This document shows positions 1 to 64,000 of a DNA stretch of 64,000 bases, piece by piece. Source of the stretch: Rhizosphaericola mali (GTDB lineage: Bacteria; Bacteroidota; Bacteroidia; Chitinophagales; Chitinophagaceae); contig NZ_CP044016.1 of the NCBI RefSeq assembly GCF_004337365.2, forward strand, positions 496,001-560,000. Reading direction: 5' to 3'. The notes below the pieces were generated by a model that was given only the letters and a program-made list of their open reading frames with translations, searched no databases and was not told where the DNA came from. The translations under genes and the position numbers were made by a program. The first letter of the stretch is position 1. Each line of letters begins with the position of its first letter.

Positions 1-936
1 GGACCGAAAGGAAAACCAACAATGGTTTCGGATATTGCGATGTTCAAAGATCCAAATAGGAGCGTTAGATTTAGATGTTTTGATCGTCCTGGTGGCTTGG
101 CTTATGTGTATGTCAATCCTTATTCAGGTAAAATTTTAAAAAAAGATCATACCGCCAATTTCTTTTATATCGTAGCACACTTGCATGCAGCGTTTATGAT
201 ACATGGTGCAGGATCATGGATTGTTGATATTGCAACGATCATTTTTCTAATAGAATTAATCAGTGGAATCATTCTTTGGTGGCCCAAAAAATGGAACAAA
301 CACACACGTGACGCTAGTTTTAAAATCAAATGGAAAGCAAAATTCAAAAGAGTCAATTATGATTTGCATAATGTTCTCGGATTTTATGCTTCTGTTTTGG
401 GATTGACTTTGACGATTACGGGTTTGATTATTGCTTTTCAACCAGTTTCAAAAGCTACAGTCAAATTATTCGGGGGAAATGCAGACAAACCTATTCAAAA
501 AATCTTACCGAAGGCTGACAAGGATTCATTAAGAAAAGCACAACCAATTAATGTTGTATTTGCCAATGAATTTGCCCAACATCCTGAGAAAAAGGCCATT
601 CAAATGTATACTTTCAAATTGAAAGATGCAGGTACCTATTACATGACCGTTGCGAAAAGGATTGGACTTAAAAGCGCAGAATCTCCTATTATTAGTGTCG
701 TGGATAAATACACGGGAACATCGGTGGCAATAAATAATAAAGTGCTTAAAGGACAATACATTGATAATAATGTTTGGCAATTGCATATGGGTACTTGGAT
801 GGGACAATTGGGAAAATTGTGTACTTTTTTGTGTGGATTGATTTGTACAAGTTTGCCTATTACTGGATTACTTGTTTGGATAGGAAAAAAGAAAAAGAAG
901 CCAAGTGGAAAGCAAATAAATTTAGCAAATAACTAA
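1..936 (+). CDS. PepSY-associated membrane protein, 5' end cut by window
   Basis: This reading frame is open back to base 1, so the N-terminus lies outside the window; the first in-frame ATG at 22 is probably internal. The 304 residues after that ATG contain membrane segments near residues 45-85 (ending in a Trp-Trp pair before a basic stretch), 116-140 and 265-288. The layout, with HLHAAF and WQLHMG His-containing motifs beside membrane helices, is that of the PepSY-associated TM family (PepSY_TM, PiuB-like), inner membrane proteins usually of about 370-500 residues. Such proteins often sit beside siderophore receptors and are thought to help in iron uptake or reduction (family knowledge, not shown here). 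The radical SAM gene follows after 30 bp on the same strand. Confidence 0.75.
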   Translation, partial: GPKGKPTMVSDIAMFKDPNRSVRFRCFDRPGGLAYVYVNPYSGKILKKDHTANFFYIVAHLHAAFMIHGAGSWIVDIATIIFLIELISGIILWWPKKWNKHTRDASFKIKWKAKFKRVNYDLHNVLGFYASVLGLTLTITGLIIAFQPVSKATVKLFGGNADKPIQKILPKADKDSLRKAQPINVVFANEFAQHPEKKAIQMYTFKLKDAGTYYMTVAKRIGLKSAESPIISVVDKYTGTSVAINNKVLKGQYIDNNVWQLHMGTWMGQLGKLCTFLCGLICTSLPITGLLVWIGKKKKKPSGKQINLANN

Positions 937-966
937 AAATATTAGTAATTTTAACCGCAAAAGAAG

Positions 967-2028
967 GTGGTTAACTTGGATAATTTTATCAAAGGAAGAG
1001 GGGCGCAATTCAATACAGCAAACAAATTTATACGGCAATCGACTGATTTTGAGAGTGTTGATGGCATTGATATTTGGGAAGATATAAATCCTAAAACGGA
1101 ATTGATTGCTGTTCAATCCAATTCATTGGTTAATAAAGTTACGAGTCCAGATGTTGGTATGTATTACAGTGCCAATCCTTATCAAGGTTGCGAGCATGGT
1201 TGCATTTATTGTTATGCACGCAACAGTTTTGAATATTGGGGATATAGTGCTGGATTGGATTTCGAAACCAAAATTTTGTACAAAGAGAATGCACCAGATT
1301 TGCTACGCAAATTTCTGATGAATAAGAATTGGGATCCAGTTCCAATTTCTTTCAGTGGAAATACGGATTGCTATCAGCCAGTTGAACGCAAACTAGAAAT
1401 TACCCGAAAAATGATTGAAGTCTGCGCTGAATTCAATCAACCTATTGGGATAATTACTAAAAATGCAGGAGTATTAAGAGATATCGATTTGCTTTCAGAA
1501 ATGGCAAAAAAGAGATTAGTTCGCGTAATTCTTTCAATAACTTCTTTAGATGAAAATCTGCGTGGAAAAATGGAACCGCGTACTTCAACGGGTTTGCAAA
1601 GATTGAAAGCACTGGAGAAGTTGGCCAACGCTGGCATTTCAGTAGGAGTGATGGTGGCGCCGATAATTCCGGGTTTGAATGATAATGAAATGCATAATAT
1701 ACTTAAATCTGTTGCAGATGCCGGAGCGACAACTGCAGGATATACATTTGTTCGGTTAAATGGTGTAATACATGATTTATTTAAAGATTGGCTATTCAAA
1801 GTTTTTCCGGAAAGAGCAGATAAAGTTTGGCATTTAATTGAAAGTGGACATGGCGGACAAGTCAATGATTCTCGTTTTGGTACGAGAATGAAAGGAGAGG
1901 GACCGATTGCTGAAATGGTCAAGCAACAATTTAAAAAATACACTGCTTCATTTGGATTGAATCAAGAAATCTATTCGCTAGATTGTACCTTGTTTCAACG
2001 TCCTGGTGAGCAATTATCTTTATTCTGA
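967..2028 (+). CDS. PA0069-family radical SAM protein (SPL-like)
   Basis: A 353-residue protein with a CxxxCxxC iron-sulfur motif at Cys75, Cys79 and Cys82 (CEHGCIYCYAR), typical of radical SAM enzymes. The early KGRGAQFN segment and the general layout match the PA0069 / spore-photoproduct-lyase-related radical SAM family, whose substrate is not established. It should bind a 4Fe-4S cluster and SAM in the cytoplasm. The start is GTG at 967: an in-frame TAA lies at 952 and no ATG occurs before the conserved N-terminus, leaving only GTG 967 or TTG 976. It follows the PepSY gene by 30 bp and may be cotranscribed. No hairpin is visible between its end and the converging regulator at 2100. Confidence 0.85.
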   Translation: MVNLDNFIKGRGAQFNTANKFIRQSTDFESVDGIDIWEDINPKTELIAVQSNSLVNKVTSPDVGMYYSANPYQGCEHGCIYCYARNSFEYWGYSAGLDFETKILYKENAPDLLRKFLMNKNWDPVPISFSGNTDCYQPVERKLEITRKMIEVCAEFNQPIGIITKNAGVLRDIDLLSEMAKKRLVRVILSITSLDENLRGKMEPRTSTGLQRLKALEKLANAGISVGVMVAPIIPGLNDNEMHNILKSVADAGATTAGYTFVRLNGVIHDLFKDWLFKVFPERADKVWHLIESGHGGQVNDSRFGTRMKGEGPIAEMVKQQFKKYTASFGLNQEIYSLDCTLFQRPGEQLSLF

Positions 2029-2099
2029 GTAATTAAAATTGACATTAAGATGGTTTGCTTAATTCATTTATAGAAATTATAATGAGTTAATAAATTGTC

Positions 2100-2432
2100 T
2101 TAGATTGTAAATTGCTCACCCCATTTTTTTAATGCCATGATAACGGGTACGAAATCCTCTCCAATTTTAGTGAGTGAATATTCCACCATTGGAGGAACTA
2201 CTGGATAGACTTTCCTGTTAACGAGACCATCTGTTTCTAATTCTCTTAAGTGTTGTATAAGCATTTTTTCAGAAACGCTTCCGATTCTAAGTTTCAACTC
2301 GCTAAATCTCAATTTATCAACGGATGATAATTGATTTATGATCTGTAGTTTCCATTTTCCTAAAATCACATTACTTGCTAATCCTACAGGGCAATCAAAT
2401 TGTTTTGATCCAATCTCGTAAGTTTTTTTCAT
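2100..2432 (-). CDS. HxlR-family transcriptional regulator
   Basis: A 110-residue winged-helix protein of the HxlR family, shown by the FDCPVG start, the LGKWKLQIINQL segment, the LRELETDGLVNR recognition region and the TKIGEDFVPVI end. Cys14 sits where the redox-sensing Cys of YodB/HypR/CatR-type HxlR proteins lies, so an oxidant- or electrophile-sensing role is possible (inference from the family). It is transcribed divergently from the alpha/beta hydrolase at 2549-3487, and the 116-bp gap carries three ACTT/AAGT palindromes (see 2460-2509). It therefore probably regulates itself and that hydrolase. Confidence 0.88.
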   Translation of the reverse strand: MKKTYEIGSKQFDCPVGLASNVILGKWKLQIINQLSSVDKLRFSELKLRIGSVSEKMLIQHLRELETDGLVNRKVYPVVPPMVEYSLTKIGEDFVPVIMALKKWGEQFTI

Positions 2433-2459
2433 TTATAACTATTTGAATTTCAATATTTA

Positions 2460-2509
2460 TTACTCGAAGTAAATAAACTTACTTAAAGGTAAGTACTTGC
2501 ATAAAAGTA
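2460..2509. promoter_or_regulatory. Cluster of palindromes, probable HxlR operators
   Basis: Three inverted repeats lie in the divergent gap: TTACT-3-AGTAA at 2460-2472, ACTTAC-6-GTAAGT at 2477-2494 and TACTT-6-AAGTA at 2494-2509. HxlR/YodB-type regulators bind dyads of this general TACT...AGTA kind (family knowledge). The same ACTT...AAGT half-sites recur beside the second HxlR gene (59781-59831). Binding is inferred. Confidence 0.5.
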
Positions 2510-2569
2510 ATTGGTATTCTATTTTCGTGCAAATAAAATTTTAAAAACATGATTTTTTGCACATCAAAA

Positions 2570-3487
2570 ATGATCAAACGACTCTTGTTGAGTCTTCTAA
2601 TTTTGGGAAATAGTTTATTGTATGCACAAGGAAATGTGAACTGGAATTATAAGGATAAATACCAAACTGTTGAAGGCGTAAATATTCATTATATAAAAAC
2701 AGGCACAGGTACGCCTGTCCTACTTTTACATGGCTTTCCTGAGAACATTTATACTTGGCGTTATATAGTTCCTGAACTTTCAAAGAAGCACACCATTATC
2801 GCTATCGACTTACCTGGAATTGGAAAATCTGCGCCTCCAAAAACGGGGTATGATCAAACATCTATAGCTCATCTATTACATTCTTTTATGGAAGAGTTAG
2901 GATATAAGAAAACCGCGATTGTTGCCCACGACTTAGGTGTGGAAATCGCCTATGGTTATGCTTCTGAATATCCTAAAGATGTAACTCAAGTTGCCTGCTT
3001 AGATGTACCAATTGCAACGGAGCAAATGGAAACACTCCCTGTTTTATCTAAAGAAAATCGCGTTTTTTGGTGGTTTGCATTTCACAATGTCGATAATCTT
3101 CCAGAAGAACTTGTTAAGGGAAGAGAGCGCATTTATATTAAATGGTTTTACGATCATGGCGCGTATAATAAAAAAGCATTTAATGACAATACGGTTACTG
3201 TTTATGCCAAATCCTATGCATCACCAGGAGTTTTTCATAACTCTTTGGGCTATTATCGAGCAATGATAAAAAATATTGAAATCAATAAAGAGATCATAAA
3301 AAGAAAATTGGAAATGCCAGTATTAGCGTTAGGTGGAGAAAAAAGTTTTGGAATGAAGACGCTGTACTCATTTCAACCTTTATGTACAAATGTATCAGGA
3401 GGAGAAATTAAAGATTGTGGACATTTTATACAAGAGGAACAGCCTTCAAAACTTTTAGAATATTTAATTCCATTTTTAGGTAAATAA
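2570..3487 (+). CDS. Secreted alpha/beta hydrolase, epoxide hydrolase/dehalogenase-like
   Basis: An alpha/beta-hydrolase fold protein of about 305 residues. HGFPE is the HGxP oxyanion motif. The nucleophile elbow reads AHDLGV, giving an Asp nucleophile as in epoxide hydrolases and haloalkane dehalogenases rather than the Ser of lipases, and the catalytic His is in CGHFIQEEQP near the C-terminus. The frame also has an ATG at 2549, but starting at 2570 gives a clean signal peptide (MIKRLLLSLLILGNSLLYAQ), so I prefer 2570. The protein is probably periplasmic. It is divergent from an HxlR regulator and likely controlled by it. The real substrate cannot be told from the sequence. Confidence 0.8.
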   Translation: MIKRLLLSLLILGNSLLYAQGNVNWNYKDKYQTVEGVNIHYIKTGTGTPVLLLHGFPENIYTWRYIVPELSKKHTIIAIDLPGIGKSAPPKTGYDQTSIAHLLHSFMEELGYKKTAIVAHDLGVEIAYGYASEYPKDVTQVACLDVPIATEQMETLPVLSKENRVFWWFAFHNVDNLPEELVKGRERIYIKWFYDHGAYNKKAFNDNTVTVYAKSYASPGVFHNSLGYYRAMIKNIEINKEIIKRKLEMPVLALGGEKSFGMKTLYSFQPLCTNVSGGEIKDCGHFIQEEQPSKLLEYLIPFLGK

Positions 3488-3509
3488 TTATTTAAATGAC
3501 TTTAAAAAA

Positions 3510-3543
3510 CAAATCCAAATTCAACTTGATGAATTTGGATTTG
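3510..3543. terminator. Bidirectional hairpin terminator
   Basis: A 14-bp perfect stem (CAAATCCAAATTCA / TGAATTTGGATTTG) with a 6-nt loop, preceded by an A-run and followed by a T-rich stretch. It lies between the converging hydrolase and isoaspartyl peptidase genes and probably serves both. Confidence 0.75.
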
Positions 3544-3570
3544 AATGTTTTTCTGTTAGTAGTTTGGATG

Positions 3571-4527
3571 TTAATCGCCGTAAATTGCAATGCGTTCAGA
3601 ACCATCACTGGATTTGAATCCACGATACATTCCCGCACTATTTAATGCCATGTTCGGTGTGCCTTCATGATCGACACCAATCATGCCACCTTCGCCTCCA
3701 ATGCCAACTAATTTTTCATTAATAACGACATTCATGGCTTCTTGGATAGTCAATCCTTTGTACTCCATTAAACAACTTACGTCATGGGCTGCAACGGCTT
3801 CTATGAATTTCTCACCATGTCCAGTACAACTAATTGCACAGGTATTATTATTAGCATAAGTGCCACAGCCGATGACTGGGCTGTCGCCAATTCTTCCATA
3901 TTTTTTATTGGTCATGCCTCCTGTAGATGTTGCAGCAGCCAGATTTCCATATTGATCACACGCTACGGCGCCTACTGTACCAAATTTTTTGTCACGCATC
4001 AATTCCTCGATGTGTGTATTGGTATGATCCAAAGAGTAGGTATCAGAATCTCTGATAGCTTTCCATTGATCGTATCTAAATTGAGAGAAAAAATATTCGT
4101 CAGGTTCTAATTTGACACCTTGTTTGATTGCAAAATCAGTTGCACCTTTTCCACTTAAAAATACGTGGTTGCTATTTCGCATGATTTCCGTTGCCAATTC
4201 GATGGGGTTTCTTACATTTCTCAATCCTGCAACAGCACCAGCATTCAAGGAATCACCATCCATAATTGCAGCATCCATTTCCTGCGTACCTCTTTTGGTA
4301 AATACGGAACCACGACCAGCGTTGAATAGAATATTGTCTTCCATAACGACAATCGCTGCTTTTACCGCGTTTACTGCATTGCCTCCTGCCGATAATACGC
4401 CATATCCGGCTTCTAATGCATCACGAAGCGCCGCTTCGTATGCTTTTTCTAATTCTGGAGTCATGTCCTCTTTTAAAATAGTACCTGCTCCTCCGTGAAT
4501 TACAATTGTAAATCTTTTTTCTGCCAT
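3571..4527 (-). CDS. iaaA: Isoaspartyl peptidase / type III L-asparaginase
   Basis: An Ntn-hydrolase of 318 residues that should cleave beta-aspartyl (isoaspartyl) dipeptides and perhaps asparagine. HGGAG near residue 11 and the GTVGAVA segment are family hallmarks. Thr184 would become the N-terminal nucleophile after self-cleavage of the precursor, and the later STGGMTNK and GCGTYAN motifs line the active site. The length matches the unprocessed family precursor. There is no signal peptide, so it is probably cytoplasmic, unlike some lysosomal or periplasmic relatives. It is a single-gene unit: a terminator hairpin precedes it at 4621-4659 and another follows at 3510-3543. Confidence 0.9.
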   Translation of the reverse strand: MAEKRFTIVIHGGAGTILKEDMTPELEKAYEAALRDALEAGYGVLSAGGNAVNAVKAAIVVMEDNILFNAGRGSVFTKRGTQEMDAAIMDGDSLNAGAVAGLRNVRNPIELATEIMRNSNHVFLSGKGATDFAIKQGVKLEPDEYFFSQFRYDQWKAIRDSDTYSLDHTNTHIEELMRDKKFGTVGAVACDQYGNLAAATSTGGMTNKKYGRIGDSPVIGCGTYANNNTCAISCTGHGEKFIEAVAAHDVSCLMEYKGLTIQEAMNVVINEKLVGIGGEGGMIGVDHEGTPNMALNSAGMYRGFKSSDGSERIAIYGD

Positions 4528-4620
4528 GTATCTAAAAAAACGAGTATAGTTGCTCGTAAAATTAGATAATATTTAAAATAGCTGTATTCTTTTGCAAAGA
4601 AATTAAAATATTTAAACAAA

Positions 4621-4659
4621 TTCCCCAAATCATTGTACATGGTTCAATGATTTGGGGAA
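4621..4659 (-). terminator. Terminator of the regulator-miaA-waaA-permease-heptose kinase operon
   Basis: A 15-bp perfect stem (TTCCCCAAATCATTG and its complement) with a 9-nt loop. On the minus strand it is followed by TTTGTTTAAATATTTT. It sits 27 bp downstream of the heptose kinase stop. Confidence 0.7.
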
Positions 4660-4685
4660 TGTCTTGTATGTTCAACAAGTATAAT

Positions 4686-5678
4686 TTAGTCTTTCAACAA
4701 AAGATTACATTCATTTAAAAGTTTTTCAGGGGAAATAACCGCCGTTCCAAGTTCTTCACAGACCAATCCACCTGCAATATTTGCCATGCTACAAGCCAAT
4801 TTCATGTCTTTGGATAAAGCAAATACGACAGAAGCGACTGCAATAACCGTATCACCTGCACCACTTACATCCGCTATATTTCTCAAAAAAGCAGGCTGTG
4901 TATATGCTTCTTCTTCATTTTGGAAAAAAATCCCTCTTTCGGATAAAGTGATTAGGGAGGTAGAATGATTTAATTTTTGCTTTAATTGTTGGTGTACATA
5001 TTTCAAATTATCCAAATCCGCAGAACGATCACTTAGATGCAACGCTTCTACCACTTCTTTAAGATTGGGTTTGAATATGTGTACATTTTTATAACAGAAG
5101 AAATTTTTGCTCTTGGGATCAACGGTAATGAACACATTATTTGCATTACAAATCGCAATAATAGAATCAATAACATGTGGCGTCAATACACCTTTGTTGT
5201 AGTCTTCTAATATCGCAATGGCAGGTTTTTCTTTTTCTACATATATTTTGAAACTATCAATCAGCATTTCTTCCATATGTGCAGAGATCGCTTCCGTAGT
5301 TTCATAATCGATACGCATCATTTGTTGACTACGTCCCATAATTCTTATTTTATTGGTCGTAGGTCTTTGCGTATCTTTTATAATATATTCGGTATGGATT
5401 TCTTTGTCTTTCAATAATTGCGTCAAGACAACCCCGTCTTCATCATCACCAATAACGGAAAAGATCGTTGTCGGAGCCAATAATGCTTCGGTATTCAATG
5501 CTACATTGCCTGCACCACCGATTCTAAATTCCTTTTTTTGAATAGAAGCGATGGGTACCGGTGCTTCGGGGGAAATTCTATCCACTTTTCCCCACCAATA
5601 AGTATCCAACATAACGTCACCAATTACGGCGATTTTTACTTTTGGAAATTCGTCAAAAAGACTATTGAAATTGCTCAT
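4686..5678 (-). CDS. D-glycero-beta-D-manno-heptose-7-phosphate kinase (RfaE1/HldE kinase domain)
   Basis: A PfkB/ribokinase-fold sugar kinase of about 330 residues that phosphorylates heptose 7-phosphate in ADP-heptose synthesis for LPS inner core. Seen: VIGDVMLDTYWWG at the N-terminus, RIGGAGNVALN (substrate/dimer region) and the catalytic GAGDTVIAVA motif near the end. Only the kinase half of HldE is present; the adenylyltransferase half must be encoded elsewhere. The open frame continues upstream to 5783 inside the preceding gene, but MSNFNSLFDEFPKV at 5678 fits the family start, and its ATG overlaps the permease stop as ATGA, showing translational coupling. It is the last gene of the operon. 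Confidence 0.88.
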   Translation of the reverse strand: MSNFNSLFDEFPKVKIAVIGDVMLDTYWWGKVDRISPEAPVPIASIQKKEFRIGGAGNVALNTEALLAPTTIFSVIGDDEDGVVLTQLLKDKEIHTEYIIKDTQRPTTNKIRIMGRSQQMMRIDYETTEAISAHMEEMLIDSFKIYVEKEKPAIAILEDYNKGVLTPHVIDSIIAICNANNVFITVDPKSKNFFCYKNVHIFKPNLKEVVEALHLSDRSADLDNLKYVHQQLKQKLNHSTSLITLSERGIFFQNEEEAYTQPAFLRNIADVSGAGDTVIAVASVVFALSKDMKLACSMANIAGGLVCEELGTAVISPEKLLNECNLLLKD

Positions 5679-7087
5679 TGTTTTTCTTTTCGGAGCGCAA
5701 GATAATAAATGGGAATGCCTATTGCAACAATTATTAGTCCCCATTTTACATAATTGGTTTTGAAAATGATCAACAAAATACAAAATGCCAATGCCATCAA
5801 TATATAAATGATCGGTAAAATCGGGTATCCAAAAGCTTTATAAGGGCGTTCCACATCTGGTCTTTTTTTACGTAAAATAAATACACCAAGAATAGTTAAA
5901 ATGTAAAAAATCACCACAACAAAACTGACCATATCTAAAAGATCGCCATATTTTCCACTCAAACAAAGTAAACTTGCCACTGCACATTGTATCCACAATC
6001 CAAACTCTGGTACAGAATATTTATTTAAATGACCTGTTTTTTTGAAAAATAAACCGTCTTTTGCCATCGTATAATACACACGAGCTCCCGCTAAAATCAA
6101 TCCATTATTACATCCAAACGTGGAGATCATAATCATAATGGCAATCACATACGTACCCCAATTGCCCAAAATGGCTTGTGTCGCAGAAACGGCAACACGG
6201 TCTTTGGGAGCTGTGGCAATTTCATTTAATGGCAATACGGAAACGTACATCACATTGGCTGCGATATAAACGATCGTCACCAACAACGTACCTAAAAATA
6301 AACTCAATCCTAAATTTCGTTTTGGATTTTTGATTTCACCTCCGATGAAAGTAACATTTTCCCACGCTACACTACTAAAAATGGAACCAACCATAGATGA
6401 TGCAATCGCCCCTAATGCTGCGAATGTTACATAATTTTCAACTCCACCACTTGGTAGTAATTTATGCATGTCAAAAGCATTTTCCCAATTGGCATGCCAT
6501 ACGCCAGATTTCATGGAAAATAAACCACAAATAATCAATCCGAATAAACTCACTAATTTGATAATTGTAAAGAATGTTTGGATGATTTTACCATTTTTTA
6601 CTCCTTTTGTATTGATATACGTAAGTAAAATAATGGTGACAATGGATAGGATTTGTGCGGGAGAAATATGCAAACTACCAATAGAAAACAGTACAATATC
6701 TTCGCTTACCTGTGGAAATAAATAGGCTGTAAATTTACTGAAAGCCACGCCCACTGCTGCTATCGTACCCGTCTGAATAACTGCAAAAAAACTCCAACCG
6801 TATAAAAAACCAACTAAAGGGTTATAAGCTTCTTTTAGGTAAACGTATTGTCCGCCGGCTTTGGGAAACATGGCACTTAACTCGCCATAAGTCACGGCTG
6901 CGGCAATAGTCATAAAGCCTGTGATCAACCAAACGAGCATTAACCAACCCGAACTGCCCACATTTCTGACAATATCCGCACTGACGATAAATATACCCGA
7001 ACCAATCATGCTACCTGCGACAAGCATCGTCGCATCCATCAAGCCCAAACTCGGTTTGAACTCGTTTGATGTATTCAAATTTTCCAT
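5675..7087 (-). CDS. APC-family amino acid permease
   Basis: A 470-residue polytopic inner membrane protein with about 12 membrane helices. The first, LMDATMLVAGSMIGSGIFIVS, carries the GSGIF substrate-binding motif of the amino acid-polyamine-organocation superfamily. The later VAWENVTFIGGEIKNPKRN loop also fits the LAT/YfnA-like branch. It should import or exchange amino acids; the specificity cannot be read. It lies between waaA (30-bp gap) and the heptose kinase (4-bp overlap), so it is cotranscribed with LPS genes, a combination without an obvious functional link. Confidence 0.85.
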   Translation of the reverse strand: MENLNTSNEFKPSLGLMDATMLVAGSMIGSGIFIVSADIVRNVGSSGWLMLVWLITGFMTIAAAVTYGELSAMFPKAGGQYVYLKEAYNPLVGFLYGWSFFAVIQTGTIAAVGVAFSKFTAYLFPQVSEDIVLFSIGSLHISPAQILSIVTIILLTYINTKGVKNGKIIQTFFTIIKLVSLFGLIICGLFSMKSGVWHANWENAFDMHKLLPSGGVENYVTFAALGAIASSMVGSIFSSVAWENVTFIGGEIKNPKRNLGLSLFLGTLLVTIVYIAANVMYVSVLPLNEIATAPKDRVAVSATQAILGNWGTYVIAIMIMISTFGCNNGLILAGARVYYTMAKDGLFFKKTGHLNKYSVPEFGLWIQCAVASLLCLSGKYGDLLDMVSFVVVIFYILTILGVFILRKKRPDVERPYKAFGYPILPIIYILMALAFCILLIIFKTNYVKWGLIIVAIGIPIYYLALRKEKQ

Positions 7088-7117
7088 TGCAACTGTTTGA
7101 GCAATGAAGATAATTGA

Positions 7118-8368
7118 TTATTGGATTTGTTGCAAAATTGGGGAAATATATTCCCATATAATCAGTGTCGCTCCTCGTTGAGTTGCTACGAATTGTGAGG
7201 CTTTTTCAGAATATTTCAATCGCTCATTATCTTCTGTAAACAAACTGGATAATTTAGTTTCCAATTCTTCTTTAGTTTGTGCGGAAAAACCTCCGCCAAA
7301 ATCCACTAATGCAGTTGCTTCAAAGGATTTTGGATGATTCGGGCCGTACAAAACAGGTTTGCCATAAACCGCCGCTTCCAATATATTATGAATGCCGTCA
7401 TGTCCCCATGCACCGCCGATATATGCAATATCTGCATATCGATATAAGCGATTTAATATACCGATATTGTCAATGATTAATACATTTTTATCCGAAGGAA
7501 TACTGTTTTTAATTTCTGAATATAAAATGGAATGTTGGTAATTTCTTTGGCATTCTTCAATGCGACTTCCTTTAATTTCGTGTGGAGCTAATATGTAAAA
7601 ATATTCGGAATGAGCATTGACAAAATCCGCTAATTGATCATCATCTTCTTTCCAAATACTTCCAGCAACGAGTATCTTTTTATTTTGAGGTAGATTTTCA
7701 AATTTGGCAACAGGCGTCCAATTTGCTGCAATTTCAGATACACGATCGTAACGTGTATCTCCACTTAAAATGTAATTATTTATTTGAATTCCATGCAAAA
7801 GATCAATCGTAGATTGATTTTGGACGAAAAAGAAGCTAATATTTTTTAAAATATTTCTGTAAAACCCACCATTTGATTTGAAATAAATCTGATCAGCACG
7901 TAGTAAGGTAGAAATGGAGAATGTTGGAATCTGGCGATTTTTCAATTCTTGGATATAGAAATGCCAAAATTCATATTTGACAAAAAATGCCATTTTGGGT
8001 TGCAGGATTTCCAAAAACTTATGCGCATTTTTGGCACCGTCCATCGGTAAATAAAAAATGTAATCTGCTTGCGTGTAATTTTTGCGAATTTCATAACCGG
8101 AAGGAGAGAAGAAAGTGACGCAAATTTTATACTTCGGAAATTTGACTTTGATTTTTTCAATAATAGGACGTCCTTGTTCGAACTCACCCAAAGAAGCACA
8201 ATGCATCCAAATAATCGGTGCTTGATTGTCGTTGACAGCGTTTTGTATTTTTTCAAATAGGTTTTTTCTACCTTCTATCCAAAGTTTGGCTTTAGGAGAA
8301 AACAAACTGGCAATTCGGATAATGACCGGATAAATTTGAGTAAATAATATATAGAAAAAACGCATCAT
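7118..8368 (-). CDS. waaA: 3-deoxy-D-manno-octulosonic acid (Kdo) transferase
   Basis: A 416-residue glycosyltransferase of the KdtA/WaaA family, which moves Kdo from CMP-Kdo to lipid IVA at the cytoplasmic face of the inner membrane. The N-terminus has a hydrophobic anchor. The HCASLGEFEQGRP segment contains the acceptor-site Glu, and the second Rossmann half shows VAGSIWKEDD, YIGGAWGHDGIHNILEAAVYGKPVLYGP-type donor-binding motifs. Two adjacent ATGs (8368 and 8365) are possible starts. It follows miaA by 6 bp. The CMP-Kdo synthetase kdsB is about 34 kb away in this window. Confidence 0.92.
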   Translation of the reverse strand: MMRFFYILFTQIYPVIIRIASLFSPKAKLWIEGRKNLFEKIQNAVNDNQAPIIWMHCASLGEFEQGRPIIEKIKVKFPKYKICVTFFSPSGYEIRKNYTQADYIFYLPMDGAKNAHKFLEILQPKMAFFVKYEFWHFYIQELKNRQIPTFSISTLLRADQIYFKSNGGFYRNILKNISFFFVQNQSTIDLLHGIQINNYILSGDTRYDRVSEIAANWTPVAKFENLPQNKKILVAGSIWKEDDDQLADFVNAHSEYFYILAPHEIKGSRIEECQRNYQHSILYSEIKNSIPSDKNVLIIDNIGILNRLYRYADIAYIGGAWGHDGIHNILEAAVYGKPVLYGPNHPKSFEATALVDFGGGFSAQTKEELETKLSSLFTEDNERLKYSEKASQFVATQRGATLIIWEYISPILQQIQ

Positions 8369-8374
8369 TGCGGC

Positions 8375-9280
8375 TTATCGATTTTCGACTTTATCAATAA
8401 TTGTATCCAAATCTGTTGCAGAAATCCATTCGATGGACGTATCTTTTTTGAACCACGTTATTTGCCTTTTGGCATAATGTCTTGTGTTAATTTTTATTTG
8501 CTCGATAGCTTGATCCAAACTTATATTTCCATCAAAATGATCAAATAATTCTTTATAACCAACTGTATTTAAGGCATTTAGATGTCTGTAGGGAAAAAGA
8601 TTTTTAGCTTCTTCGACCAAACCTTTTTCTAACATTTGATCTACCCGAAAATTAATACGATCATATAAAGACGGACGATCCCAGTCAATAGCAAATCTGA
8701 CAATGTTGAATGGTCGTTCGATTTTGGAATCTGTTTTAAAATTTTGGATGGATTCCCCCGTGAAATTGACAAATTCCAAAGCGCGCATCAATCTTTGCGG
8801 ATTATCTTTTTCCTTAGAATTATCCCAAAAAAGGGGATCTTTTTCTGCAACTTCAGTTTGTAACCAAGACAAGCCATTTACTTGAAATTGTTGCGTAATT
8901 TCCTCGCGAACTTCTATTGGAATATTCGGCATTTCATCAATTCCTTCGCATAAAGACTTGATATACAATCCCGTACCGCCAACCATGATAGCTATATCAT
9001 TTTTGGAAAAAATGTTGTTCAGTGTATTCAAACCATAATTCTCAAATGTACCTGCATTTACATCTTCTCGGATAAAATGCGAATCAATAAAATAATGTGG
9101 AATGCCCGCCATTTCCTCCAAAGATGGTTTGGCAACAGCAATCCCCAATTCCTTATAACATTGTCTTGAGTCCGCAGATAATATTTCCGTTTGCCAATGT
9201 TGCGCAAGCTGTACCGCCAAAGCAGTCTTACCAGAAGCTGTCGGTCCTGCAATTACAATTAATGTTTTACTTTTATGCAA
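8375..9280 (-). CDS. miaA: tRNA dimethylallyltransferase
   Basis: This enzyme prenylates A37 of tRNAs reading U-starting codons, using dimethylallyl diphosphate. The P-loop GPTASGKT is at residues 12-19, ADSRQCYKELGIAVAKPS and the VGGTGLYIKSLCEG motif follow, and the C-terminal KINTRHYAKRQITWFKKD segment is typical. The length of 301 residues is normal. The start is TTG at 9280: no in-frame ATG lies before the P-loop, and the upstream gene stops 11 bp before. It is in an operon with the NtrC-like regulator upstream and waaA downstream. Confidence 0.93.
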   Translation of the reverse strand: MHKSKTLIVIAGPTASGKTALAVQLAQHWQTEILSADSRQCYKELGIAVAKPSLEEMAGIPHYFIDSHFIREDVNAGTFENYGLNTLNNIFSKNDIAIMVGGTGLYIKSLCEGIDEMPNIPIEVREEITQQFQVNGLSWLQTEVAEKDPLFWDNSKEKDNPQRLMRALEFVNFTGESIQNFKTDSKIERPFNIVRFAIDWDRPSLYDRINFRVDQMLEKGLVEEAKNLFPYRHLNALNTVGYKELFDHFDGNISLDQAIEQIKINTRHYAKRQITWFKKDTSIEWISATDLDTIIDKVENR

Positions 9281-9291
9281 ATGCCTGATAT

Positions 9292-10455
9292 TTATGGAAT
9301 TACGTAAGATTTTACGTCGTTATAAGTGATAGCGCTACCGGAAAGAATAATTAATCTTTCGATGACATTTCTTAATTCGCGAATATTTCCTGTCCAATTA
9401 TGTGTCTGCAATGCTTCCATCGCTTTAGGTTCGATTTTTTTCGGTTTTTGCTTGTATTCATCTGCAATTGTTTGCAAAAATCTATCCGCCAGAACTGGAA
9501 TATCAGATTTTCTATCATTCAAAGTTGGAACCTTAATCAAAATCACACTTAGGCGATGATATAAATCCAAACGGAAATTTTTCTCTTCAACTTCTTTCAA
9601 AAGATCTTTATTGGTTGCAGCGATGACTCTTACATCCACGGAAATTTCTTTTTCTCCACCAACACGTGTGATTTTTCCTTCTTGAAGCGCACGCAAAACT
9701 TTTGCTTGAGCAGTTAAACTCATATCGCCAATTTCATCCAAAAACAAAGTGCCTCCATTGGCTTGTTCAAATTTTCCAATACGTTGTTTTACTGCGGAAG
9801 TGAAGGATCCTTTCTCATGTCCAAAAAGTTCACTTTCAATCAATTCGGAAGGAATTGCCGCACAATTCACCTCGATTAAAGGTGCCGATGTGCGATTGCT
9901 TAACGCATATAAATTACGCGCAACCAATTCTTTACCCGAACCATTTTCGCCGGTAATTAAAACGCGTGCGTCGGTGGGGGCAACTTTGGCAATCGTATCT
10001 TTTATGGCTTGAATACCTTCAGAATCACCTACGATTTCAAAGGATTTAGCTATTTTTTTCTTAAGCGTTTTCGTTTCTGCCTTTAGGGAATTTTTTTCCA
10101 TGGCATTACGAATGGTAATCAACATTCTATTAAGATCTGGCGGTTTGGATATATAATCGTAAGCGCCCTTTTTTACTGCATCAACAGCAGTTTCTATGTT
10201 GCCATGGCCACTAATCATGATTATAGGAATGTCAGGATTCAATTCCGTTGCTTTTTGTAGAAATTCCAATCCATCCATTTTGGGCATTTTGATATCACAT
10301 AGAACGAGATCAATAATTTTACTAGATTTAAATATTTCCCAACCTTCTTCTCCATTTTCAGCCTCAGTGATTTTATATCCTTCATAAGATAAAATTTCAC
10401 TTAGTGTTTTGCGTATTGCACGCTCGTCATCTACTATTAAAATATTCGCCGCCAT
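9292..10455 (-). CDS. NtrC-like sigma-54 response regulator lacking the HTH domain
   Basis: A 387-residue two-domain protein. Residues 1-120 are a receiver domain with phospho-acceptor Asp54 (LVLCDIKMP) and the acidic pair DDE near residue 10. Residues about 140-370 are an AAA+ sigma-54 activator domain with Walker A GENGSGKE (169-176) and Walker B LFLDEIGDM. Two oddities: the sigma-54-contacting loop reads GSFTSA (216-221) instead of GAFTGA, and the protein ends soon after NIRELRNVIERL, so the Fis-type helix-turn-helix of NtrC/AtoC is missing. MiaA begins only 11 bp later, so no detached HTH can follow. It should act without binding enhancer DNA directly, or on another target. First gene of its operon. 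Confidence 0.88.
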   Translation of the reverse strand: MAANILIVDDERAIRKTLSEILSYEGYKITEAENGEEGWEIFKSSKIIDLVLCDIKMPKMDGLEFLQKATELNPDIPIIMISGHGNIETAVDAVKKGAYDYISKPPDLNRMLITIRNAMEKNSLKAETKTLKKKIAKSFEIVGDSEGIQAIKDTIAKVAPTDARVLITGENGSGKELVARNLYALSNRTSAPLIEVNCAAIPSELIESELFGHEKGSFTSAVKQRIGKFEQANGGTLFLDEIGDMSLTAQAKVLRALQEGKITRVGGEKEISVDVRVIAATNKDLLKEVEEKNFRLDLYHRLSVILIKVPTLNDRKSDIPVLADRFLQTIADEYKQKPKKIEPKAMEALQTHNWTGNIRELRNVIERLIILSGSAITYNDVKSYVIP

Positions 10456-10481
10456 ATCAATTATATAAGTTTGAAACCGGG

Positions 10482-10489
10482 CAAAGATA
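10482..10489 (-). promoter_or_regulatory. -7 box (TATCTTTG) for the NtrC-like regulator operon
   Basis: TATCTTTG matches the Bacteroidota TAnnTTTG element and ends 26 bp before the ATG at 10455. No good -33 TTG is seen at the usual 19-21 bp. Confidence 0.5.
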
Positions 10490-10520
10490 AATTTTTGAAT
10501 GAATCTTCGATAAAAAATAA

Positions 10521-10552
10521 AACGCCAGATTAAGCGATCTTAATCTGGCGTT
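10521..10552. terminator. Strong hairpin terminator after aconitase
   Basis: A 14-bp perfect stem (AACGCCAGATTAAG and its complement) with a CGAT loop, flanked by A-run and TTTT. It lies 19 bp beyond the aconitase stop on the minus strand and could also work on the plus strand. Confidence 0.85.
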
Positions 10553-10571
10553 TTAACGTATTACAGCAAAA

Positions 10572-12839
10572 TTAATTTGCGTGCATTTTTCTGATAATGT
10601 TTAATGCGCCACCCGCTTTAAACCATTCGATTTGTTGTGCATTATACGTATGATTAACAGAGAATGTATCTGTAGAACCATCTTTGTGATGCAATACAAT
10701 AGTTAAAGGTTTGTTTGGTGCAAATTCTGTCAATCCCAAGATATCAACAATATCATCTTCTTGGATTTTGTCATAATCTGCTTTGTCTGCAAATGTCAAT
10801 CCCAACATACCTTGTTTTTTCAAGTTTGTTTCATGGATACGAGCAAATGATTTAACCAAAACAGCACGTACGCCTAAATGACGAGGTTCCATAGCTGCGT
10901 GTTCACGAGAAGAACCTTCACCATAATTTTCATCACCGACAACGATGGATCCAATGCCAGCAGCTTTATAAGCTCTTTGCGTTGCAGGAACGTGATCATA
11001 TTCACCCGTTAATTCATTTTTAACTGAATCAGTTTGACCATTGAATGCATTTACTGCACCTATCAACATATTATTGGAAATATTATCCAAATGTCCACGG
11101 AATTTCAACCAAGGACCAGCCATGGAAATATGGTCAGTAGTACATTTACCTTTTGCTTTGATCAAAAGTTTCAAACCTTTTAAGTCTGTACCTTCCCAAG
11201 GCGCAAATGGTTCTAATAATTGCAAACGATTAGAATCTGGAGCAACAACCACAGATACTCCGCTACCATCCGCTGCAGGAGCTTGATAACCAGGATCATC
11301 TACCGCAAACCCTTTTGTAGGTAATTCGTCACCTTTAGGGGCGTCGAATTTCACTTGTTCGCCTTTATTATTGGTTAAAGTATCTGTCAAAGGATTGAAT
11401 CCCAAATCACCAGCAATTGCAAGAGCAGCTACGATTTCTGGAGACGCAACGAAAGCGTAGGTATTTGGATTACCATCTGCACGTTTTGCAAAGTTTCTAT
11501 TGAAAGAGTGAACGATCGTATTTTTTTCTTGTTTTTCTGCACCTACACGAGCCCACATACCGATACAAGGTCCACATGCATTGGTGAAGATTTTTGCATC
11601 TAATTCTTCGAAAATGTGCAATAAACCATCTCTGTCTGCAGTGAAACGAACTTGTTCAGATCCTGGATTGATACCAAAATCAGCATTTGTTTTTAAACCT
11701 TTCGTAACCGCTTGTTCAGCAATAGATGCAGCACGGCTTAAGTCTTCGTAAGATGAATTGGTACAAGAACCAATCAAGCCCCATTCAACTTTCAAAGGCC
11801 AACCATTTTTTTCAGCTGTGGTTTTCATTTCAGAAATTGGTGTTGCCAAATCTGGAGTGAAAGGTCCGTTCAAATAAGGTTCTAATTTGTCTAAATCTAT
11901 TTCAACGATTTGATCAAAATATTTTTCAGGATCAGCATATACTTCAGGATCTGCTTTCAAATAGTTTTTTACATTATTGGCAGCGTCAGCAACATCATTT
12001 CTGTCTGTAGCTCTCAAGTAACGTTCCATTGCTTCATCATATGGGAAATTAGAATTGGTTGCACCAATTTCCGCACCCATATTACAAATAGTACCTTTAC
12101 CAGTACAAGACAATGATTCCGCACCCTCACCAAAATATTCTACAATGGCACCTGTACCTCCTTTAACAGTTAAGATACCTGATACTTTTAGGATAATATC
12201 TTTTGGCGCTGTCCATCCATTTAATTTACCTTTTAAATGAACACCAATCAATTTTGGCCATTTCAATTCCCAAGGTAAACCTGCCATAACATCACAAGCG
12301 TCAGCACCACCAACTCCGATAGCAACCATACCCAAACCACCAGCATTAACTGTGTGTGAATCGGTTCCAATCATCATACCGCCTGGAAATGCATAATTTT
12401 CCAAAACTACTTGGTGGATAATACCTGCGCCGGGTTTCCAGAATCCGATACCATATTTGTTAGAAACTGAGGCTAAGAAGTCAAATACTTCTTTACTTTC
12501 GGATTTTGCACGTGGCAAATCTTCTTCTGCACCATCTCTAGCTTGAATCAAGTGATCACAATGCACCGTTGAAGGAACTGCAACCTTAGGACGTCCGGCT
12601 TGCATAAATTGCAACAACGCCATTTGGGCAGTTGCATCTTGCATAGCTACGCGGTCTGGAGAAAAGTTTACATAATCTTTTGCACGACCAAAGTTTTCTA
12701 AAGGTTGGTCTTCGTGTAGGTGAGCGAATAGAATTTTTTCAGATAAGGTCAATGGACGACCTACTTTTTCTCTGGCTGCATCTACTTTTGCTGGTATATT
12801 TTCATATACCTTTTTAATCATCTCAATATCAAAAGCCAT
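10572..12839 (-). CDS. Aconitate hydratase
   Basis: A 755-residue 4Fe-4S aconitase that interconverts citrate and isocitrate in the TCA cycle. Cluster Cys residues are seen in [12 protein letters not shown] and [29 protein letters not shown] and the C-terminal swivel-domain [15 protein letters not shown] motif are also present. Length and motifs fit the mitochondrial-type aconitase (ACO2-like) used by many Bacteroidota, not the longer AcnA or AcnB. It is monocistronic: its own -7 box lies at 12872-12879 and a terminator at 10521-10552. Confidence 0.95.
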
Positions 12840-12871
12840 GAATTAAAATTTTTATGTGAGCTAAAGTTTGA

Positions 12872-12879
12872 CAAATTTA
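12872..12879 (-). promoter_or_regulatory. Possible -7 box (TAAATTTG) for aconitase
   Basis: TAAATTTG fits TAnnTTTG, 32 bp before the ATG at 12839. There is no clear -33 element, so support is moderate. Confidence 0.35.
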
Positions 12880-13080
12880 AGACAAAACTATCGTTAAATA
12901 GTTTTATGGAGGATAAATTTCCGTGAAATATTGAAATATCTTTTAATTTGATTTAACAATTTGGTAAAAAATTGGTCTAATATTGTTTATAGTTGATACT
13001 TTGTCTTTATTTTATTGACATTTATCTATTTATTTTAAGATTATGCTAACAAAAAATTACATTTAATTAAATAAAAATTT

Positions 13081-14760
13081 ATGATGCAAAGAAAATTTTT
13101 AGGCTACTTGTTGGGATTATGTGTTCTAATTGGAGGACTTGTTTCATGTAGTAAGAAAGATTTGTCTTCTGGAACTACAACTGGAACTACAACTGGAACT
13201 ACAACTAGCTCCACTCAGTTAATAGATTCTTTATTTTTATATGCTAAGCAATTATATCTATGGTATGATCAATTACCAGATTCTTCTTCATTTAAACCAT
13301 TACAATATGCAAATGGCAGTGGAACGGATTCTACAAAGGCAACGTCTGAGATTTTTGCTTTGACACGATATGCCATAAATTCTTCTACAGGAAAGTCTTA
13401 TGAATATTATGATAATGATGGGGATACTTCAGAAACGAAATATTCTTTTATAGAGGGTAAAGATGCTGATCAAAATGCTGGAACTAGTGTAAAAAGCTAT
13501 GTGACTTTGGCGGGGTGGGGCAATGATTTAGGCTTTTATGGTCCCGTGTTTATTACGGATTCTATTTTTTGCTTTAGAATGTTTTATGAAAATGGTCCTG
13601 CTTATAACGCAGGATTGAGAAGAGGTAATTGTTATGTTTATAAAGTCAATGGAAAAGGATTTGATTATGATAATAGTTCCGATTTGAGCACCTTGTCATC
13701 CGCTTTAAATAACAGTTCTATTACTATGAGTTACTATGATTCCCTTGGCAAAACGCATGATATAACATTAACACAAACAAGATATAGTTCTAATCCTATT
13801 TTTGCCGATACTGTTTGGAATGTTGGGAGTAAGAAAATTGGATATTTTGCATTTTTAAATTTTGCGGATCCTGATAATGTTGAATCTAATTTGAATACTT
13901 TGTTTGCTAAATTTAGCTCTGAAGGAGTTACTGATTTGGTAGTTGATTTGAGATATAATGGCGGTGGATATGTTGCAACTAGCCAACAAATTGCTAATTT
14001 AATAGCTCCAAGTTCTCTAAGTGGTCAAACCATGTTTACGGAAAATTACAATGCTTTAATGCAGGCTGGTAATGCTACTATGTTAAAAAATATTGTTGAT
14101 GAAGATAATACCTCTAAAACATATTATGACTATTCTTGGAAAGCTTCAGATTATACTTACAAGTTCACAGGAGGAAATTTGTCTTTAAATAATGTTTGTT
14201 TTATTGTAAGTGATGGTACTGCTTCTGCAAGTGAATTACTAATGAATAATTTGAAACCTCATATGACAGTTAAGTTAATAGGAACAACTTTGACTGCGTC
14301 TTCAAATTTACCAGCAACCACGAAAACATATGGTAAACCTGTTGGCTTTTTTGGTATTCCAATTGGAGACTATGATGTATATCTTTCAGAGTTTGAATCC
14401 AGAAATTCTTCCAATACAGCAGTACCCTACGATGGTATGGTCTGCGATGTAACTGATTGGGACGATTTTTCACATGATTTTACCAATACAAAAGAAGATG
14501 CAGTTGCACAAGCCATTAATTATATTACCAACGGCTCGTTCTTGACAACCTCTACAATTATTGGTTCTAAATCCTCTAAAAGTAATTCTAATGTCTTGAC
14601 ATTTACAAATGCTATATCTTCCTTAAAAGAAGGAGGCGTTTCTTCTAATAGTTCCTCTCTTCAATCTAAGGTTCAATTTAAAGCATTGAAAACTTTTAAT
14701 ACAAAAGGTAAATTGCCAATCCACTTAGGGATGATTGAGACTAAAAAAATAAGTAAATAA
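13081..14760 (+). CDS. S41-family C-terminal processing peptidase, lipoprotein
   Basis: A 559-residue surface or periplasmic lipoprotein. The signal peptide ends in a lipobox LVSC with acylated Cys23. A Thr/Gly linker made of three identical 12-bp repeats (13171-13206) follows. The middle has a PDZ-like region (AGLRRGNCYVYKVNGKGF). The tail-specific protease core contains DLVVDLRYNGGGYV and the Ser-containing VSDGTASASELLMNNL motif, with catalytic Ser in SAS/TAS. Such S41 lipoproteins are common in Bacteroidota; substrates are unknown. It stands alone, with the converging LuxE-like gene sharing a hairpin at its 3' end. Confidence 0.85.
   Translation: MMQRKFLGYLLGLCVLIGGLVSCSKKDLSSGTTTGTTTGTTTSSTQLIDSLFLYAKQLYLWYDQLPDSSSFKPLQYANGSGTDSTKATSEIFALTRYAINSSTGKSYEYYDNDGDTSETKYSFIEGKDADQNAGTSVKSYVTLAGWGNDLGFYGPVFITDSIFCFRMFYENGPAYNAGLRRGNCYVYKVNGKGFDYDNSSDLSTLSSALNNSSITMSYYDSLGKTHDITLTQTRYSSNPIFADTVWNVGSKKIGYFAFLNFADPDNVESNLNTLFAKFSSEGVTDLVVDLRYNGGGYVATSQQIANLIAPSSLSGQTMFTENYNALMQAGNATMLKNIVDEDNTSKTYYDYSWKASDYTYKFTGGNLSLNNVCFIVSDGTASASELLMNNLKPHMTVKLIGTTLTASSNLPATTKTYGKPVGFFGIPIGDYDVYLSEFESRNSSNTAVPYDGMVCDVTDWDDFSHDFTNTKEDAVAQAINYITNGSFLTTSTIIGSKSSKSNSNVLTFTNAISSLKEGGVSSNSSSLQSKVQFKALKTFNTKGKLPIHLGMIETKKISK
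13171..13206 (+). repeat. Three tandem 12-bp repeats (GGAACTACAACT)
   Basis: Three exact in-frame copies encode a GTTGTTGTT linker just after the lipobox of the S41 protease. Copy-number change would alter linker length by four residues without a frameshift. Confidence 0.9.
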
Positions 14761-14769
14761 ATAAGGATC

Positions 14770-14806
14770 GTTGTAGTTTACTCACTTATAGTAAGTAAAC
14801 TACAAC
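14770..14806. terminator. Hairpin shared by converging genes, overlapping LuxE-like codons
   Basis: Arms GTTGTAGTTTACT (14770-14782) and its complement (14794-14806) pair perfectly over 13 bp. It lies between the S41 gene and the end of the LuxE-like gene, and its right arm encodes the last ten or so codons of the latter. There is no strong T-run, so its strength is uncertain. Confidence 0.5.
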
Positions 14807-15761
14807 CTCTTAAATCACTTCTATCAAGACGACCTTGTATATCAAAAGAACCATCAGTGTAAATTCTTCCTACATCGTCTGTCGCTATAAATGAAACGCT
14901 GTAAATATTGGCCAAATCCATAATATTTAAAATTCCTTGCCCTTGATGTTTTATAGTTAGTGGATCGGACTCGTCACGCAAACTCACTTTCATCCAAGGT
15001 GGACATACATATATTCCATTTCCATGGGAATAAGCTTGACTTAATAGTTCAGTCATGCCATATTCCGAATGAATATTTTCCACTTGAAATTGTTGTTTTA
15101 AATATCCGTGCACTTCTTGACGCGTGATTTCTTTCTTACGACCTTTCATTCCACCTGTTTCCATGATAATCGTGTTCTTTAAAGGCATCGGAAACGATTC
15201 TGCAAAATCCAATAATGCAAAAGTGACACCTAATAGAATGGTTTTTTGTCCTGTCGCTTCAAGTTTTTTTATAGTTTCCGACAATTTTTCAAAATCGTAC
15301 AAATAAAATCCACTATCTGGATGTTTGGATGCGACAATTAGGTCATTCGCCATTTTGACAAGCGAACTATTACTTCTTTCTAAATATGCAGGCAATAAGC
15401 CAAGTATGCACCAATCTTTGGGGGAACCATAAAATAATTCAAAAGCAGAAAAGAAACTTTTTTCATAAATAGATGCATACTTAATATAGTGATGACTATT
15501 TGTAGTTTGCGTTGTTCCACTACTTTCGAAAGTTAATTCAGGTTCGAAAATTCCTGATTTAATCGTATGACTTTTGAAAAAAGATATAGGTAAATAAGGA
15601 ATTTCGTCAACTGATTTTATGGTTTCTGGGGTTCTTTTCAAAAGATTACACCATTGTTGGTAGACTTCATTATTGGAATATTGAAATCTAAAAATGTTGC
15701 ATATTATTTCATCTGAAATTTTTTGTCCCGAAAATAAAAAATCTATATCCAAATTGTCCAC
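14778..15761 (-). CDS. LuxE/PaaK-like acyl-activating (acyltransferase) protein
   Basis: A protein of about 327 residues related to LuxE acyl-protein synthetases, which activate a fatty acid with ATP and hold it as an acyl ester or thioester. Seen: the ATP-binding FESSGTTQ loop, SEYGMTELLSQAY (the A5-like ANL motif) and TDDVGRIYTDGSFDIQGRLDRSD near the end. The frame could begin at TTG 15785, but that codon is the end of a TACTTTTG promoter box, so GTG 15761 (or TTG 15752) is more credible. It follows the methyltransferase by 45 bp with its own promoter. Together with the UbiA-like protein it suggests synthesis of an acylated or prenylated small molecule; product unknown. Confidence 0.75.
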   Translation of the reverse strand: MDNLDIDFLFSGQKISDEIICNIFRFQYSNNEVYQQWCNLLKRTPETIKSVDEIPYLPISFFKSHTIKSGIFEPELTFESSGTTQTTNSHHYIKYASIYEKSFFSAFELFYGSPKDWCILGLLPAYLERSNSSLVKMANDLIVASKHPDSGFYLYDFEKLSETIKKLEATGQKTILLGVTFALLDFAESFPMPLKNTIIMETGGMKGRKKEITRQEVHGYLKQQFQVENIHSEYGMTELLSQAYSHGNGIYVCPPWMKVSLRDESDPLTIKHQGQGILNIMDLANIYSVSFIATDDVGRIYTDGSFDIQGRLDRSDLRGCSLLTISE

Positions 15762-15782
15762 GCTACGTTTCCTTTTATAGCG

Positions 15783-15812
15783 CAAAAGTATTGAAATATC
15801 TGCGTCTTACAA
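15783..15812 (-). promoter_or_regulatory. -33/-7 promoter for the LuxE-like gene
   Basis: TTG at 15810-15812, a 19-bp spacer and TACTTTTG at 15783-15790 match the Bacteroidota consensus exactly. The same architecture with the same -7 sequence precedes the UbiA-like gene (17371-17400). Confidence 0.65.
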
Positions 15813-16439
15813 TTTTTTGTACACTTGCCCGTAGATGAATTGCCCGTATTTAAATACTTCTTTTTGTAATTGGTAATTATTTTTTTCGAAGATTGGACGT
15901 AAATAAATGAGCTCTTGCGTCTCTATTTTGCTAACAATTTTGAAAAATAAATACATTGTTTTGAGTAAAAAAGCATTCCAATAATTTTTCTTTGTTGCTG
16001 TTACATTGAAATCTGCATATAACCAAATGCCTTCTTTTTTCAAATGCTTATCAAGATTGGAAAACAAAAATTCAATTTTTTCTAATTGAAAATTATCAAA
16101 AAAGAAAGGTGTAAATATATAGTCAAATTGCTCTGTAAGGTGTGCGTCTTCCAAATATTGCGCGAGATATTCTACGTTTTCTAAACCAGCTCCATTTTTT
16201 CGAGAAAGTTCGACCATTTTTTTGGAAGCTTCGATATACGTGATTTTAAGGTTGGAAATGGATAATTTTTCTATACTTTTTAATATTTTTCCATTACCAC
16301 CACCGACTAGGAGTAGACTCATATTTGGTGGTATATATTGCAATAATTCTTCTTGTATTCGAAGTATGTTTTTGCCATAAACCAATGTGCAAATAAAGTC
16401 GTAATATGGAGCAAGTAAATCATAGTTATTTCTGGACAT
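15807..16439 (-). CDS. Class I SAM-dependent methyltransferase
   Basis: A protein of about 210 residues with a Rossmann methyltransferase fold: LLLVGGGNGKILKSIEK is motif I (SAM-binding glycine loop), ITYIEASKKMVELSRKNG holds the acidic residue for the ribose, and FDYIFTPFFFDNF is motif IV. Substrate unknown. A TTG at 16445 is in frame, but the ATG at 16439 is the likelier start. It lies between the UbiA-like gene (12-bp gap) and the LuxE-like gene, so a role in the same pathway is inferred. Confidence 0.8.
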   Translation of the reverse strand: MSRNNYDLLAPYYDFICTLVYGKNILRIQEELLQYIPPNMSLLLVGGGNGKILKSIEKLSISNLKITYIEASKKMVELSRKNGAGLENVEYLAQYLEDAHLTEQFDYIFTPFFFDNFQLEKIEFLFSNLDKHLKKEGIWLYADFNVTATKKNYWNAFLLKTMYLFFKIVSKIETQELIYLRPIFEKNNYQLQKEVFKYGQFIYGQVYKKL

Positions 16440-16451
16440 ATTCAATGTTTT

Positions 16452-17354
16452 TTAGTGTATTAAACTACCTGCAATGCCACAAAATGCCTTAATAAATAAG
16501 ACGCCATCAATAACAATCAAATAATACAATAAGCTTTTCTTCTTTTTCATAGAAAGCGTAATCAAAAAGCAAAGCAAAAAAGGTAGCAGGTTGAGCAGAT
16601 AAGTCTGCCAATGCATCGATATATTCCAAGCAAATATGGAAAAACACACTAGACCTAAGCTTAGTAATGGAATTAAAATATAATTAATAGTACGTTTTAA
16701 CCCGACACGGACGACAAAAGTTTTTAATTGTTTATTAGAATCATCTTCATAGTCTTTAATGTCAAACATAATTGCATTGACCGAACAAAACATCCAGTTT
16801 TTTAGAAAGTACCAAAATATGAGATCCGTTGAGGGTTGTGGATAATTATATTCCAATTTTATAGCTAAAAGTGGAAGAATACTTACACAACACGCCCATA
16901 CAAAGCCTATAGTGAAAGCTTTAAGCCAACCTGTTTTACGTAAATTTAAAAAAGATTTTGGTAAAATTCCATAGTATAAAATACCTGCAAATAGCATTGA
17001 AAATCCTACAAAATAATCTTCAAATACCAAATAATGAATGTGAGAAATGTATTTGAAAAAATACCAAATACTTGCTAATAGAAATATTGAAGTCAAAATA
17101 ATCTGACTACGGCGCATCATTTTTTTATTTCGATTATACCAAGCAGTTCGATAATTGTAGGACGTAAATGCAAATGGCAAATCGGAATACGCATATGTAT
17201 AATAAATAATTGTAGCTAAGGCTACAATCAGATAATATAAGCCGTCACATAAGGGAACTTTTAATTGAAAAGCAGTTTCCATTGAAAGTGCAATTGCAAG
17301 TAAACCAATATAATAGTTACCTAGAAATATGAAATCAATTGCTTTCTTCTTCAT
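16452..17354 (-). CDS. UbiA-like membrane prenyltransferase homologue, first Asp motif degenerate
   Basis: A 300-residue inner membrane protein with about eight or nine helices. The segment MFDIKDYEDDSNKQLKT matches the second aspartate-rich motif (DxxxD-type) of UbiA-superfamily prenyltransferases. In the loop after helix 2, where NDxxDxxxD is expected, I read YNYRTAWYNRNKKM with no aspartates, so ordinary prenyl-diphosphate/Mg binding is doubtful. It could be a divergent transferase with another substrate. It has a clear promoter (17371-17400) and heads a unit with the methyltransferase and LuxE-like protein. Confidence 0.65.
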   Translation of the reverse strand: MKKKAIDFIFLGNYYIGLLAIALSMETAFQLKVPLCDGLYYLIVALATIIYYTYAYSDLPFAFTSYNYRTAWYNRNKKMMRRSQIILTSIFLLASIWYFFKYISHIHYLVFEDYFVGFSMLFAGILYYGILPKSFLNLRKTGWLKAFTIGFVWACCVSILPLLAIKLEYNYPQPSTDLIFWYFLKNWMFCSVNAIMFDIKDYEDDSNKQLKTFVVRVGLKRTINYILIPLLSLGLVCFSIFAWNISMHWQTYLLNLLPFLLCFLITLSMKKKKSLLYYLIVIDGVLFIKAFCGIAGSLIH

Positions 17355-17370
17355 TATTTTTCAATAGGTT

Positions 17371-17400
17371 CAAAAGTAAAAGTTTGTTGCTAATAACCAA
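17371..17400 (-). promoter_or_regulatory. -33/-7 promoter for the UbiA-like gene
   Basis: TTG at 17398-17400, a 19-bp spacer and TACTTTTG at 17371-17378, then 16 bp to the ATG at 17354. It matches the Bacteroidota consensus. Confidence 0.65.
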
Positions 17401-17403
17401 CAA

Positions 17404-17438
17404 AAAAGCTGTTTCAAATGTATATTGAAACAGCTTTT
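17404..17438. terminator. Terminator after ssb
   Basis: A 14-bp perfect stem (AAAAGCTGTTTCAA and its complement) with a 7-nt loop and flanking A/T runs. It is 17 bp past the ssb stop on the minus strand and also insulates the UbiA-like promoter. Confidence 0.85.
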
Positions 17439-17455
17439 GAATTATTTTTTAATTT

Positions 17456-17875
17456 TTAAAATGGTAGATCATCTTCCGGAGATTCGCTCATCGATGGTGC
17501 TGCCGGAATGTTTGTTTTAGACTCGGAGTTGGTATTTGAATAAGAGGAAGATTCATTAAAACCATCACCTGTATTTCTATTGCCAACAAGTTGTACTGAT
17601 TGTACACGAAGTGTTAGAGATGCACCTTGTCTGCCGTCATTTGTTTGAAAAGAACGCACATCAGGCGTACCTTCCACATAGACGGTAGTTCCTTTTTTTA
17701 AATAAGGAGCAATGCCTAATTTCTCGGTCCAATAAGCACATTCAACCCAAATCGTTCTTTCTTGATCCTTATATCTTTCGGTATGAGCTATACTAAAGTT
17801 GATAACGTGTCTTCCGTTGACTTCATTTGTTTGACAATCTCGTCCCAGATTTCCAATGGCTGTTAACTTAATCAT
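17456..17875 (-). CDS. ssb: Single-stranded DNA-binding protein
   Basis: A protein of about 139 residues with an N-terminal OB fold (IKLTAIGNLGRDC start, VNFSIAHTERYKDQERTIW-like core, KKGTTVYVEG) and a Ser/Asn-rich linker leading to the acidic tip DDLPF, which binds partner proteins in replication and repair. The open frame extends upstream to 17899, but the ATG at 17875 gives the family-standard start. It is flanked by terminators on both sides and so is a single gene. Confidence 0.93.
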   Translation of the reverse strand: MIKLTAIGNLGRDCQTNEVNGRHVINFSIAHTERYKDQERTIWVECAYWTEKLGIAPYLKKGTTVYVEGTPDVRSFQTNDGRQGASLTLRVQSVQLVGNRNTGDGFNESSSYSNTNSESKTNIPAAPSMSESPEDDLPF

Positions 17876-17940
17876 AGATAGTTTATTTTGATATTTCAAG
17901 TATTAAAATTAACCAATATAAGCCAAAAATACAAAATAAA

Positions 17941-17964
17941 AAGGCTTGCTATTCAGCAAGCCTT
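17941..17964. terminator. Terminator after the 17989-18579 membrane protein
   Basis: A 9-bp stem AAGGCTTGC / GCAAGCCTT with a 6-nt loop. On the minus strand it is followed by TTTTTATTTTG. Confidence 0.8.
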
Positions 17965-17988
17965 TCAAATAAATTTAACATTAAATGA

Positions 17989-18579
17989 TTAAAGAGATTT
18001 TGGATCTTTAGCCATTGCTTTGATTTTTGAAGATGGTAAATATACTTGGAAACCAATTCCGAATGTAATATTATGTTGATAAGTAGTATTACCTCCACCA
18101 ACGATTCCATTGTATTTAACTAAGCCTTCTAAACCAATACTTGGTGTCAAAAAATAAGAATATCCAGGTCCAAATCCAAAGGCAAAACCATTCGTTGTTG
18201 GTTGCCCCTTTTGGCTAGAACCACCAAAACCCGCATTTGCTTCAGCAAAGAATCTTCCATGGTTTAATAAATTATTTACATCACCAGGTTTTGCATAATA
18301 ACGACTAAATGCTCCGATTCCATATTCTGATTTTGTAGGATTGCCTGAGCCCGCTTTACTAAGGTTTAAGTCTCCGTAACCACCAACTAAAACATTATCT
18401 TTAATGAAATAACCAACTCTTGGGGTAATTCCGATATTCCAACCTTGTCCACTTTTTAAACCAAAGTTCATATCTGTTATGCTTCCACCCCAAGTTGTAT
18501 TACCCTTTTGAAGTTGAGCATCTGCAGCTCCAATACAACCGAAAGTTGCCAATCCAATGGCGAAAAGTACTTTTTTCAT
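17989..18579 (-). CDS. Outer membrane beta-barrel protein
   Basis: A 196-residue protein with a clear signal peptide (MKKVLFAIGLATFGCIGAADA). Alternating hydrophobic strands include ITPRVGYFIKDNVLVGGYG, FAFGFGPGYSYFLTPSIGLEG and ITFGIGFQVYL, as in small OmpW/OmpA-barrel-like porin-family proteins. Unlike most barrels it does not end in an aromatic residue but in a short polar tail (AKDPKSL). Function unknown. It is monocistronic. Confidence 0.75.
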   Translation of the reverse strand: MKKVLFAIGLATFGCIGAADAQLQKGNTTWGGSITDMNFGLKSGQGWNIGITPRVGYFIKDNVLVGGYGDLNLSKAGSGNPTKSEYGIGAFSRYYAKPGDVNNLLNHGRFFAEANAGFGGSSQKGQPTTNGFAFGFGPGYSYFLTPSIGLEGLVKYNGIVGGGNTTYQHNITFGIGFQVYLPSSKIKAMAKDPKSL

Positions 18580-18756
18580 AGAATTATAAGATTATTTTAA
18601 AGATTAGAGAATGATATGTTAACGGAAAAAATTGTGCCAAACACTAATTTTTTGAAAAAAATAATAAAAAGAATATTCATTATCAATTGAAATACAATCA
18701 TATGTGAAAAATGTTTTGGTGAAATACCTCTTTTTTCTATTGCTTTAAAATGTATG

Positions 18757-18764
18757 TATCTTTG
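18757..18764 (+). promoter_or_regulatory. -7 box (TATCTTTG) for mnmA
   Basis: TATCTTTG, 23 bp before the ATG at 18788. No clear -33 TTG at 19-21 bp. Confidence 0.5.
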
Positions 18765-18787
18765 CCCAAAAATCAAATAGGCGAATA

Positions 18788-19933
18788 ATGAGTAGCAAAG
18801 GAAAGGTGTTGGTGGCGATGAGCGGAGGTATAGATAGTACAGTAACCGCTCTTATGCTCAATGAACAAGGATATGAAGTTATAGGTATCACTATGAAAAC
18901 TTGGGACTATGCCTCGAGTGGTGGTGGTCATAAGGAAACGGGCTGTTGCAATGTAGATAGCTTTAATGATGCGAGAATGGCGGCTGTGCAGCATGGATTT
19001 CCGCATTATATTTTGGATATCAGAGAAGAGTTTGGCGGATTTGTAATTGAAAACTTCGTTGAAGAATATTTGGCGGGTCGTACGCCCAATCCATGTGTAA
19101 TGTGTAATACACATATTAAATGGTCTGCACTTTTGAAACGTGCTAATGCATTGGGTTGTGATTATATAGCGACAGGGCATTATGGAAAAATAGGCAAAAC
19201 GGAAGAGGGGCGTTATTATTTAACGAAAGGCGTTGATGAAACAAAAGACCAAAGTTATGTGCTTTGGGGCTTAAGTCAAGAATTATTGAGTCGTACATTA
19301 TTGCCCTTAGGAGATTATCGTAAAACAGAAATTCGCAAAATGGCTTTAGATTTTGGATATCCAGAATTGGCTAAGAAAAGTGAAAGTTATGAAATCTGTT
19401 TTGTACCAGACAATGACTATCGTGGTTTTTTGAAAAGACACGTAGATGGTTTGGAAGAAAAAGTTGAAGGTGGTTGGTTTATAGATCAAGAAGGTAAAAA
19501 ATTAGGCAAACATAAAGGTTATCCTTTTTATACTATTGGTCAACGTAAAGGTTTGGAAATCGCCTTAGGTAAGCCTGCTTATGTAACTGCTATTGATCCG
19601 GACACCAATACGGTGACTTTGGGCGAAGAAAAAGATTTAGAAGCGTTCGAAATGACAGTAGCTAAAATGAATTGGATCAAATATGCTGGAGTTGAAGCGG
19701 AAGGACGAGATGTAATTGCAAAAATTCGTTATCGTGACAAAGGTGCTTTATGTAAAATTTTCCCAACAGACGATGGTAAAGTGAAAGTTCGTTTTTATGA
19801 AAATGTAAAAGGAATTGCTCCTGGTCAAAGTGCTGTTTTCTACGAAGGTGATGATGTTATTGGTGGTGGTATTATCCAAAGAGATATGCCCGTTCAATTA
19901 AATAAAGCCGAAGTATTAGTAGAAGTAAAATAA
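18788..19933 (+). CDS. mnmA: tRNA-specific 2-thiouridylase
   Basis: A 381-residue PP-loop enzyme that thiolates U34 of tRNA Lys/Glu/Gln in the cytoplasm. Residues 12-18 SGGIDST form the PP-loop. The two catalytic cysteines are seen in NPCVMCNTHIKW and SYEICFVPD. GQRKGLEIALG and the C-terminal barrel (VKVRFYENVKGIAPGQSAVFYEGD) are typical. The length is normal. It is a single-gene unit with its own -7 box and a terminator. Confidence 0.95.
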   Translation: MSSKGKVLVAMSGGIDSTVTALMLNEQGYEVIGITMKTWDYASSGGGHKETGCCNVDSFNDARMAAVQHGFPHYILDIREEFGGFVIENFVEEYLAGRTPNPCVMCNTHIKWSALLKRANALGCDYIATGHYGKIGKTEEGRYYLTKGVDETKDQSYVLWGLSQELLSRTLLPLGDYRKTEIRKMALDFGYPELAKKSESYEICFVPDNDYRGFLKRHVDGLEEKVEGGWFIDQEGKKLGKHKGYPFYTIGQRKGLEIALGKPAYVTAIDPDTNTVTLGEEKDLEAFEMTVAKMNWIKYAGVEAEGRDVIAKIRYRDKGALCKIFPTDDGKVKVRFYENVKGIAPGQSAVFYEGDDVIGGGIIQRDMPVQLNKAEVLVEVK

Positions 19934-19959
19934 TATTCCGAATTCAAATATTTAAAATA

Positions 19960-19983
19960 AAAAAGCGCCGATTGGCGCTTTTT
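19960..19983. terminator. Bidirectional terminator between mnmA and the LOG gene
   Basis: AAAAAGCGCC-GATT-GGCGCTTTTT, a 10-bp stem with A- and T-runs. Its last base touches the stop of the converging LOG-family gene. Confidence 0.85.
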
Positions 19984-20714
19984 TATTTTTCCAATAACCA
20001 ACGAGAAGGTTTTCTTTTTTGGACTAATTTATAATTATCATCTACATATTTTTGAATATGTTGCATCGCTTCATCAACGCTGTCAGTAAGCAGAACCAAT
20101 TTCAAATCATCTTTGGTAATGGTTCCTTTATCTGCCATATTATGAATGGTAAATAACAAATCTTGATAATATTCTGTTCCAAATAATACAATCGGAAATT
20201 GCTCAATCGTTCTTGTTTGGATAAGAGTCAAGGTTTCAAAAAATTCGTCCATCGTTCCAAATCTGCCGGGCATGATGATAAATGCATAGGAATATTTTAC
20301 CAACAATACTTTTCGGGTAAAAAAGTGGGTAAAGGTTACGGATGTATTCACATAAGGATTGAGATGTTGTTCATGTGGTAGTTCAATATTTATCCCAACG
20401 GATTTACCGACAGCTTCAAATGCACCTTTGTTTGCGGCTTCCATGATACCCGGACCGCCGCCAGTAATAGTCGTAAAGCCGATTTTTGCAATTTCTTTTC
20501 CAAATTGAACGGCAACTTTATAATATTTATTTTCCGTATCGAATCTAGCAGATCCGAAAACCGTAATGCCTGGACCGATAAAATATAATTTTCTAAAACC
20601 CTTGATAAATTCTTTAAAAACTTTCCATGCAAATTTTAATTCTTCGCGTCTATTCTGATTTCCATTGAGGTAGATTTTCTTTTTTCCTGGCAATTTTTTC
20701 GCTACATTTTCCAT
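19983..20714 (-). CDS. LOG-family (TIGR00730) Rossmann protein with altered PGGxGT motif
   Basis: A 243-residue protein of the lysine-decarboxylase-like / LOG family, whose studied members are nucleotide 5'-monophosphate phosphoribohydrolases. The TGGGPGIMEAANKGAFEAVG nucleotide-binding segment and the MPGRFGTMDEFFETLTLIQT segment define the family. The usual PGGxGTxxE motif here reads PGRFGTMDE: the second Gly is Arg while the Glu is kept, so activity may be changed. The basic N-terminus (KKLPGKKKIYLNGNQNRRE) is longer than in the shortest LOG proteins. It is divergent from exonuclease III. Confidence 0.8.
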   Translation of the reverse strand: MENVAKKLPGKKKIYLNGNQNRREELKFAWKVFKEFIKGFRKLYFIGPGITVFGSARFDTENKYYKVAVQFGKEIAKIGFTTITGGGPGIMEAANKGAFEAVGKSVGINIELPHEQHLNPYVNTSVTFTHFFTRKVLLVKYSYAFIIMPGRFGTMDEFFETLTLIQTRTIEQFPIVLFGTEYYQDLLFTIHNMADKGTITKDDLKLVLLTDSVDEAMQHIQKYVDDNYKLVQKRKPSRWLLEK

Positions 20715-20806
20715 ATTTTAAACTTCGATGAACGGCAAAAAAACGAAAAATCTCTCATCTCTCAGAAACTTATGTTTATTTTGGATTTTATTTAAAGAAT
20801 TGGAAT

Positions 20807-21577
20807 ATGCGTATTATCTCTTATAATCTCAATGGAATACGAGCCGCGGTCAAAAAAGGCTTTATCGAATGGTTGCAAACTGATCCTGCAGACATAATTT
20901 GTGTACAGGAGACAAAGGCGCATGAAGTGGACATTCCGCAGAAAGAATTAGAGGCTTTGGGATATCATACTTATTGGTATTCTGCCGAGAAGAAAGGCTA
21001 TAGTGGTGTTGGCGTAATTACGAAAACTGCACCAAAATTTGTCCAAAAAGGAAATGGCGTTTTGCAAAGTGATGCAGAAGGGCGTGTGATTCGTTTAGAT
21101 TTTGAACATTTTACTTTGATTAATGCCTATTTTCCTTCTGGTACAAGTGGTGATGTACGCCAAGATTATAAATATCAATGGTTAGATGAATTTTACACTT
21201 ATGTAAATGATCTGAAAAAATCCCAAGCTAATATTATTGTAACAGGAGACTATAATATTGCACATACGGAGATCGATATTCACGATCCGAAAGGTAATAA
21301 AAAATCGAGTGGTTTCCTACCAGAAGAACGTGCTTGGATGGATAAATACTTGGCTGCGGGTTGGATCGATAGTTTCCGATTCGTACATCCTGATCGTTTA
21401 GGCGCTTATAGTTGGTGGAGTCAAAGGTTTCCATCCGTTCGGTTAAATAATAAGGGTTGGCGGATCGATTATATTACAGTGACAAAAGATTTGGAAAAAA
21501 ATATTGTAGGAGCGGAGATTTATCCTGATGTAAAACATAGTGATCATTGTCCTATCTCCGTGGATTTAAAATTTTAG
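20807..21577 (+). CDS. xth: Exodeoxyribonuclease III
   Basis: A 256-residue AP endonuclease/3'-5' exonuclease of the exonuclease-endonuclease-phosphatase superfamily, acting in base excision repair. Seen: ISYNLNGIRAAVKKG (N-terminal Asn), ICVQETKAHE (metal-binding Glu), VTGDYNIAHTEIDIHDP (active-site Asp/Asn), and the C-terminal LNNKGWRIDYITV and KHSDHCPISVDL (catalytic Asp-His). The DUF4286 gene starts 6 bp after the stop. Confidence 0.95.
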   Translation: MRIISYNLNGIRAAVKKGFIEWLQTDPADIICVQETKAHEVDIPQKELEALGYHTYWYSAEKKGYSGVGVITKTAPKFVQKGNGVLQSDAEGRVIRLDFEHFTLINAYFPSGTSGDVRQDYKYQWLDEFYTYVNDLKKSQANIIVTGDYNIAHTEIDIHDPKGNKKSSGFLPEERAWMDKYLAAGWIDSFRFVHPDRLGAYSWWSQRFPSVRLNNKGWRIDYITVTKDLEKNIVGAEIYPDVKHSDHCPISVDLKF

Positions 21578-21582
21578 AATTT

Positions 21583-21906
21583 ATGGAAAATGCAGTTTTA
21601 TTTATACACAATGAAACCTTGAAAATTGATTGGCAAATACACGATTCATGGAAAGATTGGATTTTGGAAAAACGTATTCCAATTTTGAAAAAAATTGAAG
21701 GCGTGACAGAAGTTCGGTTGTTGAAATTAGTTGGTTTGGACGAAACTGATGGACCAACTTATGCTTTGCAATTAGGGTTCTATGCCAAATCAGATTACAA
21801 TAGATATATCGAATTAGAAAGAAATAATCTGAACGGAATCGCCTCTGCGCTTTGGGGTGATTTGGTTTTGGGTTTTGAAACGACCATGGAAAATGTACTC
21901 ATTTAA
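21583..21906 (+). CDS. DUF4286 family protein
   Basis: A 107-residue protein whose TYALQLGFYAKSDYNRYIELE and final FETTMENVL segments resemble the Bacteroidota DUF4286 family. It looks like a small alpha/beta ferredoxin-like domain; its function is unknown. The frame opens earlier inside the exonuclease gene, but the ATG at 21583 is the natural start, 6 bp after that gene, so the two are probably cotranscribed. Confidence 0.7.
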   Translation: MENAVLFIHNETLKIDWQIHDSWKDWILEKRIPILKKIEGVTEVRLLKLVGLDETDGPTYALQLGFYAKSDYNRYIELERNNLNGIASALWGDLVLGFETTMENVLI

Positions 21907-21944
21907 AGTTTAAATTTTATTTATTTGAAAAATAGATTTTTAGA

Positions 21945-21952
21945 TAAATTTG
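21945..21952 (+). promoter_or_regulatory. -7 box (TAAATTTG) for the HU gene
   Basis: TAAATTTG with a TTTG 17 bp upstream (21924-21927), a slightly short spacer. It overlaps the earlier possible start at 21950 and so supports ATG 21977. Confidence 0.45.
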
Positions 21953-21976
21953 TTTCGATATTTAAATAAAGCGAGT

Positions 21977-22246
21977 ATGAATAAGGCAGAGTTAATTGCT
22001 GTGATTTCGGAAGAGACTGGCATTACAAAAGCGCAAGCAAATGGAGCAATTGATTCTTTGACTGGAGCAATTGAACTAGCATTAAAGAAAGGCGGAAAAG
22101 TTACTTTAGTTGGTTTTGGGACATTTTCCGTATCCAAAAGAAAAGCCAGAAAAGGACGCAATCCCAAAACGGGAGAGGCAATAAAAATTAAAGCAAAAAA
22201 AGTAGCGCATTTCAAAGCAGGAAAGCAATTGGCAGAAAAGTTATAA
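21977..22246 (+). CDS. HU-family DNA-binding protein
   Basis: An 89-residue histone-like protein of the HU/IHF family that bends and compacts DNA as a dimer. MNKAELIAVISEETGITKAQA forms the N-terminal helices, VTLVGFGTFSVSKRKARKGRNPKTGE is the signature strand and DNA-arm region, and IKAKKVAHFKAGKQLAEKL is the end. An upstream start at 21950 is possible but overlaps the promoter box. Confidence 0.95.
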   Translation: MNKAELIAVISEETGITKAQANGAIDSLTGAIELALKKGGKVTLVGFGTFSVSKRKARKGRNPKTGEAIKIKAKKVAHFKAGKQLAEKL

Positions 22247-22366
22247 GGTTGATTTTTCCACATAATTGGCTTTTAAATTGGGGAACTTTAGCAATTTTGT
22301 TTTTATAATGGAATAAAAGTTGCATTTTTGCACAGATACATATTTTTCTTGTAAAAAAAATTAAAA

Positions 22367-22480
22367 ATGGGAAGAGGAGATAAAAAATCTAAGAAGGGTA
22401 AAATCTTCATGGGTTCTTTCGGAAAAATTCGCCCTGCAAGACCTGTAAAGGCTAAAGCAGCAGAAAAAAAAGAAGCTTAG
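22367..22480 (+). CDS. 30S ribosomal protein THX
   Basis: A 37-residue, highly basic peptide starting MGRGDKKSKKGKIFMGSFG, with a Lys/Ala-rich tail. The GDKKSKKGKI...GSFGK...RP pattern is that of ribosomal protein THX, a tiny 30S protein known from Thermus and widely encoded in Bacteroidota. Too short for routine ORF calling. It lies 120 bp after HU and is followed by a terminator at 22511-22556. Confidence 0.8.
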   Translation: MGRGDKKSKKGKIFMGSFGKIRPARPVKAKAAEKKEA

Positions 22481-22510
22481 TATTTATTGATAAATTAGTT
22501 TCTTTATAGT

Positions 22511-22556
22511 AGATAGGATGTAGTAAAATTTTGTGCTATATTCTATCTTCTTTTTT
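22511..22556 (+). terminator. Terminator after the THX gene
   Basis: A 13-bp stem (AGATAGGATGTAG with CTATATTCTATCT, including two G-T pairs) and a 12-nt loop, then TCTTTTTTT. It rules out the upstream start (22533) of the next gene. Confidence 0.65.
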
Positions 22557-22580
22557 TATGTATATACCTATATTTATGCC

Positions 22581-23402
22581 ATGAAACGAATTGTTGCATT
22601 TGTCTTAAGCATTTCTTTGGGATATTTTAGTCAAGCTGCCAAAGTGGACACGATTCAAGTGTTCAGTAATGCCATGCACAAAAATATCAAATGTGTGGTT
22701 GCTGTACCTGATAGTTACGGCGCCTCAGCTCAAGAGACGAAAAAGTATCCTGTTGTATACCTTTTACATGGTTATAGTGGCAATTATGCCAATTGGGCCA
22801 ATTCGCAAAACCTTATCAAAGGCGTGGATCAGCAACAGATTATCGCGGTATGTCCAGATGGAGGGTTTGGAAGTTGGTATTTTGATAGTCCCAAAGATTC
22901 CACTTTCAAATACGAAACTTTTGTATCAAAAGAATTAATAAAATATATAGACGAAAAATATAAAACCATCGCAGATCGAAAAGGGCGTGCGATAGCGGGC
23001 TTAAGCATGGGTGGGCATGGAGCTTTATTTTTAGCCATAAAACATCAAGATGTTTACGGTGCTGCGGCAAGCATGAGCGGTGGTGTAGATTATACACCAT
23101 TTCCTAATAATTGGGATATCGCCAAAAGATTGGGGAAATATGAAGAAAATAAACAATTGTGGGAAGAAAATACCGTTTATTATCTTGTTCAATCTTTGAA
23201 AAATAAAGCGCTCGCAATTAGTTTTGAATGTGGCGTGGATGATTTTTTTATTGGTGTAAATAGGAAATTGCACGAAAGACTTTTACAATTGAAAATTGAT
23301 CATGATTATGCAGAACGACCAGGCGAACACAACTGGCCGTATTGGAATAATGCCATTCAGTATCAATTGATTTTTTTCAAAAATTATTTTAATAAGGGAT
23401 AA
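22581..23402 (+). CDS. Secreted esterase, FrmB/esterase-D-like alpha/beta hydrolase
   Basis: About 273 residues beginning with a signal peptide (MKRIVAFVLSISLGYFSQAA). The fold is that of the putative esterase (esterase D/FrmB/antigen 85) family: VVYLLHGYSGNYANWAN oxyanion region, nucleophile elbow GLSMGGHGAL with Ser, and a C-terminal GEHNWPYWNN with the catalytic His. Probably periplasmic; such proteins in Bacteroidota often deacylate carbohydrates, but the substrate is unknown. The ATG at 22581 is chosen over the frame's earlier start because a terminator occupies 22511-22556. Confidence 0.85.
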   Translation: MKRIVAFVLSISLGYFSQAAKVDTIQVFSNAMHKNIKCVVAVPDSYGASAQETKKYPVVYLLHGYSGNYANWANSQNLIKGVDQQQIIAVCPDGGFGSWYFDSPKDSTFKYETFVSKELIKYIDEKYKTIADRKGRAIAGLSMGGHGALFLAIKHQDVYGAAASMSGGVDYTPFPNNWDIAKRLGKYEENKQLWEENTVYYLVQSLKNKALAISFECGVDDFFIGVNRKLHERLLQLKIDHDYAERPGEHNWPYWNNAIQYQLIFFKNYFNKG

Positions 23403-23408
23403 TATACC

Positions 23409-24191
23409 ATGTTTGAGTTTCACGGAGATAGGAAAAGGTATTTTGATATTCAGATAGTCAATTGTAGAGAATATGTATTACCCTTTGTTGAACAAGTAAA
23501 AAAAATGCAGCCGAGTATGCGCGTCCTAGAGATTGGATGTGGCGAAGGCGGCGTATTACAACCATTTTTGGAAAAAGGTTGTGATTGTGTAGGGGTGGAG
23601 TTTGATACAAGTCGTACGGATAATGCGGCTATTTGGATGAAAGAATTTATCGATCAAGGTAAATTGCAAATTATTCCAAAGGATATTTATCTCGTTGATG
23701 CAGATGCATTGGGAGGAAAATTTGACTTAATTATTTTAAAAGATGTTATTGAGCATATTCACGATCAAGCCAAATTGATGGCACGTATGCAACATTTTTT
23801 AAAAGTTGATGGGTATATTTTCTTTGGTTTCCCACCTTGGCAAATGCCATTTGGAGGCCATCAACAAATCTGTCATAATAAATGGTTATCCAAATTACCT
23901 TATTATCATTTACTACCGATGCCTATTTACAAATCCATTTTGAAAAAATATGGTGAAAATGTAGAGGAAATGGTGGAAATTAAGGAAACGGGTATTTCAA
24001 TAGAAAGATTTGAAAAAATCTCCAAAGACGCAGGATATAAGATTGCCGAAAAAACACATTTTTTGATAAATCCTATTTATAAATGGAAATTTGGATGGGA
24101 AGCAAAAAAACAATTACCCATCGTTAAAGATATTCCTTGGGTAAGAAACTTTTTTACCACTTGTGTTTATTACATGATTACTCCAAAATAA
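23409..24191 (+). CDS. Class I SAM-dependent methyltransferase
   Basis: A 260-residue methyltransferase: VLEIGCGEGGVLQPFLEKG is motif I, CVGVEFDTSRTD carries the acidic SAM-ribose residue and LIILKDVIEHIHD is the Asp-Val-Ile-Glu-His motif of the UbiG/UbiE-like group. The C-terminal part is long and aromatic and may bind the substrate or touch the membrane. It starts 6 bp after the esterase and ends at a terminator, so these two form an operon. Target unknown. Confidence 0.8.
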   Translation: MFEFHGDRKRYFDIQIVNCREYVLPFVEQVKKMQPSMRVLEIGCGEGGVLQPFLEKGCDCVGVEFDTSRTDNAAIWMKEFIDQGKLQIIPKDIYLVDADALGGKFDLIILKDVIEHIHDQAKLMARMQHFLKVDGYIFFGFPPWQMPFGGHQQICHNKWLSKLPYYHLLPMPIYKSILKKYGENVEEMVEIKETGISIERFEKISKDAGYKIAEKTHFLINPIYKWKFGWEAKKQLPIVKDIPWVRNFFTTCVYYMITPK

Positions 24192-24227
24192 AAAAATAGC
24201 CGCGTTTTAAAACGCGGCTATTTTTTT
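24191..24227. terminator. Bidirectional terminator
   Basis: A near-perfect palindrome centred at 24208/24209 with arms ATAGCCGCGTTTT and complement, flanked by A6 and T7. It separates the methyltransferase from the converging barrel protein. Confidence 0.9.
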
Positions 24228-24248
24228 ATATATAACTGAATCGGAACG

Positions 24249-24953
24249 TTAGAATCTAACTCCTGCAGTTAAGTAAATACCATTGTTACGTGTTGAAGGA
24301 ATATTCCCAACATTGGAGAAGTTGTTGTATAGATAATCTTTATTTACATTATTAGTTAAACCAGCTACACCACGTAAACCAAGACCGAAAGATGGACCAT
24401 CATTTGCACTAGGAAAGTAGTATTCAAAACCTAAAACTAAAGCAAATTCATTTTTAATGGAACTTGCTTTAACATTTTGTGAAGGGCTACCATCATAATA
24501 ATGCTCTTTCGCACTCAAAAGATAACCATATTGAGGTCCAAAATAAATACCAAATCCTTGCAACATAGGTTTGTACTTAATCAAAATAGGAACTTGTAAA
24601 TAGTTTAATGCGTCTCGATATTTAAATGAATAACTATTGTTATTATTATCCGTCTGAGTGTTCCAATCTTTACCACCCATATTGGTATAATTTACTTCTG
24701 GTTGTAAATACCATCCATTTTTCAATGGCATTTCTATATCTATACCATAAGTGCCCCCAACAAGCGCATCGCTATTGTTGCTATAATAATTACCATAACC
24801 ATCGTAACCACTTCCATAGGATAAATAAGCTACGCTCATACCACCATGTATTCCGATCTTCGTTCTTTCTGTAACGGTATTTCCCTTAAAACGCTGCGCT
24901 TGTAGACTTAATAGTCCAACGCTAGCAACTGCTAATAAAAATAATTTTTTCAT
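24249..24953 (-). CDS. Outer membrane beta-barrel (PorT-family-like) protein
   Basis: A 234-residue protein with signal peptide MKKLFLLAVASVGLLSLQAQ. Repeated amphipathic strands follow (KIGIHGGMSVAYLSYG, GWYLQPEVNYTNMGGK, YLQVPILIKYKPM, GIYFGPQYGYLLSA, EFALVLGFEYYF) with the final Phe (YLTAGVRF) needed for BAM recognition. The QVPILIKY segment is typical of the large family of small outer-membrane barrel proteins in Bacteroidota. Function unknown. A second member of this kind is at 17989-18579. Confidence 0.8.
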   Translation of the reverse strand: MKKLFLLAVASVGLLSLQAQRFKGNTVTERTKIGIHGGMSVAYLSYGSGYDGYGNYYSNNSDALVGGTYGIDIEMPLKNGWYLQPEVNYTNMGGKDWNTQTDNNNNSYSFKYRDALNYLQVPILIKYKPMLQGFGIYFGPQYGYLLSAKEHYYDGSPSQNVKASSIKNEFALVLGFEYYFPSANDGPSFGLGLRGVAGLTNNVNKDYLYNNFSNVGNIPSTRNNGIYLTAGVRF

Positions 24954-25039
24954 TTCAATGAATATGAATGGTTTAAGATCTAATATTCAAAAACTAATTT
25001 ACAAAAAACGTGCTAATCTTCCACAATTATATTGTTAAA

Positions 25040-25849
25040 TTATACGGCTACGTTAAAATCACGCAAAGCGTCATTTAAGCTTGTCTTCACGTCAGTACTC
25101 GCTTTTCTTTTTCCGATAATCAATGCACAATTGACATTATATTCTCCAGCGGGGAATTGTTTTGGATAAGAGCCTGGAATAACCACACTTCTTGCAGGGA
25201 TATGACCTTTGATTGTCACGGGAGCATCCCCAGAAACGTCGATGATATGTGTAGATTTTGTCAAGGTAACACCCGCACCGATTACCGCTTCTTTTCCTAC
25301 ATGTACGCCTTCTACGATAATTGCCCTACTTCCGATAAAGCAATTGTCTTCAATGATAACAGGAGATGCTTGCAATGGTTCCAACACGCCTCCAATACCT
25401 ACACCACCACTTAAATGACAATGTTTGCCTATCTGAGCACAACTTCCCACTGTAGCCCAAGTGTCTACCATGGTTCCCTCATCAACATAAGCGCCAATAT
25501 TGACATAGCTAGGCATTAATACAACGCCAGCAGAAATATAGGCTCCATATCTAGCAACAGCATGAGGAACTGCACGAATGCCTAATGCTTCATAACCATG
25601 TTTTAATTCCATTTTATCATACCATTCCAAAGGGCCAGCTTCCCAAGTTTGCATTTTTTGAATACCAAAATACATCAAAATTGCCTGTTTAACCCATTCA
25701 TTTACTTGCCATTCACCACTTTCCGTAGGCGCAGCAGTTCTTAATCGACCTTTGTCCACGTCTTCAATAACCGCTTTAACGGCATCGATATATCTTGCCT
25801 CTTTAATTAGTTCTCTATTTGCCCAAGCTGCTTCGATTAATTCTTTCAT
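25040..25849 (-). CDS. dapD: 2,3,4,5-tetrahydropyridine-2,6-dicarboxylate N-succinyltransferase
   Basis: A 269-residue left-handed beta-helix acyltransferase of the succinylase branch of lysine/diaminopimelate synthesis. Hexapeptide-repeat turns run from about residue 100 to 210 (GAYISAGVVLMPSYVNIGAYV, GTMVDTWATVGSCAQIG, GVGIGGVLEPLQASPVIIED, CFIGSRAIIVEG). The final RKASTDVKTSLNDALR helix is family-like. It starts divergently from sua5 and is probably monocistronic. Confidence 0.95.
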   Translation of the reverse strand: MKELIEAAWANRELIKEARYIDAVKAVIEDVDKGRLRTAAPTESGEWQVNEWVKQAILMYFGIQKMQTWEAGPLEWYDKMELKHGYEALGIRAVPHAVARYGAYISAGVVLMPSYVNIGAYVDEGTMVDTWATVGSCAQIGKHCHLSGGVGIGGVLEPLQASPVIIEDNCFIGSRAIIVEGVHVGKEAVIGAGVTLTKSTHIIDVSGDAPVTIKGHIPARSVVIPGSYPKQFPAGEYNVNCALIIGKRKASTDVKTSLNDALRDFNVAV

Positions 25850-25920
25850 ATTTTATAAATGTGATTAAGTATTTAAATTTTTTGCAAACTTAATGTATAG
25901 AGTGGATTAATTTAGCACCT

Positions 25921-26493
25921 ATGAACAATGACTTTACAAATGATTTGGAACAATGCGTTCAAATCTTGAAAAAAGGTGGAATTATTTTGTATCCGACAGA
26001 TACCGTTTGGGGTTTGGGATGTGATGCGACGAATGCCGAAGCAGTAGAAAAAATCATTCAATTAAAACATCGTCCTGCCAATAAAAGTTTTGTCACTTTG
26101 TTAGCCGATGAGCGAGATTTAATTCATTACGTAGCGGCACCAGATTTGGCGGTTTTTGATTTTGTAAAAGCGCAAGAACGTCCGACAACAGTTATCTATG
26201 ACAATGCCTTGGGGTTGGCGGACAACGTAGTTTCGGATAATGGTTCGATTGCTATTCGCCTTTGTAGAGATGAGTTTTGTAAAAAAATAATTCAAAGATT
26301 GAAAAAGCCTATCGTGAGCACTTCTGCTAATATCAGCGGTCATCCTGCGCCAGCTATTTTTCCTGAAATTGAAAAAGAAATCGTCGATGGTGTCGATTAT
26401 GCGGTGAATTATCGAAGAGAAGATACGCAAAGAAGTGCGCCCAGTCAGATCATCAAATGGGATAATGGTGAAGTCGTTTTTTTAAGAAAATAA
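25921..26493 (+). CDS. L-threonylcarbamoyladenylate synthase (Sua5/YrdC family)
   Basis: A 190-residue YrdC-domain protein that makes threonylcarbamoyl-AMP from Thr, bicarbonate and ATP for t6A37 of tRNA. Seen: GGIILYPTDTVWGLGCDATN, IIQLKHRPANKSFVTLLAD (KRxxxKP-like site) and VSTSANISGHPAP. The shorter, YrdC-only version, without a Sua5 domain. The NAD(P)HX repair gene begins 6 bp after the stop, so the two are cotranscribed. Confidence 0.93.
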   Translation: MNNDFTNDLEQCVQILKKGGIILYPTDTVWGLGCDATNAEAVEKIIQLKHRPANKSFVTLLADERDLIHYVAAPDLAVFDFVKAQERPTTVIYDNALGLADNVVSDNGSIAIRLCRDEFCKKIIQRLKKPIVSTSANISGHPAPAIFPEIEKEIVDGVDYAVNYRREDTQRSAPSQIIKWDNGEVVFLRK

Positions 26494-26499
26494 TTGAAA

Positions 26500-27972
26500 A
26501 TGAAACTTTTAAATGCATCACAAATACATCAATGGGATCAAATTACGATTCAAAACCAACAACTTACATCGTTGGAATTGATGGAGCGTGCTGCTAAAAA
26601 ATGTGTGGATTGGATCGTTGAAAATTTGGATAAAAAAAGTACGATTTATATTTTTTGTGGTCGTGGTAATAATGGCGGAGACGGTTTGGCGATTGCAAAA
26701 TTGTTGCTGTCATTAGATTTTAATATTCAGGTAAATATTTTGGCTGGGGAAAAATCAAGCGCTGATTTTGAGGCAAATTTGAAGGCATTAAAATCAACTT
26801 CTCTAGAAATAAATGAGCTTCATTCTGCAAATGATTTCCCCAAATTAGAAGCTAATTGTTATGTGGTCGATGCTTTATTTGGAAGTGGAATAAATAAGCC
26901 ATTGAATGGATTGCCACTTGAATTAGCGAATTATCTCAATAATTTTTCGCCTAAAAAGGTCATCGCAATTGACGTTCCTTCTGGAATGTTTTTGGACCAT
27001 TCTTCATATGGAAATACTATCATTCAGGCGGATGAAATTTTGACTTTTCAAACATATAAGCAATGTTTTTTCATCGCAGAGAATGCCCAATATTTGGGAA
27101 ATATTCATGTTTTGGATATTGGTTTAGATGCTGAATTCCCCTATACGCAAGAATCTAATTTTGAAATTACCGACGCCAATTTTGCAAAAAATATTTATCA
27201 ACCCAGAAATCCATTCGGACATAAAGGTACTTTTGGACATGCATTACTCATTGCAGGAAGCCAAGGTAAATATGGTGCTGCACTGATGGCGGCACATGCT
27301 TGTTTGCGTACTGGTGTGGGCTTGTTAACTTGTAATTTTCCCGAAGAAATTGCCATGCCATTGGCAATCACTTTGCCCGAAGCTATGTCGATGAAACGCA
27401 ATGAGACAATTGATTGGGATAAATATAAAAGTATTGGGATCGGTCCAGGTTTGGGGATGGAATCATTTGATATTATAAAAGACGTGTTGACGCACACCAA
27501 ATCTCCATTGTTGATCGACGCAGACGGATTGAATATGATTGCGGCAAATGACGAATTAAAATCGCTTATTCCTCAAAATGCGATACTAACACCGCATCCC
27601 AAAGAATTTGAACGATTATTTGGAAAGACTGCAAATGAATTTGATCGGATTGATTTGGCTTTACAAAAAAGTCAAGAATTGCATTGTGTTATCGTTTTAA
27701 AAGGACATAATACATTGATTGCAGCAGACGGAGTAGGATATTTCAATACAACGGGCAACGTCGGATTAGCTACAGGTGGGAGCGGAGATACCTTGAGCGG
27801 AATTATAACTTCCTTGCTTGCACAAGGCTATATTTCAAAAAATGCTGCAATTTTGGGTGTGTATTTACATGGCTTAGCTGCGGATTTAGCATTATCCAAA
27901 CAGTCTGTCGAAAGTCTCTTACCGAGTGATTTAAATCAATATTTGGGAATGGCTTTCAAAAGCTTAGGTTAA
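26500..27972 (+). CDS. nnr: Bifunctional NAD(P)H-hydrate epimerase / ADP-dependent dehydratase
   Basis: About 490 residues. The N-terminal half (to about residue 210) is the YjeF_N epimerase domain (FCGRGNNGGDGLAIAKLLL, VVDALFGSGINKPL, AIDVPSGMF). The C-terminal half is the ribokinase-like ADP-dependent dehydratase (FGHALLIAGSQGKYGAALM, GIGPGLGM, ILTPHPKEFERLFG, GGSGDTLSGII with catalytic Asp). Together they repair hydrated NAD(P)H. A TTG at 26494 is in frame, but the ATG at 26500 is the likelier start. Confidence 0.95.
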   Translation: MKLLNASQIHQWDQITIQNQQLTSLELMERAAKKCVDWIVENLDKKSTIYIFCGRGNNGGDGLAIAKLLLSLDFNIQVNILAGEKSSADFEANLKALKSTSLEINELHSANDFPKLEANCYVVDALFGSGINKPLNGLPLELANYLNNFSPKKVIAIDVPSGMFLDHSSYGNTIIQADEILTFQTYKQCFFIAENAQYLGNIHVLDIGLDAEFPYTQESNFEITDANFAKNIYQPRNPFGHKGTFGHALLIAGSQGKYGAALMAAHACLRTGVGLLTCNFPEEIAMPLAITLPEAMSMKRNETIDWDKYKSIGIGPGLGMESFDIIKDVLTHTKSPLLIDADGLNMIAANDELKSLIPQNAILTPHPKEFERLFGKTANEFDRIDLALQKSQELHCVIVLKGHNTLIAADGVGYFNTTGNVGLATGGSGDTLSGIITSLLAQGYISKNAAILGVYLHGLAADLALSKQSVESLLPSDLNQYLGMAFKSLG

Positions 27973-28090
27973 AATTTGCTATTATATCTTAAATTTTTCC
28001 CATAATCGAAATAAATACTTAATATAGATTTCATTTGCTTAATTTTGTCAATTCAAAATTTCTATTTTGGAAATTTTGTAATTTGTATAG

Positions 28091-28741
28091 ATGTCAAAAG
28101 ATACCAGAGATAATTATACGAGTGTTGCTATCGATTGGCAAACTGCCATGAAAATCACTCAATACAAAACCATGTTTTTTGTAGGTTTATTCGTTACCAT
28201 TGCGATGGTGACTTGTTTGCCTGCATTTTTTCATGTGATACAGATTCGCTCTGGAGTCATTTTGCATGATCCTATTGTTGATAGTTTACCTGCTTACGAT
28301 TTATCTATTCCTGTATTTTTGGTATTGTGGAGCGTTATTAGTTTGAGTGTTTTGCGTGCGTTTCAATCGCCACAGCAGTGTATTTTGACTGTTTATGCTA
28401 TCTTATTTTTGTTGACATTAAGATATATTTCTGTTTCGTTAGTAGCGTTGGATCCTCCTGCTCGATTAATTCCTTTGAGAGATCCATTAAGTAATTTGAC
28501 TTACGGCCACAAAAATTATATAACCAAAGATTTGTTTTTCTCTGGTCACACTTCCTCTATGTTTATCTGTTTCCTATTATTAAATAGAAAACCAGAAAAA
28601 ATATTTGCACTTTGTGCAACCGTTGCAATTGCTATATTTGTACTGATTCAGCACGTACATTATACAATTGACGTAATTGCGGCTCCATTCTTTACTTATT
28701 TGGCGTACAGATTAAGTAAAAAAGTTACGCAATTGGGATAA
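28091..28741 (+). CDS. PAP2_C / sphingomyelin-synthase-related membrane phosphatase-transferase
   Basis: A 216-residue membrane protein with about six helices. KDLFFSGHTSSM (H153) and QHVHYTIDVIAAPF (H190, D194) reproduce the C3/D4 His-His-Asp triad of sphingomyelin synthases and the PAP2_C family (family knowledge). Such enzymes move a phospho-headgroup onto ceramide or diacylglycerol. Many Bacteroidota make sphingolipids, so a headgroup transferase is a reasonable inference, but a plain lipid phosphatase is possible. The exonuclease gene follows after 38 bp. Confidence 0.7.
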   Translation: MSKDTRDNYTSVAIDWQTAMKITQYKTMFFVGLFVTIAMVTCLPAFFHVIQIRSGVILHDPIVDSLPAYDLSIPVFLVLWSVISLSVLRAFQSPQQCILTVYAILFLLTLRYISVSLVALDPPARLIPLRDPLSNLTYGHKNYITKDLFFSGHTSSMFICFLLLNRKPEKIFALCATVAIAIFVLIQHVHYTIDVIAAPFFTYLAYRLSKKVTQLG

Positions 28742-28779
28742 ATGTATATGCTACATTATTAGCCATATATGCCCAAATA

Positions 28780-29436
28780 TTGAAAAACTATTACCTATTC
28801 ATCGATACGGAAACGAATGGATTACCCAAAAAATGGGGAAAACCTTATTCTGAAACTGAAAATTGGCCCAATGTAATACAAGTTTCTTGGGTTATTTATT
28901 CTTTTGATGGCACTTATGTAAAGGAAGAGAATTATTATATATCCAATCCTGCTATCCAAATTCCGGAAGAATCATTTGCCATTCATCATTTATCCCAAAG
29001 TTTTTTGCTTGAAAATGGCAAAAATATTTTAACCATTTTACCTCAATTAGAAGCCGATATTGCAAAATATGATCCAATCGTCATTGGGCATTTTATTGAA
29101 TTTGATGAATCTGTAATTGCGGCAGAATTTGCGCGCGCCAATTTGGAATTGAATATGTTAAATCAGCCAGCATTTTGTACGATGATGAGCTCAAGTACTT
29201 TGATTCCAACTCTTACGACTAGACGTTGGAAACTCACCGAATTGTATTTTTATTTTTATGGAAAAGAACAATTGCATCCGCATAATGCAATTTATGATGC
29301 GAAGGCGACGGCAGAATGTTTTTTTACATTGAAAGAAAGGTTTGGTTTGACAGAAACTTCAATATTAGAACAAAAACCATTGGCTAAAATGTTTCAAAAT
29401 ACAGATGCAAAAAAGAAAAAAGGATGGTTTTTCTGA
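28780..29436 (+). CDS. DnaQ-like 3'-5' exonuclease (DEDDh)
   Basis: A 218-residue exonuclease-fold protein. FIDTETNG gives the first acidic pair (Exo I), GHFIEFDESVI the second (Exo II), and HNAIYDAKATAE the DEDDh His-Asp (Exo III). It lacks the other parts of a DNA polymerase III epsilon subunit, so it is a stand-alone nuclease acting on DNA or RNA. The start is TTG at 28780; no other start precedes the Exo I motif. It lies directly upstream of the cNMP/CBS/DUF294 gene, a pairing seen in other bacteria. Confidence 0.8.
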   Translation: MKNYYLFIDTETNGLPKKWGKPYSETENWPNVIQVSWVIYSFDGTYVKEENYYISNPAIQIPEESFAIHHLSQSFLLENGKNILTILPQLEADIAKYDPIVIGHFIEFDESVIAAEFARANLELNMLNQPAFCTMMSSSTLIPTLTTRRWKLTELYFYFYGKEQLHPHNAIYDAKATAECFFTLKERFGLTETSILEQKPLAKMFQNTDAKKKKGWFF

Positions 29437-29486
29437 TCTTATTGGCAATATTATAGTGCGTTATTTAAAAAGAAATTTATTAAAAT

Positions 29487-31394
29487 ATGGATCGTTCTAC
29501 TATTTTAGAAACCATAAAGCATATAGCACCTTTTGATATTTTACCCGAAGATAAATTGCAAGAAATTGCTGATTTATTTGAAGTTCGGGAATATGATCAA
29601 CAGAAGACTTTGTACGAACAAGAAATTTCCAAATTAAGAGGTGTGGAGATTATTGTTTCGGGTACGTTTGATACATTTTTTTATGATAGTGAACGTACTA
29701 AACGCAAACAAGTAATACAAGAAGCCGGGACGATTTTTGGCGCAATTTCTATCTTATTGAATCAGCGATTGGCGATCCGTACGGTAATCGTGGAGAAAAA
29801 TACGCAAACGTTATTTTTGCATAGAAAATATTTTCGGACTTTATGTGCAGAATTTCCAGCGTTTTTGAAATTTTTTACCTCGGATTTTGCCTCAAGAATG
29901 TTGGATCCTGATTTTGCACATTTCTATAAAAAACCTGCTTGGAAAGATGACAGCTTTGTAGAAGCGGATCAATTTTATTCGAAAAAAATAAGCGATATCT
30001 CTTATCGAAATATTGTTACGGTTTCGCTTGAAATGCCCGCATATGAGGTTGCAAAAACCATGTCTGAAAATAAAGTTAGTTGTGTTTTCGTGAAAGATGC
30101 AAACAAAAAAATTGTTGGTTATATAACGGATATATTGTTACGAGATCGCGTTATCGGCGCTCAGAAAACCAATGAAACGGTTGCGTCAGAGATTATGCAT
30201 TTTGGGTTAAATAGTATTAATGTCAATGCGCATGTATTTGAAGCTGTGTTGAAAATGTTGCGTACTCATTCACGCTATTTATTGGTTGAAGATGGCGGAA
30301 AATATATTGGATTTATGAGTCGAAATCGACTATTGGCGGAACAATCCGAATCGCCTGTGTTATTTATCCAAAGTATCAAAACGGCTAATTCAGATGAGGA
30401 ATTGCGCCAAAAATGGTTGGAAGTTCCAAAGATAATTACCCAATTGTTGGATCGTGGTATTCAAGCAGGAATTGCAAATAAAGTCGTTACCACTATTTCG
30501 GATGCGATTGCTATAAAAGTAATAGAAAGAACAATTGAAATGGTCGGTGAACCGCCAGCAAAATTTTGCTTTATGGTTTTGGGAAGTGAGGGTCGTATGG
30601 AACAAACTTTCAAAACCGATCAAGATAATGCAATTATTTATGAGGATAAGGCAAATGAACACAGAGAGGAAGTGCGTGCATACTTTTTAGATTTTGCAAA
30701 AAGAGTGTCTGATAGTTTGAATACGATTGGATTTAGCTATTGTACAGGCGGTTTTATGGCGCAAAATCCGAAATGGACACATTCACTTTCGCATTGGAAA
30801 CGCAACTATGAAGAATGGATGGCTGACGCTGTGCCGGAGACTATAATTAAGTTTACGACCTTTTTTGATTGTCGCTATTTATATGGAGATAAAGCAATTA
30901 TGAGCGAGTTGTATTCCTTTTTGGATAAAGCGCTTGAAGCACCATTGGAGCGAATATTTTTCTTTATGGCAAAAAATGCCTTGCAATACGAGCCGCCATT
31001 GACCTTCTTTAAAGGAATAAAAACATTTACCAAAGGTGCATTGGAAGTGTTTGATGTTAAGCGTGCGATGACTCCAATTGTAGATTTGGTTCGCGTGTAT
31101 AGTTTGAAAAATCATATTCAAGAAGTCAATACAGGGGAGCGTATTAAGGCGCTATATAAAGCTGGCGTATTTAAAGAAGAGGAATATTTGGAATTGATTC
31201 AATCTTATTATTTACTTATGACAATGCGTTTGCGTCATCAAGCGAGACAGATTATCGTGGATAAAGTCGATCCAGATAATTATATGCAAATAAAAAGATT
31301 TTCTAGAATTGAAAAATTGACGATTGTCGAAATTTTCAAATCCATTAAGAATTTTCAGACGAGAATTAAAATTGATTTTACAAAAGAATTTTAA
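29487..31394 (+). CDS. cNMP-binding / CBS / DUF294 nucleotidyltransferase-like protein
   Basis: A 635-residue cytoplasmic protein. In order: a cyclic-nucleotide-binding-like beta-roll (about 10-130), two CBS motifs (about 160-280), a DUF294 nucleotidyltransferase-like domain with MVLGSEGRMEQTFKTDQDNA near residues 363-382 (GSxGRxE...TDxDN, the metal-binding active-site pattern), and a DUF294 C-terminal helical domain. Such proteins resemble GlnD-type uridylyltransferases and are proposed signal transducers, often beside acetate permease or a DnaQ-like exonuclease, as here. Substrate and ligand unknown. A terminator follows. Confidence 0.85.
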   Translation: MDRSTILETIKHIAPFDILPEDKLQEIADLFEVREYDQQKTLYEQEISKLRGVEIIVSGTFDTFFYDSERTKRKQVIQEAGTIFGAISILLNQRLAIRTVIVEKNTQTLFLHRKYFRTLCAEFPAFLKFFTSDFASRMLDPDFAHFYKKPAWKDDSFVEADQFYSKKISDISYRNIVTVSLEMPAYEVAKTMSENKVSCVFVKDANKKIVGYITDILLRDRVIGAQKTNETVASEIMHFGLNSINVNAHVFEAVLKMLRTHSRYLLVEDGGKYIGFMSRNRLLAEQSESPVLFIQSIKTANSDEELRQKWLEVPKIITQLLDRGIQAGIANKVVTTISDAIAIKVIERTIEMVGEPPAKFCFMVLGSEGRMEQTFKTDQDNAIIYEDKANEHREEVRAYFLDFAKRVSDSLNTIGFSYCTGGFMAQNPKWTHSLSHWKRNYEEWMADAVPETIIKFTTFFDCRYLYGDKAIMSELYSFLDKALEAPLERIFFFMAKNALQYEPPLTFFKGIKTFTKGALEVFDVKRAMTPIVDLVRVYSLKNHIQEVNTGERIKALYKAGVFKEEEYLELIQSYYLLMTMRLRHQARQIIVDKVDPDNYMQIKRFSRIEKLTIVEIFKSIKNFQTRIKIDFTKEF

Positions 31395-31436
31395 TTGTTA
31401 ATTGCTTGACATTTATATAAATGGTTTATTTGTTAG

Positions 31437-31472
31437 AAAAGATCAAATTATTGTGAGATAATTTGATCTTTT
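31437..31472 (+). terminator. Terminator after the DUF294 gene
   Basis: A perfect 15-bp stem (AAAAGATCAAATTAT and complement) with a 6-nt loop; the right arm ends in TTTT. It isolates the threonine operon from upstream transcription. Confidence 0.85.
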
Positions 31473-31558
31473 GTTCTGTAAATTAGTGAATTGTTAGATT
31501 TTGTAAAATGTTTTGGTTGTTAATGAACTTTTAATATACCTTAGCGGAAGTTTAGCAA

Positions 31559-31648
31559 ATGACAAATAGTAGTTTACATATTATCACAAAAAATACGACT
31601 ATGATAGTTTCTTCTATCATCACAACTACTATTATTATTACCCTGTAA
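31559..31648 (+). CDS. thrL: Threonine operon leader peptide (Thr/Ile-rich)
   Basis: A 29-codon ORF from ATG 31559 to TAA 31646-31648, 108 bp before thrA. Its product has 8 Thr and 8 Ile, clustered at the end (SSIITTTIIIT). Threonine and isoleucine are the end products that repress thrABC in E. coli through the ThrL leader peptide, which is likewise Thr/Ile-rich (established). A second in-frame ATG at 31601 would give a 15-residue form that keeps the Thr/Ile run. Transcription attenuation by ribosome stalling is inferred; the symbol is by analogy. Confidence 0.8.
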   Translation: MTNSSLHIITKNTTMIVSSIITTTIIITL

Positions 31649-31664
31649 AGGGTAACAAATTTTT
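31638..31664 (+). terminator. Candidate attenuator hairpin overlapping the leader stop codon
   Basis: TTACCCT (31638-31644), loop GTAA (31645-31648), AGGGTAA (31649-31655), then CAAATTTTT. The leader TAA lies in the loop. A ribosome at the Thr/Ile codons or at the stop would mask the left arm. The stem is short and the U-run begins 4 nt after it, so strength is modest. Confidence 0.5.
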
Positions 31665-31756
31665 ATATCATCCTCTGGGCTATACGCCGTTTTCATTCAA
31701 AGAAATTTATACGAAAAGCATATTTCCATGCTGAATAGTTTTACTAATAATATTTT

Positions 31757-34198
31757 ATGCAAGTTTTAAAATTTGGTGGTTCCTCTGTTGCAAATGCCGA
31801 AAATATAAAGAAAGTCGTTCAAATCGTTACACATAACAACTATGCAAAACAAATTGTAGTTGTTTCGGCTATGAAAGGTGTTACCGACAAGCTCTTACAA
31901 CTAGGAGATAAGTCTTGTCAACCTGAAAAAGAATACGAAAAAATCTTACAAAGTCTTACTACACAGCATATCGAAGCTGCAAACGAACTATTGCCTGTAG
32001 CAACTAGAAGTGGCTGTCTCAGTATGATCATGCAAATCTTCAACGAACTAGAAGATATTTGTGAAAGTGTATTTCGTTTGCAAGAATTATCTCCTGCAAC
32101 GAAAGATAGAATCGTTGGTTATGGTGAATTACTTTCAAGTAAAATAATTTCGGCTTATTTGGAATCTATCAAGGTGAAAAATGTCTGGATGGACTCCAGA
32201 GCGGTGATTGAAACAAATAATAATTATAGTTATGCTGCTGTAGATTTTGAAAAAACAAATGTCAAAATTAAAGATTTTCTTAAATCCAATCCAGCTAATT
32301 TATATATGGCGCCTGGTTTTATAGCTCGCGGTAATAATGGACATGCGACCACATTAGGACGTGGCGGATCAGACTATTCTGCCGCTATATATGCCGCAGC
32401 AGTAGATGCGCCCTCTTTAGAAATCTGGACGGATGTTTCTGGTATGATGACAGCTGACCCACGTTGGGTGCCAAGCGCCAAACCAATTCCTATGATTTCG
32501 TATAAAGAAGCAATGGAATTGTCTCATTTTGGTGCTAAGGTGATCTATCCGCCAACGATTTTACCTGTTATGCAAAAGAATATTCCAGTTTGGGTAAAAA
32601 ATACTTTTGCTCCAGAGGATAAAGGAACTTTAATGAATGCAACGGCATCACATGAAGGAAATATAGTTTCGGGTATTTCTAGTATTACAGAAGTTGCTTT
32701 ATTGAGTTTGGAAGGTGGTGGGATGGTTGGTATTCCTGGTTTTTCTAAAACATTATTCGAAGCATTAGCATTTGCAAAAGTCAATGTAATCTTAATCACG
32801 CAAGGTTCTTCTGAATATTCTATTTGTGTAGCGGTCAATGCGGTAGATGCCTCTAGGGCAAGCGAAGCCATCAATAAAGCATTTGAATTTGATATAGTCA
32901 ATAATAAAGTTTTTCCAGTAGTTGAAGAGGATAATTTATCTATAGTTGCCTTAGTGGGAGATAAGATGAAAAGCCATCCAAATATTAGTGGAAAAATGTT
33001 TGGAACATTGGGTCGCAATGGTATCAATGTACGAGCAATAGCACAAGGTTCATCTGAAAAAAATATTTCGGCAGTCATTTCTAATGCAGATGTGAAAAAA
33101 GCAGTAAACGTTTTGCATGAAGCATTTTTCGAGTCTGTGTACAAACAATTAAATGTATATGTCGTTGGTACGGGTAATGTGGGTGGTCGTTTACTTGAGC
33201 AAATACATCATCAATTAAAATACTTAAAGAAAAATTTAAGTGTTGAAGTACGAATCGTGGGACTAAGTAATAGTCGTAATATGTTGATTAAAGAAAATGG
33301 AAGTGTTTCTTTAACTAAGTGGAAAGAAGAATTAGAGGCAGCTGAAGCAGGTGATTTGGATACATTCGTTAATGCAGTAATTTCTAAAAATTTACGTAAT
33401 TCTATAGTCGTGGATGTTACTGCCAATGCCGCCGTTGCTGCTGTTTACGGACGATTACTTTCCAAAAGTATTGCAGTTGTGGCTTGTAATAAGATCGCCG
33501 CATCGTCTAGTTATGCGTCTTATGCACAACTAAAATCTTTGTCACACGAGTTTAATGCTCCATTTTTATTTGAAACCAATGTTGGCGCAGGATTACCAGT
33601 TATTGGAACGTTGAATGATTTGATAAGAAGTGGCGATGTTGTCAATAAAGTGCAAGCAGTTCTTTCAGGTACTTTAAATTTTGTATTCAATAACTATGAT
33701 GCAACCAAACCATTTGCTGAGGTTGTAAGACAAGCACAAGCGGAAGGATATACAGAACCAGATCCTCGTTTAGACTTGGGTGGTACGGATGTTATGCGCA
33801 AGATTATGATCTTAGCTAGAGAAGCTGGTTATATTTTGGAAATGGATGAAATTAAAAATAAATCCTTTTTGCCTGCATCTTGTTTTGAAGGAAGCGTAGA
33901 AGATTTTTACAAAGAGATGGAAAAACATGAAGCTCATTTCAAAGCATTATACAACGCTGCTGCTAAAGAAAATTGTAAATTAAAATTTGTTGCAGAATTT
34001 GTAAATGGAAAGGCTTCCGTTGGTTTACAACATATTCCTGCAGATTCAGATTTTTATCATTTATATGGTAAGGATAATATTGTACTTTTTTACACAATGC
34101 GTTATCCTGATCAACCTTTAGTAGTAAAAGGTGCTGGAGCGGGTGCAGACGTTACTGCGAGTGGTGTATTTGCAGATTTAATTAAAGCAGGAATCTAA
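31757..34198 (+). CDS. thrA: Bifunctional aspartate kinase / homoserine dehydrogenase
   Basis: An 813-residue fusion. The kinase domain starts with VLKFGGSSVANAEN and contains YGELLSSKII and GRGGSDYSAAIYA. Two ACT-type regulatory regions follow (about 310-460), where threonine feedback would act. The homoserine dehydrogenase half begins at VYVVGTGNVGGRLLEQI (NAD(P)-binding), with TNVGAGLPVIGTLNDLIRSG (catalytic Lys region upstream in NKIAASS) and GYTEPDPRLDLGGTDVMRK. It does the first and third steps from aspartate to threonine. First gene of thrABC; thrB starts 25 bp later. Confidence 0.97.
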   Translation: MQVLKFGGSSVANAENIKKVVQIVTHNNYAKQIVVVSAMKGVTDKLLQLGDKSCQPEKEYEKILQSLTTQHIEAANELLPVATRSGCLSMIMQIFNELEDICESVFRLQELSPATKDRIVGYGELLSSKIISAYLESIKVKNVWMDSRAVIETNNNYSYAAVDFEKTNVKIKDFLKSNPANLYMAPGFIARGNNGHATTLGRGGSDYSAAIYAAAVDAPSLEIWTDVSGMMTADPRWVPSAKPIPMISYKEAMELSHFGAKVIYPPTILPVMQKNIPVWVKNTFAPEDKGTLMNATASHEGNIVSGISSITEVALLSLEGGGMVGIPGFSKTLFEALAFAKVNVILITQGSSEYSICVAVNAVDASRASEAINKAFEFDIVNNKVFPVVEEDNLSIVALVGDKMKSHPNISGKMFGTLGRNGINVRAIAQGSSEKNISAVISNADVKKAVNVLHEAFFESVYKQLNVYVVGTGNVGGRLLEQIHHQLKYLKKNLSVEVRIVGLSNSRNMLIKENGSVSLTKWKEELEAAEAGDLDTFVNAVISKNLRNSIVVDVTANAAVAAVYGRLLSKSIAVVACNKIAASSSYASYAQLKSLSHEFNAPFLFETNVGAGLPVIGTLNDLIRSGDVVNKVQAVLSGTLNFVFNNYDATKPFAEVVRQAQAEGYTEPDPRLDLGGTDVMRKIMILAREAGYILEMDEIKNKSFLPASCFEGSVEDFYKEMEKHEAHFKALYNAAAKENCKLKFVAEFVNGKASVGLQHIPADSDFYHLYGKDNIVLFYTMRYPDQPLVVKGAGAGADVTASGVFADLIKAGI

Positions 34199-34223
34199 TT
34201 CCAAAATAAAAGAAATTATAGTC

Positions 34224-35150
34224 ATGAATGGTTGTACAGTCGCTGCACCAGGTAGTGTAGCCAATTTGGTTTGTGGATTTGATGTGTTGGGTTTGTGCTT
34301 ATCTGCACCAGCAGATTTGATGGATTTTAGAATTTTGGACGAACCAAAATTAATAATTAAAAGTGCGGATGGTTATCCTTTACCTGAAAATCCTGCTGAA
34401 AATACAGCAGGAGCTCCTATTATCGAAATGATGAAAGAATTGGATAATACTATTGGATTTGAAATTACTATACATAAGAAAATTAAGCCCGGAAGTGGCA
34501 TTGGATCTAGTGCTGCAAGTGCTGCGGGTGCGGTGGTTGGTGTAAACCATCTATTAGGTAATAAATTTACCAAAGAACAATTGATTGAGTTCGCTATGTT
34601 TGGAGAAAAAGTAGCAAGTGGCGTAAAACATGCGGATAATATCGCGCCTGTTGTTTATGGTGGTGTTACGCTAATTCGCTCAGTTGCTCCTTTAGATATT
34701 ATTCCTTTGAAATCGCCCAATCTGCATGTGACTATCGTACATCCACAGATTGAAGTGCGCACTGCTGATGCAAGAGCTATTCTTCGTAGAGATGTGTCTT
34801 TGAAATCGGCTATACGCCAATGGGGAAATGTTGGAGGCTTAGTTGCCGGTATTTTGATGGAGGATAATGCGTTGATTGGTCGTTCTTTGCAAGATGAAAT
34901 CATAGAGCCTGTTCGTAGTATTTTAATTCCAGGTTTTAAGGATGTTAAATTAAAATGTATAGCTGCGGGTGCTTTAGGTGGTGGTATATCCGGCTCTGGA
35001 CCATCTATTTTTATGTTGAGTGAAACGGAAGAAATTGCTAAGAATGTGGAAAAGGTAATGCAAGATGAATTTACGAAATTAGGAATAGACTATTATACGT
35101 ACGTTACATTTATTAATAAAGAAGGAGCTAAGGTTATCAACGAATTTTAG
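34224..35150 (+). CDS. thrB: Homoserine kinase
   Basis: A 308-residue GHMP kinase that phosphorylates homoserine. ATP-binding loop PGSGIGSSAASAAGAV near residues 89-104, N-terminal APGSVANLVCGFDVLG substrate region, and C-terminal GALGGGISGSGPSIFML (GHMP motif 3). The length is normal. It lies between thrA and thrC with gaps of 25 and 14 bp. Confidence 0.96.
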   Translation: MNGCTVAAPGSVANLVCGFDVLGLCLSAPADLMDFRILDEPKLIIKSADGYPLPENPAENTAGAPIIEMMKELDNTIGFEITIHKKIKPGSGIGSSAASAAGAVVGVNHLLGNKFTKEQLIEFAMFGEKVASGVKHADNIAPVVYGGVTLIRSVAPLDIIPLKSPNLHVTIVHPQIEVRTADARAILRRDVSLKSAIRQWGNVGGLVAGILMEDNALIGRSLQDEIIEPVRSILIPGFKDVKLKCIAAGALGGGISGSGPSIFMLSETEEIAKNVEKVMQDEFTKLGIDYYTYVTFINKEGAKVINEF

Positions 35151-35164
35151 TTAAAATAGAAATT

Positions 35165-36463
35165 ATGCAATATTATAGTTTAAATAAAAAAGCGCCTAAT
35201 GTAGATTTCGCATATGCGGCTGTACATGGTCAGGCGCCAGATAAAGGTTTATATTTTCCTGAATTTGTTCCAAAATTATCGCAAGAATTTTGGGATGCAT
35301 TTCCAACCATGTCGAAAGAAGAAATTGGATTTGCAGTAATGAAAAATTTTGTAGGGGAAAGTATTCCGAATAATGAATTGAAAAGAATCGTTGCTGAAAC
35401 TATAAATTTTGATTTTCCTTTAGTGAAAATTGATGAAAATATTTCTTCTCTTGAATTATTTCATGGCCCAACTTTAGCGTTTAAAGATGTTGGTGCAAGA
35501 TTTATGAGTCGTTGTTTGGGGTATTTTAATAAAGGAAAAAAAGAAAATACGACCGTTCTCGTTGCTACGTCTGGTGATACTGGTGGTGCTGTTGCGAATG
35601 GTTTTCTAGGGGTGGAAGGAGTGAACGTAGTTATTTTATATCCTTCCGGAAAAGTTAGTCCTATACAAGAACTACAATTGACTACTTGCGGTCAAAATAT
35701 TACAGCACTCGAAGTGAATGGTAGTTTTGATGATTGTCAAGCGATCGTTAAACAAGCATTTATGGATGAGGATTTGAATAAGCATTTAACGTTGACATCT
35801 GCCAATTCTATAAATGTGGCACGTTGGTTGCCTCAACAACTATATTATTTTTTCGCAGTACAAAAGTGGTTTAAAAAATACAATGAAGCTCCAATTATCT
35901 GTGTGCCAAGTGGTAATTTTGGAAATATTTGTGCAGGTATTATGGCACAGCAAGCGGGTCTTCCTGTGAAACATTTTGTTGCTGCTTGTAATGCAAATGA
36001 TGAGGTGCCTAAGTATTTTGCAACAGGAAATTATAGTCCGCAAATGGCTGTTGCAACTATTTCCAATGCCATGGATGTAGGGGATCCAAGTAACTTCGTT
36101 CGAATTTTAGAAATATTTAATGCTGATTATAATTCTATTACAGAGATCATCAGTAGTGTAAGTGTGGATGATGAAACTACAAAAGCTACTATTAAAGAAG
36201 TTGAAAGTCGTACAAACTATGTATTAGATCCGCATGGCGCTGTTGCATACAAAGCGTTGTCTGACTATATTAATGCAAATGGAGGAAATGGCTTTTTACT
36301 TGAAACGGCTCATCCCGTTAAATTTCCAAATGTAGTAGAAGAAGTTATCGGAAGACAGATCCCTATTCCAGAAGATGCAAAGTACTTATTTGAAAAGAAA
36401 AAGGAAAGTACTGTAATCAATGCCGATTTTGATGCGGTGAAAAAATGGCTGTTGAGTAAATAG
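35165..36463 (+). CDS. thrC: Threonine synthase
   Basis: A 432-residue PLP enzyme that converts O-phosphohomoserine to threonine. Lys107 in FHGPTLAFKDVG is the PLP lysine. ATSGDTGGAVANGF holds the phosphate, and VPSGNFGNICAGIMAQ is the glycine-rich PLP-phosphate loop. It is the E. coli/fungal-type ThrC with an N-terminal extension before the PLP Lys. Last gene of the operon, with a terminator 20 bp downstream. Confidence 0.96.
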   Translation: MQYYSLNKKAPNVDFAYAAVHGQAPDKGLYFPEFVPKLSQEFWDAFPTMSKEEIGFAVMKNFVGESIPNNELKRIVAETINFDFPLVKIDENISSLELFHGPTLAFKDVGARFMSRCLGYFNKGKKENTTVLVATSGDTGGAVANGFLGVEGVNVVILYPSGKVSPIQELQLTTCGQNITALEVNGSFDDCQAIVKQAFMDEDLNKHLTLTSANSINVARWLPQQLYYFFAVQKWFKKYNEAPIICVPSGNFGNICAGIMAQQAGLPVKHFVAACNANDEVPKYFATGNYSPQMAVATISNAMDVGDPSNFVRILEIFNADYNSITEIISSVSVDDETTKATIKEVESRTNYVLDPHGAVAYKALSDYINANGGNGFLLETAHPVKFPNVVEEVIGRQIPIPEDAKYLFEKKKESTVINADFDAVKKWLLSK

Positions 36464-36483
36464 GTCTTTCAAATAATTTATAT

Positions 36484-36510
36484 AAGCACGGATAAATTCC
36501 GTGCTTTTTT
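36484..36510 (+). terminator. Terminator of thrABC
   Basis: AAGCACGGA-5-TCCGTGCTT followed by TTTT: a 9-bp stem. It covers the earliest possible start of the next frame (36501), which supports ATG 36549 for the ABC ATPase. Confidence 0.85.
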
Positions 36511-36548
36511 ATTGCCAATTTGTTATATTTATACAAAATATTTCTGTT

Positions 36549-37328
36549 ATGCCAACGCCTACTATAACTATTAGAAATTTAGAAAAATACTACGATACTA
36601 AAAAAGTTTTAAATCATATCAATTTAGAAGTTCTTTCTGGACAAGTTTTGGGATATATTGGCCCAAATGGAGCAGGTAAAAGTACTACTGTGAAAATATT
36701 GACAGGTTTGATTACTGATTTTTCGGGTGAAGTGATTGTCAATGGTATTAATATTCAAGAAGATCCTTTGAAAGTGAAATCCATGATAGGTTATATACCC
36801 GAAGTTGCTGAGTTATATGAAGTACTTACCCCACGTGAATATTTGGAATTTGTTGGTAGTTTGTATGAAATGGATGCAGCGCTTTGCCAAGAACGTATTG
36901 AGAAATTTATGACGGCATTTGGGTTAAAAGAACAGATAGATAATCGTATTGAATCATTCAGTAAAGGGATGCGACAAAAAGTGTTAATCGCTTCTGGACT
37001 ATTGCATAATCCTGATATTATAATATTAGATGAGCCGCTAAGTGGACTTGATGCTAATAGTGTTATTTTGATTAAAAATCTAATTTCAAGGCTATCCGCG
37101 GAAGGTAAGACCATTTTTTATTGTAGTCACATGATGGATGTTGTGGAGAAAGTGAGTGATCGTATTATCTTAATTAATCATGGTGAGATTGTTGCAGATG
37201 GTAGTTTTGAAGAATTGAAACAAAAAGAAGGCGGTGGTAATTTGGAACAAATATTTGCTAGTTTAACAGCTTCCAATATTTCGAATAATGAAGCTACGGA
37301 TGAATTTATTGATGCTTTGAAAAACTAA
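36549..37328 (+). CDS. ABC transporter ATP-binding protein
   Basis: A 259-residue ATPase. Walker A GPNGAGKST at residues 38-46, an ABC signature of the form FSKGMRQKV, Walker B IIILDEPLSGLD and the switch His in YCSHMMDVVEKV. The short signature without LSGGQ is typical of ABC-2 type exporters. The permease at 37338 begins 9 bp after its stop, so the two form an exporter. Substrate unknown. The in-frame start at 36501 lies inside the thr terminator and is rejected. Confidence 0.9.
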   Translation: MPTPTITIRNLEKYYDTKKVLNHINLEVLSGQVLGYIGPNGAGKSTTVKILTGLITDFSGEVIVNGINIQEDPLKVKSMIGYIPEVAELYEVLTPREYLEFVGSLYEMDAALCQERIEKFMTAFGLKEQIDNRIESFSKGMRQKVLIASGLLHNPDIIILDEPLSGLDANSVILIKNLISRLSAEGKTIFYCSHMMDVVEKVSDRIILINHGEIVADGSFEELKQKEGGGNLEQIFASLTASNISNNEATDEFIDALKN

Positions 37329-37337
37329 AGACTACCT

Positions 37338-39059
37338 ATGAATATTTTAGATAAATTATTTTTGAAATTAACATTAGTACCTAAGGGTTTATATCAAAAA
37401 ATGAATGTCAATGTACATCAATTGGAATGTATCTTAATGACAAAGTTAGAAATGGATGATCGTACGCCTAGTAGTTTGATGAAAATGGGGCGAAGAAAAA
37501 AGAAAAAAGAACTAAGTAATGCGCGATGGGGTGATTTTTTTATCAACCTAATTATGGGACTACTTATGGCGATTCCAGTATTAAATGGAGGAAAAAACTA
37601 TACGGAAATCTCTTTTTTTTATTTTGTAATGTTAACTGTATTATTAAGTATTACTACGCTTTCTGGATTGGCTGAGATACTACTATCTGGAAAAGATAAT
37701 TTTATCATTTTGCCACGACCAGTTTCTAATGGAACCGTGGCATTAAGTAGAAATTTTCATGTTCTGATTCGAGTATTGACTTTGGCATTTCCTTTATTTT
37801 TGCCTGGAGTGATTTTAGTTGCGATTGGTTGGAGTCCGCTCTTCTCTTTGGGACTGTTGATTGGATGTTTTTCTACTTGTTTCTTTTCTAGTTTTATAGT
37901 TTCTGCATTTTACTTGATTTTGATGCAATGGTTATCGCCTAAAAGGTTGGCCTCTGTATTAGGAATGTTACAAGTAATTGCATTTGTGGGTATTTATTTG
38001 GGATTTCAAATTTTGCCTCGATTTTTAGGTACAAATGAGGATGACGGAATAAATTTTTCTATCAGTTTGCAAGATTGGATGGTGTTTTTTCCTAGTTATT
38101 GGTATGCGATGGTTATTCGATTTTTCAATCATGGAGTGATGAATATGACTTCTTGGGTTGGATTTGCCTTGACATTTGTATCTCCATTTATTTTTCTATT
38201 TATCATTTTAAAATTTTTAGCACCTTCATTTGCGAGCAAATTATACCAAATAAATGGCTCAGTAGATACGCCTAAAGTTAGAAAAAAGCAGATTACTACT
38301 AAAACACAAAAGAGTTTAGCTCAAAAACTCTCAACCATCTTTACCAAGAAAGGAGCGGAGCGTGGAGCCTTTGTATTTGTATGGAAAATGAGTGGCCGAT
38401 TAAGAGAATTTAAGACGAAAGTTTATCCAATGTTTGGCTATGTGATTTTTTATGCTGTGATAATTGGTGGCGTAAAGAAAGGGCATATGTTTTCGTTAGA
38501 TGATTTAAGAGGACAAACTTCTTATGGGAAAAGAATGGTTTTGGCTTCCATTTATTCCTTGTTTATGTTGAGTCTAGCTTTGGCGTATCAAATGAATGTT
38601 GCGGAAAATTTTAAAGCCGCATGGATTTATTTTACAAAACCGATTGATCGGCCAGGCAAAATTATTTTAGGTGCACTCAAGGGATTATTAGTTAAATATT
38701 TTATGCCTTTTGCTATAATTATTTTTTTACTATTTCTTATTATAGTTGGACCTAAAATCATCCCGAATTTATTACTTGGATTTTGTAATGTAATATTAGT
38801 GTCGGTGGTAATGATGCTTGGCGGAAAAAAGCAATTACCTTTTTCTATATTTGAAAATAATTCGGCTAAAGGAAATGATTATATTAAGAATTTGTTGAGA
38901 ATGCTTTTAATTGGATTTTTAGGTGTTGGGCATTATTTAATCTATAGTTTCACTTGGGCGGTATGGCTTGTCTTACTTTTGGTTATACTAGCCATTTGGT
39001 ATATAATGACTTCAATTAGAGATATATCTTGGAGTCAAATTGATAATGAAAATTTATAG
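37338..39059 (+). CDS. ABC transporter permease (large polytopic protein)
   Basis: A 573-residue membrane protein with about ten to twelve hydrophobic helices in two blocks: residues about 65-240 and 390-565. A basic cytoplasmic N-terminus (MKMGRRKKKKELSNARWGDFF) precedes the first block. A soluble loop rich in Lys/Gln (KVRKKQITTKTQKSLAQK) separates the halves. No motif names its substrate. Coupled to the ATPase just upstream. It ends 1 bp before the stop of the converging phosphodiesterase, with no terminator visible between. Confidence 0.75.
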   Translation: MNILDKLFLKLTLVPKGLYQKMNVNVHQLECILMTKLEMDDRTPSSLMKMGRRKKKKELSNARWGDFFINLIMGLLMAIPVLNGGKNYTEISFFYFVMLTVLLSITTLSGLAEILLSGKDNFIILPRPVSNGTVALSRNFHVLIRVLTLAFPLFLPGVILVAIGWSPLFSLGLLIGCFSTCFFSSFIVSAFYLILMQWLSPKRLASVLGMLQVIAFVGIYLGFQILPRFLGTNEDDGINFSISLQDWMVFFPSYWYAMVIRFFNHGVMNMTSWVGFALTFVSPFIFLFIILKFLAPSFASKLYQINGSVDTPKVRKKQITTKTQKSLAQKLSTIFTKKGAERGAFVFVWKMSGRLREFKTKVYPMFGYVIFYAVIIGGVKKGHMFSLDDLRGQTSYGKRMVLASIYSLFMLSLALAYQMNVAENFKAAWIYFTKPIDRPGKIILGALKGLLVKYFMPFAIIIFLLFLIIVGPKIIPNLLLGFCNVILVSVVMMLGGKKQLPFSIFENNSAKGNDYIKNLLRMLLIGFLGVGHYLIYSFTWAVWLVLLLVILAIWYIMTSIRDISWSQIDNENL

Positions 39060-39060
39060 T

Positions 39061-40014
39061 TTAGAATTTTAAAAATCTACCTTGCTCTGGAAAAATCCAT
39101 TTCACCTGAAATGGATTTTTATTTAATAATTCTTTTTTTATAGTTGCCGGGTTATTGCCATCGGGTTTGATATGTGTAATTACTATAGGTAAATTTTTCA
39201 ATGCTGCAGCATTTGTTAATTCTTCCAAATCCGCTAATTCCATATTCAAAAGCCTTGGCGTTAAGTGTCCAAATAATAATTTATCTGGTTGACTATTGGG
39301 AAAAGAAACTTCAATAAAAATTGCTTTTAATTTTTTGGAAGTTATTAATGGTGCGATATTTTCCCATAAATGATGCAAACTATGACTATGTTCTATTGTA
39401 TCAGCTCCTGTATCACCTAAATACAAAATTGAATTATCAGATTGGTTCGTTACTAAAAAAGCGGTGCTTTTAAAAGGCTCGCCATGTGATAGTTGGAATG
39501 TCGTAATCTTCAATCCTGTATTAGGTTCTATGATCGAACTATCTTTTTGTAAAGTATCCAAATGATATTTTCCTAATTTGGGCTTTTCTCCTATATCCGA
39601 AAAATTCGCCCAAGATTCCCAACTGAAATAATGTTTGTCTATGGATTCTATGCAACTCCCCAAACCATAAATCGTTTTTTTACTATCCGCTGGAGAGTTT
39701 TGAATTAAACCTGCCACATGGTCCAAATGTGGATGAGATATAAAATAAGCTTTGATATTATTTTGGATGAATTTTTCGGGCGCTTCAGTGGGTAAACTAT
39801 GATTTTGCATGGCTACTTTTATTCCACTATACAAAGTGCCTGCATCTAGCGCAACATATTGCTGACTCGTATCATTTGCTGCTAAATAAGCAGAAAGATT
39901 GCTTTCTTCCAATCCGCCGTGTATTCCTAATGGCAGTACTTTAAAGGATTGTGCATTTATTTTAGAACTTGATAAAATGATTAAAGCTAATATACTTAGT
40001 TTTAATATTTTCAT
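39061..40014 (-). CDS. Secreted class II 3',5'-cyclic-nucleotide phosphodiesterase (MBL fold)
   Basis: A 317-residue metallo-beta-lactamase-fold protein with a signal peptide (MKILKLSILALIILSSSKINAQ). The metal-binding motif is SHPHLDHVAG, which together with LYLGDTGADTIEH and the FIEVSFPN and GHLTP segments matches class II cyclic nucleotide phosphodiesterases (yeast PDE1, Vibrio CpdP). It would hydrolyse cAMP/cGMP, here probably in the periplasm (inferred from the signal peptide). Downstream of a small lipoprotein (40026-40427) by 11 bp, so it is probably the last gene of an operon with the nucleoid-associated protein. Confidence 0.8.
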   Translation of the reverse strand: MKILKLSILALIILSSSKINAQSFKVLPLGIHGGLEESNLSAYLAANDTSQQYVALDAGTLYSGIKVAMQNHSLPTEAPEKFIQNNIKAYFISHPHLDHVAGLIQNSPADSKKTIYGLGSCIESIDKHYFSWESWANFSDIGEKPKLGKYHLDTLQKDSSIIEPNTGLKITTFQLSHGEPFKSTAFLVTNQSDNSILYLGDTGADTIEHSHSLHHLWENIAPLITSKKLKAIFIEVSFPNSQPDKLLFGHLTPRLLNMELADLEELTNAAALKNLPIVITHIKPDGNNPATIKKELLNKNPFQVKWIFPEQGRFLKF

Positions 40015-40025
40015 AGTATAAGTTT

Positions 40026-40427
40026 TTAGTCTTTGTACATTTTAGGAGAGATATTGATCGTTGCGATAGATTGGCCATTTTTATCTTTATAACTATAAGA
40101 CATAGTTACATTATTTTCCCTATATCTAGCAAGAGAAGGTTCTGTTTTTACTTGATTGATAAAAGAAGGTTCTAATGACTTTACAAGATTAGAAGAGTCG
40201 ATGTCTTTTTTTTCTGATGTAACTATAGTATAGGAATAACGAAAAGTATTTCCAGGTAGTACGCTCACGCTATCCCAGCGTGTAATGTCATCCATCATGA
40301 CTGGACATTTTTTTTGTAATGTTTTCGCATCTGCTTGTAGTTGCTCATCAAAATTAGTTTGACAACTTACTATAGAAAATAAAACTGCTCCTAATGATAA
40401 TATTTTTAATTTATTTTTCTTCATCAT
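40026..40427 (-). CDS. Small lipoprotein of unknown function
   Basis: A 133-residue protein with a lipoprotein signal (LGAVLFSIVSC, Cys22) followed by a soluble domain with no recognised motif (KKCPVMMDDITRWDSVSVLPG, NVTMSYSYKDKNGQSIATI). The Cys after KK may matter but is unpaired. Its start overlaps the end of the nucleoid-associated protein gene by 17 bp, so the two are translationally coupled. ATGs at 40427 and 40424 are both possible. Confidence 0.7.
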   Translation of the reverse strand: MMKKNKLKILSLGAVLFSIVSCQTNFDEQLQADAKTLQKKCPVMMDDITRWDSVSVLPGNTFRYSYTIVTSEKKDIDSSNLVKSLEPSFINQVKTEPSLARYRENNVTMSYSYKDKNGQSIATINISPKMYKD

Positions 40428-41457
40428 AATAAAATTTATAGTATTGATGTCCAGTCGCTTCGTCGATACCTTTTTCCATCAAGTCTCTACGGCTATGGAT
40501 ATTAATTATAAAATTATTATCCAGTTTCAATACACTTTTGAAATTCTTGTTTTGTTTTTTAACGGCAGAAAGATGGATGTCAAAATCATCTTCTAACGCA
40601 ATGTCTTTGGATGATTCGTATCTGGATTTAAAATCTTTGAAACTATCAATGACATCTTCGTGATTGATAACATTTTCTGCAAATTGTTCGATGTTGAATT
40701 TTTCTTCCGTTTTGAAATACTCCATGGAACGATTCATCAAATCGATCTGGTCGCTTTTGGAAACTTCAAATTTACTTGGAAATTCTTCGGTGATAAATTG
40801 TTTGCACAAGGTAAGATAATCATCCGTACTGTGATAACTATCAACGATGGATTCTAGTTGCAAAAAATCCTTGATCCAATATTGCGCTTCATTATTTTTA
40901 TTCGTCGCATCCAGTGCCAAACAAACATAGCCATTTTCCTTTTCTTTACGCAAAATCAAACATCCTTTGTCTAATTTGTTAATATTTACACCTTCTTCTT
41001 GAACTACTTCGTAACTAGTGCCATGTGGGAATACTTTCAAAAATGTCTCTTTGCTTTCACTTTTGAATATCCCAATCGCTTGTAATTCGTCCTCTTCTAT
41101 CCAAATTTTATCAAATAGCGCCACATACAATTCGCCTTCTTTTACTTTTACATGCGTGCTTTTACTATATAGAAACTGCGCAATTAGAGCTGAATAAGCT
41201 AAAAAATCATCTGGCTTTTCAAATATATGCGTTGCATAATTGTAGACTTCATTGAGTTCAATATCATTTAAATGGGTGAAATGGTAACGATCATTTTCAT
41301 TAAATGCGCCGAGAAAATATTTGCTCAGCATGCTTTTTACCAAATCATCATTAAGAGTCAAAGGATTTTGTGAAAGTTTGAGTTCTTCTCCTCGAGAAGG
41401 ATTGCCGACTTTATGTACGATCACTTTTTCAATAATTGCTCTATCCGTGCCTGTCAT
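40411..41457 (-). CDS. Nucleoid-associated protein (NdpA/YejK, NA37 family)
   Basis: A 348-residue protein of the 37-kDa nucleoid-associated family. VIVHKVGNPSRGEEL at the N-terminus and the C-terminal FKSVLKLDNNFIINIHSRRDLMEKGIDE segment are hallmarks. It is thought to bind DNA in the nucleoid; its biochemical role is unclear. The -7 box at 41462-41469 ends only 4 bp before the ATG, so the mRNA is probably leaderless. The downstream lipoprotein overlaps by 17 bp. Confidence 0.85.
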   Translation of the reverse strand: MTGTDRAIIEKVIVHKVGNPSRGEELKLSQNPLTLNDDLVKSMLSKYFLGAFNENDRYHFTHLNDIELNEVYNYATHIFEKPDDFLAYSALIAQFLYSKSTHVKVKEGELYVALFDKIWIEEDELQAIGIFKSESKETFLKVFPHGTSYEVVQEEGVNINKLDKGCLILRKEKENGYVCLALDATNKNNEAQYWIKDFLQLESIVDSYHSTDDYLTLCKQFITEEFPSKFEVSKSDQIDLMNRSMEYFKTEEKFNIEQFAENVINHEDVIDSFKDFKSRYESSKDIALEDDFDIHLSAVKKQNKNFKSVLKLDNNFIINIHSRRDLMEKGIDEATGHQYYKFYYDEEK

Positions 41458-41461
41458 GCGA

Positions 41462-41494
41462 CAAAGATAGGTCGCCTACATAAGTTTATCCAAA
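41462..41494 (-). promoter_or_regulatory. -33/-7 promoter abutting the NdpA-like start codon
   Basis: TTTG at 41491-41494, a 21-bp spacer and TATCTTTG at 41462-41469. Only TCGC separates the box from the ATG, so the expected start of transcription lies on or next to the start codon. Confidence 0.65.
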
Positions 41495-41536
41495 CTTAAA
41501 AATGAAATTATGCAATCAAATTGGCTGACGTATTCT

Positions 41537-41544
41537 TAACTTTG
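41537..41544 (+). promoter_or_regulatory. -7 box (TAACTTTG) for mtgA
   Basis: TAACTTTG, 23 bp before the ATG at 41568. No -33 element at the normal spacing. Divergent from the NdpA promoter. Confidence 0.5.
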
Positions 41545-41567
41545 CCGCCAAATACACGGATAAAAAA

Positions 41568-42251
41568 ATGATTCGTTCTATTCTAAAATGGTGTTTTTTC
41601 TTACTTCTTGCTTCAACTGTTTATGCAGCTTGTTGCAAAGTTGTGATGCCACCAATTACGCTAACCCAATTAAGTAGCTGGCTCGGACCTTATGGTTTGA
41701 CTAGAGATTATGTCAGTGGAGACGAGATTAGTAGCAATCTTAAACTAGCAGCCATGGCAAGTGAAGATCAATTATTTCCAGATCATGGAGGTTTTGATTG
41801 GAAACAAATGGAAAAAAGCATGCTCACCAAACACAAAAATCGTGTGCGAGGTGGTGCCGCAAGTACTATAAGTCAACAAACGGCCAAAAATGTATTTCTT
41901 TGGCAAGGGGAAGGCGTGATGAAATATATTAGAAAAGTACCTGAATTTTATTTTACCAAAATCATTGAATGGATTTGGGGTAAAAAACGCATTTTAAATG
42001 TGTATTTGAATGTTATAGAAACAGGTCCTGGCTTATTTGGTGTAGAAGCCGCAGCGCAGCATTATTTTCACAAACCAGCCAAAGATTTGACGAGGAGAGA
42101 GGCAGCATTGATTATTGCATGTCTCCCCAATCCTAAAAAATTTATTGCTACTTCTGGTGACAGATATGTAGAGCATCATGCCAATTGGATCATGCGACAG
42201 ATGAATAATCTAAAAGATGATCCAGATATCAAGGCTTTGATTGAAAATTAG
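41568..42251 (+). CDS. mtgA: Monofunctional biosynthetic peptidoglycan transglycosylase
   Basis: A 227-residue inner membrane protein with one N-terminal anchor and a GT51 domain. MASEDQLFPDHGGFDWKQ contains catalytic Glu66, GAASTISQQTAKNVF is the second motif, and RILNVYLNVIETGPGLFGVEAAA the later one. It polymerises lipid II glycan strands in the periplasm; there is no transpeptidase domain. kdsB follows after 8 bp. Confidence 0.94.
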   Translation: MIRSILKWCFFLLLASTVYAACCKVVMPPITLTQLSSWLGPYGLTRDYVSGDEISSNLKLAAMASEDQLFPDHGGFDWKQMEKSMLTKHKNRVRGGAASTISQQTAKNVFLWQGEGVMKYIRKVPEFYFTKIIEWIWGKKRILNVYLNVIETGPGLFGVEAAAQHYFHKPAKDLTRREAALIIACLPNPKKFIATSGDRYVEHHANWIMRQMNNLKDDPDIKALIEN

Positions 42252-42259
42252 AATATTCC

Positions 42260-42991
42260 ATGAAAAAATTTGCATTAATACCCGCACGATATGATTCTTC
42301 TCGTTTTCCTGGAAAATTGATGAAGATTTTGGGGGAGAAAACGATCATTCGTCATACGTATGAAAATACCGTAGCGACAGGCCTGTTTGATGAGGTTTTC
42401 GTAGCGACAGACAGCGAAATTATATTTGACGAAATTACGCAAAACGGCGGTCGTGCTGTGATGAATAAGCGTCCGCATGAGTCTGGCAGTGATCGTATTG
42501 CAGAGGCTATTGCAGATATGGATGTGGATATTGTACTCAACGTGCAAGGTGATGAACCATTCGTTCAAAAAGAACCTTTGGAAAAATTATTACAAGTATT
42601 TGACGGGGATGCTGGTGCCGATGTGCAAGTGGCAAGCTTGATGCGTAAATTTTCCGATCCGGAAATGGTCAAAGAACCAAGCAATGTAAAAGTCGCCGTG
42701 GATTTGAACAATAATTCCCTATTATTTAGTCGTTCGGTTATTCCTTATCACCGCGATACCACGATCGAAGTTCCTTATTACCATCATATAGGCGTATATG
42801 CTTTCCGAAAAAATGCGTTGATGTCCTTTACTAATTGGGATATTACACCACTGGAAGCCGCTGAAAAAATTGAATGTTTGCGTTATTTGGAACATGGAAT
42901 TCAATTGAAAATGGTAGAAGTTAGTGCAATGGGTATTGGGATAGATACTCCACAAGATCTGGAAAGAGCAAGAGATTTTATAGGGAAATAG
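42260..42991 (+). CDS. kdsB: 3-deoxy-manno-octulosonate cytidylyltransferase
   Basis: A 243-residue CMP-Kdo synthetase. ALIPARYDSSRFPGKLM nucleotide-binding start, VATDSEIIF, ESGSDRIAEA, VLNVQGDEPFV metal-binding site and GIGIDTPQDLERAR end are typical. It activates Kdo for WaaA. Cotranscribed with mtgA (8 bp). A palindromic repeat lies downstream at 43029-43082. Confidence 0.95.
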   Translation: MKKFALIPARYDSSRFPGKLMKILGEKTIIRHTYENTVATGLFDEVFVATDSEIIFDEITQNGGRAVMNKRPHESGSDRIAEAIADMDVDIVLNVQGDEPFVQKEPLEKLLQVFDGDAGADVQVASLMRKFSDPEMVKEPSNVKVAVDLNNNSLLFSRSVIPYHRDTTIEVPYYHHIGVYAFRKNALMSFTNWDITPLEAAEKIECLRYLEHGIQLKMVEVSAMGIGIDTPQDLERARDFIGK

Positions 42992-43028
42992 CAGTTGAAG
43001 TTAGCCGTGCAATTGTCTTGCATAAATG

Positions 43029-43082
43029 AGATTACTTCGCTGCGCTCACAATGACGTCATTTCGAGCGTAGCGAAGTAATCT
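43029..43082. repeat. Dispersed-type palindromic repeat
   Basis: Two 27-nt arms (AGATTACTTCGCTGCGCTCA... and its complement) meeting at ATGACGTCAT, with 24 of 27 pairs matched. It resembles the GCGAAGCGAAGTAATCT-type repeats found between genes in many bacterial genomes. It is a REP/MITE-like element and may also act as the kdsB terminator. Confidence 0.75.
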
Positions 43083-43183
43083 GTTATTACCACTCATATT
43101 TTATCTAAATATATGCATAGAATAATTTCTAATTTATCAAAATGCATATTTCAATAAATTTCTTTAATTTTAGTGAAAACTAA

Positions 43184-43786
43184 ATGATGAAATATATCCT
43201 AACCTTTTTGAGCCTTTGTTTGATGGCCAATTTTGTAACTGCCCAGTCGAGTAAAATCGTCTATTTAAAATCGGATGACACTAAAGTTCCTGTATATTTT
43301 GATACTGCTGCTGTTTCAAGAGAATTTTCTCCATTGATTTTAGTAGACGGAAGAGATGTGAAAAAAGAGATGTTTAATACAATTCCGACGGACAGTATTG
43401 AAAGTGTAAATGTAATTTCTAAGAATGATACAATTATTGATAATCAAGTTTATAAAGGTGTAATTCGTATTTCTTTAAAAGAAGGTGCAAAAAAATACCT
43501 AAAAACTTCTGGTTCTCTTCTTACTTTAATTAAAGATTCTTTGCAATTGAATCCCTCAAAAGTTATTTGTACCGTTGATGGAAAATTAGTAACGACACAG
43601 TTTAAAGATTATCTTGTCAATATAGATAGGATTGGAAAAATTACCATATTGCCCTATAATAATGTGACGGTCAATAAAGAAGATAATACTTTATTAGTTC
43701 GAATCAATACTAAAACGATTACGGATATTCAAGGTTTTATTGGCGAAAATGGACCAAGCACTACAGCAGTGAAGAGTCTTAAATAA
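43184..43786 (+). CDS. Secreted plug-domain-like protein of unknown function
   Basis: A 200-residue protein with signal peptide MMKYILTFLSLCLMANFVTAQ (second ATG at 43187). The body has two similar halves: PLILVDGR...IPTDSIESVNVIS...YKGVIRISLKEG and ICTVDGKLV...NIDRIGKITILPY...LLVRINTK. These echo the plug domain of SusC/TonB-dependent receptors (PLIxVDGxP, IpxxDIESIxVLK, GVIxIxTK), but no barrel follows. It could be a periplasmic adaptor or TonB-related accessory (inference). Converges with the aminotransferase with a 2-bp gap. Confidence 0.65.
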   Translation: MMKYILTFLSLCLMANFVTAQSSKIVYLKSDDTKVPVYFDTAAVSREFSPLILVDGRDVKKEMFNTIPTDSIESVNVISKNDTIIDNQVYKGVIRISLKEGAKKYLKTSGSLLTLIKDSLQLNPSKVICTVDGKLVTTQFKDYLVNIDRIGKITILPYNNVTVNKEDNTLLVRINTKTITDIQGFIGENGPSTTAVKSLK

Positions 43787-43788
43787 AA

Positions 43789-44940
43789 TCAATTAAAAAT
43801 ACTCAATCTCCTTCCAGCTTCTTCTAATGTTGTATCTTGTTTACAAAAACAAAAACGTAAAATTTGGTTAGGCGCACCTCCATCATGGTAAAATGCACTT
43901 ACTGGAATCGTTGCGACTTTATATTGTGCGGTGATTTTCTTAGCAAGGTCAATTCCTGTTTCTTTTAAACCGCCTTGATATTCATAGCAATGAAAATAGC
44001 TTCCATGGCTTGTCAACGGTTTAAATGGTGCATTTTTTAAAGCATTTTGGAGAAAATCACGTTTAGCTTGCATCTTTTTACCCAATTCCAAATATGCCGC
44101 TTTATTATCTAAAAATCGGGCTAAGGCAACTTGTGTAGGGGTGAAACTACTGAAGCAATTAAACTGATGCACTTTTCGAAATTCCGCCATTAATTCGGGA
44201 GCGCTGATGGCGTATCCCAATTTCCAACCGGTACAATTGTAGGTTTTCCCAAAAGAGAAACATGCAAATCCACGTTTCAATAATTCGGGATATTTCAAAA
44301 TACTTTCATGTTGCAAATCATCAAAAATGAGATGTTCGTACACTTCGTCGCTGATAACGATAATATCCGTACCTTCCGTCACTGCTATTAATTCCTGAAT
44401 ATCTTGTTTGGATAAAACAGAACCTGTTGGATTTTGTGGAGAATTAATAATAATCGCTTTGGTACGATTCGTTATTTTACTTCTAACTTCCTGCCAATCG
44501 ATAGCATATTCAGGGGCTTGTAATTGAATATACACAGGTTTTGCGCCATTTAATTCGATGATTGGAACATAGCAATCATACGCTGGTTCAAATAAAATAA
44601 CTTCGTCGTCTTTTTGCAAAAAAGAAGTAAGTGCTGTGTAAATAGCATAAGTTCCGCCCGGAGTGATCGTAATCTGCGTGTCAGGATCTATATTGGAATG
44701 GTACAAATCTGCGACTTTTTGCGCTAATTTTTGTCGGATTAATGGAATTCCGTTAGAGTGTGCATATTGGTTATTGCCATCCAACATGGCTTGATTTACC
44801 AAACCAATAAGTTGCTTATCCATTGGATAATCTGGAAATCCCTGTCCCAAATTGATGGCATTTTCTTGTAATGCCAGTTGGCTCATTTCTGTAAAAATTG
44901 TTAAGCCAACGTTGGGCAATTTGGATAAGGGATAATACAT
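43789..44940 (-). CDS. PLP-dependent aminotransferase, methionine aminotransferase-like
   Basis: A 383-residue class I/II aminotransferase. NLGQGFPDYPMDKQL is near the N-terminus, NSPQNPTGSVLSKQDIQ contains the carboxylate-binding motif, VISDEVYEHLIFDD the PLP-hydroxyl Asp, and SFGKTYNCTGWKLGYAI the PLP Lys. The pattern is nearest to YbdL-type methionine aminotransferases, which act on methionine in methylthioadenosine recycling and on other hydrophobic amino acids. Monocistronic or with the gene upstream at 44995 (54-bp gap). Confidence 0.85.
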   Translation of the reverse strand: MYYPLSKLPNVGLTIFTEMSQLALQENAINLGQGFPDYPMDKQLIGLVNQAMLDGNNQYAHSNGIPLIRQKLAQKVADLYHSNIDPDTQITITPGGTYAIYTALTSFLQKDDEVILFEPAYDCYVPIIELNGAKPVYIQLQAPEYAIDWQEVRSKITNRTKAIIINSPQNPTGSVLSKQDIQELIAVTEGTDIIVISDEVYEHLIFDDLQHESILKYPELLKRGFACFSFGKTYNCTGWKLGYAISAPELMAEFRKVHQFNCFSSFTPTQVALARFLDNKAAYLELGKKMQAKRDFLQNALKNAPFKPLTSHGSYFHCYEYQGGLKETGIDLAKKITAQYKVATIPVSAFYHDGGAPNQILRFCFCKQDTTLEEAGRRLSIFN

Positions 44941-44994
44941 TTTAATACTCTATTGATTTGATAGGGTAAATGTAGGGCAAGCAATGGAAATGTC

Positions 44995-45798
44995 CTAATT
45001 ATTTTCTAAAGCCAAATCTGGTACTACTGAACTAATACATTCTTTTCCTTCATCCCAAAATAAAGCACGATTTTGAATGGTAAGTGGTTCTATCATTTTG
45101 TAAAAACTAGGTCTTTGCGCCAATTCTTGTAGTGCTTTTAGATGTCTTTCATGGTGCATATCTGTACCCAAAAGATCGATTAATTTAGCTTTTGCTAATT
45201 TTTCTACGGTCATTTGTACTGGTTTGCCATAATATCCCAAAAAGGAGAGAAGATTGCTTTGCATCAAACAACCTAAATCCTTCATTCTTTGGTATTTTTC
45301 AAAATTTCCATGATAGAAATTGTATCGCTCTGGATGCGCCAAGATGGGTTGAAATCCTTTGGCTTGCAATTCAAATATGACATTTTCTATATTGGAAGAT
45401 TCTGCCAAATAAGACATTTCAATCAAAATATATTTCTTGTCCTTTCCGAAAGTCAATAGCGGATAATTATTCCGAATTCTTTCTTCAAGTGACATATCGG
45501 TCATATATTCTGAGGCCGCATCAATCGGAAAATTGATCCCTTTGGATTTCAATTCATTGCGCACGTCTTGTAATCTTGGTAAAATGGTCCAAGGTGTATT
45601 TGGATGAACTTCAGCAAGCGTATGTGGCGTACAAATCAATTTTTCATATCCCAATTCTTGTAACTGTTCTATAAATCTCACTGTGTCATTGATATCTTGT
45701 AAGCCATCGTCAAGATTTGGCAATAAGTGAGAGTGCATATCCACTCCGATAAAAGATAGGTCTGCTTTTACTTTTTTAGGCTTAAAAAATGAAAACAT
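44995..45798 (-). CDS. CpsB/CapC-family PHP phosphatase
   Basis: A 267-residue PHP-fold protein. GVDMHSHLLPNLDDGLQDI, CTPHTLAEVHPN, PILAHPERYNFYHGN and GTDMHHERH supply the metal-binding His/Asp residues. It matches the CpsB/YwqE tyrosine-protein phosphatases that regulate capsule and exopolysaccharide kinases, but no polysaccharide genes are nearby, so the substrate is open. Cytoplasmic. Divergent from the DUF6600 gene. Confidence 0.82.
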   Translation of the reverse strand: MFSFFKPKKVKADLSFIGVDMHSHLLPNLDDGLQDINDTVRFIEQLQELGYEKLICTPHTLAEVHPNTPWTILPRLQDVRNELKSKGINFPIDAASEYMTDMSLEERIRNNYPLLTFGKDKKYILIEMSYLAESSNIENVIFELQAKGFQPILAHPERYNFYHGNFEKYQRMKDLGCLMQSNLLSFLGYYGKPVQMTVEKLAKAKLIDLLGTDMHHERHLKALQELAQRPSFYKMIEPLTIQNRALFWDEGKECISSVVPDLALENN

Positions 45799-45952
45799 AT
45801 CGCGAATATAATTTCTTTTTTTCGTATTAAATTTGTTGCTTTTTTTACTTGTGATAATATTTACCTAAAAAATATACCAATCTACCGCCATTGTAGATTT
45901 TTTTTATTCATATGGCATCAAACTTGAATTATACCAATTAAAATAACGAATT

Positions 45953-47506
45953 ATGAAAAAGATATTCAATAATAAAATAGGTTTTGCTGCTTTACTCATC
46001 GGAAGTGTAATTGCATTAGATAGTTGTTCTGTTTATTCTCAAAGTCCACAATATGGTGATTATGATGGTACTTATATCGATGGTGCCAATAATACACAAG
46101 GATACGCCGATGATGGATATTATGATGATGCCAATAATCCTGAGGTTAATTTCAATACATTTCAAAGCGCGTTGTCTCCTTATGGCACTTGGATGAATTA
46201 TGGCAATTATGGTCAGGTGTGGGTATGTAATGTACCTGGATTTCAACCATATTCCTCAGCAGGTTCTTGGGTAAATACCAATTATGGGTGGAGTTGGAAT
46301 AGTACCTATTCTTGGGGTTGGGCACCATTTCACTACGGTCGCTGGGGATTTGCATCTAATATCGGTTGGTACTGGGTGCCAGGTTACCAATGGGGGCCAG
46401 CTTGGGTAAATTGGGGTAATTCGGGAAGTTATTATGGTTGGGCTCCTATGGCTCCTGGTTATAATGTTGGCGTAAGTCTTACTATTGGTTCTATTCCTTC
46501 CAATTACTGGACATTCATGCCTGCTCGTTACATGGGTTATCAAAATATCAATAATTATTATGTCAATAATAGCCGTAATGTGACATTTATCAGAAATACG
46601 ACCATCATTAACAATTATAGCAACGTCAGAAATACGCGTTTTAATTCTGGTCCTAGAAATCAAGATGTAAGCCGTTTTACTGGTCGTTCAGTGCGAACTT
46701 TCAATGTCGTAGGTACACGTAATCAAAATAATAATGGACGAGTATCAAATGGTCAATTTAACGTGTATCGTCCAGGAAGGGATTTTTCAAATAATTCCAA
46801 TAATAATCGTGGAAATAATTCCAGTGCAGAAATAGGAAGAAATAATCCTGAATTTAACCGTGGAAATAACAATTCGAATAATAACAATAGTAGAGGTTTC
46901 AACAGAGGAAATTCAAATACGAATAATTCCAATAATAATTCGAATAATGGAAGTTTTAATAGTAGCAATGGAAACAATTCAAATAACAATAATTCGAATA
47001 ATAATGTAAATAATCGTGGTGGTTTTAATAGGGGAGATAATAACTCAACTCCATCTGGAAATAATAACCCAAACAATAATAATACGAATAATGGAGGTAG
47101 TTTTAATCGAGGAAATAATAACAACAATACTCCTGCCGTGAATAATACACCGCCAACAAATACCAATAATTCGAATAATGCTGCACCGAATAGAACATTT
47201 AATCGTCCAAATAATAACAATTCAAATAGCAATAGTAATGTTCCCGCAAATAACAATTCAAGGAATCGCTCTTTTGGAAATTGGAATGGAAATAGATCGA
47301 CCAATAGCGCGCCTGCCGCACAATCACAACCTCGTACACAACCAATGCAACAACAACGTTCTCAGCCTGTACAACAACAGAGAAGTGTAAACCCTCCAGT
47401 GCAAAGATCTGCACCGGCAAGGACTTTTTCTACTCCATCAAATAATTCAAGACCACAAAGAGCCGCAACGAATAATAATCAAAATAATTCGAGAAACAGA
47501 AGATAA
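45953..47506 (+). CDS. DUF6600 (YXWGXW-like) protein with long Asn-rich tail
   Basis: A 517-residue secreted protein. After a signal sequence (with Cys25 in ALDSC, a poor lipobox) comes a Trp/Tyr/Gly-rich region of about 100-200 (SPYGTWMNYGNYGQVW, WAPFHYGRWGF, GWYWVPGYQWGPAWVNWG, GWAPMAPG), the pattern of DUF6600. From about residue 225 to the end it is almost pure Asn with Gly, Arg, Ser and Pro, made of AAT/AAC codon runs. The protein is probably extracytoplasmic. Followed by a strong terminator. Function unknown. Confidence 0.8.
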   Translation: MKKIFNNKIGFAALLIGSVIALDSCSVYSQSPQYGDYDGTYIDGANNTQGYADDGYYDDANNPEVNFNTFQSALSPYGTWMNYGNYGQVWVCNVPGFQPYSSAGSWVNTNYGWSWNSTYSWGWAPFHYGRWGFASNIGWYWVPGYQWGPAWVNWGNSGSYYGWAPMAPGYNVGVSLTIGSIPSNYWTFMPARYMGYQNINNYYVNNSRNVTFIRNTTIINNYSNVRNTRFNSGPRNQDVSRFTGRSVRTFNVVGTRNQNNNGRVSNGQFNVYRPGRDFSNNSNNNRGNNSSAEIGRNNPEFNRGNNNSNNNNSRGFNRGNSNTNNSNNNSNNGSFNSSNGNNSNNNNSNNNVNNRGGFNRGDNNSTPSGNNNPNNNNTNNGGSFNRGNNNNNTPAVNNTPPTNTNNSNNAAPNRTFNRPNNNNSNSNSNVPANNNSRNRSFGNWNGNRSTNSAPAAQSQPRTQPMQQQRSQPVQQQRSVNPPVQRSAPARTFSTPSNNSRPQRAATNNNQNNSRNRR

Positions 47507-47529
47507 CTAGTGAATGTTTTGGATAAAAT

Positions 47530-47563
47530 AAAAAGACCATTCGAATTTTCGAATGGTCTTTTT
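47530..47563. terminator. Bidirectional terminator
   Basis: AAAAAGACCATTCGA-4-TCGAATGGTCTTTTT: a 15-bp stem between the converging DUF6600 and permease genes. Confidence 0.9.
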
Positions 47564-47581
47564 GATATATTTCAAATATGA

Positions 47582-49240
47582 TTAAGCTTCCTTATTTGCT
47601 TTTAATAAATTTATGGAATAGAAAATCAAATGGAAAACTAAAACTACACCTGATAAAATCATTATTCCTTTATCTCCGTCTGCATCGTCGTTGGTTACAT
47701 GATGCGCAATAGCTAACCCTAATAATCCTAGGGAAACAAATAAACCAACAATACTCGTTATTCTCAACGCTTTTTTACGATCAGCTGCAGTGTCGTTCAC
47801 AGCTAAATGGCTTTTTCTTATACCTCTTACAAGATATACATCAAAACCAATCATCATCCAAATAACTAAGCGAATCCATGTATCTAATGGTAATAATGCC
47901 ATCATTGCAAAACATACCACAATACCTAAAATCGGAACTAATGGAACCATCGGAGTTTGAAATGCCTTAGGTGCGTTAGGATTCGTCTTTCTTAAGACAA
48001 TAATGCCTGCACAAACTAAAATAAAGGCAAATAAAGTTCCGATACTTGTCATTTCACCAACAATTCTTCCAGGGATGAAAGCTGCAAATAAGCTTACAAA
48101 CAATAAAAAGAAAAAGTTAGAACGCGTTGGTGTTTTGAATTTTGGATGTAATTTGGAAAATACAGAAGGTAAAAGTCCATCTTTACTCATAGAGTAGAAT
48201 ACACGACTTTGTCCTAAAAGCATTACCAATATGACAGAAGAATAACCTAACAAAATAGCAATAATAATTACTCTATTTAGCCAAGGATATGCAGGTACAA
48301 TCACGCCATCAGCTCCTGGAGTCCCCATGTGATTAATGGCCGTAGCTACAGGCGCCAATTCATTACCAGCTTCTCCGAATAGTTTATATGGAGCGACACC
48401 TGTCATGACATACGCAAATAATATGTACAATATCGTACATGCAACCAAAGAACCAAGGATGCCAATTGGCATCGCTTTTTTCGGATTTTTAGTCTCTTGC
48501 GCGGCCGTTGATACGGCATCAAAACCTACGTAAGCAAAGAATACTACACCTGCTGCGCGTAAGATCCCAGACCAACCAAATTTACCAGGACCTTCATTTT
48601 TGGGTATGAATGGATGTAAATTTTCGGGACGTACATATTTAATACCTATAGCAATGAAAATCAATACAATGGCAACTTTTAAAACGACGATGATATTGTT
48701 CAACTTTGCAGATTCTCCCGTTCCTCTCATCAATACAAGTGACATGATTGTCACGATGAAAATTGCTGGTAAATTAATGATGCCTCCATCAAAAGGCGTT
48801 TTCATTAAGGATTCTGGCAGTGATACGCCAAATGACTCGAAAAACTTACTCAAATATCCTGACCAGCTTGACGCAACGGTTGCTGCTCCAACTGCATATT
48901 CCAATACTAAATCCCAACCGATAATCCATGCAATAAATTCTCCCATGGTAGCATAACTATACGTGTATGCGCTACCCGCAACAGGAATCATAGAAGAAAA
49001 TTCTGCGTAACAAAGACCCGCAAATGTACAACCAATCGCAGCTACAACAAATGATATCATGATGGCAGGGCCTGCATAATTTGCTGCAGCCATACCCGTA
49101 ATAGAAAACAATCCAGCTCCAATGATCGCCCCAATTCCCAAAGCAACAAGAGCACCTGCACTTAAGGTTTTCTTCATCCCTTGCGTGTCGGCGGACTCTG
49201 CCAATAAGCCTTCTATAGATTTCTTAGAAAATAAAGCCAT
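47582..49240 (-). CDS. APC-family amino acid permease (CAT/YfnA-like)
   Basis: A 552-residue inner membrane protein with 12 or more helices. ALGIGAIIGAGLFSITGMAAA (the GAGLF substrate motif), GRVFYSMSKDGLLPSVF-like loop and YVGFDAVSTAAQETKNPKKAMP are typical of the cationic amino acid transporter branch of the APC superfamily. The second APC protein in the window, but longer than that at 5675-7087 and of a different subgroup. Specificity unknown. Confidence 0.88.
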   Translation of the reverse strand: MALFSKKSIEGLLAESADTQGMKKTLSAGALVALGIGAIIGAGLFSITGMAAANYAGPAIMISFVVAAIGCTFAGLCYAEFSSMIPVAGSAYTYSYATMGEFIAWIIGWDLVLEYAVGAATVASSWSGYLSKFFESFGVSLPESLMKTPFDGGIINLPAIFIVTIMSLVLMRGTGESAKLNNIIVVLKVAIVLIFIAIGIKYVRPENLHPFIPKNEGPGKFGWSGILRAAGVVFFAYVGFDAVSTAAQETKNPKKAMPIGILGSLVACTILYILFAYVMTGVAPYKLFGEAGNELAPVATAINHMGTPGADGVIVPAYPWLNRVIIIAILLGYSSVILVMLLGQSRVFYSMSKDGLLPSVFSKLHPKFKTPTRSNFFFLLFVSLFAAFIPGRIVGEMTSIGTLFAFILVCAGIIVLRKTNPNAPKAFQTPMVPLVPILGIVVCFAMMALLPLDTWIRLVIWMMIGFDVYLVRGIRKSHLAVNDTAADRKKALRITSIVGLFVSLGLLGLAIAHHVTNDDADGDKGIMILSGVVLVFHLIFYSINLLKANKEA

Positions 49241-49362
49241 TATTAATTAGTTTTTTAAAAAATTTGCGTGAAAGATAGTCAATTTGCATAAATATAGATA
49301 AAAAAAGGAAGAAATGTTCAAATAGTAAAAAACTATTATATGACTTTTCTTCCTTTAATTTG

Positions 49363-50466
49363 TTATACGTTGAATCTAAAATTCATAATATCGCCGTCTT
49401 GTACGACGTATTCTTTTCCTTCCACATTTAGTTTTCCATTTTCCTTACAGGCAGCTTCGGATTTATATTTGATAAAGTCTTCATACTTAATGACTTCCGC
49501 CCTGATAAAGCCTTTTTCAAAATCTGTATGGATCACGCCGGCAGCTTGTGGAGCTAAAAATCCTTTGGTAATGGTCCAAGCACGTACTTCTTTTTCACCT
49601 ACGGTAAAATAAGTACTCAAATGCAACAAATTGTAAGTTGCTTGTATCAATCTTGCAACACCACTCTGTGTCAATCCCAAATCTTCCAAGAAAACTTGAC
49701 GATCTTCGAAGCTATCCATAACTGCAATTTCACTTTCGATCTGTGCGCTTACAAATAAGATCTCCGCTTTTTCATCTTTGACATTTTCTTTAACTGCTTC
49801 CGTATGTTTATTACCAGAAACGACAGATTTCTCGTCTACATTACAAACGTAGATAACTGGTTTGATCGTTAAAAGTGCCAAGTCATTCAAATGTTTTTGT
49901 TTGTCTTCAACAGAAACTTCAAACGAACGTGCATTTTTACCAGATTCCAAATGCGCTTTCATTGCTTTTAGAATTTCTACGCCTCTGATCGCTTCTTTAT
50001 CGCCGCTTGATTTCGCTGCTTTTTCAGATTTGGCTAATTTTTTATCAACCGAATCCAAATCTTTCAATTGTAATTCGGTATCGATAACTTCTTTATCCGA
50101 AACAGGATTTACAACGCCATCTACGTGAATGACATTATCATCATCAAAACAACGCAATACGTGAATGATCGCATCAGTATTTCTGATATTTCCCAAAAAT
50201 TGATTACCCAAACCTTCACCTTTGCTTGCACCTTTTACAAGACCAGCAATATCTACGATCTCTACCGTTGTAGGAATAACTTTTTGTGGATGCACCAAAT
50301 CTTCCAAAGCAATTAGACGCTCATCAGGTACGGTGATTACTCCGACATTGGGCTCAATTGTACAGAATGGAAAATTGGCAGCTTGCGCTTTTGCACTACT
50401 TAATGCATTAAATAACGTGGATTTGCCTACGTTGGGCAATCCGACAATACCAGCTTGTAAAGCCAT
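49363..50466 (-). CDS. ychF: Redox-regulated ribosome-associated ATPase YchF
   Basis: A 367-residue Obg-family P-loop NTPase: GLPNVGKSTLFNALSSAKA (G1), VEIVDIAGLVKGASKGEGLGNQFL (G3), a coiled-coil insert (about 130-190) and the C-terminal TGS domain ending in YVVQDGDIMNFRFNV. YchF binds ATP rather than GTP and the ribosome, and negatively regulates oxidative stress responses (family knowledge). Length exact for the family. It is the last gene read from its promoter; no operon partner. Confidence 0.95.
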   Translation of the reverse strand: MALQAGIVGLPNVGKSTLFNALSSAKAQAANFPFCTIEPNVGVITVPDERLIALEDLVHPQKVIPTTVEIVDIAGLVKGASKGEGLGNQFLGNIRNTDAIIHVLRCFDDDNVIHVDGVVNPVSDKEVIDTELQLKDLDSVDKKLAKSEKAAKSSGDKEAIRGVEILKAMKAHLESGKNARSFEVSVEDKQKHLNDLALLTIKPVIYVCNVDEKSVVSGNKHTEAVKENVKDEKAEILFVSAQIESEIAVMDSFEDRQVFLEDLGLTQSGVARLIQATYNLLHLSTYFTVGEKEVRAWTITKGFLAPQAAGVIHTDFEKGFIRAEVIKYEDFIKYKSEAACKENGKLNVEGKEYVVQDGDIMNFRFNV

Positions 50467-50674
50467 GAAATATGTATTTTAATCTCTTTTAAACGAATTA
50501 TTCGTCGTGAACAATTGGCGCAAATGTAATATTAAAATCTGTGAGTTAAAACAGTGTTTGTTAATTCATAATTGGCTGCATTTTCATAAGCACTTTTTAT
50601 TTCTCAAAATAGAACGGCGTCGTTTAAAATCCACAAATTCATGTTTTATTGTCGTAGCTAGAAACATTAAATAT

Positions 50675-50806
50675 TTACTTTACCTCTAACAACTGTAATG
50701 AATGTGGTGTTTTGGGTAAACTATTAGTAAAGGAAAACCAATTAAGAAAATAAAATAAGCACGCAATGGCTAGAATAGAGACGAAAATATATGTGACTTT
50801 TTTCAT
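50675..50806 (-). CDS. Possible small membrane peptide (43 residues)
   Basis: ATG at 50806 to TAA at 50675-50677, starting MKKVTYIFVSILAIACLFYF and continuing with a hydrophobic helix and a polar tail (NSLPKTPHSLQLLEVK). A single signal-like or TM helix is plausible; a conserved family is not recognised. A near -7 box TATCTTTA lies about 15 bp upstream, so it is possibly real but unconfirmed. Confidence 0.4.
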   Translation of the reverse strand: MKKVTYIFVSILAIACLFYFLNWFSFTNSLPKTPHSLQLLEVK

Positions 50807-50838
50807 TTGGTTTATTTTTATTAAAGATAAGCAATCCT

Positions 50839-50892
50839 TATTTAATATTTGAAGTCAAAGACAGGACGTGCTTTTCCTTCAAATATTAAATA
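50839..50892. repeat. Perfect 16-bp inverted repeat with 22-nt spacer
   Basis: TATTTAATATTTGAAG (50839-50854) and CTTCAAATATTAAATA (50877-50892) are exact complements. Inner AAAG/CTTT could extend the stem. It lies upstream of both the small peptide and the LTA-synthase-like gene. There is no T-run, so a regulatory or mobile-element remnant is more likely than a terminator. Confidence 0.8.
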
Positions 50893-50976
50893 CTTGCTAA
50901 ATTGTAGATATTTGCATCAAAGATGCAGAAACTACTTACTTTTGGCGTCGCAAAAAAGAACGCATATTTTTAAATA

Positions 50977-52962
50977 ATGAAAAATAGAAAAGTTTCCTTT
51001 CTCGTACAATGGCTTTTATTGGTAGATATTAGCATATTGATATTGATGACATTATTACGCGTCATCTTTGTCAATGTATTTTCAGCTCCATCAACATTTG
51101 CCAATTATCCCAAATTTTCGACTTTTTTTCTTGGGGCTAGATTTGATTGCCGGGATATTGCAATTATAAGTACGTTGGTATTTTTATTGGCATTATTCAC
51201 GCCTTTAAATCCATTTAAAAAAGCATTGGGAAGGAAGATTTCCTTTACTATTTGGATATTGGCGGCAATCCTATTTTCACTTTTCTATATTGTAGATTTT
51301 GCCAATTATTCTTATTTGCAAGAGCGATTAAATGCTGATTTGTTGACTTTGATGGAAAATTCCAAGGATGCCGCTGGCATGGTTTGGCAAACCTATCCAG
51401 TGATTTGGTTATTGATTCTTTGGATTGTCGGCGTGGTTTTGATATATGGAATTGCGAAATTTTGGTTCAAAAAAGTAGCGAAAGGAATTGATTTTCCTGT
51501 TGCTAAGAAAAATAGAATTATTAGCGGTATCGCTTTTTTCCTAGTGATAGCTTTTTTCATATTTGGTCGATTGGGACAATATCCTTTGCGTTGGAGTGAT
51601 GCATTTACTTTTGGAAATGATTACGCAGCCAAAGTCTCTTTGAATCCTTTTCAATCCTTTTTTAGTTCGTTGAAATATCGCAAAGAACATTTGAATATTG
51701 CAGATGTGCGTAAAGCCTATCCTGCGATGGTGAATTATTTGAATATTGAGCATCCGGACTCTAACAGCTTAAATTATACAAGAGTTGCCAATGCGGATAC
51801 GGCGAACAAGCCCAATGTTGTTGTTGTTATTTGCGAATCTTTTTCTTTTTACAAAAGTTCTATGTCTGGTAACAAATTAGATCCAACGCCATATTTTAAT
51901 CAGATGTGCAAAAACGGTATTTTATTCGATCGTTGTTTCACGCCTTCTTATGGTACAGCACGAGGAGTGTGGGCTGTGTTTACAGGCATTCCTGATGTAG
52001 ATTTGCAAAATACTTCTAGCCGCAATCCAAAGGCGGTGAACCAGCATTCGATCATGAATGATTTTAAAGGTTATGATAAAATGTATTTCATCGGAGGTAG
52101 TTTGAGTTGGGCAAATATTCGTGGTGTACTTACTAACAATGTGAGCGATCTGCATACATTCGAACAAGATGATTATGATGCACCAAAGATTGATGTTTGG
52201 GGCGTTTCGGATAAAAATGTTTTCCTAAAAGCCAATCAAGTTTTTGCACAACAGAAAAAGCCTTTTATGGCAATTATCCAAACTTCTGATAACCATCGTC
52301 CTTATACAATTCCGGATGAGGATAAAAATACTTTTAAAGTAAAAAATGCTTCGGATAAAGAATTGCATGAAAATGGATTTGACAATAATCCTGAGTATAA
52401 TGCATTCAGATACACAGATTTTTGTTACGAAACGTTTATCGAAGCGGCGAAAAAAGAGCCTTATTTTAAAAATACAATTTTCGTATTTGTAGGTGATCAT
52501 GGTATTCGTGGTGATGCCAACACGATGTATCCAAATGCTTGGACGGAAGAATTAACTTCTGAACATGTGCCTTTGTTATTCTATTCTCCAGGGCATATCC
52601 AACCACAAGTCATTCATCATATAGCATCTCAAGTAGATTTATTGCCAACAGCAGCGGGTTTGGCTAAAATCAATTATACTAATACAACACTTGGTCACGA
52701 TTTACTGAGTCCTTATTGGATGGAAAATTCGGATAAATATGGCGCATTGATTTACGATTATGTTTCCAAATCAATTGGTGTTGTCAAGGATTCCGTCTAT
52801 TATAGTTTTGGGATACAAGGTGATTTACCTGAAAAAGCAGTTTCAATTGAAAATAACCAACCAATCAATTTAGACGCAAATAAAAAAGCATATTATCATA
52901 ATTTGACTAATTCGTTATACACTACTTCTTCCTATATGTTGACGCACAATAAAGTGAAGTAG
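50977..52962 (+). CDS. LTA-synthase-family sulfatase (membrane phosphoglycerol-transferase-like)
   Basis: A 661-residue protein with five N-terminal membrane helices (to about residue 200) and a periplasmic alkaline-phosphatase-fold domain. VVVICESFSFYKS (E287), SYGTARG (nucleophile T327) and FVGDHGIRGD (D507, H508) align with the metal and Thr residues of LtaS. In Gram-negative bacteria such proteins (OpgB, EptA-like relatives) transfer phosphate headgroups to lipids or glycans; the role here is unknown. Single gene. Confidence 0.85.
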   Translation: MKNRKVSFLVQWLLLVDISILILMTLLRVIFVNVFSAPSTFANYPKFSTFFLGARFDCRDIAIISTLVFLLALFTPLNPFKKALGRKISFTIWILAAILFSLFYIVDFANYSYLQERLNADLLTLMENSKDAAGMVWQTYPVIWLLILWIVGVVLIYGIAKFWFKKVAKGIDFPVAKKNRIISGIAFFLVIAFFIFGRLGQYPLRWSDAFTFGNDYAAKVSLNPFQSFFSSLKYRKEHLNIADVRKAYPAMVNYLNIEHPDSNSLNYTRVANADTANKPNVVVVICESFSFYKSSMSGNKLDPTPYFNQMCKNGILFDRCFTPSYGTARGVWAVFTGIPDVDLQNTSSRNPKAVNQHSIMNDFKGYDKMYFIGGSLSWANIRGVLTNNVSDLHTFEQDDYDAPKIDVWGVSDKNVFLKANQVFAQQKKPFMAIIQTSDNHRPYTIPDEDKNTFKVKNASDKELHENGFDNNPEYNAFRYTDFCYETFIEAAKKEPYFKNTIFVFVGDHGIRGDANTMYPNAWTEELTSEHVPLLFYSPGHIQPQVIHHIASQVDLLPTAAGLAKINYTNTTLGHDLLSPYWMENSDKYGALIYDYVSKSIGVVKDSVYYSFGIQGDLPEKAVSIENNQPINLDANKKAYYHNLTNSLYTTSSYMLTHNKVK

Positions 52963-53088
52963 AAATGAAATTTGATTTCATTTGTCCAGTTATATTATTA
53001 CAAATAAATCTAAGATTTTAGTTAATTCGTCGTCCAGATAATTGCGTTAATTGCTTTGTTACTTCGCAGTCAGTCGATTTGATCTTTT

Positions 53089-53118
53089 GGTTACTTTTCA
53101 TTCAAGGGAAAAGTAACC
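53089..53118. repeat. Intergenic hairpin repeat (GGTTACTTTTC / GAAAAGTAACC)
   Basis: An 11-bp perfect stem with an 8-nt loop between the LTA-synthase-like gene and ypdA. The GTTACTTTT...AAAAGTAAC core resembles dispersed repeats seen between genes in Bacteroidota, and a related string (CTTTTTGATAAAAAGTAAC) recurs at 54317-54337. It may be a terminator too. Confidence 0.6.
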
Positions 53119-53161
53119 TATATCTTTTAAAATTACTTTTTAGTAAAAATCCTGCATCAAG

Positions 53162-53169
53162 TATCTTTG
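53162..53169 (+). promoter_or_regulatory. -7 box (TATCTTTG) for ypdA
   Basis: TATCTTTG only 8 bp before the ATG at 53178. The earlier frame start at 53079 lies upstream of the box and is therefore rejected. Confidence 0.5.
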
Positions 53170-53177
53170 CAAGTATT

Positions 53178-54152
53178 ATGGTAAATAAAGATTTGATTAT
53201 CATCGGTGCAGGTCCGATTGGATTGAGTTGTGGTATTGAAGCAAAAAAAGCAGGTTTAGATTATACAATTATAGACAAAGGAGCCCTTACCAATAGTATT
53301 TTTAATTACCCAATATTCATGCGATTTTTCTCTACGGCGGAGCGTTTGGGTATTGGCGATTTACCATTTATGTGCATTGCGCCCAAGCCAGGACGCCAAG
53401 AAGCATTGGAATATTACCGCAATGTTGTAGAATTTTTCCAATTAAAAGTGCAATTATTCGAAGAGATTTTTTCCGTACAAAAAGAGGCTGATGGTACATT
53501 TACTGTAACAAGTGCCAAAGCAACCTATAAAGCGAAATATATAGTAATTGCTACTGGATTTTACGATATTCCTATGTATCTAAATGTTCCAGGAGAAGAT
53601 TTACCCAAAGTCCGCCATTATTATAAAGAACCACACGAATATGCTTTTCAAAAAGTGATCGTTGTCGGTGCAAGTAATTCATCCGTAGATGCCGCATTGG
53701 AAACATGGCACAAAGGCGCTGAAGTTACCATCGTTGTGCGCGGTGAGGAAATCGGTCAACGTGTAAAATATTGGGTAAAACCTGATATGGAAAATCGTAT
53801 CAAAGAAGGAAGTATTAAAGCTTTATTTCATTCCAATATCAAAGCGATTCGGGAAAATGAAGTGGATATAGAGACGCCTGATGGAGTGATAACTATGGAA
53901 AATGATTTTGTATTGGCGTTGACTGGTTATCGTCCCAATTTTGATTTTTTGGAAAAAATAGGCATTCAATTAGAAGGTGCGACTTTACATCCTAGTCATG
54001 ATGAAACGACGATGGAAACCAATGTTGCAAATATGTATTTGGCTGGTGTCGTTTGTGGTGGATTAGAAACGCATCTTTGGTTTATTGAAAATTCCAAAGA
54101 TCATGCGGGTCGTATCATGCAATCCATTTTAACTAAGGAAAATAAAGCGTAA
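53178..54152 (+). CDS. YpdA-family putative bacillithiol disulfide reductase
   Basis: A 324-residue FAD/NADPH flavoprotein. LIIIGAGPIGLSCGIEAKKAG is the FAD-binding motif, VIVVGASNSSVDAALETWHKG the NADPH-binding motif and MYLAGVVCGG the second FAD motif. It lacks the CxxC of thioredoxin reductase, as YpdA does. YpdA reduces bacillithiol disulfide in Firmicutes; members occur in many Bacteroidota (family knowledge), which suggests a bacillithiol-type redox system here. A 52-residue membrane peptide follows after 2 bp. Confidence 0.88.
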   Translation: MVNKDLIIIGAGPIGLSCGIEAKKAGLDYTIIDKGALTNSIFNYPIFMRFFSTAERLGIGDLPFMCIAPKPGRQEALEYYRNVVEFFQLKVQLFEEIFSVQKEADGTFTVTSAKATYKAKYIVIATGFYDIPMYLNVPGEDLPKVRHYYKEPHEYAFQKVIVVGASNSSVDAALETWHKGAEVTIVVRGEEIGQRVKYWVKPDMENRIKEGSIKALFHSNIKAIRENEVDIETPDGVITMENDFVLALTGYRPNFDFLEKIGIQLEGATLHPSHDETTMETNVANMYLAGVVCGGLETHLWFIENSKDHAGRIMQSILTKENKA

Positions 54153-54154
54153 AT

Positions 54155-54313
54155 ATGCCTTCCAAAAATAATCCTCGTCGTCGTATTAGTTTGGCTGGAC
54201 TCATCATTATTGGTGCGGTGCTTGGACTTTTGATTAAAAATATTAAAATCGGAATGATTATCGGAATTGTTCTCGGAGTTTTAATTAGTTCGATTGCATT
54301 TAGAAATAAGTAA
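54155..54313 (+). CDS. Small two-helix membrane protein (52 residues)
   Basis: ATG 54155 to TAA 54311-54313, beginning MPSKNNPRRRISLAGLIIIG and ending IAFRNK. A basic start leads to two glycine-rich hydrophobic helices around a turn at KNIKIGM. The gene starts 2 bp after ypdA, so it is probably cotranscribed. It resembles short glycine-zipper membrane proteins; function unknown. Confidence 0.65.
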   Translation: MPSKNNPRRRISLAGLIIIGAVLGLLIKNIKIGMIIGIVLGVLISSIAFRNK

Positions 54314-54639
54314 TTTCTTTTTGATAAAAAGTAACGAAGAATCTCTCTCTTTTTTCTTAATAAAAAAGAAACAAAATATCAATTTCGTCTGAAGGCAACC
54401 CTTCGGAACGTTCAAAAATGGCTCGTGTACATTTTTTGCTAGCAGATAATAATTTTTAAACGTCGAACTTTATGCAAAAAAAACAGCTCCACCATTTTCT
54501 TCACTTTGCTGCCAGACGAAAATTGGAGCACTCTAGTCTCTAAATTTTTATAATTATATTTTTCTCATGGGCATTATTGGATTTTAATTAATACAATAGA
54601 GCCTTGTTCTTTTCTATTAAGTGAAAGGAACGATAAAAA
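54314..54639. other. Intergenic region after the small membrane gene (326 bp)
   Basis: It contains a string of A/T-run hairpins (CTTTTTT-6-AAAAAAG near 54351-54370) and a 146-bp element with terminal inverted repeats at 54380-54525. After 54525 it is AT-rich, converging on the topB stop, without a visible terminator. No ORF longer than about 20 codons looks real. Confidence 0.6.
54380..54525. mobile_element. Candidate MITE-like non-coding element with terminal inverted repeats
   Basis: The ends CAATTTCGTCTG (54380-54391) and CAGACGAAAATTG (54513-54525) are inverted repeats with one extra base. A GAAGG-4-CCTTC hairpin lies just inside the left end. There is no ORF inside. No target-site duplication is obvious. 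A structured dispersed repeat is the alternative. Confidence 0.45.
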
Positions 54640-56745
54640 TTATTCCACCTCAAACTCAAATTGATCATTCATTTTTATTTTTCCTTCCACTTTATTTCCA
54701 TTGAGTTCAAGATCTTTCAATTTGGTAGTTTTCCCTTTGGAAATAAGATCTGCCATTTGCTTGTCAGTGAGCGTTTTTCCAAATAGTTGGAATGGTAATT
54801 TGAATCCGCAAACTTGAAAATTTTTACAACCCAAAGCTTGTTTTCCTTTTACTAATGGATGAATTTTACATTTTGGACATGTTAATTCAGCTAAAGGATC
54901 CTTTTTTACAACTGGCTTTTTAGGTTCTTTTTCTGTCGCAGTTTCTTCTTTATTATCTGTATGAACGATGGAAATTTTCTTTTGATTTTCGTTTTTGACA
55001 GTTTGTACCAATTCCGAAACCATTTCGATTAATTCATTTTTGAACGTCGATAATTCGTAATTTCCTTTTTCGATGAGATTCAATTTGTATTCCCATTGAC
55101 CGGTCAATTCGGGGCTTTTCAATAATTCATTGTGAATTGTATCAATCAGATCAATGCCCATTTTGGTAGCGATCAGGTTCTTTTTTTTCTTTTCGACGTA
55201 TTTACGCTTTTGTAAAGTTTCAATGATATTGGCGCGCGTTGATGGGCGACCAATCCCATTTTGTTTCAAAACTTCTCGTAATTCTTCATCCTCAATTTGT
55301 TTGCCTGCAGTCTCCATCGCACGCAAAAGCGTTGCTTCCGTATATAATTTAGGCGGCGTTTTTTTCCCTTTATGTACAAATGGCGCATGTGGACCAGACT
55401 CCCCTTCAGAAAATAAAGGCAAGATTTTTTCCTCCTCTTTATCCTTGCTATCTTTTTCCTCTTTTGGATAAAGTGCACGCCAGCCTTCGGAAAGAATTTG
55501 TTTACCAGTTGCTTTGAATTCAATTTTATCTACTTTACCCAAAACGGTTGTATTGGAAACAATACATTCCGGATAAAAAACCGCGATAAACCTGCGCGCA
55601 ATCATATCATACACGCGTTTTTCGTCCTGTGAAAGATATTCTGGATATTCTCCCGTCGGAATAATTGCATGGTGATCGCTGACTTTGGTATTGTCAAATA
55701 CGTTTTTGGACATGGGAATGGGGGCTTTTAAAATCGGCTCAATCCATTTGGTGTAAATTGTCATATTTGCCAAAATTTCAGGCACTTTAGGGTGTAAATC
55801 TTCGGATAAATACGTCGTGTCCACACGCGGATAAGTCACTAATTTTTTCTCATACAGACTTTGAACCAATTTGAGGGTTTGTTCGGCGCTATTGCCATAC
55901 TTTTTGTTGGCATCTACCTGCAAACCTGTTAAGTCGTACAATTTGGGATTTTTTTCCCGTCCTTCTTTCTTTTCAAAACTGACAATTTCGAAAGGAAATT
56001 TTTCCAAATATTCCTTGCCTTTGATGGCTTTTTCTTCTGATTTTAAGCGTTCAATCGTTGCGGTAAATTCAGTTTCTTTAAATATGGTTTTTAATTCCCA
56101 ATAATCTTCTGCGATAAAAGCATCAATTTCTTTTTGTCTTTGTACCATCATGGCTAGGGTAGGCGTTTGTACTCTTCCGATGGATAAAACAGCTTTATTT
56201 TCTCCATATTTTTTGGTGTAAAGACGTGTTGCATTCATTCCCAAAAGCCAATCACCAATTGCACGTGCACTTCCTGCAGCGTACAAATTGTCGTATTTAC
56301 TGCCTTCAAATAAATGTTCAAAGCCTTCTTTAATTGCCGCTTCTGTCAAGGAAGAAATCCACAATCTTTTTACAGGCGCCTTACTTTGAGATTTTAAGAT
56401 GACCCAACGTTGAATCAATTCTCCCTCTTGCCCAGCATCCCCACAATTAATGATCAATTCGCAATTTTCTAATAAGGACTTGATGACGTCAAACTGCTTT
56501 TCAATTCCTTTGTTGCTAATTAGTTTGATACCAAAATTGGGAGGAATAATAGGTAAATCCGAAATATTCCAAGATTTCCAATGTTCCGAATAATCATGTG
56601 GCTCTTTCAACGTACATAAATGCCCAAAAGTCCAAGTAACCTGATAGTCATTTCCCTCAAAATAACCATCTTTTCGGGTTTTGGCCCCCAAAATCTGTGC
56701 TATTTCTTTGGCTACACTTGGTTTTTCGGCAATACATACTTTCAT
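54640..56745 (-). CDS. topB: DNA topoisomerase III
   Basis: About 701 residues of a type IA topoisomerase. The TOPRIM start is MKVCIAEKPSVAKEIAQILG, the metal residues follow in ELIINCGDAGQEGELIQRW, and the active-site Tyr is in LVTYPRVDTTYL. The C-terminal end has a single C4 zinc-finger-like segment (CPKCKIHPLV...ALGCKNFQVCGFKLPF). A frame extension to 56757 adds MIHW, but ATG 56745 gives the family start. Divergent from the decarboxylase. Confidence 0.93.
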   Translation of the reverse strand: MKVCIAEKPSVAKEIAQILGAKTRKDGYFEGNDYQVTWTFGHLCTLKEPHDYSEHWKSWNISDLPIIPPNFGIKLISNKGIEKQFDVIKSLLENCELIINCGDAGQEGELIQRWVILKSQSKAPVKRLWISSLTEAAIKEGFEHLFEGSKYDNLYAAGSARAIGDWLLGMNATRLYTKKYGENKAVLSIGRVQTPTLAMMVQRQKEIDAFIAEDYWELKTIFKETEFTATIERLKSEEKAIKGKEYLEKFPFEIVSFEKKEGREKNPKLYDLTGLQVDANKKYGNSAEQTLKLVQSLYEKKLVTYPRVDTTYLSEDLHPKVPEILANMTIYTKWIEPILKAPIPMSKNVFDNTKVSDHHAIIPTGEYPEYLSQDEKRVYDMIARRFIAVFYPECIVSNTTVLGKVDKIEFKATGKQILSEGWRALYPKEEKDSKDKEEEKILPLFSEGESGPHAPFVHKGKKTPPKLYTEATLLRAMETAGKQIEDEELREVLKQNGIGRPSTRANIIETLQKRKYVEKKKKNLIATKMGIDLIDTIHNELLKSPELTGQWEYKLNLIEKGNYELSTFKNELIEMVSELVQTVKNENQKKISIVHTDNKEETATEKEPKKPVVKKDPLAELTCPKCKIHPLVKGKQALGCKNFQVCGFKLPFQLFGKTLTDKQMADLISKGKTTKLKDLELNGNKVEGKIKMNDQFEFEVE

Positions 56746-56877
56746 CCAATGAATCATTTTGTTCGACGTGCAAATTATTTCAAAATGATGGGAAATATAG
56801 ATTTTAAAGAAAAATCATATTCACAACAGTGTCTTTGCCATTTGAAAGCGCTATTTTGCGTAGCCAAATTATTAGAC

Positions 56878-58104
56878 ATGAAATATTGGAAAAGATTATC
56901 TGCATCTGAACAAGATCGTATCATCACTGAAGCATTGGAAAAAAATATCAGCTATGCGCAAAATAGTTATTCGCTCGGCGTTCCTGCTTCTCAATTGGAC
57001 GAAAAAGTGTTTGATGATAAGGTTTCTTTTCTAAAAGATGCACCGCTTTTACGTACTTATGTTGCCAATCCCAATCATATCGGCTGTCATACTATGGGCA
57101 ATTCCGAATTGTTTTTTGCGGGCACGCAAAAATTGGAGGCGGAAGTAATCGAACTATTATCTGTAGATGTTTTGCATGCGGAAGAAAATAGTTGCGACGG
57201 ATTTATTGCAGCAGGAGGGACGGAAGCCAATCTGCAAGCTTGTTGGATTTATCGTAATTATTATGCCAAAGAATTTGGAGCAAAAAATGTGGAAATCGTA
57301 ATAATTAGTTCGGAGGATACGCACTATTCTATTCCCAAAGCGTCTAATTTATTGTCTATTGATTGGATTTCAGTTCCTGTTGATCCCGAATCAAGAGAAA
57401 TCCGCTCCGAGGAAGTGAAATCGTTGGTTCAAAAAGCCGTTGCCCAAGGTAAAAAATACTTTATAGTTGTTACTAATATGGGCACGACTATGTTTGGAAG
57501 TGTGGATGATCCGCATATTTATTCAGATGTATTCAAACAAATGAATTTGCCATTTTGCATGCATGTTGATGGTGCATTTGGAGGATTTATTTACCCGATT
57601 AGTCAACCCGAAAATTTACTCAATTTTCATAGTACCGATGTGATTTCCATCACTTTAGATGCGCATAAAATGTTGCAAGCACCTTATGGAACGGGCGTAT
57701 TTCTCATTCGGAAAAATTGGATGAAATATGTTTATACGGAGGAGGCGCAATATGTTCACGGGATGGATATTACCCTCAATGGTAGTCGTAGTGGAACCAA
57801 TGCGGTGGCTGTTTGGATGATTTTGAATACCTATGGACCGTTTGGATGGTTGGAAAAAATCAACAAATTACTGTATCGAACGACTTATTTGTGTGACAAG
57901 TTACTCACTAGAAAAATTTCCTTTTATAGAAATACATCCATGAATATCGTAACTATAAAAGCCAATGCGATAAAAGAAGATGTGGCCGAAAAATATGGTT
58001 TGGTTCCAGATTCACACGATCAACCTAATTGGTATAAAATTGTGGTAATGGACCATGTGGATCTGGATATTTTGGAAAAATTTATTGCGGATTTGGATAA
58101 ATAA
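56878..58104 (+). CDS. PLP-dependent group II decarboxylase
   Basis: About 408 residues. FIAAGGTEANLQACWIYRNYY, VTNMGTTMFGSVDD, HVDGAFGGFIYPI (PLP Asp) and ISITLDAHKMLQAPYGTGVFLI (PLP Lys) match glutamate, tyrosine and aspartate decarboxylases. The substrate (Glu, Asp or an aromatic amino acid) is not decidable; members of this length occur in Bacteroidota. The frame runs far upstream inside topB, but ATG 56878 begins the family-like segment MKYWKRLSASEQDRI. A start at 56785 is possible. Confidence 0.82.
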   Translation: MKYWKRLSASEQDRIITEALEKNISYAQNSYSLGVPASQLDEKVFDDKVSFLKDAPLLRTYVANPNHIGCHTMGNSELFFAGTQKLEAEVIELLSVDVLHAEENSCDGFIAAGGTEANLQACWIYRNYYAKEFGAKNVEIVIISSEDTHYSIPKASNLLSIDWISVPVDPESREIRSEEVKSLVQKAVAQGKKYFIVVTNMGTTMFGSVDDPHIYSDVFKQMNLPFCMHVDGAFGGFIYPISQPENLLNFHSTDVISITLDAHKMLQAPYGTGVFLIRKNWMKYVYTEEAQYVHGMDITLNGSRSGTNAVAVWMILNTYGPFGWLEKINKLLYRTTYLCDKLLTRKISFYRNTSMNIVTIKANAIKEDVAEKYGLVPDSHDQPNWYKIVVMDHVDLDILEKFIADLDK

Positions 58105-58105
58105 A

Positions 58106-58906
58106 TTACAATTTCTCCGCATATAAATGATAGCCTTCTTCATATGTTGCTAGAACAACTTTACTATTTTTGAGTATCCAAATAGCTTTTGGTGTATCAT
58201 TATGTTTAGAAAATAATGTGGAGTATTGTTTGGCTAATTCAGTTTGATCAATGGAATCGGAGTATGTTGATTCTCCATAATTAGCTAACATAAGGTTGTA
58301 AAGAAAATTATATTGATCAATATTTTCAATTGTATTATTGATAGAATTGGTTCTGGTTATGACATTAATCACATTGTTACTTTTTTTATAGCTAAAATAA
58401 TATTTATAATAAGTATTTGGTTTTCCAATGTAATAGACATTATCTTGATCAGACCATTGTATTCCTAAGAAATCAGAACTAGAGTCTTTTAGAATCGTAA
58501 TTTTAAAAGAAGAGTCTTCTGCTACTACTTTGTTTTCGTTGTATGCGATAGTTTTGATAGTGAATACCCCAGGTATATAAAAATAATTATCCCAACTTAT
58601 TAAGTGATATATTCCTCCTCCTTTTTTTGATAAATGTAATAAAACACTTGTATCGGCACCTGTCAAATAGGTTGTAATGGAATCAATATTTCCCGTATAG
58701 TTAGTTCTATTCAGAATTTGTAATTTCGAAAATGCTGTGATAGTATCCGAACTAGTTGTAAGTTTAAAAGATACACTTGTTGGTTTTTCAGTTGGTACAC
58801 TATCTGCATTCGGTATTGTAGTTTCTCCCGAAATATCATGATTTTTTGAACAAGAAATGACTAAAATACTGGTTATAAAAATTGTGAGTAATGACTTTGT
58901 TAGCAT
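58106..58906 (-). CDS. Lipoprotein of unknown function
   Basis: A 266-residue protein with a lipoprotein signal (LLTIFITSILVISC, Cys19) followed by a Thr/Ser-rich beta-like domain (SVSFKLTTSSDTITAFSKLQ, VFTIKTIAYNENKVVAEDSSFK). The first part looks like an immunoglobulin-like fold. No known motif. It converges head-on with the decarboxylase, 1 bp apart. Confidence 0.6.
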   Translation of the reverse strand: MLTKSLLTIFITSILVISCSKNHDISGETTIPNADSVPTEKPTSVSFKLTTSSDTITAFSKLQILNRTNYTGNIDSITTYLTGADTSVLLHLSKKGGGIYHLISWDNYFYIPGVFTIKTIAYNENKVVAEDSSFKITILKDSSSDFLGIQWSDQDNVYYIGKPNTYYKYYFSYKKSNNVINVITRTNSINNTIENIDQYNFLYNLMLANYGESTYSDSIDQTELAKQYSTLFSKHNDTPKAIWILKNSKVVLATYEEGYHLYAEKL

Positions 58907-58997
58907 AATAATGGTTTAAATAATAGGTTCGCAAACATAATAGTTTTGTACGACTATTTTCTAAGAAATATTATGTTCATAATTTCATAACTAACAA

Positions 58998-59030
58998 TAA
59001 CGCCCACATGATCTAATCATGTGGGCGTTA
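58998..59030. terminator. Terminator after the SDR gene
   Basis: A perfect 15-bp stem TAACGCCCACATGAT-3-ATCATGTGGGCGTTA, just past the SDR stop on the minus strand. Confidence 0.85.
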
Positions 59031-59034
59031 TTAT

Positions 59035-59754
59035 TTAACTCAATTTTGCCATGGCTTCATGGATGACTTGCGTTACTTTTTTGGTCATTCCAACGGGTAT
59101 TTCGACTTGATTTTTTTCTAAACCCAAATACAATTCATCTGCGACTTCAGAAGGTGGAATACCATCTTTACCGCCAATTTCATTAGAAAAGTCTGTATTT
59201 ACAAGAGGAGGGAATACTTCGAATACATGTAGATTTGGGTGCTCCGTATAGCTCGCTCTCAATGCGGTTGTATAACCATGCAAAGCAGCTTTTGATGCGC
59301 TATAGGTTGGAATTAATGGATGACTTCTATATGCTGCGATAGAGGAAATATTGACAATTGCAGCAGTTTCTTTTTGTAATAAATGTGGTAGCATTAGTTC
59401 GGTAAAATGAATAATTGCAATATAATTAGTATTGATTTCTTGCAATGCTTTTTCGTGTACATTAGTTGTTTGGTCCAAACGGTAACTATAGGCAAATCCT
59501 GCGTTATTGATGATAATATTTACTTCAGGATGGTTATTTTTCAACTCATTAGCAATGCGGATTCTATCACTTTCGAGCGACAAATCTCCTTGTATGGCGA
59601 TCGCATTGTGTAGCTCAGCCAACGCCCTTTGTAATCTTTCTTGATTGCGGCCATTGATGATAATATTATTTCCATCGCTTAATTTTTTTGCGATTGCGAA
59701 TCCGATTCCAGCACTTCCACCACTTATAAATATGGTATTTCCTGTTGTTTTCAT
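59035..59754 (-). CDS. SDR-family oxidoreductase (DltE-like)
   Basis: A 239-residue short-chain dehydrogenase. TIFISGGSAGIGFAIAKKL is the NAD(P) Gly motif, NIIINNAGFAY the NNAG motif, INISSIAAY contains the Ser and YSASKAALHGY the Tyr-Lys of the catalytic tetrad. DltE-like, non-specific. Divergent from an HxlR regulator with two operator-like palindromes between (59781-59831), so it is probably under redox control. Confidence 0.85.
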   Translation of the reverse strand: MKTTGNTIFISGGSAGIGFAIAKKLSDGNNIIINGRNQERLQRALAELHNAIAIQGDLSLESDRIRIANELKNNHPEVNIIINNAGFAYSYRLDQTTNVHEKALQEINTNYIAIIHFTELMLPHLLQKETAAIVNISSIAAYRSHPLIPTYSASKAALHGYTTALRASYTEHPNLHVFEVFPPLVNTDFSNEIGGKDGIPPSEVADELYLGLEKNQVEIPVGMTKKVTQVIHEAMAKLS

Positions 59755-59780
59755 GTTATTTCAGTTAAATAATTTAATTT

Positions 59781-59831
59781 TACTTTCGTTTTGCAAGTGT
59801 AAAATTATAAAATACTTTCAAAATGCAAGTA
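59781..59831. promoter_or_regulatory. Two direct repeats of a palindromic operator
   Basis: TACTT-9-AAGTG at 59781-59799 and TACTT-9-AAGTA at 59813-59831, both with the inner sequence TC....TTGC / TC....TGC. They are 32 bp apart centre to centre (about three helical turns). They lie between the SDR and HxlR genes and fit HxlR binding sites. The second covers an ATG at 59823, so the HxlR start must be downstream. Confidence 0.6.
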
Positions 59832-59855
59832 TTTTTGATAAAAAATATTTTTGAT

Positions 59856-60263
59856 ATGGTAAAAAAAAGATCAGATTGTCCGATAAGTTGTTCGCTTGAT
59901 ATATTTGGAGATAAATGGAGTTTGTTGATTATCAGGGATTTAATGTTAAAAGGATCATGTACTTATGGAGATTTTCAAAAGTCAGATGAAAAAATTGCGA
60001 CCAATATTTTGGCAGCAAGATTATTGCAGATGGAAGAAAATGGTTTGATTTCTAAGTCCGAACATCCAGATAGCAAAGCAAAAGTGTTATACAAACTCAC
60101 ACAAAAAGGTATTGATTTGCTCCCGATCTTGGTAGAGATTCAATTATGGGCGGATAAATATGTGGATTTGACTCCGGAGCGTCGAGCGATTATTGAATCT
60201 GTAAAAAAAGATAAAAATCAATTTATCGCTAAGCAAATGGACGCATTAGTCAATACTTTTTAA
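59856..60263 (+). CDS. HxlR-family transcriptional regulator
   Basis: A 135-residue winged-helix regulator: MVKKRSDCPISCSLDIFGDKWSLL, RLLQMEENGLISKS and YKLTQKGIDLLPILVEI are HxlR hallmarks. Two Cys near the start (Cys8, Cys12) may sense oxidants. The frame opens at 59823, inside an operator; the ATG at 59856 gives the standard start. Divergent from the SDR gene, which it probably controls. A small basic gene follows after 2 bp. Confidence 0.88.
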   Translation: MVKKRSDCPISCSLDIFGDKWSLLIIRDLMLKGSCTYGDFQKSDEKIATNILAARLLQMEENGLISKSEHPDSKAKVLYKLTQKGIDLLPILVEIQLWADKYVDLTPERRAIIESVKKDKNQFIAKQMDALVNTF

Positions 60264-60265
60264 AT

Positions 60266-60418
60266 ATGGCATCCAAGAAAAAAGGACAATTAACAGCCTC
60301 CAAAGAATGGGCGAAACACTTACGCAAATTTTCCAAAAGACAATATTGGAAAGGCGAGCGCAAAGCTGGTAAAAAGAATATACGACTGGAGATGTATGTA
60401 AAAAGAGGAAAAAATTAG
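60266..60418 (+). CDS. Small basic protein (50 residues)
   Basis: ATG 60266 to TAG 60416-60418. The product starts MASKKKGQLTASKEWAKHLR and is rich in Lys and Arg (KRQYWKGERKAGKKNIRLE). It starts 2 bp after the HxlR stop, so it is translationally linked. No family recognised with certainty; it may bind nucleic acid (from charge only). Confidence 0.6.
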   Translation: MASKKKGQLTASKEWAKHLRKFSKRQYWKGERKAGKKNIRLEMYVKRGKN

Positions 60419-60508
60419 CTTCATCTTTCTTATCTCTTAGATAAATCGCAGAAATTTTAATTTAATCTGAAATTATATTAATTCGCGGAGGATTTGTCTA
60501 AAATTAGA

Positions 60509-60516
60509 TAAATTTG
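60509..60516 (+). promoter_or_regulatory. Possible -7 box (TAAATTTG) for the OsmC gene
   Basis: TAAATTTG, 22 bp before ATG 60539. No -33 at normal spacing. Confidence 0.35.
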
Positions 60517-60538
60517 TCCTTCTTAAACAGACAGGATT

Positions 60539-60961
60539 ATGGCAAGTATAGAATTGAATTTGGTAAACGGTCAGTACGGATTTGAGGCAAAAGATCAAAG
60601 TGGTCACATAACAAAAATGGATACCAAACCAGAAATGGGCGGCCAAGATTTTGGAACAAGACCTATGGAATTGTTGTTAGAGGCTTTAGCTGGTTGTAGC
60701 AGTGTAGATGTAGTAAGTATTTTATCCAAACAAAAACAAGACTTGCAAGGCTTGAAAGTTTTGGTAAATGGAGAACGTGCGGCGAAAGATGATTTGAGTC
60801 TTTGGAAGGATATTCAAATAGAATTTCAATTGAAAGGCGATATTGATCCTCAAAAAGCAGAGAAAGCGGTTAGTTTGTCTATTCACAAATATTGCTCGGT
60901 TGCAGCGACTTTAGTAGCCGCAGGAGCGGAGATTTCCACGAAAGTGACGATTGAGAAGTAA
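60539..60961 (+). CDS. OsmC-family protein
   Basis: A 140-residue OsmC/Ohr-fold protein. RPMELLLEALAGCSSVDVVSIL contains one conserved Cys, and the end reads SLSIHKYCSVAATLVAAGAEI with the second Cys. The two-Cys pair suits peroxidase activity on organic hydroperoxides, in the YhfA/OsmC branch. Cytoplasmic, single gene. It starts 120 bp after the small basic gene. Confidence 0.85.
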   Translation: MASIELNLVNGQYGFEAKDQSGHITKMDTKPEMGGQDFGTRPMELLLEALAGCSSVDVVSILSKQKQDLQGLKVLVNGERAAKDDLSLWKDIQIEFQLKGDIDPQKAEKAVSLSIHKYCSVAATLVAAGAEISTKVTIEK

Positions 60962-61077
60962 ATTTGAGATGTGAAATATGAAAAGTGAAATGGATGAATA
61001 ACGTTTTGCTTTTCAGATATAACAGAAATGTATTTTCCAAAAGAGCATTGAATTGCTCGCAATTAATATAAAGCAAA

Positions 61078-62253
61078 ATGTTTGAAGAATTTGGTTCTCG
61101 CCAGACAAAAGCCATCCGTACACAAGTTGAGCGTTCTGGTAAAAGGGAACATTCCGTTCCTGTGTATTTGAGTAGTAGTTTTACTTTTCCTGATGCAGAA
61201 GAGATGCGTGCCGCATTTGCGGATGAAAATGACGATTATATTTATAGTCGCTATGGTAATCCAAGTGTGGATGAGTTTGCCGAAAAAATGGCAATGATGG
61301 AAGGTGCAGAAGCAGGATTTGCGGTAGCAAGTGGTATGGCGGCAATTGCTGCGCCAATGTTTGCTTTGTTGAAAGCGGGAGATCATATTTTATGTTCAAG
61401 TTCTATTTTTGGAGGTACGACAACTGTCGTAACCAAGTTTTTGGAAAAGTTCAATGTAGAGCATACGATGGTGCCTGCCGGCAATGTTGACGTTTGGGAA
61501 AAAGAAATTAAACCCAATACCAAAATGGTATTTTTGGAAACACCTACTAATCCTCAATTAGAAATAATTGATTTGGAAAAAGTTGGACAGATAGCTAAAA
61601 AACACAATTTATTATATTTTGTAGATAATTGTTTTGCTACGCCTATTTTACAAAATCCGATTGAATTTGGTGCTGATTTGGTAACACATTCCGCAACTAA
61701 ATGGATTGATGGACAAGGTCGTGTTTTGGGTGGTGTTGTTGTAGGAAAGAAAGAATTAATCCACGAAGTGTATTTATTCTGCCGCAATTTCGGTCCGACT
61801 TTATCTCCATTTAACGCTTGGGTTTTGAGTAAAAGTTTGGAAACTCTAGAGTTGAGAATGGAACGTCATTGTTCTAATGCATTGAAATTAGCGCAAGCAT
61901 TGGAAAAAAATCCTCACGTTGAAAAAGTAATTTATCCAGGATTACCAAGTCATCCACAATATGAAATAGCTAAAAAGCAAATGCGCGCTGGTGGCGGTAT
62001 TGTCGCTTTCGAAGCAAAAGGCGGCGTTGAAGCCGGTCGTAAATTTATGGATTCTTTGCAAATATTGTCTTTGACTCCTAATTTGGGAGATTCAAGAAGT
62101 ATTGCATCGCATCCAGCAAGTACAACTCATAGCAAAGTACCTGAAGATATACGTCTTGCGACGGGCATCACGCCAGGGCTGATTAGGATATCTGTTGGTT
62201 TGGAATTTATCGATGATATTATCGGAGATATTGAACAAGCATTAAATAAATAA
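61078..62253 (+). CDS. metZ: O-succinylhomoserine sulfhydrylase / Cys-Met metabolism PLP enzyme
   Basis: A 391-residue Cys/Met metabolism PLP enzyme. YSRYGNPSVDEFAEKMAMMEG, ASGMAAIAAP, SSSIFGGTTTVVTKFL, FVDNCFATPILQNPI (PLP Asp), and HSATKWIDGQGRVLGG (PLP Lys) are family hallmarks, with ASTTHSKVPED near the end. It sits closest to MetZ/O-succinylhomoserine sulfhydrylase in its sequence pattern, but cystathionine gamma-synthase or homocysteine synthase cannot be excluded. A terminator follows. Confidence 0.88.
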   Translation: MFEEFGSRQTKAIRTQVERSGKREHSVPVYLSSSFTFPDAEEMRAAFADENDDYIYSRYGNPSVDEFAEKMAMMEGAEAGFAVASGMAAIAAPMFALLKAGDHILCSSSIFGGTTTVVTKFLEKFNVEHTMVPAGNVDVWEKEIKPNTKMVFLETPTNPQLEIIDLEKVGQIAKKHNLLYFVDNCFATPILQNPIEFGADLVTHSATKWIDGQGRVLGGVVVGKKELIHEVYLFCRNFGPTLSPFNAWVLSKSLETLELRMERHCSNALKLAQALEKNPHVEKVIYPGLPSHPQYEIAKKQMRAGGGIVAFEAKGGVEAGRKFMDSLQILSLTPNLGDSRSIASHPASTTHSKVPEDIRLATGITPGLIRISVGLEFIDDIIGDIEQALNK

Positions 62254-62256
62254 GTT

Positions 62257-62297
62257 AAATGGGTAAATATTTTCAAAATATTTGCCCATTTTTTTTA
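62257..62297 (+). terminator. Terminator after metZ
   Basis: A 17-bp stem AAATGGGTAAATATTTT with AAAATATTTGCCCATTT, one G-U pair, and then TTTTT. Confidence 0.85.
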
Positions 62298-62320
62298 ATA
62301 TGAAACAAAGCAAAAGATAC

Positions 62321-62328
62321 TATCTTTG
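62321..62328 (+). promoter_or_regulatory. -7 box (TATCTTTG) for the aspartate aminotransferase
   Basis: TATCTTTG, 30 bp before the ATG at 62359. It overlaps the earliest possible start at 62326. Confidence 0.5.
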
Positions 62329-62358
62329 TTTTCCAATTTTTTAATAAATAAAGCTTTT

Positions 62359-63549
62359 ATGGCACTTTCTTCATTTTTGAATCGTTTTGAGGAGCCGGCA
62401 ACATTGAAAATGGCTCAGATGGGTCGCGATCTTAGCGCGAAAGGTATTGAAGTAATTAACTTGAGTTTGGGTGAACCAGATTTTGATACACCTCAACATA
62501 TAAAGGATGCTGCAATAAAGGCTATTAATGAAAATTATAGCCACTACACGCCAGTCGCAGGTTATTTGGATGCAAGACAAGCGGCTTGCACAAAATTGAA
62601 AAGAGATAATAATTTAGATTATACAGCGGATCAGATCGTTTATTCTACAGGTGCAAAACAATGTTTATTAAATGCATTGTTAGCCATTGTGGATGATGGG
62701 GAAGAGGTAGTAATTCCAACTCCTTATTGGGTGACATATTCCGAACAAGTAAAAATTGCTCGCGGAGAAGTTGTTTTAGTAAGAACTACTGCTGAAAATG
62801 GATTTAAAATCACTCCAGCAGAATTAGAAGCAGCAATTACTTCCAAAACAAAAGCATTTATGTTTTCTTCTCCATGTAATCCTTCTGGTGCGGTGTATAG
62901 CAAAGAAGAATTAGCTGGATTGGCAGAAGTTTTTAGAAAATATCCGGACGTGTATATTATTTCTGATGAGATTTATGAATATATCAATTTCGTTGGTGCG
63001 CACGAAAGTATTGCACAATTTGAAGATTTGAAAGATAGGATTATCTTAATTAATGGTTTGAGTAAAGGTTTTGCTATGACAGGTTGGAGAGTTGGATTTA
63101 CCGCTTCCAATACAGAATTGGCAAAAGCAATGATCAAAATTCAAGGTCAATTTACAAGTGCTACGAACTCAGTTGCACAAAAAGCTGCGGTAGCTGCGTT
63201 CACAGGTGATATTAGTTCTTCTAAAGCCATGACTGCAGAATTTGCAAAAAGACGTACACGTGTATTGGAATTGATTAAAGAAATTCCAGGATTGAAATGT
63301 TTTGCTCCAGAAGGTGCGTTCTACGTTTTTCCTGATGTATCTTCTTATTTTGGAAAATCTGATGGAACTACAATGATTAAAAATGCAGAAGATATGACCT
63401 TATATCTTTTGAATACTGCACATGTTTCTTCTGTTGATGGTGCTGCATTTGGCGAACCACTTTGCGTTAGATTTTCTTTCGCTGCAAGTATGGAAAATAT
63501 CGAAAAAGCTTGGAAGCAAGTAAAAGAAGCCTTGGCTAATTTGAGTTAG
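62359..63549 (+). CDS. Aspartate aminotransferase (class I/II)
   Basis: About 396 residues. SLGEPDFDTPQHIKDAA near the start, FSSPCNPSGAVYSKEEL (N-P motif), YIISDEIYEYINFVG (PLP Asp) and INGLSKGFAMTGWRVGFTAS (PLP Lys) match the Ib aspartate aminotransferases, close to AspC/AatA of Thermus-like type. It interconverts aspartate and oxaloacetate, feeding the thr/lys/met genes in this window. The ATG at 62359 is preferred over 62326, which lies in the promoter box. Confidence 0.9.
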   Translation: MALSSFLNRFEEPATLKMAQMGRDLSAKGIEVINLSLGEPDFDTPQHIKDAAIKAINENYSHYTPVAGYLDARQAACTKLKRDNNLDYTADQIVYSTGAKQCLLNALLAIVDDGEEVVIPTPYWVTYSEQVKIARGEVVLVRTTAENGFKITPAELEAAITSKTKAFMFSSPCNPSGAVYSKEELAGLAEVFRKYPDVYIISDEIYEYINFVGAHESIAQFEDLKDRIILINGLSKGFAMTGWRVGFTASNTELAKAMIKIQGQFTSATNSVAQKAAVAAFTGDISSSKAMTAEFAKRRTRVLELIKEIPGLKCFAPEGAFYVFPDVSSYFGKSDGTTMIKNAEDMTLYLLNTAHVSSVDGAAFGEPLCVRFSFAASMENIEKAWKQVKEALANLS

Positions 63550-63567
63550 TTGAAAATAATTTCCTAT

Positions 63568-63605
63568 AAAAAAGCAGATTTTTCAATTGAAAAATCTGCT
63601 TTTTT
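63568..63605. terminator. Bidirectional terminator
   Basis: A 19-bp perfect palindrome, AAAAAAGCAGATTTTTCAA and its complement, between the converging aminotransferase and the 63607-63888 membrane gene. Confidence 0.9.
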
Positions 63606-63606
63606 A

Positions 63607-63888
63607 TTAATTCAAATGTTTTATGAATCGGACGAAAATATAGGAAGCTACCACAAATACAATGTAAATATTTACCACATTATTATACTTCATATAAAAC
63701 TTTCTGGTAGAACTAGATATTGCATTGATTGAAGGTTTATTATACCATTTAAAAAAAGAAAAGCCAAATGCAACAAAATCTAACTTACGGTATCGATAAA
63801 ACAAAATGAATTTAACCACTATTGCAATAATTGCAAAAATGATTAAAAAATTAATGGTGCCATTTAAAATTAGGAACACAGTCTCCAT
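63607..63888 (-). CDS. Small membrane protein of unknown function
   Basis: A 93-residue protein with two hydrophobic helices (METVFLILNGTINFLIIFAI..., and NIYIVFVVASYIFVRFI near the end) separated by a basic/aromatic loop. No known family. Support for a real gene: an ATG at 63888, a TAGCTTTG -7 box at 63939-63946 and a strong terminator directly at its stop. It does not share codon content with shadow frames because it lies outside other genes. Confidence 0.6.
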   Translation of the reverse strand: METVFLILNGTINFLIIFAIIAIVVKFILFYRYRKLDFVAFGFSFFKWYNKPSINAISSSTRKFYMKYNNVVNIYIVFVVASYIFVRFIKHLN

Positions 63889-63938
63889 AACTTAAAGTGT
63901 GTAATAGGTTTTTAGTGTAATAACGAGATTGATTGGTT

Positions 63939-63946
63939 CAAAGCTA
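63939..63946 (-). promoter_or_regulatory. -7 box (TAGCTTTG) for the small membrane protein
   Basis: TAGCTTTG on the minus strand, 50 bp before the ATG at 63888. No -33 at normal spacing. Confidence 0.4.
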
Positions 63947-63989
63947 AGATATTTTCTTTGTATAAAATGAAAGCGAATAACTGTTTTTA

Positions 63990-63997
63990 TATCTTTG
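63990..63997 (+). promoter_or_regulatory. -7 box (TATCTTTG) at the window end
   Basis: A TATCTTTG box pointing out of the window, probably for the next plus-strand gene. Confidence 0.4.
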
Positions 63998-64000
63998 CCA

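Follow-up and report, generated by a model that had tools for sequence, protein, structure and literature searches.

The window analysed here, a stretch of 64,000 nucleotides of the Rhizosphaericola mali genome, carries the threonine operon thrABC, preceded by a short open reading frame (ORF) and a series of RNA features (Table 1). The ORF starts with ATG at 31559, encodes the peptide MTNSSLHIITKNTTMIVSSIITTTIIITL and stops with TAA at 31646–31648; 8 Thr and 8 Ile codons are found among its 29 codons, and 108 bp separate its stop codon from the thrA start codon at 31757. These figures reproduce those of a first-pass annotation of the same DNA. A short ORF rich in codons for the pathway product thus lies directly 5′ of the operon, as is the case for leader-peptide attenuators.

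Matches to the known Bacteroidota −33/−7 promoter consensus define a putative promoter for the leader. If it is correct, transcription would start at about 31550 and the 5′ untranslated region would therefore be very short. Boxes resembling the −7 element precede most leaders of relatives, at a median distance of 41 nt upstream of the first copy of the AUAUYAY motif described below. Of the 159 leaders, 44 carry an operator-like sequence, ACTAACnnTTGTTATA, close to the −33 region, against 5 for a control pattern (examples are loci L093, L100 and L118); a transcription factor may bind the thr promoter there. At nucleotides 31440–31473 the window reads AGATCAAATTAT-TGTGAG-ATAATTTGATCT followed by TTTG. 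This strong hairpin lies between the upstream gene and the promoter of the leader and, judged by eye, is likely the terminator of that gene.

Table 1 Features of the thr leader and operon in the window
Feature	Position	Strand	Basis or remark
Putative promoter	31512..31544	+	TTTG (31512-31515) and TACCTTAG (31537-31544), Bacteroidota -33/-7 type
Leader peptide ORF, 29 codons, Thr/Ile run at end	31559..31648	+	conserved in >150 thrA leaders
Helix P1, 5' strand, next to leader start codon	31565..31574	+	pairs with 31624-31633
Motif copy 1, CATATTATC	31577..31585	+	ATAT 19 nt after first base of start codon
Hairpin 0 within leader (ATGATAG / CTATCAT)	31601..31620	+	folding
Helix P1, 3' strand, inside sensor codons of Thr/Ile run	31624..31633	+	folding
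Hairpin 1 (hp1), UUACCCU-GUAA-AGGGUAA, stop codon in loop	31638..31655	+	folding; compensatory pairs
Motif copy 2, TATATCATC (family consensus CATATYAYC)	31664..31672	+	fixed spacing behind hp1
GGGC...GCYG conserved block, possible short hairpin 2 (GGC/GCC)	31677..31689	+	conservation
thrA, bifunctional aspartate kinase/homoserine dehydrogenase I	31757..34198	+	NCBIfam NF006959, 992 bits, cutoff 726
thrB, homoserine kinase	34224..35150	+	family search
thrC, threonine synthase	35165..36463	+	family search
Ordinary intrinsic terminator, end of thr operon (comparison)	36484..36506	+	stem then UUUUA

By chance, a mean of 0.017 Thr/Ile-rich ORF ends is expected per dinucleotide-Markov copy of the window. 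The window itself holds four, the thr leader included; one of the other three was checked (24821) and proved to be a coding gene read in antisense. Chance does not account for the leader, since it is conserved in more than 150 non-redundant leaders. In a sample of 80 thrA loci fetched from related genomes, titled mostly Chitinophagaceae, a Thr/Ile-rich leader occupies the same place in more than 50, ending mostly in Thr-Leu-stop or Thr/Ile-Arg-stop. The 159 non-redundant thrA leaders used for the anatomy of the element contain 5.9 Thr and 2.3 Ile per last 12 codons; each position from −9 to −2 is a Thr/Ile codon in 80 to 96 percent of them, and the share drops sharply at −10, which bears out the annotation as a Thr/Ile leader peptide. 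Some relatives are without a leader: at L030, an ilvA-like threonine ammonia-lyase gene ends directly 5′ of thrA, an apparent leader loss with operon fusion, and L042, L046, L050, L060 and L066 have ends similar to L030 by sequence.

We searched genomes with a covariance model built from hp1 and the downstream block. The own genome gave a single match at E < 0.01 (E 1.9e-12); a second, at E 0.23, was attributed to chance. In the family, 168 of 296 genomes gave a match, one each. The order gave matches in 57 of 299 genomes, nearly all of which belong to the family, and the class in 9 of 395. Weak matches outside the family (L139, L240–L244 and L087) were dismissed as chance. thrA lies downstream on the same strand in all 207 loci collected. 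Because of this family-wide occurrence and the invariable presence of thrA downstream, together with the stop codon placed in a hairpin loop and the compensatory changes described next, control of the thr operon by a Thr/Ile leader peptide is very likely on comparative grounds.

The hairpin hp1 takes in the last Thr codon together with the stop codon; in it, UUACCCU (31638–31644) pairs to AGGGUAA (31649–31655) in 7 bp around a GUAA loop (−9.1 kcal/mol alone). In the window the leader as a whole folds with z = −3.6; hp1 reaches a mean z of −4.0 in family leaders and forms with P = 0.98 in unperturbed full leaders of relatives. The stop codon falls within the loop in 122 of 125 leaders, so the placement noted by the first-pass annotation extends to the family. 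An alignment of Chitinophagaceae thrA upstream regions, which that annotation had proposed, reveals the conserved Thr/Ile run and compensatory changes in hp1: 91% of cells are paired and 18 changes are double-sided, a result reached by none of 500 shuffles, and at pair 3, 105 leaders have C-G and 22 have U-A with no exception. From the aligned sequences, hp1 is maintained by compensatory changes.

The same annotation had called hp1 terminator-like and followed by a U-run. A U-run is present in the window; it does not directly follow the stem and is offset in the tail CAAAUUUUU, whereas the terminator after thrC has its UUUUA behind the stem. At least 5 U within 8 nt 3′ of the stem are found in only 7 of 127 relatives, so that the U-run intrinsic terminator that classical attenuators place between leader and operon is rare here. 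Since the U-run is not conserved, the case for hp1 as an ordinary intrinsic terminator is weak. According to published reasoning (PMC4833913), ~12 nt beyond the stop codon are covered and a terminator has to fold clear of them; combined with the missing U-run, this again speaks against an ordinary terminator.

Comparison of own and swapped pairing across the 159 leaders supports hairpin 0 (z −5.4; mean folding z −1.8) and helix P1 (z = −4.8) as predicted structures. Local folding of hairpin 2 is no better than that of shuffles, and the sequence 3′ of its block is variable across the family. Despite the shuffle result, hairpin 2 is likely, because most leaders lacking the standard GGGC block can form an alternative hairpin at the same place. 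Other matches to the GGGC pattern in the own genome are scattered. Pairing of this block with the hp1 5′ arm is enriched (z −5.7) yet weak (−3.65 versus −8.9 kcal/mol), and a CCC-to-UCC change in the arm is not accompanied by any change in the block; a partner role was rejected. Pairing tests, folding and the family leaders yielded no partner able to compete for either hp1 arm, and hence no long alternative antiterminator, as the first-pass annotation had supposed; the mutually exclusive antiterminator and terminator of classical attenuators were not found for hp1.

Two copies of the AUAUYAY motif stand at fixed distances; these, hairpin 0 and helix P1 had been overlooked in the first pass. 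Measured from where the hp1 3′ arm starts (GGG), ATAT of copy 2 begins at exactly 15 nt in 105 of 127 leaders; in the window it lies 19 nt behind the first base of the stop codon. This copy pairs with its neighbours less than shuffled sequence does. Of the 159 leaders, 88 have copy 1 close to their start, compared with 6 and 8 for the controls, and in 64 of these 88 ATAT stands at +19 from the start codon. In other families the motif lies 19 to 21 nt from the start codon. A peptide-level cause of copy 1 (His-Ile-Ile) was ruled out: the motif is in another reading frame in 14 of the 88 leaders, and in family f75, where the frame differs, it reads Tyr-His. Copy 1 is frame-independent and therefore a nucleic-acid rather than a peptide signal. 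The motif is no general feature behind start codons, given that, among 424 other ORFs, it occurs 17 to 21 nt behind the start codon in only 7, and apparent pairing with another leader region was either avoided or due to the AUAU palindrome.

We folded the leader under the constraint of a ribosome footprint extending from −18 to +12 relative to the A site. With the A site on the stop codon or on codons −1 to −5, hp1 is masked (P = 0); at codon −6 it is partly masked (P = 0.38); at −9 to −7, the first hungry codons met by the ribosome, it stays formed (P ~0.95). RNA structure that depends on ribosome position, as expected of leader-peptide attenuators, is found in silico. The first-pass proposal that a stalled ribosome covers the hairpin holds from the stop codon to −5 and partly at −6; it fails at −9 to −7, so that covering accounts for some of the sensor codons and not for others. 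According to this model, hp1 could be masked directly, with no competing antiterminator.

Leaders in other families (f33, f36, f43, f61, f70 and f75 are numbered family labels, L-numbers denote loci) vary this design. In f75, f43 and f33, ACCCC-loop-GGGG(U) is followed by CATAT 14 to 17 nt further. The f75 stop codon lies in the loop (TP-stop) or at the stem end (TPLG-stop), and because of the latter the stop-in-loop arrangement is not universal. In f36 the helix is inverted (ACGGG-GUAA-CCCGU) with the stop codon in the loop, and CATAT follows at exactly 15 nt in three members. Several loci offer additional pairings. In L269, L339 and L276 of f36, GGGGUGA (5′ arm and stop codon) is complementary to a downstream UCGCCCC (CCGCCCC in L276), and L276 also bears the U-run terminator AGGCUUUUGCCUUUUUU. 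In L297 and L298 of f70, GGGCUGC of the hp1 3′ arm finds its complement, GCAGCCC, ~50 nt further on, which makes these loci candidates for a mutually exclusive fold. In L305, L306 and L309 of f75, copy 2 AUAUAA(U) can pair with UUAUAU just 5′ of a U-tract, possibly an AU-rich terminator. Classical thr leaders are found in f61 (L322, L323, L327, L328, L333 and L354): they share a Thr/Ile leader before thrA with the present locus, whereas their stop codon is followed by a strong terminator, a GC-rich hairpin with a U-run. The leader end GGAGGAAG of L333 and L354 matches the terminator 5′ arm and is likely an antiterminator, a feature absent here. The layout, which had been deemed unusual for Bacteroidota, is thus common in the family and recurs in others, while f61 of the same class has a classical attenuator.

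Thr leader attenuation is classical, and Vitreschak and colleagues are said to have predicted attenuators in Bacteroidetes in comparative work of 2004. The E. coli Thr leader (Rfam RF00506) shares with the present element a Thr/Ile-rich peptide before thrABC and the logic of ribosome position; it differs in that here the final codons, with the stop codon, form part of the hairpin, the AUAUYAY pair is added and a conserved U-run terminator is missing. The RF00506 covariance model did not match the leader even at E 10. No Rfam 15 family reached its gathering score in the window, and the best matches in the leader region were far below cutoff. A sub-threshold Hatchet ribozyme match in the window (15 bits, cutoff 51) was discarded, being absent from eight of eight relatives. 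Bacteroid-trp, which we take to be a leader attenuator, gave no match above cutoff in the own genome or in 40 relatives, and a relation to it was rejected for this reason. It is likewise a Bacteroidota cis-regulatory RNA before an amino-acid operon, although the operon differs (RF01692; Weinberg 2010, PMC2864571). Leader-peptide attenuation is suspected in amino-acid operons of Flavobacterium psychrophilum in the excerpt of PMC9723704 used here, which gives neither a thr leader architecture nor an AUAUYAY-like motif. A thr leader architecture with hp1 and AUAUYAY was not found in the literature searched, which included few subscription journals. What appears to be new is the hp1/AUAUYAY architecture, which is in no Rfam family; Thr leader attenuation itself was already known.

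We consider the best explanation to be a ribosome-read leader regulator of the threonine operon in which hp1 and AUAUYAY act on the polymerase, an account that we give about an even chance of being right. The ribosome would sense charged tRNA-Thr and tRNA-Ile: a ribosome dwelling in about the last six codons would prevent hp1, and hp1 would form in its absence. hp1 and AUAUYAY would most likely be a single unit acting on RNA polymerase. When the 3′ end of the RNA has reached the motif, hp1 would end about 11–12 nt upstream, the known spacing for hairpin-stabilised pausing, and the unit could serve as a pause or termination signal without a U-run. We favour such a signal because the spacing between hairpin and motif is rigid, and we lean towards hp1 as the 'off' state, relieved by a slow ribosome. 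Against this explanation, codons −9 to −7 leave hp1 unmasked, and a ribosome ending on the stop codon covers it; the pause reading also fails to explain both motif copies, since copy 1 has no hairpin before it. Somewhat short of an even chance, we tentatively propose a U-run-free ribosome-read attenuator, a second kind in Bacteroidota, with a stop-codon hairpin locked 15 nt from AUAUYAY, the motif being read by RNA polymerase or a trans factor and the copy at +19 timing the ribosome.

The masking of hp1 over about the last six codons is real, and the hairpin of the window, with its tail CAAATTTTTA, scores terminator-like, as would suit an intrinsic terminator simply covered by a ribosome stalled on the Thr/Ile codons; this is nevertheless unlikely, as so few relatives have the U-run, the conserved motif behind hp1 is left unexplained and a terminating ribosome would cover hp1 too. 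A slightly better, still rather unlikely, alternative reverses the polarity: hp1 and AUAUYAY would be an 'on' signal that protects or modifies the polymerase or blocks Rho, an early stall allowing hp1 and a finishing ribosome covering it, so that transcription ends downstream through Rho or another device. Stalls at −9 to −7 do keep hp1, a ribosome on the stop codon or up to 5 codons before it prevents hp1, and the leader RNA of the window is poor in G; however, the family has no conserved downstream off-device, given the shuffle result for hairpin 2 and the variable sequence behind it.

The two copies of AUAUYAY, each ~19 nt 3′ of a codon on which ribosomes dwell (start or stop) and independent of frame, could also be recognised in single-stranded form by a nuclease or RNA-binding protein, with the ribosomes at these codons shielding or exposing them. 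This post-transcriptional reading, with which the unpaired state of copy 2 agrees, appears improbable: the rigid 15-nt spacing to hp1 exceeds the need of a loose shield, and we know of no protein with an AUAUYAY site. Least probable of all is a classical thr attenuator with a hidden alternative antiterminator. Such attenuators do occur in f61 of the same class, and the f70 hp1 3′ arm has its complement of 7–8 nt downstream, yet hp1 forms almost completely in the full leader, its best rival pairing, with the GGGC block, is far weaker than hp1 itself, and a U-run terminator is missing.

Attenuation in Bacteroidota has hardly been studied, and the element described here is widely conserved, with exact spacings and parts that can be mutated singly. 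It is likely a new RNA family, in which AUAUYAY is a candidate signal, either for the pausing of transcription in Bacteroidota or for a factor acting in trans, and classical and non-classical thr leaders coexist within one class.
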